The notes under the pieces are model-generated. The model saw only the letters and a program-made list of their open reading frames with translations. It was not told the DNA's origin and did no database searches. DNA of 64,000 bases from Microbacterium sp. NIBRBAC000506063. Lineage in GTDB: Bacteria; Actinomycetota; Actinomycetes; Actinomycetales; Microbacteriaceae. Of the stretch, positions 1-64,000 are shown one piece after another. Every line of letters begins with the position of its first letter. Position 1 is the first letter of the stretch. The position numbers and the translations under genes were made by a program. The stretch spans positions 310,001-374,000 of the forward strand of contig NZ_CP072877.1 in the NCBI RefSeq assembly GCF_017968845.1, given 5' to 3'.

Positions 1-314
1 CCTATGAGCTGAGCGCCGGGATGCGGCAGCGCATCGCCATCGCGCGTGCCCTCGTTCTGGAGCCGCGGGTGTTCATCGCCGACGAGCCGCTGGCCAATCT
101 TGACGTGGAGGTCAGACGCGTCGTCTTCGACGCGATCACCCGCCGGCGCACGGAAGCGCACATGGGCGCGCTCCTGGTGACCAACAACGCCGCGTTCATC
201 CGCGAGCTCGGCGCCGAGACGCTCATGCTGCGCGGCGGCCATGTGGTCGCGCGCGGCATCGGCAGCGAGCTGGACTGGTCGCCGAACGCGGAGGCCGATC
301 AGTGGCTGCGGTGA
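1..314 (+). CDS. ABC transporter ATP-binding protein, C-terminal part
   Basis: The gene enters from outside the window, so only about the last 103 residues are visible. They hold the ABC signature (LSAGMRQR), the Walker B segment ending in ADEP, and a D-loop (ANLD). The usual switch histidine position reads LLVTNNAAF, with Asn in place of His, which is atypical. The signature resembles oligopeptide/dipeptide importer ATPases (LSGGMRQR), but the substrate cannot be named. The protein would energise a membrane permease encoded to the left. Walker A lies outside the window. Confidence 0.75.
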
Positions 315-389
315 GCAGTCCCAGGGTGTCATTCGCACCCCGCAGAATTTGCTAAGCTATTCGAGTTGCCCGCGCAGCGCGCGGCACAT

Positions 390-462
390 TCCCCGATAGC
401 TCAATTGGCAGAGCAGCCGGCTGTTAACCGGCAGGTTGTTGGTTCGAGTCCAACTCGGGGAG
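390..462 (+). tRNA. tRNA-Asn (GTT)
   Basis: This is a 73-nt cloverleaf. The acceptor arms TCCCCGA (390-396) and TCGGGGA (455-461) pair, with discriminator G at 462. The anticodon stem GCCGG/CCGGC encloses the loop CTGTTAA, with anticodon GTT at 423-425. The T-loop GGTTCGAGTCC is canonical. CCA is not encoded. An A+T-richer stretch at about 345-360 containing TAAGCT may be the -10 region. Confidence 0.95.
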
Positions 463-476
463 CGAGCATCGCTCCC

Positions 477-507
477 ACTCCCTTGATTCTTCAAGGGAGT
501 TTTTCTT
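477..507 (+). terminator. Intrinsic terminator of tRNA-Asn
   Basis: A perfect 10-bp stem (ACTCCCTTGA at 477-486 with TCAAGGGAGT at 491-500) closes a TTCT loop and is followed at once by TTTTCTTT. This is a textbook Rho-independent terminator for the tRNA transcript and separates it from the lipoprotein gene downstream. Confidence 0.9.
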
Positions 508-558
508 TGTGGTCGGTCAGCAACAGCGGCTCAGAGGGAGGACACTAGTATCGGGCTC

Positions 559-1220
559 ATGCCGAATCGTTCCCGCAAGATGGGTTGTGCTCTCGCTGGT
601 GCGGCACTGGCCACCCTCGTGCTCGCAGGATGCGCCCCCGCCACCGACGCGCCCCGGGAGGACCCCTCTGCATCTCCCGCCCCGTCGGAGGTCGAGGCAG
701 CGTCGACAACCGAAGACGGCTGCACGAGACCGGCGTGGATCGAACTCACGCCCGAGCGCGCGACCATCACTGGCGTCGTCGAAGACCAGGGCGAGCGCGA
801 GTTCGCTCGGGGCACTGCCGATGTCAGGGAGGACGGCAAGATCACGTATACCGTCGCGCCGGGCGACGTCGACGACGTGATCGGTGAGCGATTCTGCATC
901 AAGAACGGGAGAGCGATCTCCGCGCTGAACCACACGCGGACGATCCACCCCGACCAGGTGCTACGGCTCTACGCCAACCCCCACATTCGCTTCATCGACT
1001 ACTACATCCCGCACGATGCCCCGAGGGCTTCCTTCAGATTCCGTACCAGAACGCGATCGAGGCGATGGGGGCCGCGGCCGACGCAGACGACATCGAGGCA
1101 ATGCGCGCGATCTGGGCGGACACGCTCGCCGGCATGTTCACCGACCCGGCCGAGACCGCCGCGATCGAGCGTGCGCTCGACGCCGGCGACATCGACGTCC
1201 TCCAGCAGATGTTCTCGTAG
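559..1220 (+). CDS. Putative secreted lipoprotein (frameshifted)
   Basis: I do not recognise a named family. The N-terminus is a lipoprotein signal: positive residues, a hydrophobic stretch, then the lipobox LVLAGC at about residues 20-25. The protein should therefore be exported and lipid-anchored. An acidic, Pro/Ala/Ser-rich linker follows, then a mature domain of about 170 residues with no membrane segment. The reading frame breaks in the C run at 1019-1022. One added C continues it as EGFLQIPYQNAIEAMG to the TAG at 1218-1220, giving 220 residues. A TAGTAT box ends 7 bases before the ATG, while the nearest GGAGG is about 16 bases away, so the mRNA may be leaderless. Confidence 0.7.
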
Positions 1221-1233
1221 CGCCTCGCACCTC

Positions 1234-1877
1234 TCACTGAGCGGGAGTGGAGAAGGGTTCGGCTCCCAGACCTCGGAAGAGGAACTCCTGTATCTCCCGC
1301 GAGAGCGTCGTGAGATCGGCGTCGGTCGCATTCCTCGCCGAGGAGATCGTCAGGTCGAGCAGCCCTTCGACGATCGAGACGGCCGCATCGAGCGAGCTCG
1401 CCCGGAAGACGCCGGATTCGAGCCCTTCCCTAAGGATGGATCGCAGGAGGGCCGTGTCCTCCTCGTCGACCATCTGGTACAGGGGGACGCCGTCGACGCC
1501 ACGGTGCGAGAGCACGATGTCGAGCGCTGCGGCAACCTCCCAGCGATGCTCCAGGACATGGGTGAAATAGGTCTCGGCGTACGCACGCAGGCGATCGACC
1601 GGCTCGTGCGGCATGCATGCGGCCGCCTCCACTCGCGCTCCGAGCTCGCCGAAGACATCCTCGACGACGTGCAGCATGAGGGCGTCCTTCGACCCGAAGT
1701 AGTACACGAGCGCACTCTTGGCGACGCCGGCGCGACGGGCGATCTCGGCGAGCGAGGCGCCGTGGTAGCCGATCTCGTTGACCGTGGCGATCGCGCCCCG
1801 CAGGATCTGCGCGCGCCGCGCCGTCTCTGTGATGGTGGGGCGGTTCTGGTCGGCAGGCGGTGGTGGGGTGGGGTCAT
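1234..1877 (-). CDS. TetR family transcriptional regulator (frameshifted near start)
   Basis: This is a repressor of the TetR family, 214 residues once one C is restored. The helix-turn-helix is at about residues 20-60: the segment IGYHGASLAEIARRAGVAKS followed by LVYYFGSKDAL is typical. The C-terminal ligand domain has no assignable inducer. The frame breaks in the G run at 1870-1873 (plus strand), just after the ATG; restoring one base gives MTPTPPPPADQNRP. It is the last gene of a leftward three-gene unit behind two PH-domain membrane proteins, with a 4-base gap. The perfect palindrome at 3995-4030 in front of that unit is the natural candidate for its operator, which would make the unit autoregulated. 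That link is inference. Confidence 0.8.
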
Positions 1878-1881
1878 GCGG

Positions 1882-3477
1882 TCACGCTCCCTTCGCTCTC
1901 GGCCCCGGCGGGATGAGGAACTCGTCGATGAGGCCGGGCGCGGCCTGCGCCGCGAAGGCGACGGCGTCGGATGCCGCGACGTCGGGCGCCTCGTACACCG
2001 ACCAGCCGGCAGCGGTCATGGCTGAGACGGTCGCAAGACCGAGCCGCTTCTGCAGGATCGACTGCCGTACGGCGATCGTGCTGACCGCGTCGCGGCGCAG
2101 CGCCGTCGTCGCACGGCTGAGCAGCCCCGAACGCACGACGAGGTACTCGCCGCGGATGGCGTGGCCCAGTGCGCGGTAGGCGATGACCGCGCCCAGAAGC
2201 GCGAGGACCCAGAATCCGAGCACGAGCCAGAGAATCCAACGCGGCGCTGCTCCGACCGCGACCGGATACCCGATCGCGCCGAGGAGCACGAGTGCGGATG
2301 CCGTCGCCCACCACAGCCGGCGGCGCAGCGCGGCACGCGGGTGGGGAGCGAGCGGGGCGCCGATCGGAGAGTCCTCGCCGAAGACCTGCCGCACGGCGCG
2401 AAACGCCACGCTCCGCGGTCCCCGAGGGAGGATCGAGGAGGGCTGCTCCATGTCCCAGATCGACAGACCGGTCGTGATGACCTGGGTGTCGGTCATCCGC
2501 ATCCACCGCCAGAGCACGGGCTCGGAGATCGTGATCCCGCGCATGCGGGACTCGTCGCGGCTGACCTCCCGGGTGCTGAACAGGCCTCGTCGAGTGCGCA
2601 GGTAACTGCCGGAGGGAGTGCGCACACGCGCCAACTCGAAGCGCCAGTACGAGGAGAGGAAGCTCAGGCCCATCCCGACCGCACCGACGACGCCGCCGGC
2701 GACGAGCGCGATGAGCACGGTGCCGACCCAGCCCAGGGCGTCCCAGTCGAGCAGCCGTGTGGTGAACGCCCACAGGTCGAAGCCGAAGGTCGACGTCAGC
2801 CAGAAGGCTCCCCAGAGCAGGCCCGCCGCGGTGAGGTACGCCCAGATGCTGAACATGTTGTACACGACCCACCAGGGGCGGAAGGTGGCGAAGACCTCGA
2901 CCGATTCCTCCGTCTCGTCGCCGGCGCCGGCGGGGACCTCGGATGCGGCCGCCTCGTCCTCGGGGAGCGGCTGGGCGCGCGGAATCGCGGCCGGACGGTC
3001 CAGGCCGAGCAGCTCACGGCGCAGCAGGGCGGCATCCGCCTTCCGCAGGGCATCGAGGTCCAATGCCGCCTCCCCGGCGGCGTTGTTCTGCCCCGCGCCC
3101 ACAGACACCACCCGCAGCCCGGTGAGGCGGTGGCGAAGCCGGGCCGAGGTGTCGACGCTGCGGATGCGGTCGCGGCGCACCGAACGCTGGCGGCGCACGA
3201 GCAGGCCGGTGATCCGCTCGACCTCGGTAGGGGTGACGCGGTAGCGGGTGAAGGCCCAGCGGATCACGTCGGCGATCGCGCCGAGGGTGCCCCACGCGGC
3301 GACGAGGAGGAGCGGCCACAGCGTACCGAAGGAGGCCTCGACGTCGAAGACGGCGACGGCGACGACGGCGACGACGGTGGGGAGCATGGTGAGCACGCTC
3401 CGGGCGAGATCGACCCAGATCACCCGGGCGCTCAGCCGTCGCCACTGGTTCGTCTCGACGCTCGACTCCGCGGTCAT
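1882..3477 (-). CDS. PH domain-containing membrane protein (YdbT-like)
   Basis: A 531-residue membrane protein with repeated bacterial PH (DUF304, bPH_2) modules at about residues 70-150, 290-360 and 445-520. Each has the RQRSVRRDRIRSVD-type pattern. The modules are separated by hydrophobic membrane hairpins at about 25-65, 205-275 and 395-435. This matches Bacillus YdbT in architecture. YdbS/YdbT-type pairs sit in the membrane and have been linked to bacteriocin or peptide resistance in Bacillus relatives, but the role here is unknown. Its ATG overlaps the stop of the smaller PH protein upstream by four bases, so the two are surely co-expressed. The frame is intact. Confidence 0.85.
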   Translation of the reverse strand: MTAESSVETNQWRRLSARVIWVDLARSVLTMLPTVVAVVAVAVFDVEASFGTLWPLLLVAAWGTLGAIADVIRWAFTRYRVTPTEVERITGLLVRRQRSVRRDRIRSVDTSARLRHRLTGLRVVSVGAGQNNAAGEAALDLDALRKADAALLRRELLGLDRPAAIPRAQPLPEDEAAASEVPAGAGDETEESVEVFATFRPWWVVYNMFSIWAYLTAAGLLWGAFWLTSTFGFDLWAFTTRLLDWDALGWVGTVLIALVAGGVVGAVGMGLSFLSSYWRFELARVRTPSGSYLRTRRGLFSTREVSRDESRMRGITISEPVLWRWMRMTDTQVITTGLSIWDMEQPSSILPRGPRSVAFRAVRQVFGEDSPIGAPLAPHPRAALRRRLWWATASALVLLGAIGYPVAVGAAPRWILWLVLGFWVLALLGAVIAYRALGHAIRGEYLVVRSGLLSRATTALRRDAVSTIAVRQSILQKRLGLATVSAMTAAGWSVYEAPDVAASDAVAFAAQAAPGLIDEFLIPPGPRAKGA

Positions 3478-3977
3478 GTCGCATCGCCCTCCGTGAGCTC
3501 GGCGACGACGGCGAGGCGGGTGGCGGCCTCCTCAGCGGCGGCGCGATCGAGCCCGACGACGCTGATCGCGCCATACGACGACGCGGTGGTCACCCGCAGT
3601 GTGGACAGACCCAGGAGCTGCTCCAGCGGTCCGCGCACGGCGTCGACGGTCTGGATGCGCGAACTCGGCGCGACGCGCCACTCGCGCACGATCCAGCCGT
3701 TGGTCGCATAGGTGGCGAGATCGGTGATCTCCCAGCGGTGCACGGCGTACCGCCACCAGGGTTCGATCGCGAGTTTGGCGAGCAGGATCACCCCCGCGAC
3801 GACGATCGGCGCGAGAAGCCACACGCGCGCAGGTTCCCAGATCGCCCACGCGGTGAGGAGAGCCGCCAGCAGCAGCCCCCAGCTCAGGAGCGCCCGCAGC
3901 GCCCACCATGCCATGGCACGGCGTTCGACACGCAGACGCGGAGGGCGGATCTGGACGGTGTCGGGCGGGTTCGTCAT
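3474..3977 (-). CDS. PH domain-containing protein (YdbS-like)
   Basis: A 167-residue protein with two adjacent hydrophobic segments at about residues 26-70 and one bacterial PH (DUF304) module at about 75-155, with a conserved RVAPSSRIQTVD segment. It is the YdbS half of a YdbS/YdbT pair. It is first in the leftward unit, starting about 18 bases downstream of the palindrome at 3995-4030. The ribosome site is GGAGG, 8 bases before the ATG. Its stop overlaps the start of the 531-residue partner. The exact function is unknown. Confidence 0.85.
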   Translation of the reverse strand: MTNPPDTVQIRPPRLRVERRAMAWWALRALLSWGLLLAALLTAWAIWEPARVWLLAPIVVAGVILLAKLAIEPWWRYAVHRWEITDLATYATNGWIVREWRVAPSSRIQTVDAVRGPLEQLLGLSTLRVTTASSYGAISVVGLDRAAAEEAATRLAVVAELTEGDAT

Positions 3978-3994
3978 CTTGGAGCCTCCATTGT

Positions 3995-4030
3995 TTGACC
4001 GATCGGACTAATCATAGTCCGATCGGTCAA
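3995..4030. promoter_or_regulatory. 36-base perfect palindrome, probable TetR operator
   Basis: The left half TTGACCGATCGGACTA (3995-4010) and right half TAGTCCGATCGGTCAA (4015-4030) are exact reverse complements around ATCA. Each half also contains the inner palindrome CCGATCGG, so the site could take two dimers. On the minus strand the centre reads TATGAT, a near-consensus -10 box, placed correctly for the PH-domain unit that starts at 3977. A bound repressor would cover the promoter. The best candidate is the TetR protein encoded at the end of the same unit. Confidence 0.75.
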
Positions 4031-4049
4031 GCGTGGAGGTCGACCGCCC

Positions 4050-4562
4050 TCAGCGTCCGGAGCCGCGGAGGGATCCGGTCACCTCGCCGGCGGGATCCAT
4101 CACCAAACACTGGACCAGGCGGTCCTTCATCGTCGTCCACGACCAATCAGTGGGCTGAAGCATCGTGTAATCGAGAGCGGACTCCTCCCAAGCGGTGCCG
4201 ACGAAGTCTTCGAAGGCCGGCTCGCACTCGGTGAACACGGCATCCCAGATCTCCTCATCCGAGGGGAAGTCGCCATCTCGGAGATCGAACTCGTGGAAGA
4301 CCTCGAACAGATGCGGCTCCGAGCACGGCACAACGCTCGTCTCGGTGAACTCGGTCTCGCTGAGGTCCTCGGGGATGCAATCGCCGATCTTGAGCGCGAA
4401 GGCCCCGACGTTCGACTCCTCGAGAACTTGGCCGTCCTCGCCGCGCTCGGCGTCCTGCTGTCCCAAGACGGCGTCGAAGATCGCGCTGCACCCGGTGAGG
4501 GAAGCGACGACGAGAGAAGCGGCGCCGATGACGAGAAAACGGCGTGCACGAGTGGTCTTCAT
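4050..4562 (-). CDS. Septum formation family lipoprotein
   Basis: A 170-residue exported lipoprotein. The start chosen is the internal ATG at 4560-4562, because it gives a proper signal (MKTTRARRFLVIGAASLVV, then LTGC lipobox) and has AAGGACA just upstream. An earlier in-frame ATG would add 29 residues with no signal character. The mature part has the Septum_form-type pattern: GDCIPED, VVPCSEPHLFEVF, and a third Cys in TECEPAFEDFVG, plus a final Cys in LVQCLV. The domain name comes from actinobacterial proteins; its biochemical role is unknown. Confidence 0.75.
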   Translation of the reverse strand: MKTTRARRFLVIGAASLVVASLTGCSAIFDAVLGQQDAERGEDGQVLEESNVGAFALKIGDCIPEDLSETEFTETSVVPCSEPHLFEVFHEFDLRDGDFPSDEEIWDAVFTECEPAFEDFVGTAWEESALDYTMLQPTDWSWTTMKDRLVQCLVMDPAGEVTGSLRGSGR

Positions 4563-4676
4563 GAACTGTCCTTCGCTGTGAACGATGCGGGAGAGGGGCC
4601 GCGACAGCATCATGCGAAGGTGTTCCGGCCCGGTGGACGAAACTGCCACCGCAAAGAACAGTAGCGGAAAAAGTCC

Positions 4677-5242
4677 TCAGCCCTCGAGATCGTCCACGCC
4701 AGGCAGCCAGCTCGCGCCGGGCTTGCCCCAGCCGCGCTTCCGGGCGATCTTCTGAACGGTCTTCCAGTCGCCGTCCGAGAGCCGGTCGAGGTACAGGATG
4801 CCGTCGAGGTGGTCGAACTCGTGTTGCATGATGCGGGCACGCCAGCCGTCGACATCGATCACGACATCGGCACCCTCCAAATCGGTTCCCGTCACCCGAA
4901 CCCGCTCGGACCGGCGCAGGGCGAAGCGCTCACCGGGGAAGGAGAGGCAGCCTTCGGACTCCAGCTCGGGATCGGGAGATCCCGGTACCAGCGGCGTCAT
5001 CCACAGCACCGGATTGATGATCTCGCCGCGCCAGGGCTGCTCGTCGTCGTCGACGTACGAGTAGGTGTAGATCCGCAGCCCGACGCCCACCTGCGGAGCG
5101 GCCAGCCCCACACCTGGAGCGGCATCCATCGTCTCGTACATATCGGCGACGAGCTGACGGATCTCGTCGGTGATCTCGGAGACGGGGTCGGCGGAGCGTG
5201 CAGAACAGGGTCGCCCATGATGCGGATCGGAAGAACAGCCAC
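4677..5242 (-). CDS. def: Peptide deformylase (frameshifted near start)
   Basis: Removes the formyl group from nascent N-terminal methionine. All three metalloenzyme motifs are present in order: GVGLAAPQ, EGCLSFPGE (metal Cys) and MQHEFDHLDG (two metal His and the catalytic Glu). The GTG start at 5240-5242 gives MAVLPIRIMGDPVLHA. The frame then breaks near 5197 and needs one added base to read on as ADPVSEITDEIRQLV, for 188 residues, normal for Def. The DMT transporter gene diverges 43 bases away. Confidence 0.9.
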
Positions 5243-5285
5243 GCCACAACACTACCGGGGCGTCACAGGCGGCTAAGGTCTTACT

Positions 5286-6419
5286 GTGAACGGTCTGCTG
5301 GGAATGTTGACGACTCAGGTCGGCGATGAGCTCGTCGAAGCCTTCCGCAACCCGGGCTCCTGTTCGGCATCCCCCTCGCCCTCGCCGGAGCGGTCTTCAT
5401 GTCGCTGGGCGCCCAGTATCAGCACCGCGGCGTCACCAAGGTCGAGCGTCTCAGCGGCACCAATGCCACGACCGGGCTGACGCTCAAGCAGGTGCGCGGG
5501 CTCCTCACACGCCCGTCCTGGGTATCGGGCACCCTCATGCTCGGCACCGCGATCATCTGCCAGCTCGGCGCGCTCTGGGTCGCGCCGCTCATCGTCGTCC
5601 AGCCGCTGGGCGCGCTGGCGCTCGTGATCACGACGCTTCTCAACGCGCGCGTCTCCGGTCACGCCCCACACGGCAGTCGATCACGGCGATCATCGCCTGC
5701 GTCGGCGGTATCTTCCTGTTCGTGCTGTTCGCGGCGATCTACGCGACCGAGCGTCCCGTCGACGACCGGCAGCTGTTCATCATCCTCATCGCGCTGTTCA
5801 TCGTGACGCTGCTGCTTCTGGGATGCTGGCTGATTCTCCGAAACCGCATGCGTGCGCTCTTCTACGTGACCGGCGCCGGGATCCTCTACGGGTTCGTCGC
5901 GACCCTCGCGAAGGTCGTCATCCGCCGGGTTCAGGACGGCAACTTCGAATGGTTGACGCTGCTGTGCCTGGTGTTCCTCGTCGGAGCGACGCTGGCCGGA
6001 GCCTACTTCGTCCAGACCGCCTACAGCTCCGGGCCCCCCGATCTCGTCATCGCCGGGCTCACCGTCGTCGATCCGCTCGTGGCGGTGCTCATCGGCATGC
6101 TCGTCCTGGGCGAGGCGGCCCAGGCGCCGGGATGGGTCTTCATCGTGTTCCTCATCGCCGGCGGCATCGCCGTCTGGGGCGTCATCGGACTCGCCCGTTA
6201 CCATCCGCAGGTGCTCAGCGAGAGCCAGGAGCTCGGGATCACGCGGGGAGCAGCGGGGGCGGACTTCCGGCAGCGCCGAGACCCGGACGATCGGATGCCG
6301 CGGCGCCGCACACGGAAGGGGATCCGGGCCCTTCGACGGGCTCAGGGACCGGAACGGGCCCAGGGCCGGAACGGGCTCAGGGAGCAGCGATCCGCCGAGT
6401 CAGTAGTCCTGCTCGATGA
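5286..6419 (+). CDS. DMT/NIPA-like membrane transporter (frameshifted)
   Basis: An integral membrane protein with about nine hydrophobic helices. The order of helices and the segments GIPLALAGAVFMSLGAQYQHRG and, later, GLTVVDPLVAVLIGMLVLGE resemble DMT-superfamily proteins of the NIPA-like kind. The substrate is unknown. Three frame breaks, at about 5354-5356, 5663-5666 and 6250-6260, each need one added G or C. The restored length is 378 residues. The start is GTG at 5286. The C-terminal end is less certain: it is a hydrophilic tail encoded by the tandem repeat at 6331-6383, and it overlaps the convergent pgl gene by about 20 bases. Confidence 0.7.
6331..6383 (+). repeat. Tandem GGGCTCAGGGACCGGAAC-type repeat
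   Basis: After CTTCGAC come three near-copies of one unit: GGGCTCAGGGACCGGAAC (6338-6355), GGGCCCAGGGCCGGAAC (6356-6372) and a partial GGGCTCAGGGA (6373-6383). The CTTCGACNGGCTCAGGGACC core resembles a short intergenic repeat I associate with Microbacterium-type genomes (recalled, not searched). It lies at the convergent end of the transporter gene and pgl and would encode the Gly/Pro/Thr-rich tail of the transporter. Confidence 0.6.
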
Positions 6420-7179
6420 GGTCCGGCTCGACCTGCGAGGCGGCGGCCTCATCGACGAAGAAGATCGTGCGCTTACGTCCCTTGGCGCCGGCGGCAGGGA
6501 CGCTCGTGTAGCTGGCACCTGCCAGGGCCAGACCGAGCGCCGAGGCCTTGTCGGCACCCGTGAGCACGAGCCAGAGCCGCTTGGAGGCGTTCAGCACCGG
6601 GCGGGTGAGCGTGACCCGCTCGGGCGGCGGCTTGGGGGAGTTGCGCACGGGGAGCGCGGCGGCATCCGTCACCGTGACCTCCGGTCGATCCGGGAAGAGC
6701 GAGGCGACGTGCCCGTCGGGGCCGACGCCGAGGAAGCACACGGCGAAGGACGGCCAGGCCTGCTCGCCGTCACCATAGCGGGCCAGGTCGGCCGCATAGG
6801 CGGCGGCGGCCTCGTCCAGGCTCAGCCCGGACTCGGGCGGGGCGACCTCGTGGATGTTCTCCGCGGGGATGTCGAGGCGATCCAGCAGCGCCTCCCGCGA
6901 CTGGCGCGAGTTGCGATCGGGGTGGTCCAGAGCGACGAACCGCTCGTCGCCCCACCAGAAGTGCACGCGCGACCAATCGATCGCCGCCGCATCCGGATGC
7001 TCCGCGATCGCCCGCAGCACGGCGCCGCCCATGGATCCGCCGGTGAGAGCGACGTGCGCGGTGCGCCCGTCGGAGGTGCGGGCGCGCATCCGCACGAGGA
7101 AGCGATCCGCGACACGGCGGGCGACCTCGGCGGGGGCCTTGTCGATGACGACGCGTCTGTCGGAGGATCCTGCGGCCAT
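6400..7179 (-). CDS. pgl: 6-phosphogluconolactonase
   Basis: Hydrolyses 6-phosphogluconolactone to 6-phosphogluconate, the second step of the oxidative pentose phosphate pathway, in the cytoplasm. The 259-residue protein has the family's LTGGSMG loop, the VHFWWGDERFV segment, and FLGVGPDGHVASLFP with the catalytic His. The start chosen (MAAGSSDRR, 7177-7179) sits 4 bases after the opcA stop and has AGGAG upstream. It is last in the tkt-tal-pgi-zwf-opcA-pgl operon. Intact frame. Confidence 0.93.
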   Translation of the reverse strand: MAAGSSDRRVVIDKAPAEVARRVADRFLVRMRARTSDGRTAHVALTGGSMGGAVLRAIAEHPDAAAIDWSRVHFWWGDERFVALDHPDRNSRQSREALLDRLDIPAENIHEVAPPESGLSLDEAAAAYAADLARYGDGEQAWPSFAVCFLGVGPDGHVASLFPDRPEVTVTDAAALPVRNSPKPPPERVTLTRPVLNASKRLWLVLTGADKASALGLALAGASYTSVPAAGAKGRKRTIFFVDEAAASQVEPDLIEQDY

Positions 7180-7183
7180 GCTC

Positions 7184-8118
7184 CTACGCTCCTGTCTCCG
7201 GCGGCCCGAGTTCTGTCCAGCCGGTCGTGATGACTCGACCGTACAGGGCATCCGGGTCCAGGCGCCGCAGCTCCTCGGCCAGGCACTCGCGCAGCGTACG
7301 CCTGGGCAGGTGCAGGTCGTGGTCCGGCTGGCCGGGCTGGGTGAGCACCGCGTGCCCGCCGCCGTGGCGTTCGAGGACGATGTCGCCGCCCGCGCGGGTC
7401 AGGCGGACCGACTTGATCCCCTCCTGCCAGTCGTCGGGATCCTCGTACGACCAGGTGACCGGGACGTCCAGGGCCATCTGCAGCCACCCGGCCAGCAGCG
7501 CGGTTGACGGCGAATCGGCCGCACCGCGCACCTCGGCGGCGGTGACCACGTCGAAAGGCGGCTGATCCAGGACAGCGGCCAACTGCTCGCGCCAGTGCGT
7601 CAGACGCGTCCAGGCGATGTCGGTGTCTCCGGGGGCATAGGTCCGGCTGAGGTGGGAGAGGCGGGCGCGCACGTCGGGGAAGGTCGCCGCATCCGTGATA
7701 CGGCGCTGGGCGATCCCGCCGAGCGGCGAGCTCACCGGCTCCTCGGGGCCTCCTCCGGCCACCAGGCGACGACGGGCGCATCCGGCAGGAGCAGCCCGGT
7801 CACCAGGCTCTCGGCGTTGCCCGCCGCATCGCCGAAGGCGCGCAGCACGACGACCTCGCTCGCACCGGCGTCGCCTCCCACGCGGATCTGCGCGTCCAGG
7901 CGCGCCTCGCCCTCGCCGATGCTCAGCACGATCACGCGCATCGGATGTTCGCGCGAGGCATCGTTGGCCGCATCGATGGCCGCCTCGGCGACGCCGTTGC
8001 GCGCGGCGATGACGAGCGTCAGCACGCGACCGAGGGCGACCGCGCCGCCCTCCTCCCGCACGTTGACGAGCTGCTTGGCGACCTTGCTGACGGTGGTGTC
8101 GGGCAGATCGATGATCAC
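7184..8118 (-). CDS. opcA: Glucose-6-phosphate dehydrogenase assembly protein OpcA (frameshifted)
   Basis: OpcA is the actinobacterial partner needed for full glucose-6-phosphate dehydrogenase activity. It has no known catalytic residues. Start [20 protein letters not shown] and the segment PVVAWWPEEAP are typical of the family. The frame breaks in the G run at 7746-7749 (plus strand). One added base joins EEAP to EEPVSSPLGGIAQRRI and yields 311 residues. Its ATG overlaps the zwf stop (ATGA), which suggests translational coupling of the two interacting proteins. Confidence 0.92.
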
Positions 8119-9660
8119 GGACGCCTCCAGACGCGGCCGTCGCGGGCCAGAAGTTCATCGGCCGAGGGCGGACCCCACGACCCGGGCGAGTACTGCTCCA
8201 GCGGACCGCCCTGCTCCGCCCAGTACTCCTCGACGGGATCGAGGATCTTCCAGCTGAGCTCGACCTCCTCGTGGCGGGGGAACAGCGGCGGGTCGCCCAG
8301 GAGCACGTCCAGGATGAGGCGCTCGTAGGCCTCCGGGCTCGCCTCGGTGAAGGCATGGCCGTAGCCGAAGTCCATCGTCACGTCGCGCACCTGCGTGCCG
8401 GCGCCGGGCACCTTCGAGCCGAACCGGATCGTCACGCCCTCATCGGGCTGCACGCGGATCACCAGGGCGTTCTGACCGAGCTCGGTCGTGCTGTCCTTGC
8501 CGAACAGATGCTGCGGCGCCCGCTTGAACACCACCGCGATCTCGGTGACGCGGCGTCCGAGCCGCTTGCCCGTGCGCAGGTAGAACGGCACGCCCGACCA
8601 CCGCCGGGTGTTGATCTCGAGCTTGAGCGCGGCGTAAGTCTCGGTCGTGGACTCGGGGTTCATCCCCTCCTCCTCGAGGAAGCCGTTGACCTGTTCTCCG
8701 CCCTGCCAGCCGCCCGCGTACTGTCCGCGGGCCGTCGCCTGGGAGAGGTCCTCGGGAAGCGAGACCGCGGCGAGCACGGTCTCCTTCTCCGAGCGCAGGT
8801 GCTCGGCGGACAGGCTGATGGGCTCCTCCATCGCGGTGAGCGCCAGCAGCTGCAGGAGGTGGTTCTGGATGACGTCGCGCGCCGCGCCGATGCCGTCGTA
8901 GTAGCCGGCCCGGCCCCCACGCCGATGTCCTCGGCCATCGTGATCTGCACGTGGTCGACGTAGTTGCGGTTCCAGATCGGCTCGTACAGCTCGTTCGCGA
9001 AGCGCAGCGCGAGGATGTTCTGCACCGTCTCCTTGCCGAGGTAGTGGTCGATGCGGAAGATCGAGTCGGCGGGGAACGCCACTTCCAGCGCCCGGTTGAG
9101 GGCGCGCGCCGACTCCAGGTCGTCGCCGAAGGGCTTCTCGATGACGACGCGACGCCAGCAGTCGTCGTCGTTCGCGTCGCCGACGAGCCCGGACTCCTTC
9201 AGCTGCTTGGCCACCAGAGGGAAGTCCTTCGGCGGGATCGAGAGGTAGAAGGCGTGGTTGCCCATCGTCCCCGCTCGACATCCAGCTTCTCGACGGTCTC
9301 GCGCAGCCGGCGGAAGGCGTCGGCGTCATCGAAGGTGCCCTGCACGAACCGGATGCCCTGGAGGAGCTGCTCCCACGTCTCCTCGCGGAACGGGGTGCGG
9401 GCGTGCTCCTTGACGGCCTCGTAGACCACCTGGGCGAAGTCCTGGTCCTCCCAATCTCGGCGGGCGAAGCCGACGAGCGCGAAGCCCGGTGGCAGAAGCC
9501 CGCGATTGGCGAGGTCGTAGACGGCGGGCATGAGCTTCTTGCGCGAGAGGTCGCCGGTGACACCGAAGATCACCAGGGCGCTGGGCCCGGCGATCCGGTT
9601 CAGCCGGCGATCGTCGGGATCGCGCAGCGGGTTGTTCCCGCGAGAGAGGGGGACGGTCAT
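8115..9660 (-). CDS. zwf: Glucose-6-phosphate 1-dehydrogenase (frameshifted)
   Basis: Oxidises glucose-6-phosphate to 6-phosphogluconolactone with reduction of NADP, the entry to the oxidative pentose phosphate pathway. The nucleotide-binding motif [13 protein letters not shown] is at residues 31-43, and the substrate-binding/catalytic segment RIDHYLGKE is at about 203-211. Two frame breaks, at plus-strand C runs 8914-8918 and 9269-9272, each need one base. The restored length is 515 residues, normal for the family. It is flanked by pgi (15-base gap) and opcA (4-base overlap). Confidence 0.94.
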
Positions 9661-9675
9661 CGGGGGAAGGCTCTC

Positions 9676-11290
9676 CTACTGGGCGGCGGTGAAGATGTCG
9701 ACGATGTCTTGCGCGCCCTCGGTGATCGTCAACGTGACGACCGGCCGGCCGTGCTCGGCGAGGACGGCGGCGTCACCGGCGGCCTGGGCCTCGATGAGCT
9801 GACCGAAGGTGAAGGGCGCTCGGGGATCTCCAGGTCGACGTCCGTGCGCTCGAGGATCTGCAGGAAAACGCCCTGCGCCGGACCGCCCTTGTGGTACTGG
9901 CCCGTCGAGTGGAGGAACCGGGGCCCCAGCCGAAGGTCGCGGGGCGGCCGGAGTCCGCGGCGACCATCTCGCGCAGACCCTGGAGCTGACCGAGCTCGAG
10001 CCTGTTGACGTAGGCCTGCACCGAGACGTAGCCGTCGTCGGGGAGCGTCGCCCACAGCGCGTCGAGGACGCCGGCGATCGTGCCGGATGCCGCCAGGGCA
10101 GGATCGCTCACCCGGACCTCGATCCCGTCCTCCTCGAAGGCGGCGGGGCGGGTTCGGGGCGTGCGTCCAGCAGACCGCGCGCGGCGATCTTGGCGGACTC
10201 GACGTCGGGCTGATCGAAGGGTTGATGCCCAGCATCCGCCCGGCGATCGCCGTGGCGTACTCCCACACGATGAACTGCGCGCCCAGCGTGCCGCTGACGA
10301 GGATCTCTCCCTCGTGACGCTCGCGCATGTGGAACACGTTCGCGTCGTCGACGAGACGGAGGACCTGTAGGTCGGCGGGGCGGGAGTCCAGCTCCGGGGA
10401 GACGGGCAGCAGGACGACGGGGAGGATTCCCGTCCCCTCCTTGCCGGTGGACTCCGCCACGAGCTGCTCGATCCAGTCCGGAAGGCCCACGATGTGCGTG
10501 CCGTCGGTGATCAGGCCCAGCTTGTCGCGGCGGGGCTCGCCGCCAGCGATGGCGGCGGCGAGGATGAGGGCGGGGTTCTCCGGACTGTCGACGGCGACCT
10601 GCAGGAGTGAGGCCTCCGCCTCGTCCAGCAACTCGGCGATGTCGACGCCGGCGAGGCCGGTGGGAACGAGGCCGAACGCCGTCAGCGCCGAGTAGCGGCC
10701 GCCGACATCCGGATCGGCGTTGAAGACGCGGTACCCGTCGGCGCGTGCCGCGACATCCATCGGGGAGCCGGGATCGGTGACGACGACGATGCGCTCGGTC
10801 GGCTCGATGCCGATGTCGCGGAAGGCCGCCTCGAAGGTGCGCTTGGCCGAGTCGGTCTCGACGGTCGAGCCCGACTTCGAGGAGACCACGAGCACCGTCT
10901 TGGTGAGGTCGCCGGCCTCGCCGTCGCCGTCGACCGCGGCCAGCACCTGCCCGGGGCGGTCGAGTCGAGGATCACGAGCGGAACCCCGGCGGTCTGCGCG
11001 ATGACCTCGGGAGCCAGCGACGAACCGCCCATTCCGGCCAGCACCACGCGGGTGACGCCCTTCTCCACGAGCTCGGCGCGCAGAGCGAGGATCTCGTCGA
11101 CGAGAGGACGAGACACCGAGACGGCGTCGACCCAGCCGAGGCGCTTCGATGCTTCGTCCTCCGCCTCCGGGCCCCACAGGGAGGAGTCACCTGCCGTGAT
11201 CGCCGAGGCGACGAGGCTTCCGACGAGACCGGGAAGGGTCTCGTCGACGACGGCCTTGACCCGGCCGCTGAGGTGGATCGCGACGCTCAT
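9676..11290 (-). CDS. pgi: Glucose-6-phosphate isomerase (frameshifted)
   Basis: Interconverts glucose-6-phosphate and fructose-6-phosphate, linking glycolysis with the pentose phosphate genes around it. The sugar-phosphate segment [16 protein letters not shown], the central [18 protein letters not shown] and the late segment [14 protein letters not shown] support the family. Five frame breaks, near plus-strand positions 9813, 9920, 10144, 10219 and 10953, make this the most disrupted gene in the window. Adding one base at each gives an uninterrupted 539-residue protein ending at the TAG at 9676-9678. Its ATG overlaps the tal stop. A pgi gene inside this operon is not part of the classical mycobacterial arrangement. 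Confidence 0.92.
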
Positions 11291-12398
11291 CGCTGCGCCT
11301 CCAGGGCCTCGGCGACCTGCTCGAGCAGGCCGTGCCAGGAGTCGATGAACTTCGCCACGCCCTCGTCCTCGAGGACCTGGGTCACGTCGGCGAAGTCGAT
11401 GCCGAGATCGGCGAGACCGGCGAAGACGGCGCGGGCGTCGTCATAGTGCGCCGTGATCGTGTCGCCGGTGACCTCGCCGTGGTCGAAGGTCGCCTCGAGC
11501 GTCTTCTCGGGCATCGTGTTGACGACGCCCGGTGCGACCAGTTCGGTCACGTACAGCGTGTCGGGGAGTGCCGGGTCCTTCACGCCGGTCGACGCCCACA
11601 GCGGGCGCTGCGGGTTGGCTCCGGCGGCGAGGAGCGCCTGGGCGCGGTCGCCGGCGAAGGTCTGCTCGTAGAGCTCGTAGGCGAGGCGGGCGTTGGCCAG
11701 GCCGGCCCTGCTCTTGAGAGCGGATGCGGCATCCGATCCGATCGCCTCGAGGCGCTTGTCGGTCTCGGTGTCCACACGCGACACGAAGAAGCTCGCCACG
11801 GAGTGGATGGTCGACAGATCGATCCCGGCGTCCTTGGCCTTCTCCAACCCGGACAGGTAGGCGTCGATGACCTCGGCGTAGCGCTCCAGGCTGAAGATGA
11901 GCGTGACATTGACGCTGACCCCGGAGGCGATCGCCTCGGTGATCGCCGGGAGGCCGGCCTTGGTGGCGGGGATCTTCACCAGCAGGTTCGGGCGGTCGAT
12001 CTCTGCCCACAGCTGCTTGGCCTGGGCGATCGTGCCCTCGGTGTCGTGCGCGAGATCGGGGGAGACCTCGATCGATACGCGGCCGTCGACGTGCCCCGTC
12101 GACTCCCACACCGGGCGGAACACGTCGAGGGCGGCGGCGACGTCTTGCGTGGTGGCGGCGAAGACGGCCTCCTCGGCAGAGGCGCCGGTCTTGGCCAGCT
12201 CCGACACCTGTGCGTCGTAGGACGAGTCGTCGGGGTTCGTGATCGCGCCCGCGAAGATCGTCGGATTCGTTGTGACGCCGACCACGTTGCGGGTCTGGAT
12301 CAGCTCACTGAGATTGCCGGAGGTGATGCGGGTGCGGGAGAGGTCGTCGAGCCAGATGCTGACGCCCTCGTCGGACAGACGGGAGGTGGGGTGCTCAT
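11287..12398 (-). CDS. tal: Transaldolase (frameshifted near start)
   Basis: Transfers a dihydroxyacetone unit between sugar phosphates in the non-oxidative pentose phosphate pathway. The Schiff-base lysine is in [11 protein letters not shown]. Early motif [15 protein letters not shown] is also diagnostic. The frame breaks in the G run at 12388-12391 (plus strand) directly after the ATG; one base restores [20 protein letters not shown]. The resulting 370 residues match the actinobacterial Tal size. It overlaps tkt upstream and pgi downstream by four bases each. Confidence 0.94.
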
Positions 12399-14490
12399 GC
12401 GTTCTCCTTGAGGGTCTCGCGTGCGGCAGCGACGACCGCGTCGGCGGTGATGCCGAACTTCTCGAACAGAGTCTTGTAGTCGGCGGAGGCGCCGAAGTGG
12501 TCGATGCCGACCGAGCGGCCGCGGTCGCCCACGATGCCGCGCCAGGTCAGCACGGAGCCCGCCTCGACCGAGACGCGGGCGGTGACGGATGCCGGGAGGA
12601 CCGACTCGCGGTACTCCTCGTCCTGCTCGGCGAACCATTCCAGAGACGGCGCCGAGACCACGCGGGCGTTCACGCCCTCGGCGGCGAGCGTCTCGCGGGC
12701 GGTGACGGCCAACTGCACCTCGGAACCGGTGGCGATGAGGATGACGTCGGGGTGCCGTTCGGCGCCTCGGCCAGCACGTACGCGCCCTTGGCCGCGCCCT
12801 CCGCACTCGCGAAGACCTCGCCGGAGGCGTCGCCCTCGCCGCGGGCGAACACGGGGATGTTCTGCCGCGTCAGGGCGATGCCGACCGGGCCGCCGTGGCG
12901 GCGCAGCGTCTCGAGCCAGACGACGGCGGTCTCGTTCGCGTCGGCCGGACGCGCGATCGTGAAGTTCGGGATCGCGCGCAACGTGGCCAGCTGCTCGACC
13001 GGCTGGTGCGTGGGGCCGTCCTCGCCGAGGGCGACCGAGTCGTGGGTCCAGACGAAGATGCTCGGGATGTCCATGAGCGCGGCCAGACGCACGGCCGGGC
13101 GCATGTAGTCGCTGAAGATCAGGAACGTCCCACCGAAGGAGCGGGTCAGCCCGTGCAGCTGGATGCCGTTGATGATCGCGCCCATGGCGTGTTCGCGGAT
13201 GCCGAAGTGCAGCACGCGGCCGTAGGGATCGCCGGACCACTCGCCGGTCGACCACTCGGCCGGGACGAAGGACTTGGCGCCCTTGATCGTGGTGAGGTTC
13301 GACTCGGCGAGGTCGGCCGATCCGCCCCAGAGCTCGGGGAGCTCGGCGGCGAGGGCGTTGATGACCTGGCCGGAGGCGGCACGGGTGGAGACGTCCTTGC
13401 CCGCCTCGAAGGAGGGGAGGACCGCGGCGATGTCGCCGGGCAGCTCGCGCGCCTGCAGACGGTCCAGCAGTGCCTTGCGCTCGGGATTCGCGGCCGCCCA
13501 GGCGTCGAAGGACTCCTGCCAGGCGGCGCGCGCCACGGCGGCGCGGTCGGCGAGCGCACGGGTGTGCGCGATCACATCGTCGGCGACGACGAAGGTCTCT
13601 GCCGGGTCGAAGCCCAGCACCTCCTTGGTCGCGGCCAGCTCCTCGGCGCCGAGCGCGGAGCCATGGATCTTGCCCGTGTTCTGCTTGCCGGGCGAAGGCC
13701 AGCCGATGATCGTCTTCAGGATGATCAGGCTCGGCTTGCCGGTCTCCGCCTTGGCGGCCTCGATCGCCGCGTAGAGCTCTGCGACATCCTCGGCGTACTC
13801 GCCGGTCTTCTTCCAGTCGACCGTCTGCACATGCCAGCCGTAGGCCTTGTAGCGGGCGGCCACGTCTTCCGAGAAGGCGATGTTGGTGTCGTCCTCGATG
13901 GAGATCTGGTTCGAGTCGTAGATCGCGATGAGGTTGCCCAGCTGCTGGTGGCCGGCGAGCGAGCCTGCCTCGCTCGTGACGCCCTCCTGCAGGTCGCCGT
14001 CACCGGCGACGACGTAGACGAAGTGGTCGAACGGGCTCTGGCCGGCTGCGGCATCCGGATCCAGGAGACCGCGCTCGTACCGGGCCGCGTAGGCGAATCC
14101 CACGGCAGAGGCGAGACCTTGGCCCAGGGGACCGGTGGTGATCTCGACGCCGTCGGTGTGCCCGTACTCCGGGTGCCCCGGTGTCTTCGAGCCCCAGGTG
14201 CGCAGCGCCTTCAGGTCATCCAGCTCGAGGCCGAAGCCGCCCAGGTAGAGCTGCACGTACTGGGTCAGCGAGGAGTGACCCGCGGAGAGGATGAAACGGT
14301 CGCGGCCGAGCCAGTCCGCATCCTTCGGGTCATGACGCAGCACCCGCTGATAGAGGAGATACGCCGCGGGGGCGAGGCTCATCGCGGTGCCCGGGTGTCC
14401 GTTGCCGACCTTCTCGACGGCATCCGCCGCCAGCACGCGCGCCGTATCCACGGCACGTCGGTCGAGGTCATCCCACTGAAGATCGGTCAC
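12395..14490 (-). CDS. tkt: Transketolase (frameshifted)
   Basis: A TPP- and Mg-dependent enzyme moving two-carbon units between ketoses and aldoses. The TPP-binding segment [16 protein letters not shown], the early [10 protein letters not shown] and the pyrimidine-domain segment [16 protein letters not shown] are intact. The frame breaks in the G run at 12749-12752 (plus strand); one base joins APNGTP to [15 protein letters not shown], for 698 residues. It is the first gene of the pentose phosphate operon. The divergent neighbour is ctaB. Confidence 0.95.
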
Positions 14491-14594
14491 AGCTGAGCCC
14501 TTCTTGACTGTTGAGGTCGGGCGCCCGGACTGCCTGCGCTTTCCGCGGCATCACGGAGGGGCACAAAGTGCGACGGGCGCGCAAGTGGTCTTCA

Positions 14595-14620
14595 GCATAG
14601 CGGGGACGCCACATCCCCGC
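14595..14620 (-). promoter_or_regulatory. Candidate tkt promoter with adjacent inverted repeat
   Basis: On the minus strand TATGCT (14595-14600) is a good -10 box about 105 bases before the tkt ATG. A perfect inverted repeat GCGGGGA/TCCCCGC (14600-14606 and 14614-14620, 7-base spacer) touches it on the upstream side, where a regulator would interfere with or assist polymerase. The rest of the 216-base tkt-ctaB gap holds a TAGACT box at 14681-14686 facing ctaB. Confidence 0.4.
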
Positions 14621-14706
14621 GCCGGACCGCCCGGCGCCTGCCGCGCGTCCTCTGGGCACTCGCGGCGTCACACAGTGACATAGACTGGAGGGAGCTGTCA
14701 TCAGGC

Positions 14707-15641
14707 GTGCGCGGAGGAGGCGATCACATCTCGACCTTGACCCATCGCACCGTCCCCGAACGCTCGCTCGGTCGCACGATCCGCGGATACATCGCACTCA
14801 CCAAGCCGCGCGTCATGGAGCTGCTGCTGGTGACGACGGTGCCGGTGATGATCCTCGCCGAGGGCGGATTCCCGAACCCGTGGCTGGTCCTGGCCACGGT
14901 GATCGGCGGCACGATGAGCGCAGGTTCCGCCGCGTCGTTCAACATGTACCTCGACCGCGACATCGACGTCCACATGCACCGGACGGAGAACCGCCCTCTC
15001 GTGACGGGCGAGGTGTCGCCGCGCGGCGCGCTCGTCTTCTCCTGGGTGCTCGCCGTGGGCTCCACCGTGTGGCTCTGGCTCACGACCAACTGGCTCGCCG
15101 CAGCACTGTCGGCCTTCGCGATCTTCTTCTACGTCGTCATCTACACGATGATCCTCAAGCGCCGCACGGAGCAGAACATCGTGTGGGCGGCATCGCCGGC
15201 TGCTTCCCCGTCGCGATCGGCTGGTCCGCGGTCACGGGATCGCTCGGCTGGCCGATGCTCGTGCTGTTCGTCCTGGTCTTCCTCTGGACGCCGCCGCACT
15301 ACTGGCCGCTGTCGATGAAGTACAAGGACGACTACGACGACGTCGACGTCCCGATGCTCGGCGCCACCCGGAGCCCTTCGCAGGTCGGACTCCAGATCAT
15401 CCTCTACGCCTGGGCCACGGTCGTCTGCTCGTTGCTGCTCGTGCCGATCGCGGGCATGGGCCTGGTCTACACCGTCTCCGCGGCCGTGTTCGGCGGCTGG
15501 TTCATCTACGAGTCCCATCGGCTCTACACGCGAGCGGTGCGGGGCACGGAGCCGCGGCCGATGCGCGTCTTCCACGCCTCGATCACCTATCTGACCCTCA
15601 TCTTCGTCGCTGTCGCGGTCGATCCGCTGCTGCCCTTCTGA
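14707..15641 (+). CDS. ctaB: Protoheme IX farnesyltransferase, heme O synthase (frameshifted)
   Basis: Membrane enzyme that adds a farnesyl group to heme b to make heme O for cytochrome oxidase. UbiA-type motifs are present: [15 protein letters not shown], and the second acidic segment [15 protein letters not shown]. Several hydrophobic helices follow one another, as the family requires. The frame breaks in the G run at 15185-15187; one G joins IVWG to [17 protein letters not shown], for about 311 residues. The start is uncertain: GTG at 14707 or TTG at 14737, with GGAGGAGG between them. ctaA, which acts on its product, lies 3 kb downstream on the opposite strand. Confidence 0.92.
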
Positions 15642-15648
15642 TCGTCGT

Positions 15649-15674
15649 TCTGTGACGTCATCGTTCGTCACAGA
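15649..15674. promoter_or_regulatory. Inverted repeat between ctaB and the rhodanese gene
   Basis: TCTGTGACG (15649-15657) and CGTCACAGA (15666-15674) are perfect reverse complements with an 8-base spacer. The repeat lies just past the ctaB stop and 75 bases before the rhodanese start, so it could be an operator for the sulfur genes or a weak hairpin ending ctaB. No T tract follows it. The TGTGAC/GTCACA arms are reminiscent of Crp/Fnr-type half sites, but the spacing is too wide for a standard site. Confidence 0.4.
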
Positions 15675-15749
15675 GATTGATCCGCGTCGCGCTGTCACCC
15701 ACGGTAGAAGCACCGAACACACCAACGGTGATCCGAAAGAGGCGCACAC

Positions 15750-16882
15750 ATGACCACCGAGACCCCGGAGCCCGCTGCTCCCGAACGCAAGAAGAAAGCC
15801 TGGGTGACCCCGGTCGCCTTCGTCGCCGTCGCCGTCCTCGCCGCCACAGCCGGCGTCCTGGGCGCGCGCAGCCTCGGCGGCGGCCCGCAGCCGCAGGCCA
15901 CCGGATCGGATGAGGGTGCCGCGCAGGCGGCGTCCGTGCAGGTCCAGTACGGCGAGGCGCGCGGCACGGTCCACCAGGACGAGCCCCTCGTCAGCACCGA
16001 CTGGCTCGCCGAGAACCTCGACGACCCGAACCTCGTCATCATCGAGGTCAGTGAAGGGCGATCCAACAGCACCCTGACCAGCTATGACGTCGGACACATC
16101 CCCGGCGCCGTGGAGTTCGTCTGGTACCGCGACTTCGTCGAGCAGCTCAACCGTGACCTGGTCGACCGCGAGCAGTTCACCGCACTCGCGCAGTCGGCGG
16201 GCATCGACGACGACAGCACCGTCGTGATCTACGGCGACGCGAACAACTGGTTCGCCGCCTACGGCGCCTGGGTCTTCAAGCTCTACGGCTTCGAGGACGT
16301 GCGCCTGCTCGACGGCGGTCGTGCCGCCTGGGAGATCGAGGGTCGCGAGCTCAGCCCCGTCGCCCCCACCCCTGCACAGGGCAGCTGGGAGGCGCTCGCG
16401 CCGAACTCCGACATCCGCGCCTTCCAGTCGGAGGTGCTCGACGTCGTGAACGGCGAGATCGACGGTGTGATCATCGACATCCGCGGACCCGCCGAGTACA
16501 ACGGCGAGATCGGCGTGGCCGAGGGCTTCGGCGGCGAGGCCGCGGCGAAGTGGGGCCACGTCCCCGGGGCCGTCAACTCGCCCTGGGCCTCATCGTCAAC
16601 CAGCCCGACGCCGGCGGCGACGGCACCTTCGTCGATGTCGAGGCGATCAAGGCGCACTACGCGGAGCTCGGCGTCGACGGCACCAAGCCCATCTACGTCT
16701 ACTGCCGCATCGGCGAGCGGGCAAGCCACACGTGGTACGCGCTCAGCCAGCTGCTCGGCTACGACGTGAAGCTCTACGACGGCTCGTGGACCGAATGGGG
16801 CAATTCCGTCGGCGTGCCCGTCGAGAACCCCACGCTCGAAGCCTCGGGCGGCTACAGCGGCCTGTGGGGCGGCGAAGACTGA
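15750..16882 (+). CDS. Membrane-anchored thiosulfate sulfurtransferase, tandem rhodanese (frameshifted)
   Basis: Transfers sulfane sulfur, classically from thiosulfate, to a thiophilic acceptor. The N-terminus has one membrane helix (about residues 20-40) behind a Lys/Arg-rich cytoplasmic tip, placing the catalytic part outside the membrane. Two rhodanese domains follow. The first (about 80-210) is inactive-type; the second carries the active-site loop [10 protein letters not shown] with the persulfide Cys. The frame breaks at 16581-16583; one C restores [16 protein letters not shown], for 377 residues. The thiosulfate transporter gene starts 3 bases after its stop, so the two form an operon handling thiosulfate. 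Confidence 0.87.
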
Positions 16883-16884
16883 AG

Positions 16885-18147
16885 GTGACCGCTCCTTCGA
16901 CGTCGACGACTGCCGGCGCTCCCGAGAACGGGGGCGCCGGCGGTCCGCGTGTGCTCGGCTGGACCCGCGCCGACACGGTGCGCACGATCGTGGCCGTCCT
17001 GATCGCCGTGGCGCTCTTCATCACGGGCCTTGTGCTGCAGGCGGGGCGTGGCCCGGGAACAGGACCGACGGCATCCTTCGCGCTCCTGACGGGCGTCTCG
17101 CTGGGCATCCTCTTCGAGCGCGGGAGGTTCTGCTTCTACTGCATCTTCCGCGACCTCTTCGAGAAGCGGAACAGCCGCGGCACCTACTCGATCCTCGTCG
17201 CGCTGGCGGTGGGGCTCGTCGGCTACACGATCGTCTTCTCGCTGCGGCTGCCGATCCCTCAGCCCGGAGACCTGGCACCGGGAGCGCACGTCGGGCCGGT
17301 GAGCCTCTCGCTCGTGCTCGCCGGGTTCACCTTCGGGCTGGGCGTGGTCATCTCAGGCGGATGCATAGGCGGGCACCTCTACCGACTCGGTGAGGGGAGC
17401 CTCCGAGCGCTGCCTGCTCTCGCCGGTGCGATCCTCGGCTTCGGACTGGGCTTCCTCACCTGGAACGCGATGGCCACGACCTTCACGCTCAACGCCCCGG
17501 TGCCCTGGCTTCCTGCGGCAGCCGGCTATGTGCCTGCGGTGATCCTGCAGCTCGCGATCCTCATCGCCGTGGGCGTGTGGCTGCTCAAGTGGAATCCGCC
17601 GGTGGAGGCGCGCGCCGAGCGCGTGATCGATGCGACCGAGATCCGGCGCACGCTCTTCTTCAAGCGCTGGCCCGCACTTCTCACCGGTGCGCTCGTCGGC
17701 ATCGTCGGCGTGCTCTACTACCTGCGCGTCGGCCCTCTCGGCGTGACGAGCCAGCTCAGCAGTCTCACCCGCACCGGGCTCGACGAGGCCGGGCTTCTGC
17801 CCGAGACGCTCGTCGGGCTGGACGGCGCGCTGGCCGGCTGCGTCGCCCTGGTGGTGGAGACGATCACCGAGAACGGATGGCTGATCATCGGCATCGTGCT
17901 CGGCTCGCTCCTCGCCGCGCTTCCCGGGCGTCGCTTCCGCATCGAGCCGCTCACGGTCCGCGGCACGGGCACGGCCGTGGTCGGCGGCGTGCTGCTGGGC
18001 TGGGGAGCCGTCACCGGCCTCGGCTGCACGATCGGGGTCTTCCTCTCCGGCATCCACGCCTCTGCGGGCTCCGGCTGGGTCTTCGCGATCTCGCTCGTGC
18101 TCGCGCTGGGCCTGGGCTTCCGCCTCGGCCTCCACCGCGGGACGTGA
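16885..18147 (+). CDS. YeeE/YedE family thiosulfate transporter (TsuA-like)
   Basis: A 420-residue polytopic membrane protein of the YeeE/YedE family; E. coli TsuA takes up thiosulfate by passing it along conserved cysteines. Here the matching cysteines are visible in ISGGCIGGHLYRLGEG (first half) and GLGCTIGVFLSGIHASAG (second half), with further Cys at RFCFYCIF. About ten hydrophobic helices alternate with short loops. The start is GTG at 16885, three bases after the rhodanese stop, with GAAGG overlapping the end of that gene. Intact frame. The pairing with a rhodanese strongly suggests sulfur-source uptake. Confidence 0.87.
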   Translation: MTAPSTSTTAGAPENGGAGGPRVLGWTRADTVRTIVAVLIAVALFITGLVLQAGRGPGTGPTASFALLTGVSLGILFERGRFCFYCIFRDLFEKRNSRGTYSILVALAVGLVGYTIVFSLRLPIPQPGDLAPGAHVGPVSLSLVLAGFTFGLGVVISGGCIGGHLYRLGEGSLRALPALAGAILGFGLGFLTWNAMATTFTLNAPVPWLPAAAGYVPAVILQLAILIAVGVWLLKWNPPVEARAERVIDATEIRRTLFFKRWPALLTGALVGIVGVLYYLRVGPLGVTSQLSSLTRTGLDEAGLLPETLVGLDGALAGCVALVVETITENGWLIIGIVLGSLLAALPGRRFRIEPLTVRGTGTAVVGGVLLGWGAVTGLGCTIGVFLSGIHASAGSGWVFAISLVLALGLGFRLGLHRGT

Positions 18148-18157
18148 CGGGCAGGAC

Positions 18158-19304
18158 TCAGTCCTTCGTCGCGTCCCCGGAGGCCGGGGCCACGGGACGG
18201 CGTTTCCGACGTCTTCGCGAAGGGCCTCGTCGTGCGCGGCCACCGGCGTCTTCATGCGCAGCACGACGACGGTGTAGGCGGCTGCCGACAGCGCGGCCAG
18301 CACCATGTGGATGCCGACGAGGAGTTCCGGCAGGCCCTCACGCGATTGCCAGACCCCGACGAAGATCTGCACGAGGACGGCGCCGCCGAGAACCAGCAGC
18401 CAGCGCCACGGGCGCAGCTGCTGCGAGACGGCGACGGTGGCGAGCACGACGATCAGCGCCGCGAGGATGTAGCCCGGCCAGGAGTGGACGTGCGCGACGA
18501 CGGTGGCGTCGAACCCCTGGCGGATGACCTCGGCATCTCCGGAATGCGGGCCCGAAGCGGTGGTGAGGACGCCGAAGAAGATGGTGAAGGCGAGCGCGAG
18601 CCCCGTGACATGCGCGAGGACCGCGAACCATCTCGGCACGGCGATCTCCCTGGGGCCGGCGGGCTCGTACATCCTCACCAGGAACGCCGCGGTGATGCAG
18701 ACCAGGAGCAGGGACGCCGTGTAGTGGAAGCCGACGAGGAAGGCGTTGAGCCCGGTCAGCACGGTGATGCCGCCGACGAGGCCCTGCGCGATGACGCCGA
18801 TGAGCGTCAGGCTGGCCAGCAGCGTGAGGTCGCGGCGCGCGGGGACGGCCCGGATCGCATCCACTGCAGCGACGATCACCACCAGGAGGAGAGCCGTAGA
18901 GGCCGCGACGAACGCGGCCAGGTCGAACAGCGCGGTGACCGCATACACCCCGACGGCGGCGGCGATCCCGCCGAGTGCGTACCAGAGGACGCGCGTGACG
19001 GCGCGCCGGCCGCCCGCGGAGTGGAGGACGAGCAGCAGCACGACGATCGCGAGTCCGCCGACGACGCCGGTCATCGTGCGATTGCCGAACTCGATGATGC
19101 CGTGAAAGCCCTGCTCGGGCGTCGGGACCAGCGATTCCGGGGTGCACATCGGCCACTCGGAGCATCCGAGTCCGGAACCGGTGAGCCGCACCGCGCCGCC
19201 TGTCCCGATGATGATGACCTCCGCGAGGAACGACAGCCAGGCGAACACCCGGAGCGGACGCGAGATGCGTATCGACGTGTCGGCGGCCGGGTGCTGTCGG
19301 ACAT
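18158..19304 (-). CDS. ctaA: Heme A synthase, COX15/CtaA (frameshifted)
   Basis: Oxidises the C8 methyl of heme O to give heme A for aa3-type oxidase. It is an eight-helix membrane protein, and the conserved heme-ligand histidines are visible in FHGIIEFGNRTMTG, VGFHYTASLLL, VVAHVHSWPGY and LVGIHMVLAAL. A Cys pair, SGLGCSEWPMC, lies in the first external loop. Two frame breaks, near plus-strand 18194-18196 and 19289-19291, each need one base. Restored, the protein starts MSDSTPAADTSIRISRP after a GAAGGAG site and ends ...PVAPASGDATKD, 382 residues. Its end faces the thiosulfate transporter gene. Confidence 0.92.
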
Positions 19305-19533
19305 GGGGCTCCTTCGGAGCGCGCAGGAGCCGGTCGGGCCCGGATCCCATGCGAAACCTGTAGAATCGAAGTGTTGCGATGCGCGCGAGGCCTGTTGGTC
19401 GCGCCGGTACCAGTTTAGGCGCGATGACCTGCGTCGCTGAGAGGCCCACCAGCGGCCGCCACTCCCGGAGAACTCGACCGGGTCGGGGCGTGCCGGGGCG
19501 GATGACACCGTTGAGGCCACCAAGGAGAGTGTG
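19305..19533. promoter_or_regulatory. Divergent ctaA/sufB intergenic region
   Basis: A 229-base spacer without a convincing gene. On the plus strand TAGAAT at 19361-19366 is a good -10 candidate for sufB. On the minus strand the sequence near 19415-19420 reads TAAACT, a -10 candidate for ctaA. The suf repressor gene sufR, which precedes sufB in mycobacteria, is not here. Confidence 0.35.
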
Positions 19534-20951
19534 ATGTCAGATGTTCTGATCGACCGCCCGGAGCTGGAAAGTCTGGGGTGTACGAGTTCGGATGGCACGA
19601 CGCCGACGCCGCGGGCGCCAGCGCCAAGCGCGGTCTCAGCGAGGACGTCGTCCGTGACATCTCGGCTCTCAAGGCCGAACCGGAATGGATGCTGAAGACC
19701 CGGCTGAAGGGTCATCAGCTCTTCGGGCGCAAGCCGATGCCCACCTGGGGTGCCGATCTCAGCGAGATCGACTTCGACAACATCAAGTACTTCGTCCGTT
19801 CCACGGAGAAGCAGGCGGGATCGTGGGAAGAGCTCCCCGAGGACATCCGCGAGACCTATGAGCGACTCGGCATCCCCGAGGCGGAGCGTCAGCGCCTTGT
19901 CGCTGGCGTCGCCGCGCAGTACGAGTCCGAGGTGGTCTACCACCAGATCAACGAGCAGCTCGAGGCCCAGGGCGTCATCTTCATGGACACCGACACGGCC
20001 CTGCGCGAGCACCCGGAGTTCTTCGAGGAGTACTTCGGCACGGTGATCCCGCCCGGAGACAACAAGTTCGCGGCGCTGAACACCGCCGTGTGGTCGGGCG
20101 GTTCCTTCGTGTACGTGCCCCCGGGCGTGCACGTGGAGATCCCGCTGCAGGCCTACTTCCGGATCAACACCGAGAACATGGGCCAGTTCGAGCGGACGCT
20201 CATCATCGCCGACGAAGGCTCCTACGTCCACTACATCGAGGGCTGCACGGCTCCGATCTACAAGTCCGACTCCCTGCACTCGGCCGTCGTCGAGATCATC
20301 GTGAAGAAGAACGCCCGCGTGCGCTACACGACGATCCAGAACTGGTCGAACAACGTCTACAACCTCGTGACCAAGCGCGCCGTCGCCCACGAGGGCGCGA
20401 CGATGGAATGGGTCGACGGGAACATCGGCTCGAAGGTCACGATGAAGTACCCGTCGATCTTCCTCATGGGCGAGCACGCCAAGGGCGAGACGCTCTCGGT
20501 CGCCTTCGCCGGTCCCGGCCAGCACCAGGACGCCGGCGCGAAGATGATCCACATGGCGCCCTACACGCAGTCGTCGATCACCTCGAAGTCGATCGCCCGT
20601 GGCGGCGGCCGCACCGGGTACCGCGGCGAGGTCCGCGTCGAGGCGAACGCCCATCACTCCGCCAACTCGGTCGTGTGCGACGCGCTCCTGGTCGACACGA
20701 TCTCCCGCTCCGACACCTACCCGGCCATCGACATCCGCGTCGACGACGTCGTGCTCGGGCACGAGGCCACGGTCTCCAAGGTCAGCGAGGAGCAGCTCTT
20801 CTATCTCATGAGCCGCGGTGTCGAGGAGACCGAGGCCATGGCGATGATCGTGCGCGGGTTCATCGAGCCGATCGCGCGCGAGCTGCCGATGGAGTACGCG
20901 ATGGAGTTGAACAAGCTCATCGAGATGGGCATGGAAGGATCGGTCGGCTAG
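19534..20951 (+). CDS. sufB: Fe-S cluster assembly protein SufB (frameshifted near start)
   Basis: Scaffold subunit of the SufBC2D complex that builds Fe-S clusters in the cytoplasm. Family landmarks include [31 protein letters not shown] (conserved Cys) and [20 protein letters not shown]. The frame breaks in the G run at 19575-19578; one G joins the ATG-started [15 protein letters not shown] to [13 protein letters not shown], giving 472 residues. The ATG at 19534 is preceded by AAGGAGAG. No intein is present, unlike some mycobacterial SufB. It opens a five-gene unit. Confidence 0.95.
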
Positions 20952-22150
20952 ATGGCGGCCCAGACGGCAGCGCCCGCAGAGGCGCAGGATACGAACGCGC
21001 ACGTGGACCCGGCGGCGAAGGCGACGGGCTTCGTCCCGGTGCAGACCCGCTCGGAGCGTCCGCGCTCCTTCGACCCGGCCGACTTCGGCACCCCGAACGG
21101 GCGCGAGGTCAACTGGAAGCACACGCCCGTGCCGCGGCTGACTGCGCTGTTCGCCCCGAGCGAGGGCAACGACGGCGTCGACTACGCCTTCCCGGCGGGG
21201 GAGCAGTACATCGCCGCGCCCCTGGCGGCCGGCACGGCTCCGCGCGGCGAGTTCTTCGTCCCGAGGACATCACGGCCACCACCGCGTGGCAGGGAAGCAC
21301 GGAGGCGCTTCACGTGCTGATCCCGCGTGAGGAGGAGGTCGCCGATCCCATCGTCGTCGACATCACCGGCCTCGGCGCCGAGCTTCGCGCCGACGCGCAC
21401 ATCGTCGTCGAGGCGAAGGAGCACAGCTCCGCCACGGTCGTGCTGCGTCATCGGGGCAGCGCCCAGTACGCGCAGAACGTCGAGATCCTCGTGCGCGACG
21501 GGGCATCGCTGCGGCTGATCACGGTGCAGGAGTGGGACGACTCGGCCGTGCACGCCGCCGCCCATCAGGCACGGGTCGACCGCGACGCCTCGCTCGAGCA
21601 CTTCATCGTCAGCTTCGGCGGCGGCGTCGTACGGGTGAACCCGAACGTCGAACTCTCCGGGGCCGGCTCCGAGGGACGCCTGTACGGACTGTCCTACGCG
21701 GATGCCGGACAGCACCTGGAGAGCCAGGTCTACCTGCACCACAAGGGGCCGCACACGACCGGCGACGTGCTGTACAAGGGAGCCCTTCAGGGCGAGAGCG
21801 CCCGCAGCGTCTGGATCGGGGATGTGCTCATCGGGCGCGAGGCCGTGGGCACCGACTCCTACGAGGCCAACCGCAACCTGGTGCTCACCGAAGGAGCCCG
21901 CGCCGACTCGATCCCGAACCTCGAGATCGAGACGGGCGACATCCAGGGCGCCGGTCACGCGAGCGCCACCGGTCGCTTCGACGACGAGCAGCTCTTCTAT
22001 CTGCAGTCGCGCGGCGTCGACGAGGAGGAGGCCCGACGCATGGTCGTCCTCGGCTTCCTCAGCGACATCGTCCAGCGTCTGCGCATCGACGAGCTTGAGG
22101 CCGAACTGCTGGCCGCCATCGAAAAGGAGCTCGCGGAGGTGACCGCGTGA
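20952..22150 (+). CDS. sufD: Fe-S cluster assembly protein SufD (frameshifted)
   Basis: Partner of SufB in the SufBC2D scaffold. It shares the C-terminal beta-helix pattern with SufB: VYLHHKGPHTTGDVLYKGAL, then a Glu/Tyr-rich DSYEANRNLVL segment and DDEQLFYLQSRGVDEEEARR. The frame breaks at the C run 21260-21262; one C joins RGEFFVP to EDITATTAWQGSTEALHV, for 399 residues. Its ATG directly abuts the sufB stop, and its stop overlaps the GTG of the Rieske gene. Confidence 0.94.
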
Positions 22151-22473
22151 GCGCGCAGCGCGCCTGCGCCGTGAGCGATCTCGAGCAGGACACCCCGCTG
22201 CGCGTCGAGCTCGACGGCGTCCCGATGGCCATCGTGCTGGACGGAGAAGGCGAGATCCACGCGATCGGCGACACCTGCACCCACGGCGACATCTCGCTGT
22301 CCGAGGGTTTCGTCGAGGGCGACACGCTGGAGTGCTGGGCCCACGGCTCGGCATTCTCCCTGCGCACCGGCAAGCCGCAGAACCTCCCCGCTTTCGAGCC
22401 CGTCCCCGTCTACATCGTCGAGATCGACGGCGACGACGTGCTCATCGACCCGACTGTGACAAAGGAAATTTAA
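22147..22473 (+). CDS. Rieske-type [2Fe-2S] ferredoxin of the suf operon
   Basis: A 108-residue protein with the two Rieske half-motifs CTHGDISL (Cys-x-His) and CWAHGSAF (Cys-x2-His), so it should bind a [2Fe-2S] cluster with mixed Cys/His ligands. Such ferredoxins commonly lie between sufD and sufC in Actinobacteria. They may supply electrons for cluster assembly or serve an oxygenase, but the partner is not established. Its GTG start overlaps the sufD stop, and its TAA overlaps the sufC ATG (TAATG). Confidence 0.9.
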   Translation: MSAQRACAVSDLEQDTPLRVELDGVPMAIVLDGEGEIHAIGDTCTHGDISLSEGFVEGDTLECWAHGSAFSLRTGKPQNLPAFEPVPVYIVEIDGDDVLIDPTVTKEI

Positions 22474-23243
22474 TGTCTGTTCTTGAGATCCGCGACCTGC
22501 ATGTGACGGTCGAGACGGAAACCGGCGCGAGCCCGATCCTCAACGGGATCGACCTGACCATCCGCACGGGCGAGACCCACGCGATCATGGGCCCGAACGG
22601 CTCGGGCAAGTCCACCCTCGCGTACACGATCGCGGGCCACCCGAAGTACACGGTGACCAGCGGTTCGATCACCTTCGACGGCGAAGACGTCCTGGAGATG
22701 TCCGTCGATGAGCGGGCGCGCGCAGGGCTGTTCCTGGCGATGCAGTACCCGGTCGAGATCCCGGGTGTGACGGTGACCAACTTCCTCCGCACCGCCAAGA
22801 CGGCGCTGGACGGCGAAGCCCCCGGCATCCGACAGTGGACCAAGGACGTCAACGCGGCCATGACGAACCTGCGCATGGACCCGAAGTTCGCGCAGCGCAA
22901 CGTCAACGAGGGCTTCTCCGGCGGTGAGAAGAAGCGCCACGAGATCCTGCAGCTGGAGGTGCTCCAGCCGAAGCTCGCCGTGCTCGACGAGACCGACTCT
23001 GGCCTGGACGTCGACGCGCTCAAGGTCGTCTCCGAGGGCGTCAACCGCGCCAAGGAGAACACGAACCTCGGTGTGCTGCTCATCACGCACTACACGCGCA
23101 TCCTCCGCTACATCCACCCCGACTTCGTGCACGTCATGGTGGCGGGCAGGATCGTCGAAGAGGGCGGCCCCGAACTCGCCGACCGTCTCGAGGAAGAGGG
23201 CTACGATCGATTCGTTCGCCCCTCCGAGGACGTCCAGGCGTAA
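22473..23243 (+). CDS. sufC: Fe-S cluster assembly ATPase SufC
   Basis: ABC-type ATPase that drives conformational change in the SufBD scaffold. Walker A is GPNGSGKST (about residues 35-43), the signature is FSGGEKKRHE, and Walker B runs into LDETDSGLD, the SufC-specific form of the D-loop. Length 256 residues, intact frame. Its start codon overlaps the stop of the Rieske gene and AAAGGAAA precedes it. The five genes from sufB to sufT are tightly packed and surely one transcript. Confidence 0.96.
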   Translation: MSVLEIRDLHVTVETETGASPILNGIDLTIRTGETHAIMGPNGSGKSTLAYTIAGHPKYTVTSGSITFDGEDVLEMSVDERARAGLFLAMQYPVEIPGVTVTNFLRTAKTALDGEAPGIRQWTKDVNAAMTNLRMDPKFAQRNVNEGFSGGEKKRHEILQLEVLQPKLAVLDETDSGLDVDALKVVSEGVNRAKENTNLGVLLITHYTRILRYIHPDFVHVMVAGRIVEEGGPELADRLEEEGYDRFVRPSEDVQA

Positions 23244-23252
23244 GATCGTTAC

Positions 23253-23582
23253 ATGACCGCAACTCTTGCCCCTGAGAAGTACGACGAGGTCACCGAGGCG
23301 CTCAAGGACGTCATGGATCCCGAGCTCGGGATCAACGTCGTCGACCTCGGCCTCATCTACGATCTCGCCTGGGACGACGAGAACGACGCGCTCATCATCC
23401 ACATGACGCTCACGAGCGCAGGCTGCCCCCTCACCGATGTGCTCGAGGAGCAGACGGCTCAGGCGCTCGAGAAGGTCGTCGATCGTTTTCGGATCAATTG
23501 GGTCTGGATGCCGCCGTGGGGTCCCGAGCGCATCACCGATGACGGGCGCGACATGATGCGTGCCCTCGGCTTCGCTATTTGA
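23253..23582 (+). CDS. sufT: Metal-sulfur cluster assembly factor SufT (DUF59/PaaD-like)
   Basis: A 109-residue DUF59 (MIP18-type) protein that assists Fe-S cluster maturation. Family landmarks are VMDPELGINVVDLGLIYDL and the reactive-Cys segment LTSAGCPLTDVLEEQ, then WMPPWGPERITDDGRD. In mycobacteria sufS and sufU come between sufC and sufT; here sufT follows sufC by only nine bases, so both are missing from the operon. A strong hairpin begins inside its stop codon. Confidence 0.93.
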   Translation: MTATLAPEKYDEVTEALKDVMDPELGINVVDLGLIYDLAWDDENDALIIHMTLTSAGCPLTDVLEEQTAQALEKVVDRFRINWVWMPPWGPERITDDGRDMMRALGFAI

Positions 23583-23668
23583 CATCACCCGGATCAATGC
23601 CGCGCAGCGGCGTTGATGCGGGTGATGTCAAGGTTGAGCAAGCGCCCGGAGGGCGCGCGTCGAAACCT
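23580..23668. repeat. Two consecutive palindromic elements after sufT
   Basis: The first hairpin has 24-base arms (23580-23603 and 23607-23630; arms begin TGACATCACCC and end GGGTGATGTCA) around a 3-base loop, with two mismatches. It includes the sufT stop codon and may terminate suf transcription, though no T tract follows. The second (23631-23668) has outer arms AGGTT/AAACCT and an inner GCGCCC-GGA-GGGCGC. Its GTTGAGC...GTCGAAACC frame resembles a palindromic intergenic repeat I recall from Microbacteriaceae genomes. The malY-type gene begins 13 bases later. Confidence 0.65.
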
Positions 23669-23680
23669 CAGGAGCTCTCA

Positions 23681-24837
23681 ATGCCATACGAAGTCGTAGC
23701 CCTGCCCCTCGCCGAGCTCCGCGCGCGCACGAGCGAGAAGTGGCGCGAGTACGCCGAGGATGTGCTTCCTCTGTTCGTCGCCGAGACGGACTTCCCGCTC
23801 GCACCGGAGATCACTCGTGCGCTGGAGCAGGCCGTCCGGACGGGCGACACCGGCTACGTCGCCTCGAAGACGCCCCTGGCCCAGGCCTTCGTCGGTTTCG
23901 CGCAGCGCCGCTACGGCTGGGAGGTCGACCCCTCCCGCATCCGCTCCACCGCGGATGTGAGCATGGGGATCGTCGAGATCCTACGGAGGGTGACGCAGCC
24001 GGGTGAGCGGGTCGTCGTCACCCCGCCCGTGTACCCGCCGTTCTTCGAGCTCGTGACCGAGGCCGGCGCCGTGGCCGAGCGTGTGCCGCTCATCGACACG
24101 GGGGAGTCCTGGCGGCTGGACCTCCCGGCCATCGAGCGTGCACTGGCGGCGGGCGCCCGTGCCGTGCTGCTGTGCAACCCGCACAACCCGACCGGCACCG
24201 TGCACAGCCGCGACGACCTCGGCGAGCTCGCCCGCATCGCGGCGGCCCATGGCGCGGCGGTCGTGTCCGATGAGATCCACGCCCCGCTCGTCCAGCACGG
24301 GGTCGACTTCACGCCGTTCCTGGCCGTGAGCGACGAGGCGCGGACCATCGGGTATGCCGTCGTCAGCGCGAGCAAGGCCTTCAACCTCGCCGGGCTCAAA
24401 TGCGCGCTCATGGTGACGGCAGCAGACGACACGACGCGGCTCGTGCGCGGCCTGCCCGTGGAGGTGGAGTGGCGCACGGGTCAGTTCGGCATGCTGGCGG
24501 CCGTCGCCGCCTTCTCGGAAGCGAGCGACGCCTGGCTGGACGGACTCCTGGTGACGCTCGACGAGAACCGGCGGCTCCTCGCCGATCTGCTCGCCGAACG
24601 GATCCCGCAGGCCCGCTATCGGATGCCGGATGCCGGATATCTGGCCTGGATCGACCTTCGCGGCCTCGGCTGGGGGACAACCCCGCCCGACGCATCCTCC
24701 GCGAGGCGAGGGTGGCGCTGCACTTCGGCCCGGCCTTCGGCGTCGAGGGCGCCGGCTTCGTGCGCCTGAACTTCGGCACCAGCCCGGAGATCCTCACCGA
24801 GGCGATCGGGCGCATCGCGACGCTGGCGGAGGCGTGA
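23681..24837 (+). CDS. MalY/PatB-type aminotransferase, probable C-S beta-lyase (frameshifted)
   Basis: A PLP enzyme of fold type I resembling MalY/PatB, which cleave cystathionine or cysteine conjugates to pyruvate, ammonia and a thiol. The N-terminal PLFVAETDFPLAPEI, then LLCNPHNPTGTVHS, the aspartate segment VVSDEIHAPLV, and the PLP lysine in VVSASKAFNLAGLKCA are all present. The start chosen is ATG at 23681 (MPYEVVALPL) because the upstream stretch is palindromic repeat. The frame breaks in the G run at 24672-24676; one G restores GWGDNPARRILREARVALH, 385 residues. Its position after suf suggests sulfur amino acid metabolism, but it is not a SufS-type desulfurase. Confidence 0.85.
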
Positions 24838-26217
24838 CCGGCCCCGTGCCGCTTCCGGCGGTCCAGCCCGATGCCCGCGCCCGCGGCGTGTGGGAGCGGA
24901 GCACCTCTGGGTCACGCTCGGCGCCGTCGCGCTCGTGTTCCTCGCCGCCATGCAGTCCCTCGCGGTCACGACGGTGATGCCGGTCGTGAGCGCCGATCTC
25001 GGCGGGGAGCGCCTCTATGCCGTGGCCTTTGCCGGGATGCTGGCCACGAGCGTTGTGGGCATGGTCGCGACGGGGTCCTGGTGCGATCGGCGCGGCGTGC
25101 TCGCTCCGCTCACGACCGCCGTGCTGCTGTTCGTGACCGGCCTGCTCATCGCGGGGCTCGCACCGACGATGGAGGTGCTCGTGGCGGGGCGCCTCATCCA
25201 GGGCCTCGGCACCGGCGGCCAGGTGGTGGCGCTGTACGTCGTGGTCGCACGCGTGTACCCGCCGGTGCTGCACGGCCGTGTCTTCGCGGCGTTCTCCGCG
25301 GCGTGGGTGATCCCGTCGCTCATCGGTCCGTTCCTCGCCGGAGCAGTGACCGAGCTCCTGCACTGGCGCTGGGTGTTCCTCGGAGTAGCGGCGCTCACCC
25401 TCATCGCCTTCGTGCTCGTCGTCGCGCGCCTGCACAGTCTGCCGCTTGCGACCAGCGAGCCCTCGACGGCCCGCGTCATGCCGCGTCTGCTCTGCGCGAT
25501 CGCTGTCGCCGTCGGCGCGTTGGGCCTGAGCCTGGCCGAAAGGGCGGGGACGTGGTCGTGGGCGGTGGTCACGGCATCCGTCGCGCTGATCGCCCTGGCT
25601 GCGCGGCCTCTGCTGCCCCGCGCACCCTCCGGGCGGGGCGCGGGCTTCCCAGCGTCGTGCTCATGCGTGGGCTCATCGCGGGCGCGCTGTTCGGCGCGGA
25701 GATCTACGTGCCCTACCTCCTCATCCGCGACTACGGCTTCTCCGCCGTGGTGGCGGGGCTCGCCCTCACCACCGCGGCGCTCGCCTGGGCGGCCGCCGCG
25801 GAGGTGCAGGGACGCATCGGCGACAGACTGGGCAATCGGCGGATCACCCTGCTGGCGACGGCGCAGATGATCGTGGCGTTCGGCGCCGCCTTCGCGACGG
25901 CCGCCTGGCACCTGCATCCGGCGATCCTCATCGTCTGCTGGGCGCTGGCCGGCAGCGGCATGGGGCTCGTCTATCCGCGTCTGAGCGTGCTCATGCTCGC
26001 CTACTCGAACAGCGGCAATCAGGGCTTCCACTCGTCGGCGCTGTCGATCTCGGATGCCGTGGGCTCGGCCAGCACCATCGCGGCGATGGGCCTGGTGTTC
26101 CTGGCCTTCGCCGCCACGGGCGCGCAGTTCCCGGCCGTGTTCGCCGTCGCTGTCCTGCTGACCCTCCTCGCGCTCGTGCCGGGGCTGCGTCTCGGTCACG
26201 CGCGCGAGCGCGTCTGA
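24834..26217 (+). CDS. MFS transporter (frameshifted)
   Basis: A major facilitator superfamily protein, most like the 14-helix or DHA-type drug exporters. The loop after helix 2 reads GSWCDRRGVLAP, and the helix-4 region LIQGLGTGGQ fits exporters. Two frame breaks (24892-24894 and 25642-25644) each need one G, giving 461 residues. The GTG start at 24834 overlaps the stop of the C-S lyase gene (GTGA), so the two are co-transcribed; an efflux role for a lyase product is possible but unproven. The end overlaps the convergent acyltransferase gene by about 20 bases. Confidence 0.85.
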
Positions 26218-27518
26218 TCCGTTCCTCCGGCGGTCCGTACTCGTCGTCGTGCACGCAGGATGCGCAGCGCCACAAGGAGGAGCCCCGCGGAGGCGAGCAC
26301 CGTCGGCACCGAGGAGCCCGTCGCGAGGAGAAGGACCACGGCGAGGAGCCCGATCACGGTCCCGGCCGCCGCCCGACCGGGCGGCACGGAGAGAGCCTGC
26401 GCGCGCACGATTTCGATCCGGGCCGGCAGGATCGCCACCACCGCGGTCAGCGCGAGAGCGACGGCGAGCCACAGCGGACGTGACAGCCACCAGTCGAGGC
26501 CGCCGACCGGGGGCAACGAACCGCCGGTGACGACGATGCAGCCGGCGAGGACGCCGGCCATGCCCAGGAGCACCGGCATGTGCCAGAGGTAGACGGTCAT
26601 GGCCCGTCTCGTCACGAATCCGGTGAATGCGGCAGGCACGGGGAGCTGGGCGAATCGGGCGATCATCGGCCGGGCCAGCGAGAAGAGCAGCGTGTGGGCG
26701 AGGCCCACGAACAGGAGCGCCGTCGTCGGCGGATTCAGGTTCGCGATGAGATCCGGGGAGTGCGCGCCGACCAGGAACGACGTCGCCAGGAGGGTGATCG
26801 CCAGGAGCGCGCCGCCGAGCCGCCGGCGCGGGGTGAGACGATCTATGTCGCCTCTCGCGAGGAAGAATCCGATCTGCTGGAGCGCCAGCCAGACGAAGGC
26901 GAGATTGAGGTACCCGATCGCCTCCACTCCGGAGAGGGATCGGGACAGATCGACGACCACCGACGCACCGATGAGAGCGAGCAGCGTGGACCGCGGTGCC
27001 CGCTCGTGTGCGTGGACAAGCGCCGGCAGGAGCGCCTGGCAGAGGAGGAACGCGCCCAGGAACCACAGCGGCTGACCGAAACGGAAGCGCGCAGTGGCGA
27101 CGAACTCCTCCGGGACGCTGAGCAGGCCGAGGAGGACGAGCAGCACGCCCACGACGCCGACCGCCAGTGCTGCCGGCAGCAGCAGGCGCCGCGCACGGGC
27201 GGTCACGAAGTCGGACACCGTCCCGCCGGCGTCGCGAAGCCGCCGGTAGGCGAGATGGCCGGAGAAGCCGCCGACGACGAAGAACAGCGGCATCACCTGG
27301 AACACCCAGCTCAACGGCACGAGCCATGCCGATCCCGCACTCGCGTCGAAGAAGGTCACGCCGTCCGGATCGACGGCCACACCGACCATGAGGGCGTGGA
27401 GGACCACGACGATGGTGATGCAGAACGCACGGACGAGGTCGATCGAGCGATCGCGCGCGGGCGCTGCGGAGGCGACGGTGCGGGGAGGGGCACTCGGCGC
27501 GGGGTTGAGGACGGTCAT
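26196..27518 (-). CDS. Acyltransferase family membrane protein (acyltransferase 3)
   Basis: A 440-residue integral membrane protein of the acyltransferase 3 (OafA/YrhL, COG1835-type) family, which acylates cell-surface sugars or other exported molecules. N-terminal RDRSIDLVRAFCITIVVVLH carries the usual Arg and His of the family, and FFVVGGFSGHLAYRR follows. About ten hydrophobic helices. The substrate is unknown. Convergent with the MFS gene; the two-component genes lie upstream in the same direction (98 bases away). Intact frame. Confidence 0.85.
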   Translation of the reverse strand: MTVLNPAPSAPPRTVASAAPARDRSIDLVRAFCITIVVVLHALMVGVAVDPDGVTFFDASAGSAWLVPLSWVFQVMPLFFVVGGFSGHLAYRRLRDAGGTVSDFVTARARRLLLPAALAVGVVGVLLVLLGLLSVPEEFVATARFRFGQPLWFLGAFLLCQALLPALVHAHERAPRSTLLALIGASVVVDLSRSLSGVEAIGYLNLAFVWLALQQIGFFLARGDIDRLTPRRRLGGALLAITLLATSFLVGAHSPDLIANLNPPTTALLFVGLAHTLLFSLARPMIARFAQLPVPAAFTGFVTRRAMTVYLWHMPVLLGMAGVLAGCIVVTGGSLPPVGGLDWWLSRPLWLAVALALTAVVAILPARIEIVRAQALSVPPGRAAAGTVIGLLAVVLLLATGSSVPTVLASAGLLLVALRILRARRRVRTAGGTDQTRSRA

Positions 27519-27616
27519 CGGCTTCTCCTGACGTGTGTCTCAGGAGGCTATGGGCGTCGTGTCGGATGCGGCATCACCCCGCGGTGCCGTTCGTGCCCCT
27601 ACGGCGGGATGAGTCT

Positions 27617-28288
27617 TCAGCCGCTGGGTTCGACCAGGCCGGCGTCGTAGGAGAAGATCACCGCGTGCACCCGGTCGCGCAGATCGAGCTTGGCCAGGAT
27701 CTTCCCCACGTGCGTCTTCACCGTCTGCTCGGCGATGAACAGGCTCGCCGCGATCTCGGCGTTGGACATGCCCTGTCCGATCCGGACAAGGACCTCCCGC
27801 TCCCGGTCGGTCAGCTCCGCCACGCGGCGCGCCGACATCGACGCACGCGGCTTCTGAGCCGCGAACTGCTCGATCATCCGGCGCGTGATGCTCGGAGCCA
27901 GCAGGGCTTCGCCGGCGGCGATCACACGAACGGCGTGGACGAGTTCCTCCGGGAGCGCATCCTTGAGCAGAAACCCGCTCGCGCCGGCCTGAAGGGCGTC
28001 GTAGACGTAGTCGTCGAGGTCGAACGTCGTGAGCATCAGGACGCGGGGAACCTTCGCCGCGGGGTAGGTGGGGCCGGTGATGCGGCGGGTCGCCTCGATG
28101 CCGTCGAGGTCCGGCATCCGCACGTCCATGAGGATGACGTCCGGATCCAGCCGTGCAGAGCCGGAGACGGCCTCGGCTCCTGTCGCGGCCTGACCGACGA
28201 CCTCGAGCCCGGGGTGCGCGTCGAGCAGGGCGGCGAATCCGGCGCGGACGATCGCCTGATCATCGGCGATGAGGATGCGGATCGTCAT
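27617..28288 (-). CDS. Two-component response regulator, NarL/LuxR type
   Basis: A 223-residue regulator. The receiver domain (about residues 3-120) has acidic pair ADD at 8-10, phospho-acceptor Asp55 in ILMDVRMPD, and Lys in FLLKDA. The C-terminal LuxR-type helix-turn-helix is LTDREREVLVRIGQGMSNAE onward. The start chosen (MTIRILIADDQ, 28286-28288) overlaps the kinase stop (ATGA). It should bind DNA when phosphorylated by the adjacent kinase. The neighbouring acyltransferase is a possible target. Confidence 0.93.
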   Translation of the reverse strand: MTIRILIADDQAIVRAGFAALLDAHPGLEVVGQAATGAEAVSGSARLDPDVILMDVRMPDLDGIEATRRITGPTYPAAKVPRVLMLTTFDLDDYVYDALQAGASGFLLKDALPEELVHAVRVIAAGEALLAPSITRRMIEQFAAQKPRASMSARRVAELTDREREVLVRIGQGMSNAEIAASLFIAEQTVKTHVGKILAKLDLRDRVHAVIFSYDAGLVEPSG

Positions 28289-29493
28289 GGGTTCCCCTCG
28301 TCGACTTCGATCGTCTTCCAGGGCAGGTGGGCATCGACCGCCCATCGCCCCTCTCCGTCCGGCCCGGCGTGCAGGGTGCCCTCGAGCAGATTCACCCGCT
28401 CCTGCATTCCCCGCAGGCCGTGCCCGTGATCATCGAGCGGTGCCGCGGCGGACAGGGGATTGACCACCCGGACCCGCGTGCGATCTCCCCGGCTGCTCAC
28501 CGACACCGAGATCGCCGCCCCGGGCGCATGGCGCACCGCATTGCTGATCGCCTCCTGCACGATGCGGAAGGCGGCGATCTGCACGGCTGTGGGTGCGGCA
28601 GCCGAGCGGGCGTCGATCGGTGCGAGCGCGACCTCGGCGCCGGCGCGCCGGAACGTCTCCACGAGTTCGGGGATGTCGGCCAACTCGCTCTGCGGCGACA
28701 ACGGGGCGACGTGATCCTCGGTGCGCAGAACGCCCAGGAGCCGTCTCATCTCCAGCAGGGCCTCACGTGCGGTCCCGGCGATCCCGTCGAACTCTGCGGC
28801 GACCCCGTCGTCCAGGTCGGGTAGACGATAGCGCGCGGTGGCGGCCTGGACCTGGACGACCGACATGCTGTGGGCGACGACGTCGTGCAGTTCGCGCGCG
28901 ATGCGCGTGCGTTCCTCCACCAGGAGTCGTCGAGAGTGCTCCGTTGCGGAGAGCTCTCGCTCCTGCGAGAGCTCGGCGGCCACGCGGACCCGGCTCGAGG
29001 CCAGCATCGCGACCAGCAGCGCGACCGGAGCGAGCGCCGCGGTCACGATGAGATCGGCGAGCGTGCTGCCCGCCGTGCCGGCATCGGGAACGAGGACGGG
29101 GGCGAGCACCGAGCCGATGACGCTGACGCCCATCGCGATGAGTCCGGGGCGCCACCCGTGGACGAAGGTGAGGACGCCGACGAAGAGCACGAGCGCGATC
29201 ATCGCCGGCACCGACCAGGGCCACGGCCACGGCCGCGCCTGCAGGCTGTCGACCGTGAAGGGGAGCAGCAGTGCAGCCACGCAGAAGAGGACGGTGCCGG
29301 TGCGCCGATGGCTGATCACGAGCAGGGGCGCCGCGCACAATGCGGAGACGAGGACAACGGCGAGAGGCAGAGGAGTGCCGTAGAGCGCGGTCTGCACCGG
29401 GACGAGGACGAGCCAGAGGACCGCGGCGGTGGAACCGAGCCCTGCATACGCCACGGTGCAGGCAGCAGGTCGACGCCGTGCTCTGCGGATCAT
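28285..29493 (-). CDS. Two-component sensor histidine kinase, HisKA_3 type
   Basis: A 402-residue membrane kinase. Four or five hydrophobic helices occupy about residues 18-165 with no large external domain, so the signal may be sensed in or at the membrane. The HisKA_3 dimerisation segment includes RIARELHDVVAHSMSVVQVQ, with His203 as phospho-acceptor. The ATPase part has the N-box AISNAVRHAPGA and the G-box DHGHGLRGMQERV. Partner of the overlapping response regulator. Intact frame. Confidence 0.93.
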   Translation of the reverse strand: MIRRARRRPAACTVAYAGLGSTAAVLWLVLVPVQTALYGTPLPLAVVLVSALCAAPLLVISHRRTGTVLFCVAALLLPFTVDSLQARPWPWPWSVPAMIALVLFVGVLTFVHGWRPGLIAMGVSVIGSVLAPVLVPDAGTAGSTLADLIVTAALAPVALLVAMLASSRVRVAAELSQERELSATEHSRRLLVEERTRIARELHDVVAHSMSVVQVQAATARYRLPDLDDGVAAEFDGIAGTAREALLEMRRLLGVLRTEDHVAPLSPQSELADIPELVETFRRAGAEVALAPIDARSAAAPTAVQIAAFRIVQEAISNAVRHAPGAAISVSVSSRGDRTRVRVVNPLSAAAPLDDHGHGLRGMQERVNLLEGTLHAGPDGEGRWAVDAHLPWKTIEVDEGNP

Positions 29494-29498
29494 GCCCG

Positions 29499-30163
29499 CT
29501 ATCCTGCCACGGCGGACACGTCACGACGTTCCGGCGCGTCGCTCTGCGGAGCCGTCACCATCGCGGCAGAGTGGGAATGTCGACGTGCGGCGATACTCTC
29601 CACGACGATCGCGATCCCGGATGCCGCGGTGACGCCGATCACCGCGCTCAGCAGCGGCTGGTCGGTGAGCCAGCTGCCGGCGAAGACGCCGAGCGCCGTG
29701 CCGTAGACGGCCCAGGTGATCCCCGCGAACGTGCTGAGCACGAGGAAGCGACGCCAGGGGAAGTCGAGCGCGCCTGCGGACATGTTCACCGCCACACGGC
29801 CGACGGGGATGTAGCGCGCGCCGAAGATGAGCGTGGGTGCGCCCCGTCCCTGCATGAGGGCCTGTGCGCGATCGAAGGCGGCTGCCGCACGGGGCCGTCG
29901 CATCCAGGCGAAGCGTCGGATGCCGAGGGCGCGCCCGAGACGGTAGGCGATGTTGTCGCCGATGATCGCACCGGCCGCGGCCACCGCGCACAGCAGGAGC
30001 AGCGGAGCCTCTCCGAGCGACGTGGCTGCGGCCACGGCGGCGATGAGGAGGGTCTCGCTGGGAACAGGCGGGAAGAAGCCGTCTATGACGGCGACGGCGA
30101 AGAGCACGAGGGGATCCAGGGCGAAGCCGCCGCCTGCATGACGAGCTCATTGACGATGTCCAT
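29499..30163 (-). CDS. DedA family membrane protein (frameshifted near start)
   Basis: DedA/SNARE-associated membrane proteins act in lipid-carrier or phospholipid translocation and envelope homeostasis. The family signature is present: FFPPVPSETLLIAAVAAA, GDNIAYRLGR, and RYIPVGRVAVNMSAG with the conserved Arg and Gly. The start is ATG at 30161-30163 (MDIVNELVMQAA). The frame breaks near 30126-30131, and one base joins it to ALDPLVLFAVAVIDG, for 221 residues. Its stop lies 5 bases before the kinase start, so it leads the DedA-kinase-regulator group. Confidence 0.88.
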
Positions 30164-30251
30164 GCCCTGACGGTAGGCAGGCGGTGACGAGCAGGGCATC
30201 GGTCCCGGGTATCGTCCTGCCCCATACCGGAGAGGGATCCCGCCGGCGGGC

Positions 30252-30881
30252 TCAGCGTGTGCGGCGGTCCACGGCGCGCACGAGCGCCCATGCAGCCGGC
30301 ACGAGGAGTGCGGCCGCGGCGGCCTTGATCAGGCCGGGGACGATGAACGGCCAGACGCCCGCCTCCAGCGCGGAGGCCAGCGTCACAGGCACATCGAGCA
30401 CGAAGGCGAGGATCGCGGCCATGTACGGCACGCCGATGAGGAAGGGGATGATGCTGGCGGCGACGAAGCCGACGAAGGCGAGGTAGGGCTTGCGGTCCCA
30501 GGCGCGCTCGGCGAACCAGCCGGCCACGAACGCCGCCGGGATGAAACCGATCACGAAGCCGAAGGAGGGAGCCAGCGCATAGGCCGGACCGGCGGCGGGG
30601 CCGGCGAAGACCGGGAGGCCGGCCAGGCCGATGAGCAGGTAGGCGGTCAGGCTCGCCGCACCGCGCCTGGCGCCGAGTGCGGCGCCGACGACGATGACGC
30701 CGAGGGTCTGACCGGTGATCGGGATCGGGCCGATGAAGAAGGAAACCTTGGCCAGCAGAGCTACGAGCGCCACGCCGCTGAGCACGAGAGCGGAGTCGAC
30801 CGCGAACGCCTGCACGCGGGCACGGGGCCGGCGGATGAGATCGGCGAGGACGGACTTGCGGGCGGCGGCGATGCTGGACAT
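30252..30881 (-). CDS. bioY: Biotin transporter BioY
   Basis: S-component that binds biotin in the membrane, working alone or with an energy-coupling (ECF) module. The 209-residue protein has six hydrophobic helices and the BioY landmarks IPITGQTLGVIVVGAALG, GLPVFAGPAAGPAYALAPSF and GFVIGFIPAAFVAGWFAER. No ECF ATPase genes are nearby. A biotin need fits the biotin-dependent carboxylase encoded at 48.8 kb. Divergent from the ABC-F gene across 114 bases; TAGTAT on the minus strand near 30933 may be its -10. Confidence 0.93.
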   Translation of the reverse strand: MSSIAAARKSVLADLIRRPRARVQAFAVDSALVLSGVALVALLAKVSFFIGPIPITGQTLGVIVVGAALGARRGAASLTAYLLIGLAGLPVFAGPAAGPAYALAPSFGFVIGFIPAAFVAGWFAERAWDRKPYLAFVGFVAASIIPFLIGVPYMAAILAFVLDVPVTLASALEAGVWPFIVPGLIKAAAAALLVPAAWALVRAVDRRTR

Positions 30882-30995
30882 ACGACTCCTTGCGTGCTCC
30901 GGGAAGGTCGGGCCTGAGGCGGCCCGGACTTATACTAGGAGATCGGCCGTCGGCCGCACTTTGTCTCCCTTCACACAGAGAAACGGACATCTGCT

Positions 30996-32593
30996 GTGCT
31001 CGCCGTGCACGACCTCGAGATCCGCGTGGGTGCGCGACTCCTCATGGAGAACGTCTCCTTCCGCGTCGCCGGCGGCGACAAGATCGGTCTTGTCGGCCGC
31101 AACGGCGCCGGGAAGACGACCCTCACGAAGGTGCTCGCGGGCGATCTGCTGCCCTCGAACGGAAGGGTCGACCGCTCGGGGGAGCTCGGCTACCTGCCGC
31201 AGGATCCGCGCACCGGCAACCCGGAAGATCTGGCGCGCACCCGCATCCTCGACGCGCGAGGACTCGGGCGGCTCCACCTGGGCATGACCGAGGCGTCGCT
31301 CGCGATGGGGGATCCCGACCCCGACGTGGCGGAGAAGGCGATGCGCCGCTACGGGCAGCTCACCGAGCGCTTCGAGGCGCTCGGCGGGTACGCCGCCGAG
31401 GCGGAGGCGGCGTCGATCGCGCACAACCTCTCGCTGCCGGATCGGATCCTCGACCAGCCGCTGTCCACGCTGTCGGGCGGTCAGCGCCGCCGTATCGAGC
31501 TCGCCCGCATCCTGTTCTCGGATGCCGAGACGATGATCCTGGACGAGCCCACCAACCACCTCGACGCGGACAGTGTCGTGTGGCTGCGGGAGTTCCTGAG
31601 GAACTACAAGGGCGGGCTCATCGTCATCAGCCACGACGTCGAGCTCGTCGGCGAGACCGTCAACCGCGTGTTCTACCTCGATGCGAACCGCCAGAGCATC
31701 GACATCTACAACATGAACTGGAAGAACTACCTGCGCCAGCGGGTGGCCGACGAGGAGCGACGCAAGAAGGAACGCGCCAACGCCGAGAAGAAGGCGACGT
31801 CGCTGCAGCAGCAGGCTGCGCGCTTCGGCGCCAAGGCCTCCAAGGCCGCCGCCGCCCACCAGATGGTCGCGCGTGCCGAGAAGCTCCTCGCGGGGCTGGA
31901 CGATGTGCGCCAGACCGATCGGGTCGCCAAGCTCCGCTTCCCGAAGCCCGCTCCCTGCGGGAAGACCCGCTCATGGCATCCGGCCTGTCCAAGTCCTACG
32001 GGTCGCTGGAGATCTTCACCGACGTCGACCTCGCGATCGACCGGGGCTCCAAGGTCGTCGTACTGGGGCTCAACGGCGCCGGAAAGACCACCCTGCTGCG
32101 GATGCTCGCCGGGGTCGACGAGCCCGACACCGGGCAGCTGGAGCCCGGGCACGGCCTGAAGGTCGGCTACTACGCGCAGGAGCACGAGAACCTCGACGTG
32201 GACCGCTCGGTGCTGCAGAACATGGTCTCGGCGGCGCCGCACATCACCGAGACCGAGGCGCGAAAGGTGCTGGGGTCGTTCCTGTTCACCGGTGACGACG
32301 TGCTCAAGCCCGCCGGCGTCCTCTCGGGCGGGGAGAAGACACGTCTGTCACTGGCGACGCTGGTCGTCTCCTCGGCGAACCTGCTGCTGCTGGACGAGCC
32401 GACGAACAACCTCGATCCGGCATCCCGCGAGGAGATCCTCGATGCGCTCGCGCACTACGAGGGTGCCGTCGTGCTCGTCTCGCACGACCCGGGTGCCGTG
32501 CAGTCGCTGAACCCCGAGCGCGTCCTCATCCTGCCGGACGGCGTCGAGGACATCTGGAACCAGGAGTACCAGGAGCTCATCGAGCTCGCCTGA
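30996..32593 (+). CDS. ABC-F family ATP-binding protein (frameshifted)
   Basis: A soluble ABC protein with two nucleotide-binding domains and no membrane part, of the ABC-F class that acts on ribosomes. Domain 1: Walker A GRNGAGKTT, signature LSGGQRRR, LDEPTNHLD. A long charged linker (about residues 240-320) follows. Domain 2: [26 protein letters not shown]. The frame breaks at the C run 31966-31968; one C restores PAPCGKTPLMASGLSKSYG, 532 residues. It resembles M. tuberculosis Rv1473-type proteins and may protect ribosomes or tune translation. Start is GTG at 30996. Confidence 0.9.
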
Positions 32594-32617
32594 GAGCGCC
32601 CGCGGATAGGGTATCGC

Positions 32618-33430
32618 TCAGGCGTCCAGAAGCGCGTCCTCGGCCTCGGCGTCGCGATCGCGGCGTCGCCTGCGGTCGGATGCCGCGACGACCGTGCCCG
32701 CGGCCTCCTCGCGACGACGGGTGATCTCGGTGCGGATGATGTACGCGATGAAGACGAAGCCCATGATCGCGAAAAGGATCCACTGGATCGCGTAGGAGAG
32801 GTGTGGCCCCGGGTCCTCGGTCGGCGCGTCGAAACCGCCCAGGAAGACCGCGGGCCCGGGGTCCTCGGAGACGATCTGACCGTAGGCACCGGTGATCGTG
32901 CCGGCACCGGACACCTCGGCGATCGAGGGCAGGTGGATCGTGGGCACCTGGCCCTCGGGGGCGCTGCGGCCCGACGTGGGCAGCGGCTCGCCCGGCCGAA
33001 GGCGCACGATGACCTCGACCGGCCCGGACGCGGGCGCGGCGACGGAGTCGGGGGAGTCGCCCTCGCCGGAGAGGACCCAGCCGCGGTTGACGAGGAAGAC
33101 GCGATCGTCGTCGGTGTGGAAGGGCACGATGACCTCGAAGGCGCGTGTGCCGCCGTGGGGGCGATTGCGCACGAGCACCTGGTCTTCTGCGGCGTACTCG
33201 CCCTGCAGGAGCACCTGGCGCCACTCGTCGGCGGGATCGAGCGCGCCGTCGGACCCGATCAGATCATGCAGAGGCACAGGCGGACGATCGTAGTTCGCCT
33301 CCACCAGGGCGATCTGCGCGGTGCGGCTCTCATTGCGGTCGAACTGCCACTGTGCGAGGAAGGCGCAGGCGGCGGCGAAGGCGGAGGCGATCAGGAGATA
33401 GGCGCCCCAGCGGACGAAACGGTTGCTCAC
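32618..33430 (-). CDS. SURF1 family cytochrome oxidase biogenesis protein
   Basis: A 270-residue SURF1-type protein that helps assemble heme-copper cytochrome c oxidase, probably in heme A insertion. It has the usual layout: a membrane helix near each end (about 8-28 and 205-225) and a soluble domain between, with RNRPHGGTRAFEV and VFLVNRGWVLSG typical of the family. The GTG start at 33428-33430 overlaps the stop of the small upstream gene. The heme A genes are at 14.7-19.3 kb. Convergent with the ABC-F gene; an 8-bp inverted repeat (CGCCTGAG/CTCAGGCG) spans both stop codons. Confidence 0.88.
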   Translation of the reverse strand: MSNRFVRWGAYLLIASAFAAACAFLAQWQFDRNESRTAQIALVEANYDRPPVPLHDLIGSDGALDPADEWRQVLLQGEYAAEDQVLVRNRPHGGTRAFEVIVPFHTDDDRVFLVNRGWVLSGEGDSPDSVAAPASGPVEVIVRLRPGEPLPTSGRSAPEGQVPTIHLPSIAEVSGAGTITGAYGQIVSEDPGPAVFLGGFDAPTEDPGPHLSYAIQWILFAIMGFVFIAYIIRTEITRRREEAAGTVVAASDRRRRRDRDAEAEDALLDA

Positions 33431-33624
33431 GCGGCGGCACCCGCCCTGACCGTCACCGGGAAGTCGCGAGCCCGCAGGTACTCGCTGAGGAAGTCCCGAT
33501 GCTCCTCGCACGCGAGCCAGATCTTCTCCCGGCCCTCATCATGGATGCGCGGATTGCGCCAGACGATCTCGTGGGTCGCCCGGGCGCGGCAGGCGGCACG
33601 GGAACAGATGAGCTCAGCGGTCAC
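33427..33624 (-). CDS. Small Cys-containing protein, possible zinc site
   Basis: A 65-residue protein that I cannot assign to a named family. It carries Cys7, Cys12 and the pair C39-x2-H42 (segment LACEEHRDF), an arrangement that could bind one metal ion. It has no signal or membrane segment. It is coupled by start/stop overlaps to DUF3099 upstream and SURF1 downstream, and small proteins at this place are common beside actinobacterial SURF1 genes. A role in oxidase assembly is only a contextual guess. Confidence 0.7.
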   Translation of the reverse strand: MTAELICSRAACRARATHEIVWRNPRIHDEGREKIWLACEEHRDFLSEYLRARDFPVTVRAGAAA

Positions 33625-33974
33625 GCCGGATCATCCTGACCGTCGGGACGGCTCTCCTGCACCTCGATGATCGATGGGTTCTCCTCGGGGATCGCGGCCT
33701 CCGGAGCCTCAAGCGCCCGCGCCGGGATCTCGGCGGTGGCCGCTGTGCTGTCGCGCCCCGCGTTGGCGACGACCACGGCGATGTAGGGGAGGAAGATCAC
33801 ACCCGCCGCGAAGACCCACGTGTACCAGCCGTAGGGCGTCACGAGCACCATGAGCACGAAGCAGGCCATGCGGATGCCCATCGTGATCGTGTAGGTGCGC
33901 ACGCGCGCCCGGTCGTCGTCCTGCGGTGCGCGCGGCAGGGACGTGACGGACGGGGCCTTGCGGGAGAGTTTCAC
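33621..33974 (-). CDS. DUF3099 family membrane protein
   Basis: A 117-residue protein with two adjacent membrane helices (about residues 30-48 and 52-70) preceded by a basic segment with RVRTYTITMGIRMACF, as in DUF3099 proteins of Actinobacteria. The C-terminal 45 residues are acidic and Pro/Glu-rich. Function unknown. First of a three-gene unit (DUF3099, small Cys protein, SURF1) joined by ATGA/GTGA overlaps. Confidence 0.85.
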   Translation of the reverse strand: MKLSRKAPSVTSLPRAPQDDDRARVRTYTITMGIRMACFVLMVLVTPYGWYTWVFAAGVIFLPYIAVVVANAGRDSTAATAEIPARALEAPEAAIPEENPSIIEVQESRPDGQDDPA

Positions 33975-34006
33975 GATGCCTCCAGCCTACGCCTGCTGAA
34001 CGCACC

Positions 34007-34039
34007 GGTGCGCCCGTCCCGAGAGGGGACGGGCGCACC
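34007..34039 (-). terminator. Hairpin after the DUF4190 gene
   Basis: A perfect 14-bp stem, GGTGCGCCCGTCCC (34007-34020) with GGGACGGGCGCACC (34026-34039), closes a five-base loop. It lies 40 bases past the stop of the leftward DUF4190 gene and 33 bases before the DUF3099 start. No T tract follows on the minus strand, so it is an actinobacterial-style hairpin terminator without U tail, or an attenuating structure. Confidence 0.6.
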
Positions 34040-34078
34040 AGGAATGCTCGTGTCAGTAGGGGTAGGTGGAGTACGTCG

Positions 34079-34512
34079 TCATGAGGGGATGAGCACGGCG
34101 AAGAACAGCAGGACGCCCAGGACGGCGAAGGCGATGCCCACGTAGCCCATGATGAGGCCGGCCAGCGCCATGCCGCGACCCTGCTCGCCGCTCGTCTTGA
34201 GCTTGCCGAGAGACATGTGCCCGGTGATGATGGCCACGATCGAGCCGATGAACGGGATGATCACGAGCCCGGCGATGCCGGAGATCAGCGCGACGACGGC
34301 GAGGGAGTTCGTGGGGCGACCGGCGCGTAGGCCTGACCGGGCGCAGCGGCGTATCCGGGGGCGGGCGCGGCGGTGTAGCCGGGATAGGCCGGCGCCTGCG
34401 GTGCGGATTCGTAGGCGGGCGCAGGCGGGGTCTGCGGCGCGCCATAGGTGGGTGCGGCCGGCGGGGAATAGGGAGGCGTGTCGTTGTCGCCGGTGGGAGT
34501 GTTGTCGCTCAC
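34079..34512 (-). CDS. DUF4190 domain membrane protein (frameshifted)
   Basis: A 144-residue protein with a Pro/Ala/Tyr-rich, low-complexity N-terminal half (repeated PxYxxA-like units, residues 10-65) and two membrane helices in the C-terminal half (NSLAVVALISGIAGLVIIPF and GLIMGYVGIAFAVLGVLLFF). This is the DUF4190 layout; function unknown. The frame breaks in the G run at 34313-34316; one base restores APVAPTNSLAVVAL. The GTG start at 34510-34512 follows GAAAGG. fabG diverges. Confidence 0.85.
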
Positions 34513-34625
34513 GTCGATGCCTTTCGGTCGGTGTACTCAAGATTTTCAGGGTCGGGCGAGGGTGTCAAACCTCTGTTCTCGGTAGGCTGAACCTCTGCCC
34601 CTGCCTCGATTCTGGAGAAGTTCAC

Positions 34626-35336
34626 ATGAGTGATGGTCGCGTTGTCCTCGTCACCGGCGGAAACCGCGGTATCGGCCGCGCGATCGCCGAGCGCTTCGTG
34701 CGTGACGGCTATCGGGTCGCGGTGACCGCGCGCAGCGGAGAAGGACCCGAGGGCACGCTGACCGTCCGCGCGGATGTGACGGACGCCGCCGCGGTCGACG
34801 CCGCGTTCACCGAGGTCGAGGCCCAGCTGGGTCCGGTCGAGATCCTCGTCGCCAACGCGGGGATCACCAAGGACACGCTGCTCATGCGCATGACCGAAGA
34901 CGACTTCGACAGCGTCGTCGCGACGAATCTCGGCGGCACGTTCCGGGTCGTCAAGCGCGCTTCCAAGGGGATGCTGCGCGCCCGCTTCGGCCGCGTGATC
35001 CTCATCTCCAGCGTCGTCGGCCTGTACGGATCTGCGGGACAGGTGAACTACGCCGCCTCCAAGAGCGCCCTCGTCGGCTTCGCGAGGTCGCTGACGCGCG
35101 AGCTCGGCGGACGCGGTATCACGGCGAACGTCGTCGCGCCCGGCTTCATCGAGACCGATATGACGGCGGAGCTGCCCCAGGAGACCCAGAAGCAGTACAA
35201 GGCGAACATCCCCGCCGGCCGCTTCGCCACCGCCGATGAGGTCGCCGGCGTCGTGACCTGGCTCTCCGGCGACGACGCCGCCTACATCTCCGGCGCGGTG
35301 ATCCCTGTCGACGGCGGTCTGGGCATGGGGCACTGA
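34626..35336 (+). CDS. fabG: 3-oxoacyl-ACP reductase FabG (MabA-like SDR)
   Basis: A 236-residue short-chain dehydrogenase that reduces 3-oxoacyl-ACP with NADPH in fatty acid synthesis. The cofactor motif is TGGNRGIG at about residues 10-17, NAG is in LVANAGITKDTLLMRM, and the catalytic Ser and YxxxK are in ISSVVG and NYAASKSALVG. The ending SGAVIPVDGGLGMGH matches actinobacterial FabG1/MabA closely. No inhA or fatty acid synthase gene follows here. Start ATG with AGAAG upstream. Intact frame. Confidence 0.92.
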   Translation: MSDGRVVLVTGGNRGIGRAIAERFVRDGYRVAVTARSGEGPEGTLTVRADVTDAAAVDAAFTEVEAQLGPVEILVANAGITKDTLLMRMTEDDFDSVVATNLGGTFRVVKRASKGMLRARFGRVILISSVVGLYGSAGQVNYAASKSALVGFARSLTRELGGRGITANVVAPGFIETDMTAELPQETQKQYKANIPAGRFATADEVAGVVTWLSGDDAAYISGAVIPVDGGLGMGH

Positions 35337-35349
35337 ACGCGGCCCATAC

Positions 35350-36047
35350 TCATGCCCCGGATACCCCGGCGACGATGAGCTCGGCGAGTCGCTCGGGCAC
35401 GGAGAACTGCGGCCAGTGGCCGGAACCGATGCGCACGACCCGGAAGTCCTTCACCGCGGCCGCCTCGTCGCCGTAGGGGCCCCACTTCGCCAGGGCGGCG
35501 ACGAGCTCATCGTGGTCGAACCCACCCGACAGCACCACGACGGGGACGTCGAAACGGCGTTCGTCGCCGAGAGGGATCGGGTCGGTCGGCACACGTACGG
35601 GAACGCTCCGTGCGAGCGGCGCGGTGCGTTCGCGGGTGGTCGCATCGAGATCCGACACGTCTTCGTCGTCGAAGAAGTCCCAGCCGGGGAAGGGCACGAC
35701 GCCGTCGACCACGTCGAACTCGGAGATGACGCCGCCGGGTAGGGCAGGATCGTGTCGACGAGCACGACGCGCGCCACGCGTTCGGGACGCGCATCCGCCG
35801 CGCCCCAGGCCACGTTGCCCCCGCCGCTGTGACCGACGAGCACGACAGGCCCGTCGAGGGCGTCGATCCGCTCGACGACGGCGGCGACCCAGTCGGCGAT
35901 GCCGATGTCGGCGGAATCGGATGCGGGTGCACCGACACCCGGCATCGTCAGCGGATGCGGGCGATGCCCGGCCTCTTCGAGCGCGGGAAGGATCGGGTCC
36001 CATGAGCTCGCATCGAGCCACAGGCCGGGAATGAGGATGACGTCCAT
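35350..36047 (-). CDS. Alpha/beta hydrolase (frameshifted)
   Basis: A serine hydrolase of the alpha/beta fold, substrate unknown. Nucleophile elbow GHSGGGN at about residues 72-78, oxyanion region LIPGLWLDASSWDPIL near the start, and the catalytic His in RIGSGHWPQFSVPERLAE near the end. The frame breaks at plus-strand 35737-35739; one base restores LPYPGGVISEFDVVDG, 232 residues. Start is ATG at 36045-36047 (MDVILIPGLWL). It is convergent with fabG, 13 bases apart. Confidence 0.87.
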
Positions 36048-36092
36048 ACCTGCACGGTAGCGGGGCCGCCGACATTCGGGCACCCCGTGCGG

Positions 36093-36725
36093 TCACGGCA
36101 GCAGCGGGATGACCTCGCGGAGGTCCTGCGGACCGACGACGAGCGAGGCCGCCTCCCGGACGGCCGGCTTCGCGTTGAACGCCAGGCCGAGGCCGGCGGC
36201 CGCCATCATCTGCAGGTCGTTCGCGCCGTCGCCGATCGCGATCGTCGCCCGCGCGGGACGGAGAACTCCTCCGCCCACCTTCGCAGCATCACCGCCTTGA
36301 CCCCGCCGTCGACGATCTCGCCGTCGACGGTGCCGGCCAGCACCTCTTCGGTCACCGTCAGCCGATTCGCGCGCCAGTGATCGACCCCGAGCTCCGGAGC
36401 GATGTGGTCGAGGATCTCGTGGAAGCCGCCCGAGACGACGCCCACGACCCCGCCGCGTTCGTGCACCGCAGCCGTCAGCTCGCGTACACCCGGGGTCGGA
36501 CGCACCCGCGCCGTACATGCTCGAATGCCGTGACCGGCACGCCGCGCAGCGCCTCCACGCGCGAACGCAGGCTCGCGGCGAAGTCCACCTCGCCCCGCAT
36601 CGCGGCCTCGGTCGCGGCCTGCACCTCGTCCCGGCGTCCGGCCTCGTCGGCGAGCAGCTCGATCACCTCGTCCTGGATCAGGGTCGAGTCGGCGTCGAGG
36701 ACTACGAGGAAGCGCCGGTGGTCAC
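36093..36725 (-). CDS. serB: Phosphoserine phosphatase SerB (frameshifted)
   Basis: HAD-family phosphatase that removes phosphate from L-phosphoserine in serine synthesis. The nucleophile motif is [11 protein letters not shown], the Ser-containing motif II is [12 protein letters not shown], and motif IV is [12 protein letters not shown]. Three frame breaks, near plus-strand 36248-36250, 36498-36500 and 36714-36717, each need one base. The restored product of 211 residues starts with GTG at 36723-36725 ([14 protein letters not shown]). It is 57 bases downstream of glgC on the same strand. Confidence 0.88.
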
Positions 36726-36782
36726 CCGATCGAGCCTAGGGCACCTCGGGCGCGCGGGCCCGGGGAGGGGCGTGGCCGACGC

Positions 36783-38026
36783 TCAGGCCTCGATGTGCAC
36801 TCCCTTGCCGACGATCGTGAGCCCCGACTCGGTGACGGTGAAACCCCGCTCCAGGTCGCGTTCGCGATCGACGCCCACGGTCGCCCGATCGGCGAGCACG
36901 ACGTTCTTGTCGAGGATCGCCCGGTGCACGCGGGCGCCCTGCCCCACCCGCACATGCTCGAAGACGACCGAATCGGTGATCGTCGAGCCGCCGCCGGCCA
37001 GCGTCCACGGTCCCACGACGCTGCGTTCGAGGTGCGTGCCCGAGAGCACGGAGCCGAGCGACACGATCGAGTCGATCGCGTTGCCGATGCGGCCGACCGA
37101 GTCGCGCACGAACTTCGCCGGGGAGAGTTGACCATCTGCGAGTGGATCGGCCACTCCATGTTGTACAGGTTGAACACGGGCAGCGTCGAGATGAGATCCA
37201 TGTGCGCATCGAAGAAGGAGTCGATGGTCCCGACGTCCCGCCAGTAGGCACGATCCCGAGGCGAGGAGCCCGGCACTTCGTTCTGCTTCATGTCGTAGAA
37301 GCCGGCCTCGCCGCGAGAGACGAAGTACGGCACGATGTCGCCACCCATGTCGTGGCTCGACGTCGGCAGCTCGCCATCGGCCTCGACCGCGGCGATGAGG
37401 GCATCGGCATCGAAGATGTAGTTGCCCATCGAGGCGAGCACCTCGTGCGGGGAGTCCGGCAGGCCCGCGGCATCCGACGGCTTCTCGAGGAACTCGTGGA
37501 TGCGCCCGGAGTCTCCTGCGGCGACATCGATGACCCCGAACTGCGAGGCCAGGGCGATGGGCTGGCGGATGCCGGCGACGGTCGCCTTCGCGCCCGAGGC
37601 GATGTGCGCATCGAGCATCTGACGGAAGTCCATGCGGTAGACGTGATCGGCGCCGATCACGACGACGATGTCGGGCTTCTCGTCGTTGATGAGGTTCAGG
37701 CTCTGCAGGATCGCGTCGGCGGACCCGGAGAACCAGCGCTTCCCGAGGCGCTGCTGCGCCGGAACCGATGTCACATAGGAGTCCAGGAGCGCCGACATCC
37801 GCCATGTCTGGGAGATGTGGCGGTCGAGGCTGTGCGACTTGTACTGCGTCAGTACGACGATCTGCCGGAGCCCGGAGTTGATGAGGTTGGAGATGGCGAA
37901 ATCGATGAGGCGGTACTGGCCGCCGAAGGGCACCGCGGGTTTCGCGCGATCCGCCGTGAGGGGCATGAGTCGCTTGCCCTCGCCACCGGCGAGGATGATG
38001 CCGAAAACCTTTGGTGCGGTGGCCAT
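36783..38026 (-). CDS. glgC: Glucose-1-phosphate adenylyltransferase GlgC (frameshifted)
   Basis: Makes ADP-glucose from glucose-1-phosphate and ATP for alpha-glucan synthesis. The pyrophosphorylase motif is [19 protein letters not shown], followed by [15 protein letters not shown]. Catalytic Asp lies in [13 protein letters not shown], and the C-terminal left-handed beta-helix is present ([20 protein letters not shown]). The frame breaks in the G run at 37120-37123 (plus strand); one base restores [17 protein letters not shown], 414 residues. The start chosen is [15 protein letters not shown] (38024-38026). glgM diverges 47 bases away. Confidence 0.94.
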
Positions 38027-38073
38027 GGCTCCACCATAGAACCCTCCTGCCACCTTGTACTAGCGTTCATGAC

Positions 38074-39284
38074 ATGCGCGTTGATGTGATCACCAAGGAG
38101 TACCCGCCGGAGATCTACGGCGGCGCCGGCGTTCACGTCGCCGAGCTGGTCCGCGCGCTTCGAGATCTTCCGGCGCCCGGCGGTCTTGTCGATGTGCGCG
38201 TGCGGGCGTTCGGCGCGCTGCGGGATGAGCCGGGACCTCCGCCTACGGCGTGCCGGCCGAGCTCGCCACGGCGAATCCGGCGCTGCAGACCCTCGGCACC
38301 GATCTGGTCATCGTCCCGGCCACCGCGGGCGCCGACCTCGTGCACAGCCATACCTGGTACGCGAACTTCGCGGGCACCTGGCCTCGCAGCTGCACGGCAT
38401 CCCGCATGTGCTCACGGCGCACAGCCTCGAGCCGCTGCGGCCGTGGAAGGCCGAGCAGCTCGGCGGAGGCTACGCGGTCTCCAGCGGCATCGAGAAGCTC
38501 GCCTACGAGAACGCGGCGGGCATCATCGCCGTGAGCGCCGGCATGCGCGCCGACATCCTGCGCAGCTATCCCGCCGTCGATCCGGCCAAAGTCCGGGTGA
38601 TCCACAACGGCATCGACATCGACGCCTGGCACCCCACGGAGGACCGGGCGTTCCTGGACAGCATCGGGATGGACCCGATCGGCCGTCGGTGGTCTTCGTC
38701 GGGCGCATCACGCGTCAGAAAGGACTGCCCTACCTCCTTCGGGCGGCCGCCGCGCTCCCCGGCGATGTGCAGCTGGTGCTCTGCGCCGGCGCCCCCGACA
38801 CCCCGGAGATCATGGCGGAGGTGCAGGCAGGGGTGGCAGAGCTGCAGAAGACGCGTGAGGGGTCGTGTGGATCGAGCGGATGCTGCCCCGCGCCGAGCTC
38901 TCGGCGATCCTCACGGCGGCGACGGCCTTCGTCTGCCCTTCGGTGTACGAGCCGCTGGGGATCGTCAACCTCGAGGCCATGGCGTGCGGCGCCGCCGTCG
39001 TCGGGACGTCGACAGGAGGGATCCCGGAGGTCGTGGACGACGGTGTCACGGGCCGGCTCGTGCCGATCGAGCAGCTGCAGGACGGCACCGGCACGCCACT
39101 GGATCCGGAACGCTTCGTTCAGGATCTCGCCCAGGTGCTCACCGAGGTCACCGGTGATCGCGCCCGGGCCGCCGAGTACGGTGCGGCGGGCCGCGAGCGG
39201 GCACGCACGCAGTTCAGCTGGTCGTCGATCGCCGAGACGACCCGCGCGCTCTACGCCGAGCTTCTGAGCGGGTCCGTGCGCTGA
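38074..39284 (+). CDS. glgM: GlgM-type glycosyltransferase (glycogen synthase family, frameshifted)
   Basis: A GT4-fold glycosyltransferase. Its actinobacterial relatives (M. tuberculosis Rv1212c), once called GlgA, use ADP-glucose to make maltose-1-phosphate for the GlgE route to alpha-glucan. The N-terminal KEYPPEIYGGAGVHVAEL and the donor-site motif EPLGIVNLEAMACG (E-x7-E) are clear. Four frame breaks (38232, 38372, 38674, 38859 regions) each need one base in a G or C run. The result is 404 residues. The divergent pairing with glgC is the same as Rv1212c/Rv1213 and supports the GlgM reading over classical GlgA. Confidence 0.88.
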
Positions 39285-39365
39285 GCCAGGCATCGCGCAG
39301 CGAACCCGGGAAGAAACGCGGCACGAGTCGGGAGGGGCGCGTTCCTGAGCGGATAGGGTGGAAGC

Positions 39366-40149
39366 ATGTCGAGCGCCCTGGATTTCACCGATGTCGTCGT
39401 GCGCCGTGAGGGGCGCAACATCGTCGATCACGTCACCTGGAGCGTCACCGCAGAGCAACGCTGGGTGATCCTCGGCCCGAACGGCGCAGGCAAGACGACG
39501 CTGCTGCAGCTCGCTGACACCCTCATGCACCCGACCTCGGGGACGGTGACCGTGCTGGGGAGACCCTGGGGCGCACCGACGTCTTCGAGGTGCGTCCGCG
39601 CATCGGCTTCGCGTCTTCGGCCATGGCCAAGCGCGTGCCGCGCGATGAGACGGTGCTCAACGCCGTGCTCACGGCTGCCTACTCGGTCCTCGGCCGCTGG
39701 AACGAGGAGTACGAGGACATCGATGAGCGCCGGGCGCTCCGGGTGCTCCGCGACTGGCACCTCGACCACCTGGCCGACCGCACCTTCGGCACCCTCAGCG
39801 ACGGCGAGCAGAAGCGCGTGCAGATCGCGCGGGCCGTCATGACCGACCCCGAGCTGCTGCTGCTCGACGAGCCGACCGCGAGCCTCGACCTGGGGGCGCG
39901 CGAGGAGCTGCTGGCGCTGCTGAGCGGCTATGCCTCGGCGCCGACGACGCCCGCGATGGTCATGGTGACCCACCACGTCGAGGAGATCCCGGTCGGGTTC
40001 ACGCACGTCCTGCTGCTGCGCGAGGGGCGATCGTCGCCGCCGGCCCGATCGCCGAGACGCTCACCGCCGAGGCGCTGACCGACACGTTCAGGCTGCCGAT
40101 CAGCCTGTCCGCCTCCGAGGGCCGCTACGCCGCACGCGCCACGACCTGA
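39366..40149 (+). CDS. ABC transporter ATP-binding protein (frameshifted)
   Basis: A single-domain ABC ATPase of 261 residues after repair. Walker [10 protein letters not shown] (about residues 38-46), signature LSDGEQKR in place of LSGGQ, Walker [15 protein letters not shown], and switch His in [10 protein letters not shown]. Frame breaks at G runs 39557-39560 and 40024-40027. It resembles iron- or molybdate-type solo ATPases (ModF/YlmA-like); there is no permease gene beside it, so the substrate is unknown. Start ATG at 39366, with GGATAGGGT 11-19 bases upstream as a possible -10. Confidence 0.85.
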
Positions 40150-40174
40150 GCGTTCGATTCCGATCTGCTAGACT
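40146..40174 (+). promoter_or_regulatory. Candidate rpmE2 promoter
   Basis: CTGAGC (40146-40151) and TAGACT (40169-40174) are separated by exactly 17 bases, the standard sigma-70-type spacing. The -35 half overlaps the stop of the ABC gene. Transcription would begin near 40181, leaving a 58-base leader before rpmE2. Confidence 0.45.
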
Positions 40175-40238
40175 TGACCCTTGGTGCCGATTGCGCACCC
40201 GCAGACTTTTCCCATCCACATCTCCGCAAGGATTCCGC

Positions 40239-40493
40239 ATGAAGACTGACATCCACCCCGACTACCAGGCCGTCGTGTTCCGTGACCTGGGTTCGGGCGA
40301 GACCTTCCTGACCCGCTCGACGGTCACCAGCGACAAGACGATCGAACTCGACGGCGTCGAGTACCCCGTCGTCGACGTCGAGATCTCGTCTGCCTCGCAC
40401 CCGTTCTACACGGGCAAGCAGCGCATCATGGACTCGGCCGGCCGCGTCGAGAAGTTCAACCAGCGCTTCAAGGGCTTCGGCGGCAGCAACTGA
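40239..40493 (+). CDS. rpmE2: 50S ribosomal protein L31 type B
   Basis: An 84-residue ribosomal protein. The start chosen ([17 protein letters not shown]) matches the L31 family. It lacks the zinc-binding CxxC found in type A L31, so it is the zinc-independent type B form, which bacteria often use when zinc is scarce. The family ending [13 protein letters not shown] is present. The upstream ATG-less extension is not protein-like. A UUCG-loop terminator follows. Confidence 0.95.
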
Positions 40494-40506
40494 CGCTACC
40501 TGCACG

Positions 40507-40538
40507 AAAAGAGGGTCCGCTTCGGCGGGCCCCTCTTT
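40507..40538 (+). terminator. rpmE2 terminator
   Basis: A GC stem with a stable C(TTCG)G tetraloop at 40520-40525 has outer arms AAAGAGGG and CCCCTCTTT, including one mismatch or bulge. Flanking A and T residues on each side allow it to act for rpmE2 and possibly for the convergent exonuclease gene, whose stop is at 40556. Confidence 0.75.
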
Positions 40539-40555
40539 CGCGTATCCGCGACAGC

Positions 40556-41262
40556 TCAGCGCACGGGCCAGGCTTCGTCGAGGGTCTCGTGCGGCTCGAG
40601 ACGCCCGATGCGGATGAAGTACTCGGTCAGGCTCGCGGCCTGATCGCGGGCCCAGCCGATCTGGGCGGTGTGCAGTCCGAGGGCGGACTCGCCGAACTGG
40701 GCCGGATAGCGTCGGGCGATCGCGAGGGCGACGCGGCCGGCGGCCTCGGCATCGGCGGAGGCCTCATGGGCGCCGGAGAGATCGACGCCGTAGTGCTCGG
40801 CGACGTGCGTGAGCGTGCGCTTGCCGCGCCGGTAGCGGTCGATGCGCTTGTCGATAACGAGCGGGTCGATCACGGGCTGAGGGGTGAGTGCGGCGAGGCC
40901 GTGGCGGAGGCACTCGTGCCGCAGGAGGCTGAAGTCGTAGGCGGCGTTGTACGCGACGACCGGGATACCGCGGGCGAAGAGTGCGGCGAGGGCCTCGCGC
41001 ACCTCGGCGACGACCTCGGCGGCGGGCGGCCCTCGGCGCGCGCCTGCTCGGTGGTCACCCCGTGCACGGCGCTCGCGCCGGCGGGGATCGGGATGCCCGG
41101 GTCGGCGAGCCACGAGCGTGAGGTGACCACATCGCCCCGCGCGTCGAGCATGCCGACGTGCGCGGTGACGATGCGATCCTCGGCGACGTCGACTCCGGTG
41201 GTCTCCAGGTCGAAGACGCCGATCGTCGTCAGCCAGTCGGGGAGGTCGCCGTGTTCGCTCAT
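40556..41262 (-). CDS. 3'-5' exonuclease, DNA polymerase III epsilon-like (frameshifted)
   Basis: A DEDD-family exonuclease of 235 residues, like the proofreading epsilon domain but without a polymerase-binding tail. ExoI motif FDLETTGVD with both acidic residues, ExoII VAYNAAYDFSLLRHE, and ExoIII HEASADAEAAGRVA with the DEDDh-type His. The frame breaks near 41030-41032 (plus strand); one base restores ARAEGPPAAEVVAEVREAL. Start ATG at 41260-41262 (MSEHGDLPDWLTTIG). Convergent with rpmE2. It could act in DNA repair or RNA turnover. Confidence 0.88.
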
Positions 41263-41345
41263 GACCTTCACGGTAGACGGGGCCGCCGACATCGGCGTCC
41301 AGGCGCACCGTGATCGGCGCGGCATCCGGCTCCTAGACTGGAGAC

Positions 41346-42244
41346 ATGCCCGCGCCCTCGCCGTATGCCGCCCGCCTGACCGCGATCCCGGTGACCCGGC
41401 GCGAGGTCGAAGTGCTCGGCGGCACGACCGCGTACTGGGAGTACGGGTCGGCGGATGCGGAGACGACCGTCATCGCCGTGCATGGCTTCCGAGGCGAGCA
41501 TCACGGCCTGGAGCCGGTCGTGGCCTATCTTCCCGGCATCCGCGTGATCATGCCCGACCTTCCCGGATTCGGAGAGACCGCGCCACTGCCGGACCGTCGG
41601 CACGACCTGGAGGCCTATGCCTCCTGGCTCACGGACTTCGCGGGGCAGGTGGCCCGGGAGCCGTGATCCTCGGACACTCCTTCGGTTCGATCGTGACCGC
41701 GGCCGCCGTCGCGCGCGGGCTCGAGACGCCGCGGCTCATCCTCCTCAATCCGATCGGCGCCCCCGCACTGGAAGGACCGAAGGGTGTGCTCACCCGTCTC
41801 GCGGTGCTCTACTACGGCGCCGGCGCCTGGCTTCCCGAGCGTCTCGGCACCGCGCTCCTGCGCAACCGCGTGATCGTTCGCGTCGCGAGCCTCGCGATGG
41901 TCAAGACCTCGGATGCGGCGCTGCGCCGCTTCATCCACGATCAGCACGACACCTACTTCTCGCGCTTCGCCGACCGCGATGTCCTGCGGGATGCCTTCGT
42001 GGCGAGCGTGTCGCACGACGTGCGGGAGTTCGCCGTCGGCATCCGGGTTCCGACGCTGCTCGTGGCGGCGCAGGAGGATCAGATCACGCCGATCGAGGCG
42101 GAGCGCGAGCTCGCCGGGATGTTCGAGCGGGCTCAGCTGCACGAGATCGCCGGCGTCGGGCACCTCATCCACTACGAGACGCCGGCCGAAGCGGCCGGTG
42201 CGGTCACCCGTTTCCTCAGGGCTCCCGCCTGGCGAGACCGATGA
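41346..42244 (+). CDS. Alpha/beta hydrolase (frameshifted)
   Basis: A 299-residue alpha/beta hydrolase after repair. The oxyanion-side segment is IAVHGFRGEHHGLEP. The nucleophile elbow is GHSFGS, an acid is in LVAAQEDQITP, and the catalytic His is in IAGVGHLIHYETP. The frame breaks at about 41660-41663, where one base restores AREPVILGHSFGSIVTAAA. Substrate unknown. Its 3' end overlaps the convergent Lrp-type regulator gene by about 29 bases. Confidence 0.88.
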
Positions 42245-42688
42245 GGCCGGCGACGCGGTAGGGATCACCTCGCCCATTGCGAGGGCGGTCTCGGTGCGCT
42301 CGACCCCTTCGATCGCGAGAATGCGGGCGTCGGTGTCGAAGAGGTGCCGTGCGTCGCGGCAGGCGACCCGGGCGAGGATGTCGACCGAGCCGCTGAGGCC
42401 GTGCGCCTGGACGACCTCCGGGATGCGGGCGAGCTCGGAGGCGATGCGCGGCAGCTCGTTCTGGCGCAGCCCGATGCTGATGAAGGCCTGCAGGGGGAAG
42501 CCGAGGACCTCGGTGGAGATGGAGCGCTCGTAGGAGAGGAAGACGCCGGACTGCTCCAGGCGGGCCATGCGCGCCTGGATGGTGTTGCGGGAGAGGCCGA
42601 GCTGCTCGGCCAGGGCGACGATCGTCGCGCGCGGGTCCGCGGTGAGAGCTGCGAGCAGTTCCAGGTCGATGCGATCGAGGGAGGACAT
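42216..42688 (-). CDS. bkdR: Lrp/AsnC family regulator, probable BkdR (frameshifted at end)
   Basis: A 157-residue Lrp/AsnC regulator. The N-terminal helix-turn-helix (about residues 5-50: LDRIDLELLAALTADPRATI, then LGLSRNTIQARMARLE) is followed by a RAM ligand domain (about 65-145), which in this family senses amino acids. The frame breaks at plus-strand 42261-42263; one base gives the ending MGEVIPYRVAGLIGLARREP. It is transcribed away from the keto acid dehydrogenase genes, the same arrangement as bkdR in pseudomonads and other bacteria, where Lrp-type BkdR activates bkd genes in response to branched-chain amino acids. Confidence 0.85.
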
Positions 42689-42690
42689 AG

Positions 42691-42730
42691 TGCCAAACTC
42701 TAGCACCCACTCATTGTGCTCTGCTTGGCA
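42691..42730. promoter_or_regulatory. Hyphenated palindrome in the bkdR-bkdA gap
   Basis: TGCCAA (42691-42696) and AGCAC (42702-42706) are mirrored by GTGCT (42716-42720) and TTGGCA (42725-42730), sharing one centre. The site begins two bases before the bkdR start codon, so binding would directly control bkdR; it is a good Lrp-type autoregulatory site. Confidence 0.6.
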
Positions 42731-42734
42731 ACAT

Positions 42735-42784
42735 GCTCAAGCCTGATTCAGTTGCTTGAGCGAGGTGATGAACGGACGTATCCT
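42735..42784 (+). promoter_or_regulatory. bkd operon promoter with inverted repeat over -35
   Basis: TTGAGC (42756-42761) and TATCCT (42779-42784) are spaced 17 bases apart and give a good promoter for the dehydrogenase genes, with a leader of about 66 bases. An inverted repeat GCTCAAGC/GCTTGAGC (42735-42742 and 42754-42761) covers the -35 box, an expected place for the divergent Lrp-type regulator to act. Confidence 0.6.
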
Positions 42785-42857
42785 GCCATCAGGGCAGCAA
42801 CGCGGCTGCCGACGACGTGAACAGCCCCACAAGGGCGAGGCCACGAGGAGGACGAAG

Positions 42858-43969
42858 ATGTCAACGCATAAATCTCCGGCTCTGGACAAGGGCATCGATC
42901 TCGATCTGGTCGAGAGGGTGCTCGCGCCCGACGGGACGAGGCTTCCGAATCCCCGACTCGATCCGCATCTGAGGGATCTCGACGTCGAGCAGCTGCGGGG
43001 ATGTGGCGCGACATGACGGTCGTGCGCCGCATCGACAGCGAGGGCGTCGCCCTTCAGCGTCAGGGCCAGCTGGGTCTGTGGGCACCGTGCCGCGGTCAGG
43101 AGGCCTCCCAGATCGGCACCGCCCGCGCGTTGCGCGAGACCGACTTCATCTTCCCCAGCTATCGCGAGCACGGGGTGCTCTATGCGCGGGGCGTGGCGCC
43201 CGGCGACTACGTGCGCGTGTGGCGCGGCGAGGAGGGGTCCGCCTTCGATCCCGCGCAGATGCGCATGGCGCCGCTGCAGATCATCATCGGCGCGCAGTCG
43301 CTCCACGCGACCGGATACGCCGTCGGCATCCGTCACGACGGCACTGACGAGGTGGCGGTGACCTACTTCGGCGACGGTGCGACCAGCCAGGGCGACGTCA
43401 ACGAGGCGATGATCTTCGCGTCCTCCTACGGCGCCCCGGTCGTCTTCGTCTGCCAGAACAACCACTGGGCGATCTCGGAGCCGGTCACGGTGCAGGCCAA
43501 GCATCCGATCGCCGGCCGCGCCCCCGGGTTCGGCATCCCGAGCCTGCGGGTCGACGGCAACGACGTCCTCGCCTGCTTCGCCGCGATGCGCTGGGCGGCC
43601 GAGCACGCCCGTTCGGGCCGAGGCCCGGCGTTCCTCGAGCTGGTGACTTACCGCATGGGCCCGCACACGACCGCCGACGACCCGACGCGCTACCGCACCG
43701 AATCGGATGTCGAGGCCTGGGCGCAGCGCGACCCGATCGCACGCCTGGAGGCGCACCTGCGCGCGACGGGCGCGCTGACCGACGAGCATGTCGCGGAGGC
43801 GCAGGCGGCGGCCGACGCCACGGCGAAGGAGCTGCGCGCGGCGTGCCTGGGCATGGTGACCCGCGAGCCGCTCGCGGTCTTCGACAACGTCTACGCCGAG
43901 CCCCACACGGGCCTGCGCCGTCAGCGCGATGACTATGCGGCGTACCTCGCGGCGTTCGAGGAGGCCTGA
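42858..43969 (+). CDS. bkdA: Alpha-keto acid dehydrogenase E1 alpha subunit (frameshifted)
   Basis: TPP-dependent E1 alpha subunit of a 2-oxoacid dehydrogenase complex, most probably the branched-chain one. TPP motif is YFGDGATSQGDVNEAMIFA with the closing Asn in VFVCQNNHWAIS; the phosphorylation-loop region YRMGPHTTADDPTRYR is also typical. The frame breaks in the G run at 42997-43000; one G joins EQLRG to MWRDMTVVRRID, 370 residues. Pyruvate dehydrogenase E1 alpha is the alternative. The Lrp regulator beside it and the leucine-pathway genes downstream favour branched-chain keto acids. In M. tuberculosis the same genes are Rv2495c-Rv2497c. Confidence 0.88.
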
Positions 43970-43970
43970 G

Positions 43971-44981
43971 ATGACGGAGATGACCCTGGGCAAGGCCCTC
44001 ACCGCCGGGCTCCAGCAGGCGATGCGTGACGACGACAAGGTCGTCATCATGGGCGAGGACATCGGCAAGCTCGGCGGGGTGTTCCGCATCACCGACGGCC
44101 TCCTCGACGAGTTCGGCGCGGAACGCGTCATGGACACGCCGCTGGCCGAGTCCGGCATCGTCGGCATGGCCGTCGGCCTCGCCTTTCGCGGATACCGGCC
44201 GGTCGTCGAGATCCAGTTCGACGGTTTCGTGTACCCGGCCTTCGATCAGATCGTCTCGCAGGTCGCCAAGCTCCACTACCGGACCCAGGGTCGCGTGAAG
44301 ATGCCGATCACGATCCGCATCCCCTGGGCGGGAGGCATCGGTGCGGCCGAGCACCACTCCGAGTCGCCCGAGGCGTACTTCGTGCACACCGCAGGCCTCC
44401 GCGTGATCGCGGTGTCGAACCCGCAGGACGCCTACCGGTGCCTGCGCCAGGCGATCGCCAGCGACGACCCGGTGATCTTCTTCGAGCCCAAGCGCCTCTA
44501 CCACCACAAGGGCGAAGTCGACCTGGACGCGCCCCTGGCGGATGCGCCGCCGATGGGTCTGGCCCATGTCGTGCGGGAGGGAACGGATGCCACGCTCATC
44601 AGCTACGGCGCGATGCTGACCACGGCACTGGATGCCGCCGCGGCGGCCGAGGACGAAGGGATCTCGCTCGAAGTCATCGACCTGCGCTCCCTGTCGCCGG
44701 TGGACTACGACACCGTGTCGGCGTCGGTCCGCAAGACCGGTCGCGTCGTCGTCGCGCACGAGGCCTCCCGCGAGGCGGGTGTGGCCGCCGAGGTCATCGC
44801 GAGCATCACCGAGGACTGCTTCCACTGGCTGGAGTCGGCGCCTCTGCGCGTGACCGGGCACGACATCCCCTACCCGCCGGCGAAGCTGGAGAAGTTCCAC
44901 CTGCCCGACCTGGACCGCATCCTCGATGCCGTCGACCGCGTGCTCGATCGCCCGAACAGCCTGACGGAGGTGGAGCGATGA
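43971..44981 (+). CDS. bkdB: Alpha-keto acid dehydrogenase E1 beta subunit
   Basis: Partner of E1 alpha, forming the alpha2beta2 decarboxylase. The 336-residue protein has the transketolase-type pyrimidine domain with [18 protein letters not shown] and [19 protein letters not shown], then [16 protein letters not shown], and a transketolase C-terminal domain ([15 protein letters not shown]). Intact frame, in contrast to its neighbours. ATG at 43971 directly follows the E1 alpha stop, and its stop overlaps the E2 start (ATGA). Confidence 0.93.
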
Positions 44982-46319
44982 AGCAGGAGTTCCGTCTCCC
45001 GGACCTCGGAGAGGGCCTGACCGAGGCCGAGGTCGTCACGTGGCATGTGAAGCCCGGCGATGCCGTCGCACTCAACCAGACGCTCGCGGAGGTCGAGACG
45101 GCCAAGGCCGTCGTCGAGCTGCCCTCGCCCTACGAGGGTTCCGTCGCCCAGCTGCACGTGGGCGAGGGGAGACCCTCGCCGTCGGTGCCCCGCTGATCGT
45201 CTTCGAGATCGAGGGCGCCGAACCGGAGGCCGAGACGCCGTCCTCCGGCGAGGACGGGGCGAAGCCGAACCTCGTCGGATATGGAGCGGCGGTGAGCTCC
45301 GGACGTCCGGCGCGCCGCGCACGGCGTGCCGGCGCGAAGCCCGCGGCATCCGACACCGCGGTCATCGATGCGGCACCCCACGATGCGATCCCCGAGACGC
45401 AGAAGGAGACACCGGTGGGGGAGCGTCCGCGCTCGACGCCTCCGGTGCGCAAGTACGCCAAGGACCGCGGGATCGACATCGTGCTCGTCGCTGCGGAGGT
45501 CGGCGACCGCATCGTCACCCGCGAGGACGTCGACGCCTATGCCGAGCGCGTCGGTGCGGCGGCCGCCCCTCCGCTCCCGTCGAAGCGCCCGTGGTCTCGG
45601 CGCTCGGACGCGCCGAGGGCCGGGAGACGCGCGTGCCGATCCGGGGCGTGCGCAAGCACACCGCCCAGGCGATGGTGCAGAGCGCCTTCACCGCTCCGCA
45701 TGTGACGACCTTCCACACCGTGGACGTGACCGCGACGATGGATCTGATCGCGTCGCTCCGCGAGGACAGGGCGCTGGCGGGCACGCGCATCGGCCCGCTC
45801 GTGGTCGCGGCGAAGGCCGTGTGCCTGGCGCTGACGCGCACCCCGGCCCTCAACTCCCGCTGGGATGAAGAGGCGGGGGAGATCGTCCAGTACCACTATG
45901 TGGATCTGGGGATCGCGGCGGCGACGGAGCGCGGGCTCATCGTGCCGAACATCCGTGAGGCGCAGGACATGACGCTCACCGAGCTCGCCGCCTCGCTCGC
46001 CTCTCTCACGGAGACGGCGCGCGCGGGCAAGACGTCTCCGGCCGAGCTGGCCGGGGGCACCTTCTCGATCACGAACATCGGCGTGTTCGGGGTGGATGCG
46101 GGCACACCGATCCTCCCGCCGGGCCAGAGCGGCATCCTCGCGCTCGGCGCGGTGCGTCGTCAGCCCTGGGAGTACAAGGGCGAGATCGCGCTGCGCCAGG
46201 TGATGACGCTCAGCCTGTCGTTCGACCACCGGATCGTGGACGGGGCCGAGGGCGCCCGTTTCCTGAAGGACGTTGCCGACATCCTCGAGGAGCCCGGGCG
46301 CGCGATGCTCATGCGGTGA
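44978..46319 (+). CDS. bkdC: Dihydrolipoyl acyltransferase E2 subunit (frameshifted)
   Basis: Core of the complex; it transfers the acyl group from lipoamide to CoA. It has one lipoyl domain (residues 1-80, lipoyl Lys in [13 protein letters not shown]), a peripheral subunit-binding domain (about 145-180, [15 protein letters not shown]), and the acyltransferase domain with the catalytic His in [13 protein letters not shown]. Frame breaks at 45166-45169 and 45566-45569, each cured by one base ([24 protein letters not shown]). Restored length is 447 residues. No E3 gene follows, so the dihydrolipoyl dehydrogenase must be encoded elsewhere. Confidence 0.93.
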
Positions 46320-46365
46320 GTCCGCACGTGTTCGGAGACAGCCTCCGCCTCTGCCGACTTCTGTG

Positions 46366-46483
46366 CCGGTCTCAGTTGTTGCGGGCATTCCACGCCGGAT
46401 GCCGCAACAACTGAGACCGGCGCTCGTCTCTGTCGCACACGATGCGGGATGCGGACGAGGCGACCCGCAACAACTGAGACCGG
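46366..46483. repeat. Three copies of a 19-base GTCTCAGTTGTTGCGG repeat
   Basis: CCGGTCTCAGTTGTTGCGG occurs at 46366-46384 and in reverse orientation, exactly, at 46402-46420 and 46465-46483. Copies 1 and 2 form a perfect 19-bp hairpin with a 17-base loop; copy 3 could pair with copy 1 instead. The element fills most of the 192-base convergent gap between the E2 gene and the TetR gene, so it may end both transcripts. I believe this is a dispersed repeat family of Microbacterium-type genomes, from memory only. Confidence 0.8.
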
Positions 46484-46511
46484 TGTGGCGCTGAAGGTGG
46501 AGGGACGTTCT

Positions 46512-47126
46512 TCACTCACTGCTGCGCCGGCGGGCGCGGTCAGGCGGGGCCAGGAGCGCCGCCTCGGCCATCGCGGCGAGAACGCCGGCGGTGGCCGCAT
46601 CGGAGCGGGCGGCGGCGGTCGTCGAGTGCGGCGTGGAGTTGATGAGGCCGAATCCGGCCTGCACTCGCAGGCGGAGCTCGGCTTCCGATCCCGGACGCAG
46701 GAGGGCGAGCGTCTGCATCCACAGGCCGATGTAGGTGCGCTGCAGGCGCCGCACCTCGGCGTGATCGTCGTCTGAGAGATGCGGGATCTCGCGGTCCTGT
46801 ACGCGGATGACATCGGCGTTGCCGAGGGCGAAGTCGACGTGGAACCGGATGAGCGCCCGCATCCGATCGATGCCCTCGGGGGTCGCCTCGGCGACGCCGA
46901 TGCCGCCCGCGACGAGATCTTCGCTGACCCGCACGAGGAGAGCACCGAGCAGTGCCTGCTTGCCGCTGACGTGCCGGTAGACCGCGGGACCGGAGACGCC
47001 GACGGCGGCGCCCAGCTCTTCGAGGCTCACGCCGGCGAAGCCGCGCTCGGCGAACAGGCGCGCGGATTCGCGGAGCAGCGACTCGTACCGTTCGGCCTTG
47101 GCGCGGTCACGGGAGGTGCTTGCCAT
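46512..47126 (-). CDS. TetR family regulator of the leucine-catabolic genes
   Basis: A 204-residue TetR repressor. The DNA-binding domain is at about residues 8-55 (ARLFAERGFAGVSLEELGAA then VGVSGPAVYRHVSGKQALL). The C-terminal half resembles the TetR_C regulators that lie next to acyl-CoA metabolism genes and often sense an acyl-CoA. It diverges from the carboxylase beta-subunit gene, and two matching inverted repeats lie in the gap. Intact frame. The likely role is repression of the carboxylase-dehydrogenase operon until pathway intermediates appear. Confidence 0.87.
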   Translation of the reverse strand: MASTSRDRAKAERYESLLRESARLFAERGFAGVSLEELGAAVGVSGPAVYRHVSGKQALLGALLVRVSEDLVAGGIGVAEATPEGIDRMRALIRFHVDFALGNADVIRVQDREIPHLSDDDHAEVRRLQRTYIGLWMQTLALLRPGSEAELRLRVQAGFGLINSTPHSTTAAARSDAATAGVLAAMAEAALLAPPDRARRRSSE

Positions 47127-47130
47127 TTCA

Positions 47131-47173
47131 GTTAATCCTCGCTAACCTGAACGTGCAGTTAATCAATGCTAAC
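47131..47173. promoter_or_regulatory. Two GTTAATCnnnnGCTAAC operators
   Basis: GTTAATCCTCGCTAAC (47131-47146) and GTTAATCAATGCTAAC (47158-47173) are 27 bases apart and identical outside the central three bases. Each has inverted GTTA/TAAC arms. The first is four bases from the TetR gene's start. Such paired sites in a TetR-divergent gap are typical operators for autoregulation plus control of the neighbour. Confidence 0.75.
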
Positions 47174-47273
47174 TGAGCTTAGTCCGCTTGCCGCGTTTCG
47201 TCTCGATTCGTTCGTTCGACGACCGGACGGGATACGGCCGGTGCAGCGTGCGATGTCGAGGAGGACACCCCGG

Positions 47274-48831
47274 ATGCCGGTGACCCAGACACAGGAATCC
47301 CTCGCAAGAACGCTCCATGAGCGCCTCGCCGAGGTGGCGCGCGGGGATCGGATGCTGCGCGCGAACGCCATGTGTCCCGCGGGAAGCTCCTGCCCCGTGA
47401 CCGCGTGAGCCGCCTCCTCGACGAGGGCAGCCCTTTCCTCGAGGTCGCACCGCTGGCCGCCGAGGGCATGTACGGCGGCGAGGTCCCGGCCGCCGGGGTC
47501 GTCGCCGGGATCGGTCTCGTGCACGGCCGCCAGGTCATGGTCGTGTGCAATGACGCCACGGTCAAGGGCGGCTCCTACCTCCCGATGACGGTCAAGAAGC
47601 ACCTGCGCGCGCAGGAGATCGCGATCGAGAACCGCCTTCCCTGCCTCTACCTCGTCGACTCGGGTGGTGCGTTCCTGCCGAAGCAGGACGAGGTCTTCCC
47701 CGACCGCGAGCACTTCGGGCGCATCTTCTTCAACCAGGCGCGCATGTCGGCCGAGGGCATCCCGCAGCTGGCCGCCGTCCTCGGCTCCTGTACCGCCGGC
47801 GGCGCCTACGTGCCGGCCATGAGCGACGAGAGCGTGATCGTGCGGAACCAGGGCACGATCTTCCTGGGCGGCCCGCCCTCGTGAAGGCCGCGATCGGCGA
47901 GGTCGTCACCGCCGAGGAGCTCGGCGGGGGAGAGCTGCACGCCCGCCGCTCCGGTGTCGCCGACCATCTCGCCGAGGACGACGAGCACGCGCTGGAGATC
48001 CTCCGCGACATCGTCGCGACCCTGCCGGCTTCGGCGGCTCCGGTCACGAACGTGCAGGCGGTCGTCGAGCCCGCGGAGACCTCGAGCCTCTACGACGTCG
48101 TCCCGGTCGACGTGAACCAGCCCTATGACGTGCACGAGGTCATCGTGCGTCTGGTGGACGGCGACTCCTTCCACGAGTTCAAGAGCCAGTACGGCACGAC
48201 CCTCGTCACCGGCTTCGCCCGCATCCACGGCCACCCGGTCGGCATCGTCGCCAACAACGGCGTGCTCTTCGGCGACTCGGCCGTCAAGGGTGCCCACTTC
48301 ATCGAGCTGTGCGACCAGCGCGGGGTCCCGCTGCTGTTCCTGCAGAACATCTCCGGGTTCATGGTCGGAAAGGACGCCGAGGCCGGCGGCATCGCGAAGG
48401 ACGGCGCGAAGATGGTCACCGCCGTCGCCACCACACGCGTCCCCAAGCTCACCGTCATCATCGGAGGCTCCTTCGGCGCCGGCAACTACTCCATGTGCGG
48501 GCGGGCCTATTCGCCGCGCTTCCTGTGGACCTGGCCGGCCAGCCGCATCTCGGTCATGGGCGGGACGCAGGCGGCATCCGTCCTCGCGACCGTCAAGGAG
48601 GACCAGCTCGCATCGCGCGGCGAGGGCTGGAGCTCCGAGGAGCGCGCCGCCTTCGAAGAGCCGATCCGCGAGCGCTACGAGGAGCAGGGCGAGCCCTACT
48701 ACGCCACCGCCCGCCTCTGGGACGACGGCATCATCGATCCCGACCAGACCCGCGATGTCCTCGGCCTCGCCCTCGACGTCGTCTCCCGCACCCCGCTGCC
48801 CGAACCGCGCTTCGGCGTATTCCGGATGTGA
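47274..48831 (+). CDS. Acyl-CoA carboxylase beta subunit, probable methylcrotonyl-CoA carboxylase (frameshifted)
   Basis: Carboxyltransferase subunit; moves CO2 from carboxybiotin to an acyl-CoA. Crotonase-fold signatures are [20 protein letters not shown] in the N-terminal half and [20 protein letters not shown] in the C-terminal half, where the GA pair forms the oxyanion hole. Frame breaks at about 47367 and 47876-47878, each cured by one base ([24 protein letters not shown]), giving 519 residues. Start ATG at 47274 follows GAGGAGG. Order and neighbours match M. tuberculosis accD1 (Rv2502c), a methylcrotonyl-CoA carboxylase of leucine breakdown. Confidence 0.88.
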
Positions 48832-50756
48832 TCCCTGTGACCGAGACCCCGCCCTTCGACACAGTCCTCGTCGCCAATCGCGGCGAGATCGCCCGGCGCA
48901 TCATCCGGACGCTGCGTGCCCTCGGCATCCGTTCGGTGGCCGTCTACAGCGACGGCGACGCCGGCGCGCCGCACATCCGCGAGGCCGATGAGGCCGTGCG
49001 GCTCGGGCCCGATCCGGCGTCCGCGTCGTATCTCCGGACGGATGCCGTCATCACCGCCGCCCGGCAGAGCGGCGCCCAGGCGATCCACCCGGGATACGGG
49101 TTCCTCTCCGAGAGCGTCGACCTCGCCCGCGCCTGTGCCGACGCAGGGATCGTCTTCGTGGGTCCGGGGATCCGCGCCCTGGAGGTCGCCGGAGACAAGG
49201 CCCGTGCGCGGGAGCATGTCAGCGCGCACGGCGTTCCGATCATCCCCGGCTTCGACGCCGCCGGGCTCGGCGATGCGGCGATCGCCGAGCGCGCCGCCGA
49301 GATCGGCTACCCCCTCCTGGTCAAGCCCAGCGCGGGCGGCGGCGGCAAGGGCATGGAGATCGTGTCGGATGCCGCAGAGCTGCCTCAGGCGCTCGCCTCC
49401 GCCCGCCGGGTCGCGACGGCCGCCTTCGGCGATGACGCGCTCATCCTCGAACGGCTCATCGCCACGCCCCGCCACATCGAGGTGCAGGTCTTCGGCGACA
49501 GCCACGGAGACATCGTCGCCTACGGCGAGCGGGAGTGCACACTGCAGCGACGTCATCAGAAGGTCATCGAGGAGTCGCCGGCCCCGGGGCTGTCGGATGC
49601 GACCCGTGCTCGTCTGGCGGAGGCGGCTATCGCCGCCGCGCGCAGCGTCGACTACATCGGCGCGGGCACGGTCGAGTTCCTCATCGACAAGAACCGGCCC
49701 GAGGAGTTCTTCTTCATCGAGATGAACACGCGGTTGCAGGTCGAGCACCCGGTCACCGAAGCCGTCACCGGTCTCGACCTCGTCGCCCTGCAGCTGGAGG
49801 TCGCCGCCGGCGGGCGGGTCGCGTCGCCGCCCGAACCGCGGGGCACGCGATCGAGGCCCGCGTCTACGCCGAGTCGCCCGAGCGCGGCTTCCTGCCCTCG
49901 GTGGGCCGTGTGCTCGTGTTCGGCGCCCCCGAAGGGGTGCGGACGGATGCCGCGGTCGAGACCGGCAGCGAGGTCTCCGCCTCCTACGATCCCATGATCG
50001 CGAAGGTCATCGCCCACGCGCCGTCGCGTGCGGAGGCGCTCGCGCAGCTGGACGCGGCCCTGGGCGAGACGGTCGTGCTCGGTGTCGAGACGAATATCGG
50101 CTTCCTTCGTGCTCTCGGCGCAGACGAGCGGGTGCAGGCCGGCGACATGGACACCGGCCTGATCGAGACGCTGCTGCCCTACGAGGCTGCACCGGTCTCG
50201 GAGGAGGCCCTCGCCGCGGCGGCGCGAGCGCTGCAGCCGGCGGATGCGGCATCCGACCCCGACCCGTGGGTCGCCCTGCGCGGCTGGCGCCTGTCCGCTC
50301 CCGCGGCCCCACCCGCCCAGGCCTTCCTGACCGACACCGACATCATCGTCCACGGCTCGGCCGAAGCTCTTTCGGAGGTCGCGGTCGCCGCCGACGACGG
50401 CGCCGTCTGGGTGAGCGACGGCGGGCGCAGCATCCGGCTGCGTCCGCTGACCCGGAGGCAGGCGCTGAAACGACGCCTGGCCGCCCTCGACCCGAGCGAG
50501 TCCGCCCAGGGGCCGGATTGTCTCGCGCCCATGCCGGGTGCGGTCGTCGCCCTCCACGTCGACGACGGCGCGGAGGTGCGCAAGGGCGATCGGCTCGTCT
50601 CGATCGAGGCCATGAAGATGGAGCACCCCGTGCTCGCCCCCACGACGGGGTCGTGCGACTGCTCGTCGCCGTCGGAGACCAGGTGCGCACCGATCAACCC
50701 GTCGCGCGCGTGCCCCATGCCCCACCGGGGCCCACACCACCGAGGAGTCGTCATGA
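48828..50756 (+). CDS. Acyl-CoA carboxylase alpha subunit with biotin domain (frameshifted)
   Basis: Biotin carboxylase fused to its biotin carrier. ATP-grasp features: [37 protein letters not shown], and [18 protein letters not shown]. The biotin Lys is in [14 protein letters not shown] near residue 595. Three frame breaks, at 49840-49843, 50647-50650 and 50720-50723, each need one base. The restored 643-residue protein ends [14 protein letters not shown] with its TGA overlapping the next ATG. The start is GTG at 48828, overlapping the beta-subunit stop, or GTG at 48837. It is the counterpart of M. tuberculosis accA1 (Rv2501c). Confidence 0.9.
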
Positions 50757-51918
50757 CCGCATTCCTGAGCGCCGAAGAGCAAGAGCTCGCCGCGATGGTG
50801 CGCGAGTTCGCGAACGAGGTCGTCGCACCGCAGTCCTACGAGGCCGATCGCACGAAGACCCTGTCGATGGACGTCGTCGGGCAGTTGGGGAGCTGGGGCT
50901 GTTCGGCCTGCCCTTCCCTGAGGAGGTCGGTGGCCAGGGCGGCGACTACTTCGCCCTGTGCCTGGCGATCGAAGGTCTCGGCAGGGTCGACCAGTCGATC
51001 GCCATCACGCTCGAGGCCGGTGTGGGGCTGGGCGCCATGCCGATCTACCACTTCGGCACCGATGCCCAGCGGGAACAGCTGCTGCCCGACCTCACCGCGG
51101 GCAAGGCACTCGCCGGCTTCGGCCTGACCGAGCCGGAGGCGGGATCGGATGCCGGCGCCACCCGCACGACGGCGCGTCTGGAGGGCGGCGAGTGGGTCAT
51201 CGACGGCTCGAAGCAGTTCATCACCAACTCCGGCACCCCGATCACGCGCTTCGTGACCGTGACGGCCGTGACGGGCGAGAGGGACGGCCGCAAGGAGATC
51301 TCGACGATCATCGTGCCCAACGGCACGCCCGGCTTCACGGTCGAGCCGGCCTACGACAAGCTCGGCTGGCGGGCATCCGACACGCATCCGCTGACCTTCA
51401 CCGGAGCCCGTGTGCCGGAGGAGAACCTGCTCGGCGAGCGCGGCCGCGGATACGCGAACTTCCTGTCCATCCTCTCCGAGGGGCGCATCGCGATCGCGGC
51501 ACTGTCCACGGGCGCCGCCGAGGGCTGCCTGGAGGAGGCGACCGCATATGCCCAGAGCCGCATGATCTTCGGCTCCGCCCTCGCCACCCGCCAGAACGCC
51601 CAGTTCACCCTCGCGAGGATGAAGGCCCGCGTGCACCACGCACGCCTGGCATGGCACCACGCCGCACGCCTCAAGGACGCCGGCAAGCCCTTCGCGACCG
51701 AGGCGGCACTGGCGAAGATCGCCGCGAGCGACGCCGCCATGGACAACGCGCGTGACGCGACGCAGATCTTCGGCGGCAACGGCTTCATGGACGAGTTCCC
51801 GGTCGCCCGCCACTACCGCGACTCGAAGATCCTCGAGATCGGAGAGGGCACGACCGAGGTCCAGCTCATGCTCATCGCCCGCTCGCTCGGGCTGGGCTCC
51901 GGCGGTGCGAGCAGGTAG
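50753..51918 (+). CDS. Acyl-CoA dehydrogenase, probable isovaleryl-CoA dehydrogenase (frameshifted)
   Basis: FAD enzyme that forms the alpha-beta double bond in an acyl-CoA. Family motifs: GFGLTEPEAGSDAGATRTTA, FITNSGTPITRFVTVTA, ATQIFGGNGFMDEFPVARHY and the C-terminal Glu region LEIGEGTTEVQLMLIAR. The frame breaks in the G run at 50887-50890; one G gives GQLGELGLFGLPFPEEVGG, 388 residues. Between a methylcrotonyl-type carboxylase and a MaoC/CitE pair it should oxidise isovaleryl-CoA, like fadE19 (Rv2500c) in the same position in M. tuberculosis. Confidence 0.88.
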
Positions 51919-51919
51919 C

Positions 51920-52426
51920 GTGAGCGACGTGAGCACCGAGGAATCCGCACAGGAGATCATCGAGCGCGGCCTCTACTTCGAGGAGATGGTCGAAGGGGCC
52001 CGCTACCTGCATCGCCCCGGCCGCACCGCGACCGAGGCCGACAACGTCCTGTTCACGACGCTGACGATGAACACGCAGGCGCTGCACCTGGATGCCGCTT
52101 TCGCGCAGACGCAGGAGTTCGGACAGCGCCTGATGAACTCGATGTGGACCCTCTCGACCATGGTCGGCGCCTCCGTCGCCCAGCTGACCCAGGGGACGCT
52201 CGTCGCACAGCTGGGCCTCGGCGACATCTCGTTCCCGCATCCGCTCTTCGCCGGCGACACGCTCTACACCGAGAGCGTGATCAGCGGCAAACGGCTCTCG
52301 ACGTCCCGTCCCGGGCAGGGCATCGTCACGATCACGCACACCGGGCGCAATCAGGACGGCACGGTCGTCGCGCTCGCGACGCGCACCGCGCTCATCCGCT
52401 GCCTGCCTGAGGGGGGAGAGGGATGA
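51920..52426 (+). CDS. MaoC family acyl-CoA hydratase
   Basis: A 168-residue hot-dog-fold (MaoC-like) protein, the counterpart of M. tuberculosis Rv2499c. It likely hydrates an unsaturated branched dicarboxyl-CoA such as methylglutaconyl-CoA or itaconyl/mesaconyl-CoA. Segments RPGRTATEADNVLFTTLTMN, FPHPLFAGDTLYTES and VTITHTGRNQDGTVV fit the mesaconyl-CoA-hydratase-like subgroup. Start is GTG at 51920, one base after the dehydrogenase stop; GTG at 51929 is an alternative. Its stop overlaps the CitE ATG. Intact frame. Confidence 0.85.
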   Translation: MSDVSTEESAQEIIERGLYFEEMVEGARYLHRPGRTATEADNVLFTTLTMNTQALHLDAAFAQTQEFGQRLMNSMWTLSTMVGASVAQLTQGTLVAQLGLGDISFPHPLFAGDTLYTESVISGKRLSTSRPGQGIVTITHTGRNQDGTVVALATRTALIRCLPEGGEG

Positions 52427-53238
52427 GCGAGTTCGCGCTCGGGCCCTCCCTGCTGTTCTGCCCCGCCGACCGCCCCGAACGCTTCGCCAAGGCGATGGAG
52501 CGCGCCGACGCCGTCATCCTCGACCTGGAAGACGCCGTGCTGCCCGCCGCGAAACGGGCCGCCCGAGGGCACCTCATCGACGCGCACGTCGACGCCGATC
52601 GGGTCATCGTCCGGGTCAACCCCGTCGGCACGACCGACTTCGAGGACGACCTCGCGACCCTCGCACAGACCGACTTCCGCACCGTCATGGTCGCCAAGGC
52701 CGAGAGCGCGAAGAAGTTGCAGCGCGCCCTCGATCAGCGCTTCTCCGTCATCGCGCTGTGCGAGACGGCCCGCGGCATCCAGAACGCCGACCGCATCGCG
52801 GCGGTGGAGAACGTCGTCGGCCTCATGTGGGGCGCGGAGGACCTCGTCGCCTCCCTCGGCGGCACCTCGAGCCGCTTCGCCGACGGCCGCTATCGCGACG
52901 TCGCCCGGCACGCGCGTTCTCAGGTGCTGCTGGCCGCCGGGGCACGAGGCAAGGCCGCGATCGACTCCGTCTACGTCGACATCGACGACGCCGAAGGCCT
53001 GCTCGCCGAGGTGAAGGATGCCGCGGCATCCGGTTTCCGGGCCAAGGCGTGCATCCACCCCGGCCAGGTCGCAGCGATCCGCGAGGCCTACCGGCCCTCG
53101 GCCGAGGAGATCGAGTGGGCGCAGGCGGTGCTTGCAGCGGCCGAGAACGAGCACGGCGTGTTCCGCTTCCGCGGGAGCATGGTGGACGAGCCGGTGCTCC
53201 GGCACGCGCGGTCAGTGCGCAGCCGCGCTGGTCTCTGA
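52423..53238 (+). CDS. CitE-like beta-hydroxyacyl-CoA lyase
   Basis: A 271-residue HpcH/CitE-family TIM-barrel lyase that cleaves beta-hydroxyacyl-CoA esters using Mg. Key segments: LFCPADRPERFAKAMERADA, VILDLEDAVLPAAKRAAR, VIALCETARGIQNADRI (metal Glu), LMWGAEDLVASLGG (metal Asp) and KACIHPGQVAAIREAY. Its M. tuberculosis counterpart Rv2498c is known as a bifunctional enzyme for leucine catabolism and itaconate breakdown. Here it would be the last step of the operon, replacing a classical HMG-CoA lyase. It overlaps the convergent phosphatase gene by 27 bases. Confidence 0.88.
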   Translation: MSEFALGPSLLFCPADRPERFAKAMERADAVILDLEDAVLPAAKRAARGHLIDAHVDADRVIVRVNPVGTTDFEDDLATLAQTDFRTVMVAKAESAKKLQRALDQRFSVIALCETARGIQNADRIAAVENVVGLMWGAEDLVASLGGTSSRFADGRYRDVARHARSQVLLAAGARGKAAIDSVYVDIDDAEGLLAEVKDAAASGFRAKACIHPGQVAAIREAYRPSAEEIEWAQAVLAAAENEHGVFRFRGSMVDEPVLRHARSVRSRAGL

Positions 53239-53808
53239 CTCGAGCAGCCGCAGGACCCCGGGCTCGAGCACGAACCGGTGCGCGGAGCCGTTGCGCAGCT
53301 GCTCGCCCTCGGCGGGGAGCGTGCCCCGGGAGGCATGGTTCAGCAGCGTGCGGATGACACCGCCGTGGGTGACGATGATCACCGATTCGGCCACCGGCGC
53401 CGAACGCCGGCGTGACGCCACACTGATCTCCTCGAGCGCGGCGAGAGCACGGTCGAGCACCTGGGCGTGGGTCTCGGCGCCCGGCACCTCGGCGTGCCAG
53501 TTGCCGTACCGCGCCATGTACTCGGTGTCCAGGAGTCCTTCGGCGTCTCCGTAGGAGCGCTCGCGCATGTCCGGGACGAGCTCCGGCGCGGAGAGCGACA
53601 GCTCGGCGGCGATGATCTCTGCCGTGCGATGGGCGCGGCGCAGCGGACTGGCGTAGATGGCGTGATGCGTCTCGCCGGCAAGCATCCCCGCGGCCGTGAG
53701 GGCCTGCGCCTCGCCGGTCAGGTTCAGCGGGATGTCGCTGGACCCCTGGATGCGCCTGGCCAGGTTCCAGTCGGTCTGGCCGTGGCGCACGAGAGTGAGA
53801 AGGGTCAC
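53212..53808 (-). CDS. Histidine phosphatase family protein
   Basis: A 198-residue phosphoglycerate-mutase-like phosphatase. The phospho-accepting His is in LVRHGQTDWNLARRIQG (residues 7-23), followed by YASPLRRAHRTAEII with conserved Arg. The acid is in VPDMRERSYGDAEG, and the second His is in IIVTHGGVIRTLL. The substrate is unknown; the family includes phosphatases of sugar phosphates and cofactors. Intact frame. Convergent overlap with the CitE gene; the sirtuin gene ends 10 bases upstream. Confidence 0.88.
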   Translation of the reverse strand: MTLLTLVRHGQTDWNLARRIQGSSDIPLNLTGEAQALTAAGMLAGETHHAIYASPLRRAHRTAEIIAAELSLSAPELVPDMRERSYGDAEGLLDTEYMARYGNWHAEVPGAETHAQVLDRALAALEEISVASRRRSAPVAESVIIVTHGGVIRTLLNHASRGTLPAEGEQLRNGSAHRFVLEPGVLRLLESETSAAAH

Positions 53809-53817
53809 CCTCCGAGC

Positions 53818-54663
53818 CTAACCGTCTGCGACGAGGGCACGCTCCAGCGCCGGCAGCGCCTCGCTCGTGCCGAAGGAGAGCACGGCATCGGCCCAGGCGT
53901 CGACCTTGGTGAGCTCGCGGTTGATGAGCACGATCGGGATGCCGCGGCGCCGCGCCCGCTCGACGAAGCGCACACCGGAGTTCACCACGAGCGATGTGCC
54001 GGCGACCAGGAGCGCGTCACTTCCCCGCAGCAGCGCCTCGGCGGCACGGAAGCGCTCGGTCGGCACGTACTCGCCGAAGAAGACGATGTCGGGCTTGAGC
54101 ATTCCGGCGCAGACGGTGCAGGTCGGCACCCGGAATCCCTCGGTGGTCTCGGGGAGCACATCCCCGTCGGGCCCGAGCACGATGTTCTCCGGGACGAGGA
54201 TCCAGGGGTTGTCCTGCTCGATGCGCTCGGCGATGTCGCGGCGGTCGAACACCTGCCCGCAGACGGTGCAGTTCACCCGCCGCATCGTGCCGTGCAGTTC
54301 GATGACCCGCGCGCTGCCGGCGCGCAGGTGCAGCCCGTCGACGTTCTGGGTGATGATGCCGCGGACGATGTCGCTGGCCTCCATCGAGGCCAGCGCCTCG
54401 TGCCCGGCGTTGGGCTCCGCGTACGCGAAGCTGCGCCAGCCGAGGTGGCTGCCGACCCAGTAGCGGCGTCGGGCGCCCTCGTCGGAGAGGAAGCGCTTCG
54501 CCGTCATCGGTGTGCGCGGCGTGCTGCCGGCACCGCGGTAGGCCGGGATGCCCGAGTCGGTCGAGATGCCGGCGCCGGTCAGCACCGTGATCGAGCGGCC
54601 GCGCAGCAGCTCGACGGCGCGGGCGAACATGGCGGGCACCGCCGGGCGTGTGTCATATGTCAC
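53818..54663 (-). CDS. SIR2-family NAD-dependent protein deacetylase
   Basis: A 281-residue sirtuin. The NAD-binding segment VLTGAGISTDSGIPAYRG is followed by IITQNVDGLHLRAGS and the catalytic His in VIELHGT. A zinc site comes from two CxxC pairs (NCTVCG and TCTVCAG), then FFGEYVP and VAGTSLVVNSGVRF. It removes acyl groups from lysines and could adjust acyl-CoA-related enzymes such as those nearby, which is inference. Start GTG at 54661-54663 follows GGAGG at good spacing. Intact frame. Confidence 0.92.
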   Translation of the reverse strand: MTYDTRPAVPAMFARAVELLRGRSITVLTGAGISTDSGIPAYRGAGSTPRTPMTAKRFLSDEGARRRYWVGSHLGWRSFAYAEPNAGHEALASMEASDIVRGIITQNVDGLHLRAGSARVIELHGTMRRVNCTVCGQVFDRRDIAERIEQDNPWILVPENIVLGPDGDVLPETTEGFRVPTCTVCAGMLKPDIVFFGEYVPTERFRAAEALLRGSDALLVAGTSLVVNSGVRFVERARRRGIPIVLINRELTKVDAWADAVLSFGTSEALPALERALVADG

Positions 54664-54734
54664 GGAACCTCCCTCAGCGATCATAGGGCTCCGTGGCACC
54701 ACCGATGCGCGTGCGTCTGCGAAAGTGGTCTCCT

Positions 54735-55546
54735 ATGCACCTCGAACAGATATCGGATGCCGACGACCCCGGCTCGACGACTTCCGCCACCTCACCGACG
54801 TCGCCCTGCGGCGTGTGCAGGAGCCGGCGGGTGGGCTGTACATCGCCGAGTCGGCCAAGGTCATCGCGCGCGCCTGCGCCGCCGGGCATCGTCCGCGTGC
54901 GGTGCTCACCCAGCAGCGGTGGGTGGACGGCATCCGAGAGATCCTCGGGGAGACGGACACGCCGGTCTACCTCGTCCCGGATGCGGTCGCCGAGGCGGTG
55001 ACCGGCTATGCCGTTCATCGCGGAGCGCTCGCATCGATGCACCGACCCGAGCTGCCGAGCGTGGCGGAGGTCGTGGTGGACGCCGCTCTCGTTCTGGTCC
55101 TGGAGGACATCGTCGACCACACGAACGTCGGCGCCGCCTTCCGTGCCGCCGCGGGCCTCGGGGCGGATGCCGTTCTCGTCACACCGCGCTGCGCCGATCC
55201 GCTGTACCGGCGCAGCGTGCGGGTGAGCATGGGGACCGTGTTCCAGGTGCCGTGGACGCGACTGCCCGAGTGGGACGAGGGCGCCGAGCAACTGCACGCT
55301 GCCGGCTTCGAGATCGCCGCACTGGCCCTCAGCGACGACGCCGTGACCCTCGACGCCTATGCGGCCCGGCGGCCCGACAGGGTCGCCCTGGTGATGGGCA
55401 CGGAGGGTGACGGTCTCTCGCGGAAGGCGCTGGCGGCATCCGACCGCGTCGTCACGATCCCCATGGGCGGGGGAGTGGACTCCCTCAACGTCGCGTCGGC
55501 CGCGGCCGTCGCCCTCTGGGCGCTGCGGCATCCGCCCGCGTCCTGA
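54735..55546 (+). CDS. TrmH/SpoU family RNA 2'-O-methyltransferase (frameshifted)
   Basis: A SAM-dependent SPOUT methyltransferase of 270 residues that probably modifies rRNA or tRNA ribose. A substrate-binding N-terminal domain (HLTDVALRRVQEPAGGLYIA) is followed by the trefoil-knot motifs: LEDIVDHTNVGAAFRAAAG, VALVMGTEGDGLS and IPMGGGVDSLNVASAAAVAL. The frame breaks in the C run at 54767-54770; one C gives SDADDPRLDDFRHL. Start ATG at 54735. Divergent from the sirtuin, convergent with the SGNH hydrolase. Confidence 0.9.
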
Positions 55547-55549
55547 CGG

Positions 55550-56377
55550 TCAGTCGGCTTCGGGACGCAGCACGGGAGCGGCATCCGGGCGCTTGGCCTC
55601 GATGTCGTCGCCGGAGGACTGGTGGCGCAGCCGCCGCAGCACCCAGGGGACGAGGTGCTCCCGTGCCCAGACGAGGTCGTTGCCGCGGGCCTCGCGCCAG
55701 GTGCGTGTCGGCAGCGGGTCGGGCTCCATCGCCTTGAGGTCGTTCGGCACGTTCAGCGCCCGCAGCACCATGCGGGCGACCTCGTGATGCCCGAGGGCGT
55801 TGTAGTGCAGCCGGTCGTCGTCGAAGAAACGCGGATCCTGCACCGTCTTCAGAGCCCACTGATCGGCGACGATGCAGTCGTACCGGTCGGCGATCGCCCG
55901 CACGTTCTCGTTGTAGATCGCGACCTTTCCGCGGAAGGGACGGAACACCGGGGTGAAGCCGGTGTCGATCCCGGTGAAGACGATGACCGCGGCGCCCGTG
56001 CCCGAGAGCCGCGCGATCGCGCCGTCGAGCTGGGCGGCGATCTCATCGGGATCGGTGCCGACGCGGATCACGTCGTTTCCGCCCGCGCAGATCGAGACGA
56101 GATCCGGACGCAGCGCGATGGCCGGTTCCAGCTGGTCCTCGAGGATCTGCGCGATGAGCTTGCCGCGCACGGCGAGGTTCGCATAGGCGAAGTCGTCGGC
56201 CTGCTGCGCGAGCACTTCGGCGACGCGGTCGGCCCAGCCGCGGTGACCGCCCGGGGCGTTCGGATCCGGGTCGCCGATGCCCTCGGTGAAGGAGTCGCCG
56301 ATCGCGACGAAGCGTCGCCAGGGGTGCGCGGTCTCGTTCGGCACGTAGGGGGTGCGGGACGAATCCTGCGTTGTCAT
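55550..56377 (-). CDS. SGNH/GDSL hydrolase
   Basis: A 275-residue esterase/lipase of the SGNH class. Block I is FVAIGDSFTEGIGDPDPN with the catalytic Ser, block II Gly is in LAVRGKLIAQIL, block III is SICAGGNDVIRVG, and block V is DDDRLHYNALGHHEVAR with catalytic Asp and His. There is no export signal, so it acts inside the cell. The C-terminal 50 residues are basic and Trp-rich. The ATG at 56375-56377 follows GGAGAG. Substrate unknown. Confidence 0.9.
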   Translation of the reverse strand: MTTQDSSRTPYVPNETAHPWRRFVAIGDSFTEGIGDPDPNAPGGHRGWADRVAEVLAQQADDFAYANLAVRGKLIAQILEDQLEPAIALRPDLVSICAGGNDVIRVGTDPDEIAAQLDGAIARLSGTGAAVIVFTGIDTGFTPVFRPFRGKVAIYNENVRAIADRYDCIVADQWALKTVQDPRFFDDDRLHYNALGHHEVARMVLRALNVPNDLKAMEPDPLPTRTWREARGNDLVWAREHLVPWVLRRLRHQSSGDDIEAKRPDAAPVLRPEAD

Positions 56378-56489
56378 CGGTGCTCTCCTCCGTCGCTGCG
56401 CGTACCGAGGTCGCGGCCGCGCAGGGGTAGAGCCTACCCGTCGACGGTGACAAGCGGGTGAGTGCCGCCCGGTGTCGCCGACAGCGTCT

Positions 56490-58243
56490 ATGGTGGATGC
56501 CGATGCTCTCTCCGTCCTTCCCCAGCGCGCCCCGTGGGGAACGGCGGACAAGCTCCGCGCCTGGCAGCGCGAGGCGCTGGAGGCGTACTTCGAAGCCGAC
56601 CAGCGCGATTTCCTCGTTGCGGCGACGCCGGGCGCAGGCAAGACGACGTTCGCGCTGACCCTCGCCGTCGAGCTGCTCCGCCAGGGCGAGGTCGACCGCA
56701 TCGTCGTGGTCGCGCCGACCGAGCATCTGAAGACCCAGTGGGCGGATGCCGCGGCGCGGGTGCACATCCGCCTCGATCCGCGCTTCCGCAACAGCCATCA
56801 TCTGCCGGCCCGCCAGTATCACGGCGTGGTCGTGACCTATGCGCAGGTCGCCGCGAAGGCGGCCGTGCACCGTGTGCTCACCGAGTCGGCCAACACCCTG
56901 GTGATCCTCGACGAGGTCCACCACGGCGGAGACGCGCTCAGTTGGGGCGACGCCATCCGCGAGGCGTACACGCCGGCCAGGAGGCGCCTGCTGCTGTCGG
57001 GCACGCCGTTCCGCAGCGATACAGCGCCCATTCCCTTCGTGGAGTACCTTCCCGACGAGAGCGGGCCCGCGTCTCGTCGACCGACTACCGCTACGGCTAC
57101 GGACGTGCCCTCAAGGATGGCGTGGTGCGCCCGGTGCTCTTCCACGTCTACTCGGGGAAGATGCAGTGGCGCACGAGCGCGGGCGACGAGCTCGAGGCCC
57201 ACCTCGGGCAGGACAACACCAAGGACGTCACCTCCCAGGCCTGGCGTACCGCTCTCGATCCCGCAGGCGAGTGGATGCCGGCCGTGCTCTCGGCGGCCGA
57301 CCGGCGCCTGACGGAGATCCGTCATCATGTGCCGGATGCCGGGGGTCTCGTCATCGCGACCGATCAGACCGCGGCGCGCGCCTACGCCACGATCCTGCGC
57401 ACCGTGACAGGGGAGAGGCCAACGGTCGTGCTCTCCGATGAAGCGGAGGCTTCGCGCCGCATCGAGCAGTTCAGTGAGAGCACGAGCCGGTGGATGGTCG
57501 CGGTGCGCATGGTGTCGGAGGGCGTGGACGTGCCCCGTCTCGCCGTCGGCGTGTACGCGACCTCCGCCTCGACGCCGCTGTTCTTCGCGCAGGCGATCGG
57601 GCGTTTCGTCCGTGCCCGACGTCGGGGCGAGGCGGCGAGCGTCTTTCTCCCGCACGTGCCGGTGCTGCTAGGACTCGCGAACGAGATGGAGCGGCAGCGC
57701 GACCACGCCCTCGACCGGCGGGAGAAGGACGACGACGGACTCGACGACTCCCTGCTGGAGAGCGCGAACCGCGAGGAGTCCGCCTCCGACGCGTTGACGC
57801 AGGAGTTCAGCTACCAGGCGATCTCCTCGCTCGCGCACTTCGACCGGGTCGTCTTCGAGGGCAAGGAGTTCGGTCAGCTCGCCGAGCCGGGGAGCCCTGA
57901 GGAGGAGGAGTTCATCGGCATCCCGGGACTTCTCGAGCCCGAGCACGTGCACGAGCTGCTCATGCAGCGCCAGGCGCGGCAGACGCGGCTGCGCACGGCC
58001 CGTGAGGCGAGCACCGGACCGGAGCACACGACGACGCTCCCCGAGCCCCTGCACCGCACGCTCCGCGAACAGCGGCAGCTCCTCAACAGCCTCGTGGGAC
58101 TGTACGCACGGCAGTCCGGTGAGCCGCACGGCGCCGTGCACGCAGAGCTGCGCAGGGTGTGCGGCGGCCCCGCCGTCGCGCAGGCGACCGTCGCACAGCT
58201 GCAGGCCCGGATCGACGTGCTGCGGCGCCGCGTGCACTCCTGA
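56490..58243 (+). CDS. DEAD/DEAH-box helicase, superfamily 2 (frameshifted)
   Basis: An SF2 ATPase of about 584 residues. Q-like LRAWQREALEAYFEADQRD leads into motif I ATPGAGKTTFAL; motif II is LDEVHHGG, motif III LLLSGTPFRSD, and the C-terminal RecA-like domain has VRMVSEGVDVPRLAVGVYAT and the arginine finger in QAIGRFVRARR. The last 150 residues (from about 440) are charged and probably helical. The frame breaks at 57063-57065; one G gives DESGARVSSTDYRYGYG. Start ATG at 56490 or GTG at 56472. The DEVH box and layout are RecG/UvrB-RapA-neutral; exact role in DNA or RNA handling is unknown. Confidence 0.85.
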
Positions 58244-58260
58244 CCCGCCCCGGCGCGCAC

Positions 58261-58274
58261 TTCGGATATCCGAA
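58261..58274. promoter_or_regulatory. Perfect 14-base palindrome upstream of the MbfA-like gene
   Basis: TTCGGATATCCGAA is a perfect palindrome, 17 bases past the helicase stop and 82 bases before the iron-protein gene. The A+T-rich centre and position suit an operator for a dimeric regulator. It does not match the IdeR/DtxR consensus as I know it. Confidence 0.45.
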
Positions 58275-58356
58275 ATGCTGTCAATCCATGGGTTTCGCGC
58301 GTCGGCTCCCCTCCGGCTGACTAGCGTTGAGGGTTGTCGACCATCCAGGAGGTTTC

Positions 58357-59448
58357 ATGTCCGCCCCCGCCATCCCCACCGACGCCGATCGCCGGCGGTG
58401 GGCGCGCTATCTCGTCGAGGAGCGTGCCGAGGCGCGTGTCTACGAGCGACTCGCCGCGCGCCGGACGGGCGAGGATCGTGAGATCCTGCTGCAGCTCGCT
58501 GCGGCCGAGCGTCGCCATGAGGCGCACTGGCTGGGCCTGTTGGGTGGCGTGCCCGAGAAGCTGCCGCGTGCCGGCATCCGATCCCGCATGCTCGGCTGGA
58601 TGGCGGGCCGGTTCGGGATGATCTTCGTCCTGGCGCTCGCACAGAGCGCCGAAGCCCGGTCTCCCTACGACACCGAGCAGTATGCGACCGCCGCGATGCG
58701 CGCCGACGAGAAGGTGCACTACGAGGTGGTGCGCGGTCTGGCGGCACGGGGCAGGCGGAAGCTGTCGGGGTCGTTCCGCGCCGCGGTCTTCGGCATGAAC
58801 GACGGCCTCGTGAGCAATCTCGCCCTCGTCCTGGCGATCGGGGCGACCGGGGTGGCGCCGCAGTTCGTGCTGTTCAGCGGCATCGCCGGGCTTCTGGCCG
58901 GCGCCCTCTCCATGGGTGCGGGGAGTTCGTCTCGGTGCGTTCGCAGCGCGAACTCCTCGCGGCGACCGAGGTCAATGACAGTGCTGCGGATGCCGCGGGC
59001 GACCTCGACATCGATGAGAACGAGCTCGCCCTCGTCTACCGAGCCCGGGGAATGGACGCGGAGGAGTCGCTCACCCGTGCGCGAAGGGTCGTCGCGGCAG
59101 CGAAGGCCGGAGCGGCGCGGACGGCGACAGGGCCAGTGCGCGCGTTCGGCGGATCGAGCGACCGCGATGTCGTCGGAAGCGACTGGATCGCCGCGCTGAC
59201 GAGCTTCCTGCTCTTCACCTCCGGGGCGATCATCCCGGTGCTGCCCTGGATCTTCGGCCTGAGCGGGCTCACCGCGATCGCCGTGGCGCTGGCACTCGTC
59301 GGCATCGCGCTGCTGTCCACAGGGCACTCGTCGGCATCCTCTCCGGGGTCCGCCGCTGCGCCGCGCTCTGCGCCAGCTGGCGATCGGCTTCGGCGCGGCC
59401 GCGATCACCTATACCCTGGGGCTGATCTTCGACGTGGGAGCGCTCTGA
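58357..59448 (+). CDS. MbfA-like protein: ferritin-like domain plus VIT1/CCC1 transporter (frameshifted)
   Basis: A membrane iron or manganese handling protein of 364 residues. The N-terminal 130 residues are a rubrerythrin/ferritin-like helical domain with metal-ligand Glu and Glu-x-x-His patterns (LVEERAEARVYERLA, AAAERRHEAHWL, RADEKVHYEVVR). The C-terminal part is a VIT1/CCC1 transporter: FGMNDGLVSNLALVLAIG, then SMGAGEFVSVRSQREL and three more helices. This fusion is known in MbfA, which exports iron. Three frame breaks (58920-58923, 59322-59324, 59350-59351) need one base each. The ATG at 58357 follows AGGAGG. Confidence 0.88.
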
Positions 59449-59512
59449 CCGCAGATCTGTTCACATCTCCGCGGGGAGGCTGATTCGAGCTCATCGTCGT
59501 TACCCTCGAGAC

Positions 59513-59635
59513 ATGTCCAGCCGTTCCCGTGTCCGTGGGCGTCCGCCGCATCCCGATGCGCTGACGCCCGCAGAGTGGCGCATCGCCCACGCGGTGCGAC
59601 ACGGCATGGCGACACGCACGATCGCCCGGCGCTAG
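59513..59635 (+). pseudogene. Truncated LuxR-type helix-turn-helix gene, cut by the insertion sequence
   Basis: Forty codons from ATG at 59513 encode a basic start and then LTPAEWRIAHAVRHGMATRT with the following IARR. This is the first half of a LuxR/GerE DNA-binding domain. The sequence stops at a TAG that lies in the insertion sequence's CTAG target. The recognition helix that should follow is missing, and no matching continuation is found after the element, where a VOC gene begins 24 bases on. Similar short LuxR-like proteins next to VOC genes are something I recall from Microbacterium. The gene is probably inactive. Confidence 0.65.
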
Positions 59636-60577
59636 GCCGTGTTGATCAAGAGGTTTCGGCTTTCGGTGGGCGAGTCTTGAGCGGTGACGCGACACGAGAT
59701 CTCTGACGCTGTGTGGGCGGTGATGGAGCCGTTGATGCCGACGGTGTCGGGCCGTTCGCGGCCGTGGACGGATCACCGGCTCGCTGTCGAGGGGATGGCG
59801 TGGAAGTACCGCACCGGCGCACCTTGGCGTGACGTGCCGGAGCGGTTCGGGAAGTGGAACTCGATCTACAAGCGGTTCAATCGGTGGGCTGAGGACGGCA
59901 CGTGGGAGAAACTGCTCGCCGAGGTGCAGAAGCAGGCTGATGCGGCGGGGAAGATCGACTGGGTCGTCTCGATCGACTCCACGATCGCGCGTGTTCATCA
60001 GCACGGCGCGACCCTCAGCCGGGACACAGGGGCTCTGTCGAATCACAAGAATTCGCGGGTCGAGCCGCCTGACCACGCGATCGGACGCTCCCGCGGCGGG
60101 CTGACAACCAAGCTGCACCTGGTTGCCGATGGGCGAGGCAGACCGCTGGGCATGATGATCACCGGCGGCAACGTGAACGACACCACGATGATGACCGCCG
60201 TCCTTGAGGACATCCGCGTCCCACGCGTGGGGAAGGGTCGGCCGCGGACTCGCCCGGACAGGGTGCTCGCCGACAAGGGCTATCCGTCGAGGGCGAACCG
60301 GGCGTGGCTGCGCGAGCGCGGGATCGCCGCGACCATCCCCGAACGTGACGACCAGATCGCGCACCGCCGCAAGAAGCCGGGCCGGCCGATCGACTTCGGT
60401 GACCAGCAGCAGGAACGATACAAGGGCCGCAACGTCGTCGAGCGTTGCTTCAACCGACTCAAGCAGTGGCGCGGGATCGCGATGCGATCAGACAAGCTCG
60501 CTCGCAACTACCGTGCCGCGATCTGCCTCGCCGCCACCCTGATCTGGATCAAGACCGACTTGATCAACACGGCCTAG
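59632..60577 (+). mobile_element. IS5-family insertion sequence
   Basis: A 938-base element (59636-60573) with perfect 15-base terminal inverted repeats, GCCGTGTTGATCAAG and CTTGATCAACACGGC. It is flanked on both sides by CTAG (59632-59635 and 60574-60577), a likely target duplication. The span given includes the flanks. It carries one transposase gene with an intact frame. It lies between a broken LuxR-type gene and a VOC gene. Confidence 0.93.
59684..60577 (+). CDS. IS5-family DDE transposase
   Basis: A 297-residue transposase that cuts and joins the element's ends. DDE residues: Asp in VVSIDSTIARVHQHG, Asp in VLADKGYPSRAN, and Glu in NVVERCFNRLKQWRGIAMR. The N-terminal domain has the WAVMEPLMP and YRTGAPWRDVPERFG segments of the IS5 group. 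The frame is complete in one piece, without a programmed shift. The last codon and the TAG stop are made from the flanking CTAG, so the element borrows its stop codon from the target site. Confidence 0.94.
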   Translation: MTRHEISDAVWAVMEPLMPTVSGRSRPWTDHRLAVEGMAWKYRTGAPWRDVPERFGKWNSIYKRFNRWAEDGTWEKLLAEVQKQADAAGKIDWVVSIDSTIARVHQHGATLSRDTGALSNHKNSRVEPPDHAIGRSRGGLTTKLHLVADGRGRPLGMMITGGNVNDTTMMTAVLEDIRVPRVGKGRPRTRPDRVLADKGYPSRANRAWLRERGIAATIPERDDQIAHRRKKPGRPIDFGDQQQERYKGRNVVERCFNRLKQWRGIAMRSDKLARNYRAAICLAATLIWIKTDLINTA

Positions 60578-60601
60578 GGCGCCGCAACGGAAGGAAGACC
60601 C

Positions 60602-61012
60602 ATGACCGACCAGATCCTGGGACCCATTGGGCAGATCTCTCGCCGGGTGAGTGATATCGCCACCTCGGTGGCCTGGTATCGAGACGTGCTGCAACTGCCC
60701 CACCTCTACACGTTCGGCGATCTCGCCTTCTTCGACGCCGGGGGCACAAGGCTCTTCCTCAGCGCGGTCGATGAGGCGGTCGACGAGCCAGGCGAGTCCG
60801 TTCTGTACTTCTCCGTCGATGACATCCATGCCGCCAGCGAGGCGCTCATCGGCCGCGGCGTCACCTTCGCCAGCGCGCCGCACCTCGTTCATCGCCATGA
60901 GTCGGGGATCGAGGAATGGATGGCGTTCTTCACCGACCCGGATGGCCACACCCTTGCCCTCATGACCCAGACGCGGACGGGCGACAGCCGTTCCGAGCAC
61001 AGCGAGGACTGA
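60602..61012 (+). CDS. VOC family protein (glyoxalase/bleomycin-resistance fold)
   Basis: A 136-residue single-module vicinal-oxygen-chelate protein. It has the usual beta-alpha-beta-beta-beta repeats: ISRRVSDIATSVAWYRDVLQ, LAFFDAGGTRLFLS, VLYFSVDDIHAASEAL and EEWMAFFTDPDGHTLALM. A potential metal His/Glu set is in HLVHRHESGIEEW. Substrate unknown. ATG at 60602 follows GGAAGGAAG, which lies just past the insertion sequence, so its former promoter has probably been displaced. Confidence 0.88.
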   Translation: MTDQILGPIGQISRRVSDIATSVAWYRDVLQLPHLYTFGDLAFFDAGGTRLFLSAVDEAVDEPGESVLYFSVDDIHAASEALIGRGVTFASAPHLVHRHESGIEEWMAFFTDPDGHTLALMTQTRTGDSRSEHSED

Positions 61013-61025
61013 GCGCTGATCCCGC

Positions 61026-62433
61026 TCAGGATGACGCGGAGTGCGCATCGCGGAGGATTCGCGCGGCCTCGTCGAAGCGCTCGGGCTCTCGCCCGAGAAG
61101 TTCAGGCGCACGAAGGGCGCCGGTGCCTCGGCCGGGAACCACTCGCCGCCCGACACGATGATGAGACCGCGCAGTTCGCACTCCCGCGCGAGGAGGTCGA
61201 CATCGGTTCCCTCCGGAAAACGGAGCCACAGGTTCAGGCCGCCCTGCGGCACATGATCGAGCCGGGCCTCGGGCAGATGCGTGGACAGCGCTTCGCGCAG
61301 CAGATCGCGCCGCGTGCGAAGCTGCCCGCGCAGTCGGCGCAGATGGGTGCGCCATCCGGGCTGGGTGACGACTTCGAGCGCGGCCGCCTGCAGCAGCCCG
61401 CTGACGTACATCGACTCGGCAGCTCTGTCGGCGAGGATGCGCTCGCGTGCGGGGCCGCGCGCGATCACGGCGGCCACGCGCAGTGCCGGGGAGACGCTCT
61501 TGGTCAGTGACCGGAGGTAGATGACACGGCCGTCCTCGTCGAAGGCGGCCAAGGGGCGAGGCTCCGCATCGATCGCCAGGTCGTGCGCCCAGTCGTCTTC
61601 GATGAGGAAGGCCCGTGGTCTCGGACGACGTCGAGGATGGCGCGGCCGTGCTCGGCCGACCATCGGATGCCGGTGGGATTGGCGAAGGTGGGCTGCGCGT
61701 AGAAGGCCCGGGCGCCCGTCTCGGTGAAGGCCCGGGCGAGGTCGTCGGGGTCAGGTCCGTGGGAGTCGGTGGCGACGGGGACGAGGACCACGCCCGCCTG
61801 TTCGGCGGCGAGAAGCGCGCCCCAGTACGTCGGGGACTCGATGAGGAGCGGCTGCCCCGGGCCGACGAGCGTGCGGAAGATCGAGCTGAGTCCGCTCTGG
61901 CTGCCGGCGATGATGAAGGCGTCGCGCGCGGTCGCCGGGGTGATGCCGCTCGGCGTCGCTGCGGCGAGCTGCTGCGCGAACCAACCCCGCAGTTCGGGGA
62001 GGCCCGCGGCCGGAGCGCGGTGGATGGCGGCATCCGTTCTCGCAGCCCGGGCCAGCGCGGTGCGGACGAGGCTCTCCGGGAGGAGATCTCGCGTGGGATA
62101 GCCGGAGTGCAGGGTGATCGCATCGGGAGCGACCGCGCGCTGGGTCATCGGCAGAGCCGAGAGGCGTGCCGGCGGGGCGCCGAGGGCGGTCGTCTGCCAG
62201 CTGTAGTCGGTGGGCCGCGCCGTACGGGCCGAACGCACGAAGGTTCCGACGCCCGGTCGGCTCTCGACCAGGCCGAGGGCGGAGAGCGTGCGCATCGCCT
62301 TCTGCACGGTCACCGGGCTCACTCCGTGCTCAGCGACCAGGGTGCGGTTGGACGGCACCTGGGCGCCCGGCGGCGCGGAGGCGATCCACGCGCGCAGCGC
62401 GGAGAGGATCCGGTCAGTGCTATCCTGATTCAT
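61026..62433 (-). CDS. MocR-type (GntR plus aminotransferase) regulator (frameshifted)
   Basis: A 469-residue fusion of a GntR winged helix (residues 1-70: VPSNRTLVAEHGVSPVTVQK) with a PLP aminotransferase fold. In the second part FIIAGSQSGLSSIFRTL, FANPTGIRWSAEHG, and the PLP Lys in IYLRSLTKSVSPALRVA are visible. MocR proteins sense PLP or amino-acid-like ligands and control nearby vitamin or amine genes. Frame breaks at plus-strand 61612-61614 and 61083-61085 need one base each (RDHGAFLIEDDW; SGESPERFDEAARIL). Its start codon overlaps that of the divergent EamA gene, its likely target. Confidence 0.9.
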
Positions 62434-62480
62434 GAATCGACAGAGTAGCGTTATCCTCTCTCACCCGAAAGTGCTATCGG
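62416..62480. promoter_or_regulatory. Shared start region of MocR and EamA genes with direct repeats
   Basis: The two ATG codons overlap head to head in CATG (62431-62434), so each gene's promoter must lie in the other's coding sequence. Three similar motifs, AGTGCTATC (62416-62424), AGCGTTATC (62447-62455) and AGTGCTATC (62470-62478), repeat in direct orientation. TATCCT at 62421-62426 is five bases before the EamA ATG, as in leaderless promoters. On the other strand TACTCT lies eight bases before the MocR ATG. Confidence 0.5.
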
Positions 62481-63352
62481 CCTCCGGGCTCTGGTGGGGA
62501 CTGCTCGGCGTCGCGGCATTCTCGTTCACGCTTCCGTTCACCCGCATGGCGGTCGATGGACTGTCTCCGCTGTTCATCGGAGCCGGGCGGGCCGTCGTCG
62601 CGGCCGTATGCGCCGCCGCCGTGCTGCTCGTCACCCGTCAGGCGTGGCCGAGTGGAACGCAGTGGCTCCGGCTCGCCGTCGTCGGCGGAGGTGTGGTCGC
62701 GGGCTTCCCGCTGCTCACCTCCTTCGCGTTGCAGACCGCGGAAGCGGGCCACGGGGCGATGGTGATAGGTCTCCTGCCGGCGGCGACCGCGGCGATGGCG
62801 GTGATCCGGGGGAGGGAGCGCCCGACGCGCTCGTTCTGGCTCTTCGCCCTGCTCGGGGCGATGGCCGCGGTGCTCTTCGCCTCCCTCCAGCACGGGGGAG
62901 CCGGCCAGCTGCGATGGGCGGACCTGCTCCTGTTCGCGGCGGTGATCGCGGGTGCCGTCGGATACGCCGAGGGAGGTCTTCTCGCGCGCGAACTGGGAGC
63001 GTGGCAGACGGTGTCGTGGGCGCTCGTGCTCTTCTCGCCGCTCATGCTCGGGCTCACCGTGTTCTCGGTCACGCAGGAGCCGCCCGTGGCGACGCCGGTG
63101 CACTGGGCCGCCTTCGCCTATCTCGGTGTGGTGAGCATGTTCCTGGGCTTCTTCGCCTGGTACCGGGGACTGGCCATCGGACCGATGGCCCAGGTGAGCC
63201 AAGTGCAGCTCGTACAGCCCGTTCTGACCCTCCTCTGGGCGGCACTCCTGCTCGGTGAGCACATCACCGTTCCGACTATCCTCGGAGGAGCGGCCGTGAT
63301 CATGTGCGCCGGCCTCGCCGTCCGCGCACGTCTGACGAGGAAGGGGTCGTGA
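62432..63352 (+). CDS. EamA/DMT family transporter
   Basis: A 306-residue, ten-helix drug/metabolite transporter with two EamA modules (about residues 22-150 and 165-300). Helix pattern includes GLLGVAAFSFTLPFTRMAVD and, in the second module, MAQVSQVQLVQPVLTLLWAA followed by LLLGEHIT, as in amino acid or metabolite exporters. Regulated probably by the divergent MocR protein, whose start overlaps its own. The next gene starts within its stop codon (TGATG). If the first ATG is not used, GTG at 62471 is an alternative. Intact frame. Confidence 0.9.
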   Translation: MNRQSSVILSHPKVLSASGLWWGLLGVAAFSFTLPFTRMAVDGLSPLFIGAGRAVVAAVCAAAVLLVTRQAWPSGTQWLRLAVVGGGVVAGFPLLTSFALQTAEAGHGAMVIGLLPAATAAMAVIRGRERPTRSFWLFALLGAMAAVLFASLQHGGAGQLRWADLLLFAAVIAGAVGYAEGGLLARELGAWQTVSWALVLFSPLMLGLTVFSVTQEPPVATPVHWAAFAYLGVVSMFLGFFAWYRGLAIGPMAQVSQVQLVQPVLTLLWAALLLGEHITVPTILGGAAVIMCAGLAVRARLTRKGS

Positions 63353-63960
63353 TGCGCCATACACCGCGGTACCTGATGACCGACCCCGAGGAGGTTAAGC
63401 GCCTCATCCGCGCGGCGCCGTGGGCGACGTTCGTCTCGCCGGCGAGCACCGGCCTCGTGGCCTCCCACTACCCGGTGATCCTGGACGAGACCACCGACGA
63501 CATCGTGATCGTGAGCCACTTCGGTCGCCCCGACGAGGAGTCGCACGAGCTCGGCCGGCACGAGATCCTCGTGATCATCCAGGGCCCGCATGACTACGTC
63601 TCGCCCAGCTGGTACGCCCCTGGTGAGGTCGTCCCGACCTGGAACCACGTCACCGCGCACCTGTACGGCACACCGGAGATCCTCTCCGACGAGGAGAACT
63701 ACGCCATGCTCGCACTGCTCACCGACAGCTTCGAGAGGCACCATCCGCACGGGCGGAGTCTCTCCGAGGACGAGGCCGGCACGCGCCGGGCGGCCAAGGG
63801 CACGGTGGGGTTGCGGATGCGGGTCTCTCGATTCGACGCGCGTGCGAAACTGAGCCAGAACAAGCCGGATGCCGTGCGAGACGACATCGCCGCGCATCTG
63901 GATGAGCGAAACCCCGCACTCGCCGCGGAGATGCGCCGCGTCGACGCCGGCGATCTCTGA
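63352..63960 (+). CDS. FMN-binding negative regulator, PaiB-like
   Basis: A 202-residue protein of the PaiB family, with a split-barrel flavin-binding fold. Landmarks are the N-terminal YLMTDPEEVKRLIRAAPWAT, SHYPVILDE, HFGRPDEESHEL, the VIIQGPHDYVSPSWY segment and TWNHVTAHLYG. PaiB was described as a repressor of sporulation and protease genes in Bacillus; many homologues more likely use or bind flavin. Its ATG overlaps the EamA stop, so it belongs to the same transcript and MocR unit. Intact frame. Confidence 0.88.
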   Translation: MRHTPRYLMTDPEEVKRLIRAAPWATFVSPASTGLVASHYPVILDETTDDIVIVSHFGRPDEESHELGRHEILVIIQGPHDYVSPSWYAPGEVVPTWNHVTAHLYGTPEILSDEENYAMLALLTDSFERHHPHGRSLSEDEAGTRRAAKGTVGLRMRVSRFDARAKLSQNKPDAVRDDIAAHLDERNPALAAEMRRVDAGDL

Positions 63961-64000
63961 GACATCCACCGGTCCGGAACGTCGGAGCTGCTGCCTACAC

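Follow-up and report, generated by a model that had tools for sequence, protein, structure and literature searches.

The transposase gene of a 938-bp insertion sequence of the IS5 family, read in the sequence at positions 59636-60573 of the window (the whole 64-kb stretch of DNA that was analyzed), ends in the CTAG target into which the element has inserted. The element closes with GC (60572-60573); these two bases and the adjacent C (60574), which lies outside it, form the last transposase codon, GCC, and the stop codon is the TAG at 60575-60577, within the right-hand CTAG. Sequence comparison indicates that CTAG is very probably recognized by the transposase itself and that the borrowed stop is a by-product of compact element ends. 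The features on which this account draws are as follows.

59632-59635, no strand: left CTAG, a target-derived flank, the TAG of which also terminates a short host ORF upstream.
59636-59650, plus strand: left terminal inverted repeat GCCGTGTTGATCAAG, from the sequence, a perfect 15-bp match to the right repeat.
59684-60577, plus strand: IS5-family transposase of 297 amino acids with a GTG start, identified by ORF, NCBIfam and Pfam.
60025-60033, plus strand: CACAGGGGC, the one-G-shorter form of the motif CACAGGGGGC, with the two frames fused here, from comparison with relatives.
60559-60573, plus strand: right terminal inverted repeat CTTGATCAACACGGC, from the sequence, the element ending at 60573.
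60574-60577, plus strand: right CTAG, target-derived, its C finishing the last alanine codon and its TAG serving as the stop, from the sequence and the unoccupied site of a relative.

Reading of the ORF at 59684-60577 revealed no in-frame stop for the transposase within the element; the stop lies in target bases, and the 297-residue protein has the C-terminus ...INTA. Coordinates and sequence here agree with the original prediction, which had placed the element end at 60573, the completion of the last codon in the adjoining C and the stop in the TAG of the flanking CTAG. For annotators, the end of the transposase gene thus falls outside the element. The inverted repeat as first listed (59629-59650 and 60559-60580, 95% over 22 nt) extends past the element ends, CTAG being a palindrome in its own right. 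CTAG is five-fold under-represented in the whole window: shuffles predict 63 occurrences, whereas 12 are present, counting both flanks, so that the element targets a scarce site. Given this scarcity, a simple product puts the probability of two flanking CTAGs by chance at ~3.5e-8.

The window transposase matches the NCBIfam model NF033580 (IS5 family transposase) with 278.4 bits against a cut-off of 110, and also matches the Pfam models DUF4096 and DDE_Tnp_1. No IS630-type and no IS481-type transposase model was found among the Pfam and NCBIfam matches at E ≤ 0.001. With 938 bp and perfect 15-bp repeats, the element falls within the size of ~0.8-1 kb and the short inverted repeats that characterize the IS427 group, the members of which measure 832-865 bp in a table within the available portion of one report (PMC3281130). 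The IS427-group layout of two overlapping ORFs is found in L003, a sister copy, and in most of the relatives read; in the window copy the two are fused. By analogy, the window element is classed as a compact IS5-family, IS427-type insertion sequence, the IS427 name being given for its likeness in layout to ISPsp10 and to elements of Paracoccus.

The fusion of the two frames in the window copy is not the usual state among the loci read. Two overlapping frames accompany the motif CACAGGGGGC in 27 of 33 loci, the 33 including two pairs of identical copies; the four-G form is found in five loci (the window copy, L002, L005, L159 and L295), and L034 has a different sequence at the motif position. 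In L003, a second copy in the same genome, one more G in the G-run (window 60029-60032) gives rise to two overlapping frames. The motif is kept even in relatives that share only 44-69% identity (L043, L047, L054, L065), though not in L034, and sits where the frames meet; L161 is one of the loci in which it was noted at the frame junction. Written as CACAGGGG(G)C for its G4 and G5 forms, it looks like a putative +1 slippage site, and the single ORF of the window copy would be the fused form, with one G fewer. For the missing G, an assembly error is another possibility. Nearby, at window positions 58327-59483, a VIT1-family gene is likewise split, into two overlapping ORFs that match positions 1-52 and 57-186 of the profile, so that small assembly indels are possible in this genome; the frameshift in this gene beside the element is either that of a real pseudogene or an assembly indel.

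An empty site supports the view that the stop belongs to the target. The plasmid NZ_CP101182.1 carries a 939-bp relative (L292) with CTAG on both sides and a borrowed TAG, and in the Paenarthrobacter plasmid NZ_CP127117.1 the same site is unoccupied and has a single CTAG. The two plasmids are identical over 450 bases to the left, CTAG included, and 446 bases to the right. The TAG was thus already part of the target when the element arrived. This bears out the original prediction that the target supplies the stop, and contradicts the circumstance named at the time as speaking against it, namely element ends that include TAG. For the window copy itself, no empty site was found among 149 genomes, of which 14 matched, its own included, the others being partial; one VOC-gene relative, L227, has no recognizable copy of the upstream ORF. 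For another copy in this genome, L002, 25 relatives were aligned, and CTAG is missing from the corresponding position in all of them; in one, L284, a CTAG lies three bases nearer the gene. A search for empty sites of the Paenarthrobacter copies L293 and L294 returned three records, one of which, from a Cnuibacter plasmid (L301), spans the junction. It is unoccupied and 87% identical to the L293 site, and in place of the CTAG of the occupied flanks it has TTTG. This TTTG may reflect divergence (13%) or a target without CTAG, and L301 lends the rule no support.

One CTAG on each side of an occupied site and a single one at an empty site fit a 2-bp and a 4-bp target duplication alike. In the available portion of the published account, duplications in the IS427 group are of 2 bp, and of 4 in ISPha1 (PMC3281130). 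Two sibling copies, L149 and L150, are flanked by TTAG at one end and by CTAG at the opposite end, which was considered as proof of a duplication of TA only. This was rejected, since in L265 the CTAG at the site matching the right flank of L150 is intact and the left flank is unrelated, and a rearrangement explains L150 equally well.

The association of the element with CTAG was followed through its copies. The genome that contains the window, represented by 2 contigs and 76.8% complete, contains the element three times in full, besides a weak match of 40 bases. All three full copies (the window copy, L002 and L003) lie at different sites, are bordered left and right by CTAG and borrow their stop in the same way. 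A pattern search with the 15-base ends found matches in 42 of 366 Microbacterium genomes, from which 80 regions were fetched as a subset of the listed places, several contig-end fragments being left out. In these regions and the three copies of the window's own genome, CTAG adjoins 105 of 113 ends; after the other eight come CTAA (four) or CTAC, CGCT, GCTA and GGGC (one each). In this set, every copy of 938-939 bp with both ends (11 of 11) terminates at a borrowed TAG. Removal of repeats and addition of other loci left 135 distinct ends, with types assigned by the motifs of a script. CTAG follows all 24 compact right ends; for a 1307-bp sibling it follows 18 of 22 right ends. It also follows 71 of 76 left ends and 10 of 13 unclassified ends. 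All were counted on exact 15-base ends, so that decayed copies are missed (the right end of L013 is lost, and the ends of L016 and L023 are altered).

Read one by one, 12 of 29 relative loci have CTAG on both sides and a borrowed TAG (L005, L007, L009, L010, L011, L015, L027, L028, L029, L034, L035 and L050). Further relatives of this kind are L065, L145-L148, L159, L161, L162 and L170, among which L146 duplicates L010, L147 duplicates L009, L148 duplicates L015 and L170 duplicates L011. The same arrangement is found in six of eight plasmid loci (L292-L297), L293 and L294 being at one site. Many rows of the automatic end-finder, chiefly from distant Streptomyces, had plainly false ends and were excluded from the counts. 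An order-wide pattern search matched 6 of 396 genomes; it missed half of the ends in the window's own genome because, six bases outward, its pattern accepted C, G and T but not A. This search yielded one sibling copy between two CGAGs (L022, identical with G546) and three single end-pattern matches without CTAG (G534, G583 and G585).

The 1307-bp sibling provides a natural control. Its transposase is closely related, and in all 14 such copies it ends at a TGA of its own at element positions 932-934, followed by ~370 bp with an antisense ORF; 11 of the 14 have CTAG on both sides. In L152 this antisense ORF lies at 1015-1404 on the minus strand, encodes 129 amino acids and starts inside the right inverted repeat; it has no Pfam match. 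An internal stop together with CTAG on both sides is also found in L036, L043, L047 and L054, and in length L047 does not exceed the compact copies, with its stop 11 bases before the last matched bases. A quick tree of 47 transposase rows, 12 of which carry no stop label and some of which sit on long branches, places the own-stop 1307-bp clade (support 100, starred) among borrowed-stop rows at a fork with support 80, and implies at least four changes between borrowed and own stop by starred branches, and five by parsimony. Since most own-stop siblings lie at CTAG, as do most left flanks, which provide no stop, the preference for this site is probably not for the sake of the stop.

Exceptions indicate how strict the rule is. 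In L016 the right flank is CTAA and the transposase, which terminates at TAA, has its normal length; the left flank is CTAG and the right repeat is altered, and the CTAA possibly arose by later mutation. In L023 one extra base precedes the TAG, and the ORF, deprived of the borrowed stop, is 22 codons longer. A TAG or TAA at the right flank thus appears to suffice, and its absence to lengthen the protein. That compact right ends show no deviations (all 24 at CTAG, compared with 18 of 22 in the sibling; Fisher p = 0.045) at most hints at selection; a comparison with the rest of the classified ends gives p = 0.20, and selection as a proven effect was rejected with values this weak. The expectation that all copies would lie at CTAG and share the borrowed stop was realized in the compact right ends and in the 938-939-bp copies, and failed in the own-stop siblings, in L016 and in L023. 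The original prediction had further held that the choice of CTAG guarantees termination and so links target specificity to gene integrity. This finds no support: own-stop siblings insert at the same site, and L023 lacks the borrowed stop. A copy at a non-CTAG flank with a transposase of normal length, named in advance as evidence to the contrary, exists in L016, with its CTAG on the left and its altered right repeat.

A stop borrowed from the target is already known, and the window element is a clean, many-copy example of it. Agrobacterium is the host of one example, IS870. In this element, described by Fournier, Paulus and Otten in 1993, the CTAG target reportedly generates the stop codon of the large ORF, to go by the title of that work. 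IS870 and the window element would then share a stop made by CTAG, and they differ in that IS870 belongs to Tc1-mariner-IS630 and the window element to IS5. The assignment of IS870 to the Tc1-mariner-IS630 superfamily is published (PMC4678618), as far as the accessible part of that source goes. ISPsp10, of the IS427 group of the IS5 family, has a second ORF without a stop, for which the target provides one (PLoS One 2014, PMC4133298). In the accessible part of this Pseudomonas study, TA is duplicated beside TAA, and the site preference lay beyond the authors' analysis because transposition was rare (PMC4133298). By that description, ISPsp10 is like the window element in its two-frame IS427-type transposase without a stop, its target-given stop and its TA-centered site. 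Whereas ISPsp10 had landed before TAA, the site here is CTAG, many copies and own-stop siblings are available, and the frames of the window copy are fused. In ISLxc2 and ISLxx4, elements of the IS481 family in Leifsonia xyli, the transposase stop lies inside the insertion site NCTAGN, and six bases are reported as duplicated, according to the portion of the source available (PMC2516522). So described, they resemble the window element in having the stop in a CTAG-containing site, and in an actinobacterium, but differ from it in transposase family. For IS427-group elements of Paracoccus, the available text describes a conserved frameshift motif and two overlapping ORFs, with ISPha1 as a natural single-ORF mutant (PMC3281130). 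The single ORF of ISPha1, so described, parallels that of the window copy, and the two-ORF Paracoccus layout that of most relatives; the term 'stop codon' and the sequence CTAG are absent from the main text of that paper. The own-stop sibling separates landing at CTAG from the ending of the gene, two matters that the earlier reports considered here treat together.

Two readings would dispense with borrowing altogether. The stop might travel with the element, whose own end would then comprise CTAG or some of its bases; a palindromic CTAG on both sides of a single copy does not discriminate between this and borrowing, and the diverged unoccupied Cnuibacter site, with its TTTG, speaks for a carried stop. 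Nevertheless, the near-identical unoccupied plasmid site contains CTAG, on which ground CTAG was rejected as part of the element, and flanks differ in some copies at left and right ends (CTAA, CTAC, CGAG), making a carried stop highly improbable. That a decayed element should lie beside CTAG by chance found no support and has a negligible probability: the repeats are perfect, three copies at different sites have the same flanks and the window holds only 12 CTAGs in 64 kb, by which the idea is already refuted.

A further rival accepts the borrowed stop. On this account, the need for a stop drives the choice of target: a working transposase is left by CTAG insertions only, and no others survive or come to notice. 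This is the link drawn in the original prediction; the IS870 title points the same way, and the ISPsp10 authors suggested it. The contrast between compact right ends, all at CTAG, and sibling right ends, with 4 of 22 deviating, is in its favor. It is nonetheless unlikely, because own-stop siblings insert at CTAG too, left flanks that serve no stop have CTAG in 71 of 76 cases, CTAA works as well in L016, and L023 without its stop merely runs on for 22 codons. Recognition of CTAG by the transposase, with the stop as a by-product, is the preferred explanation. The transposase would recognize CTAG as its landing site, leaving one CTAG on each side of an occupied site where the empty site has one, as seen for a relative. 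Its gene, as judged from the sequence, would reach the right-hand end of the element with no stop inside, and the terminal GC followed by a CTAG site would place C-TAG in frame at every CTAG insertion. Site recognition would then be a property of the transposase, independent of any need for a stop, as suggested by the own-stop siblings, which use the same site; the borrowed stop would be a by-product that saves space where a gene takes up its whole element. Selection may perhaps remove copies that land without a following TAG or TAA. As a tentative history, possible though rather less probable than its opposite, CTAG recognition may be old and fixed and the stop repeatedly gained and lost, with compact forms kept at TAG or TAA sites by the loss of others, so that target specificity was re-used as a frame end and let the gene fill the element.

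Several smaller observations concern the surroundings and the variants of the element. To its left, a 40-codon ORF (59513-59635) has its stop in the TAG of the left CTAG; one tetranucleotide, CTAG, thus ends a host ORF on the left of the element and the transposase on its right. This ORF has no Pfam match; by eye, it resembles the beginning of a LuxR-type HTH. The host gene on this side may have lost a part by deletion. In L157, L158, L160 and L169, stretches of 1.6-5.4 kb are bordered by the same inverted repeats and CTAG and are possibly composite, interrupted or cargo-carrying forms. In L144 and L184, CTAG is offset from the element end by two extra bases and one extra base, respectively (CG-CTAG and G-CTAG), and the spacing between end and site can therefore vary.
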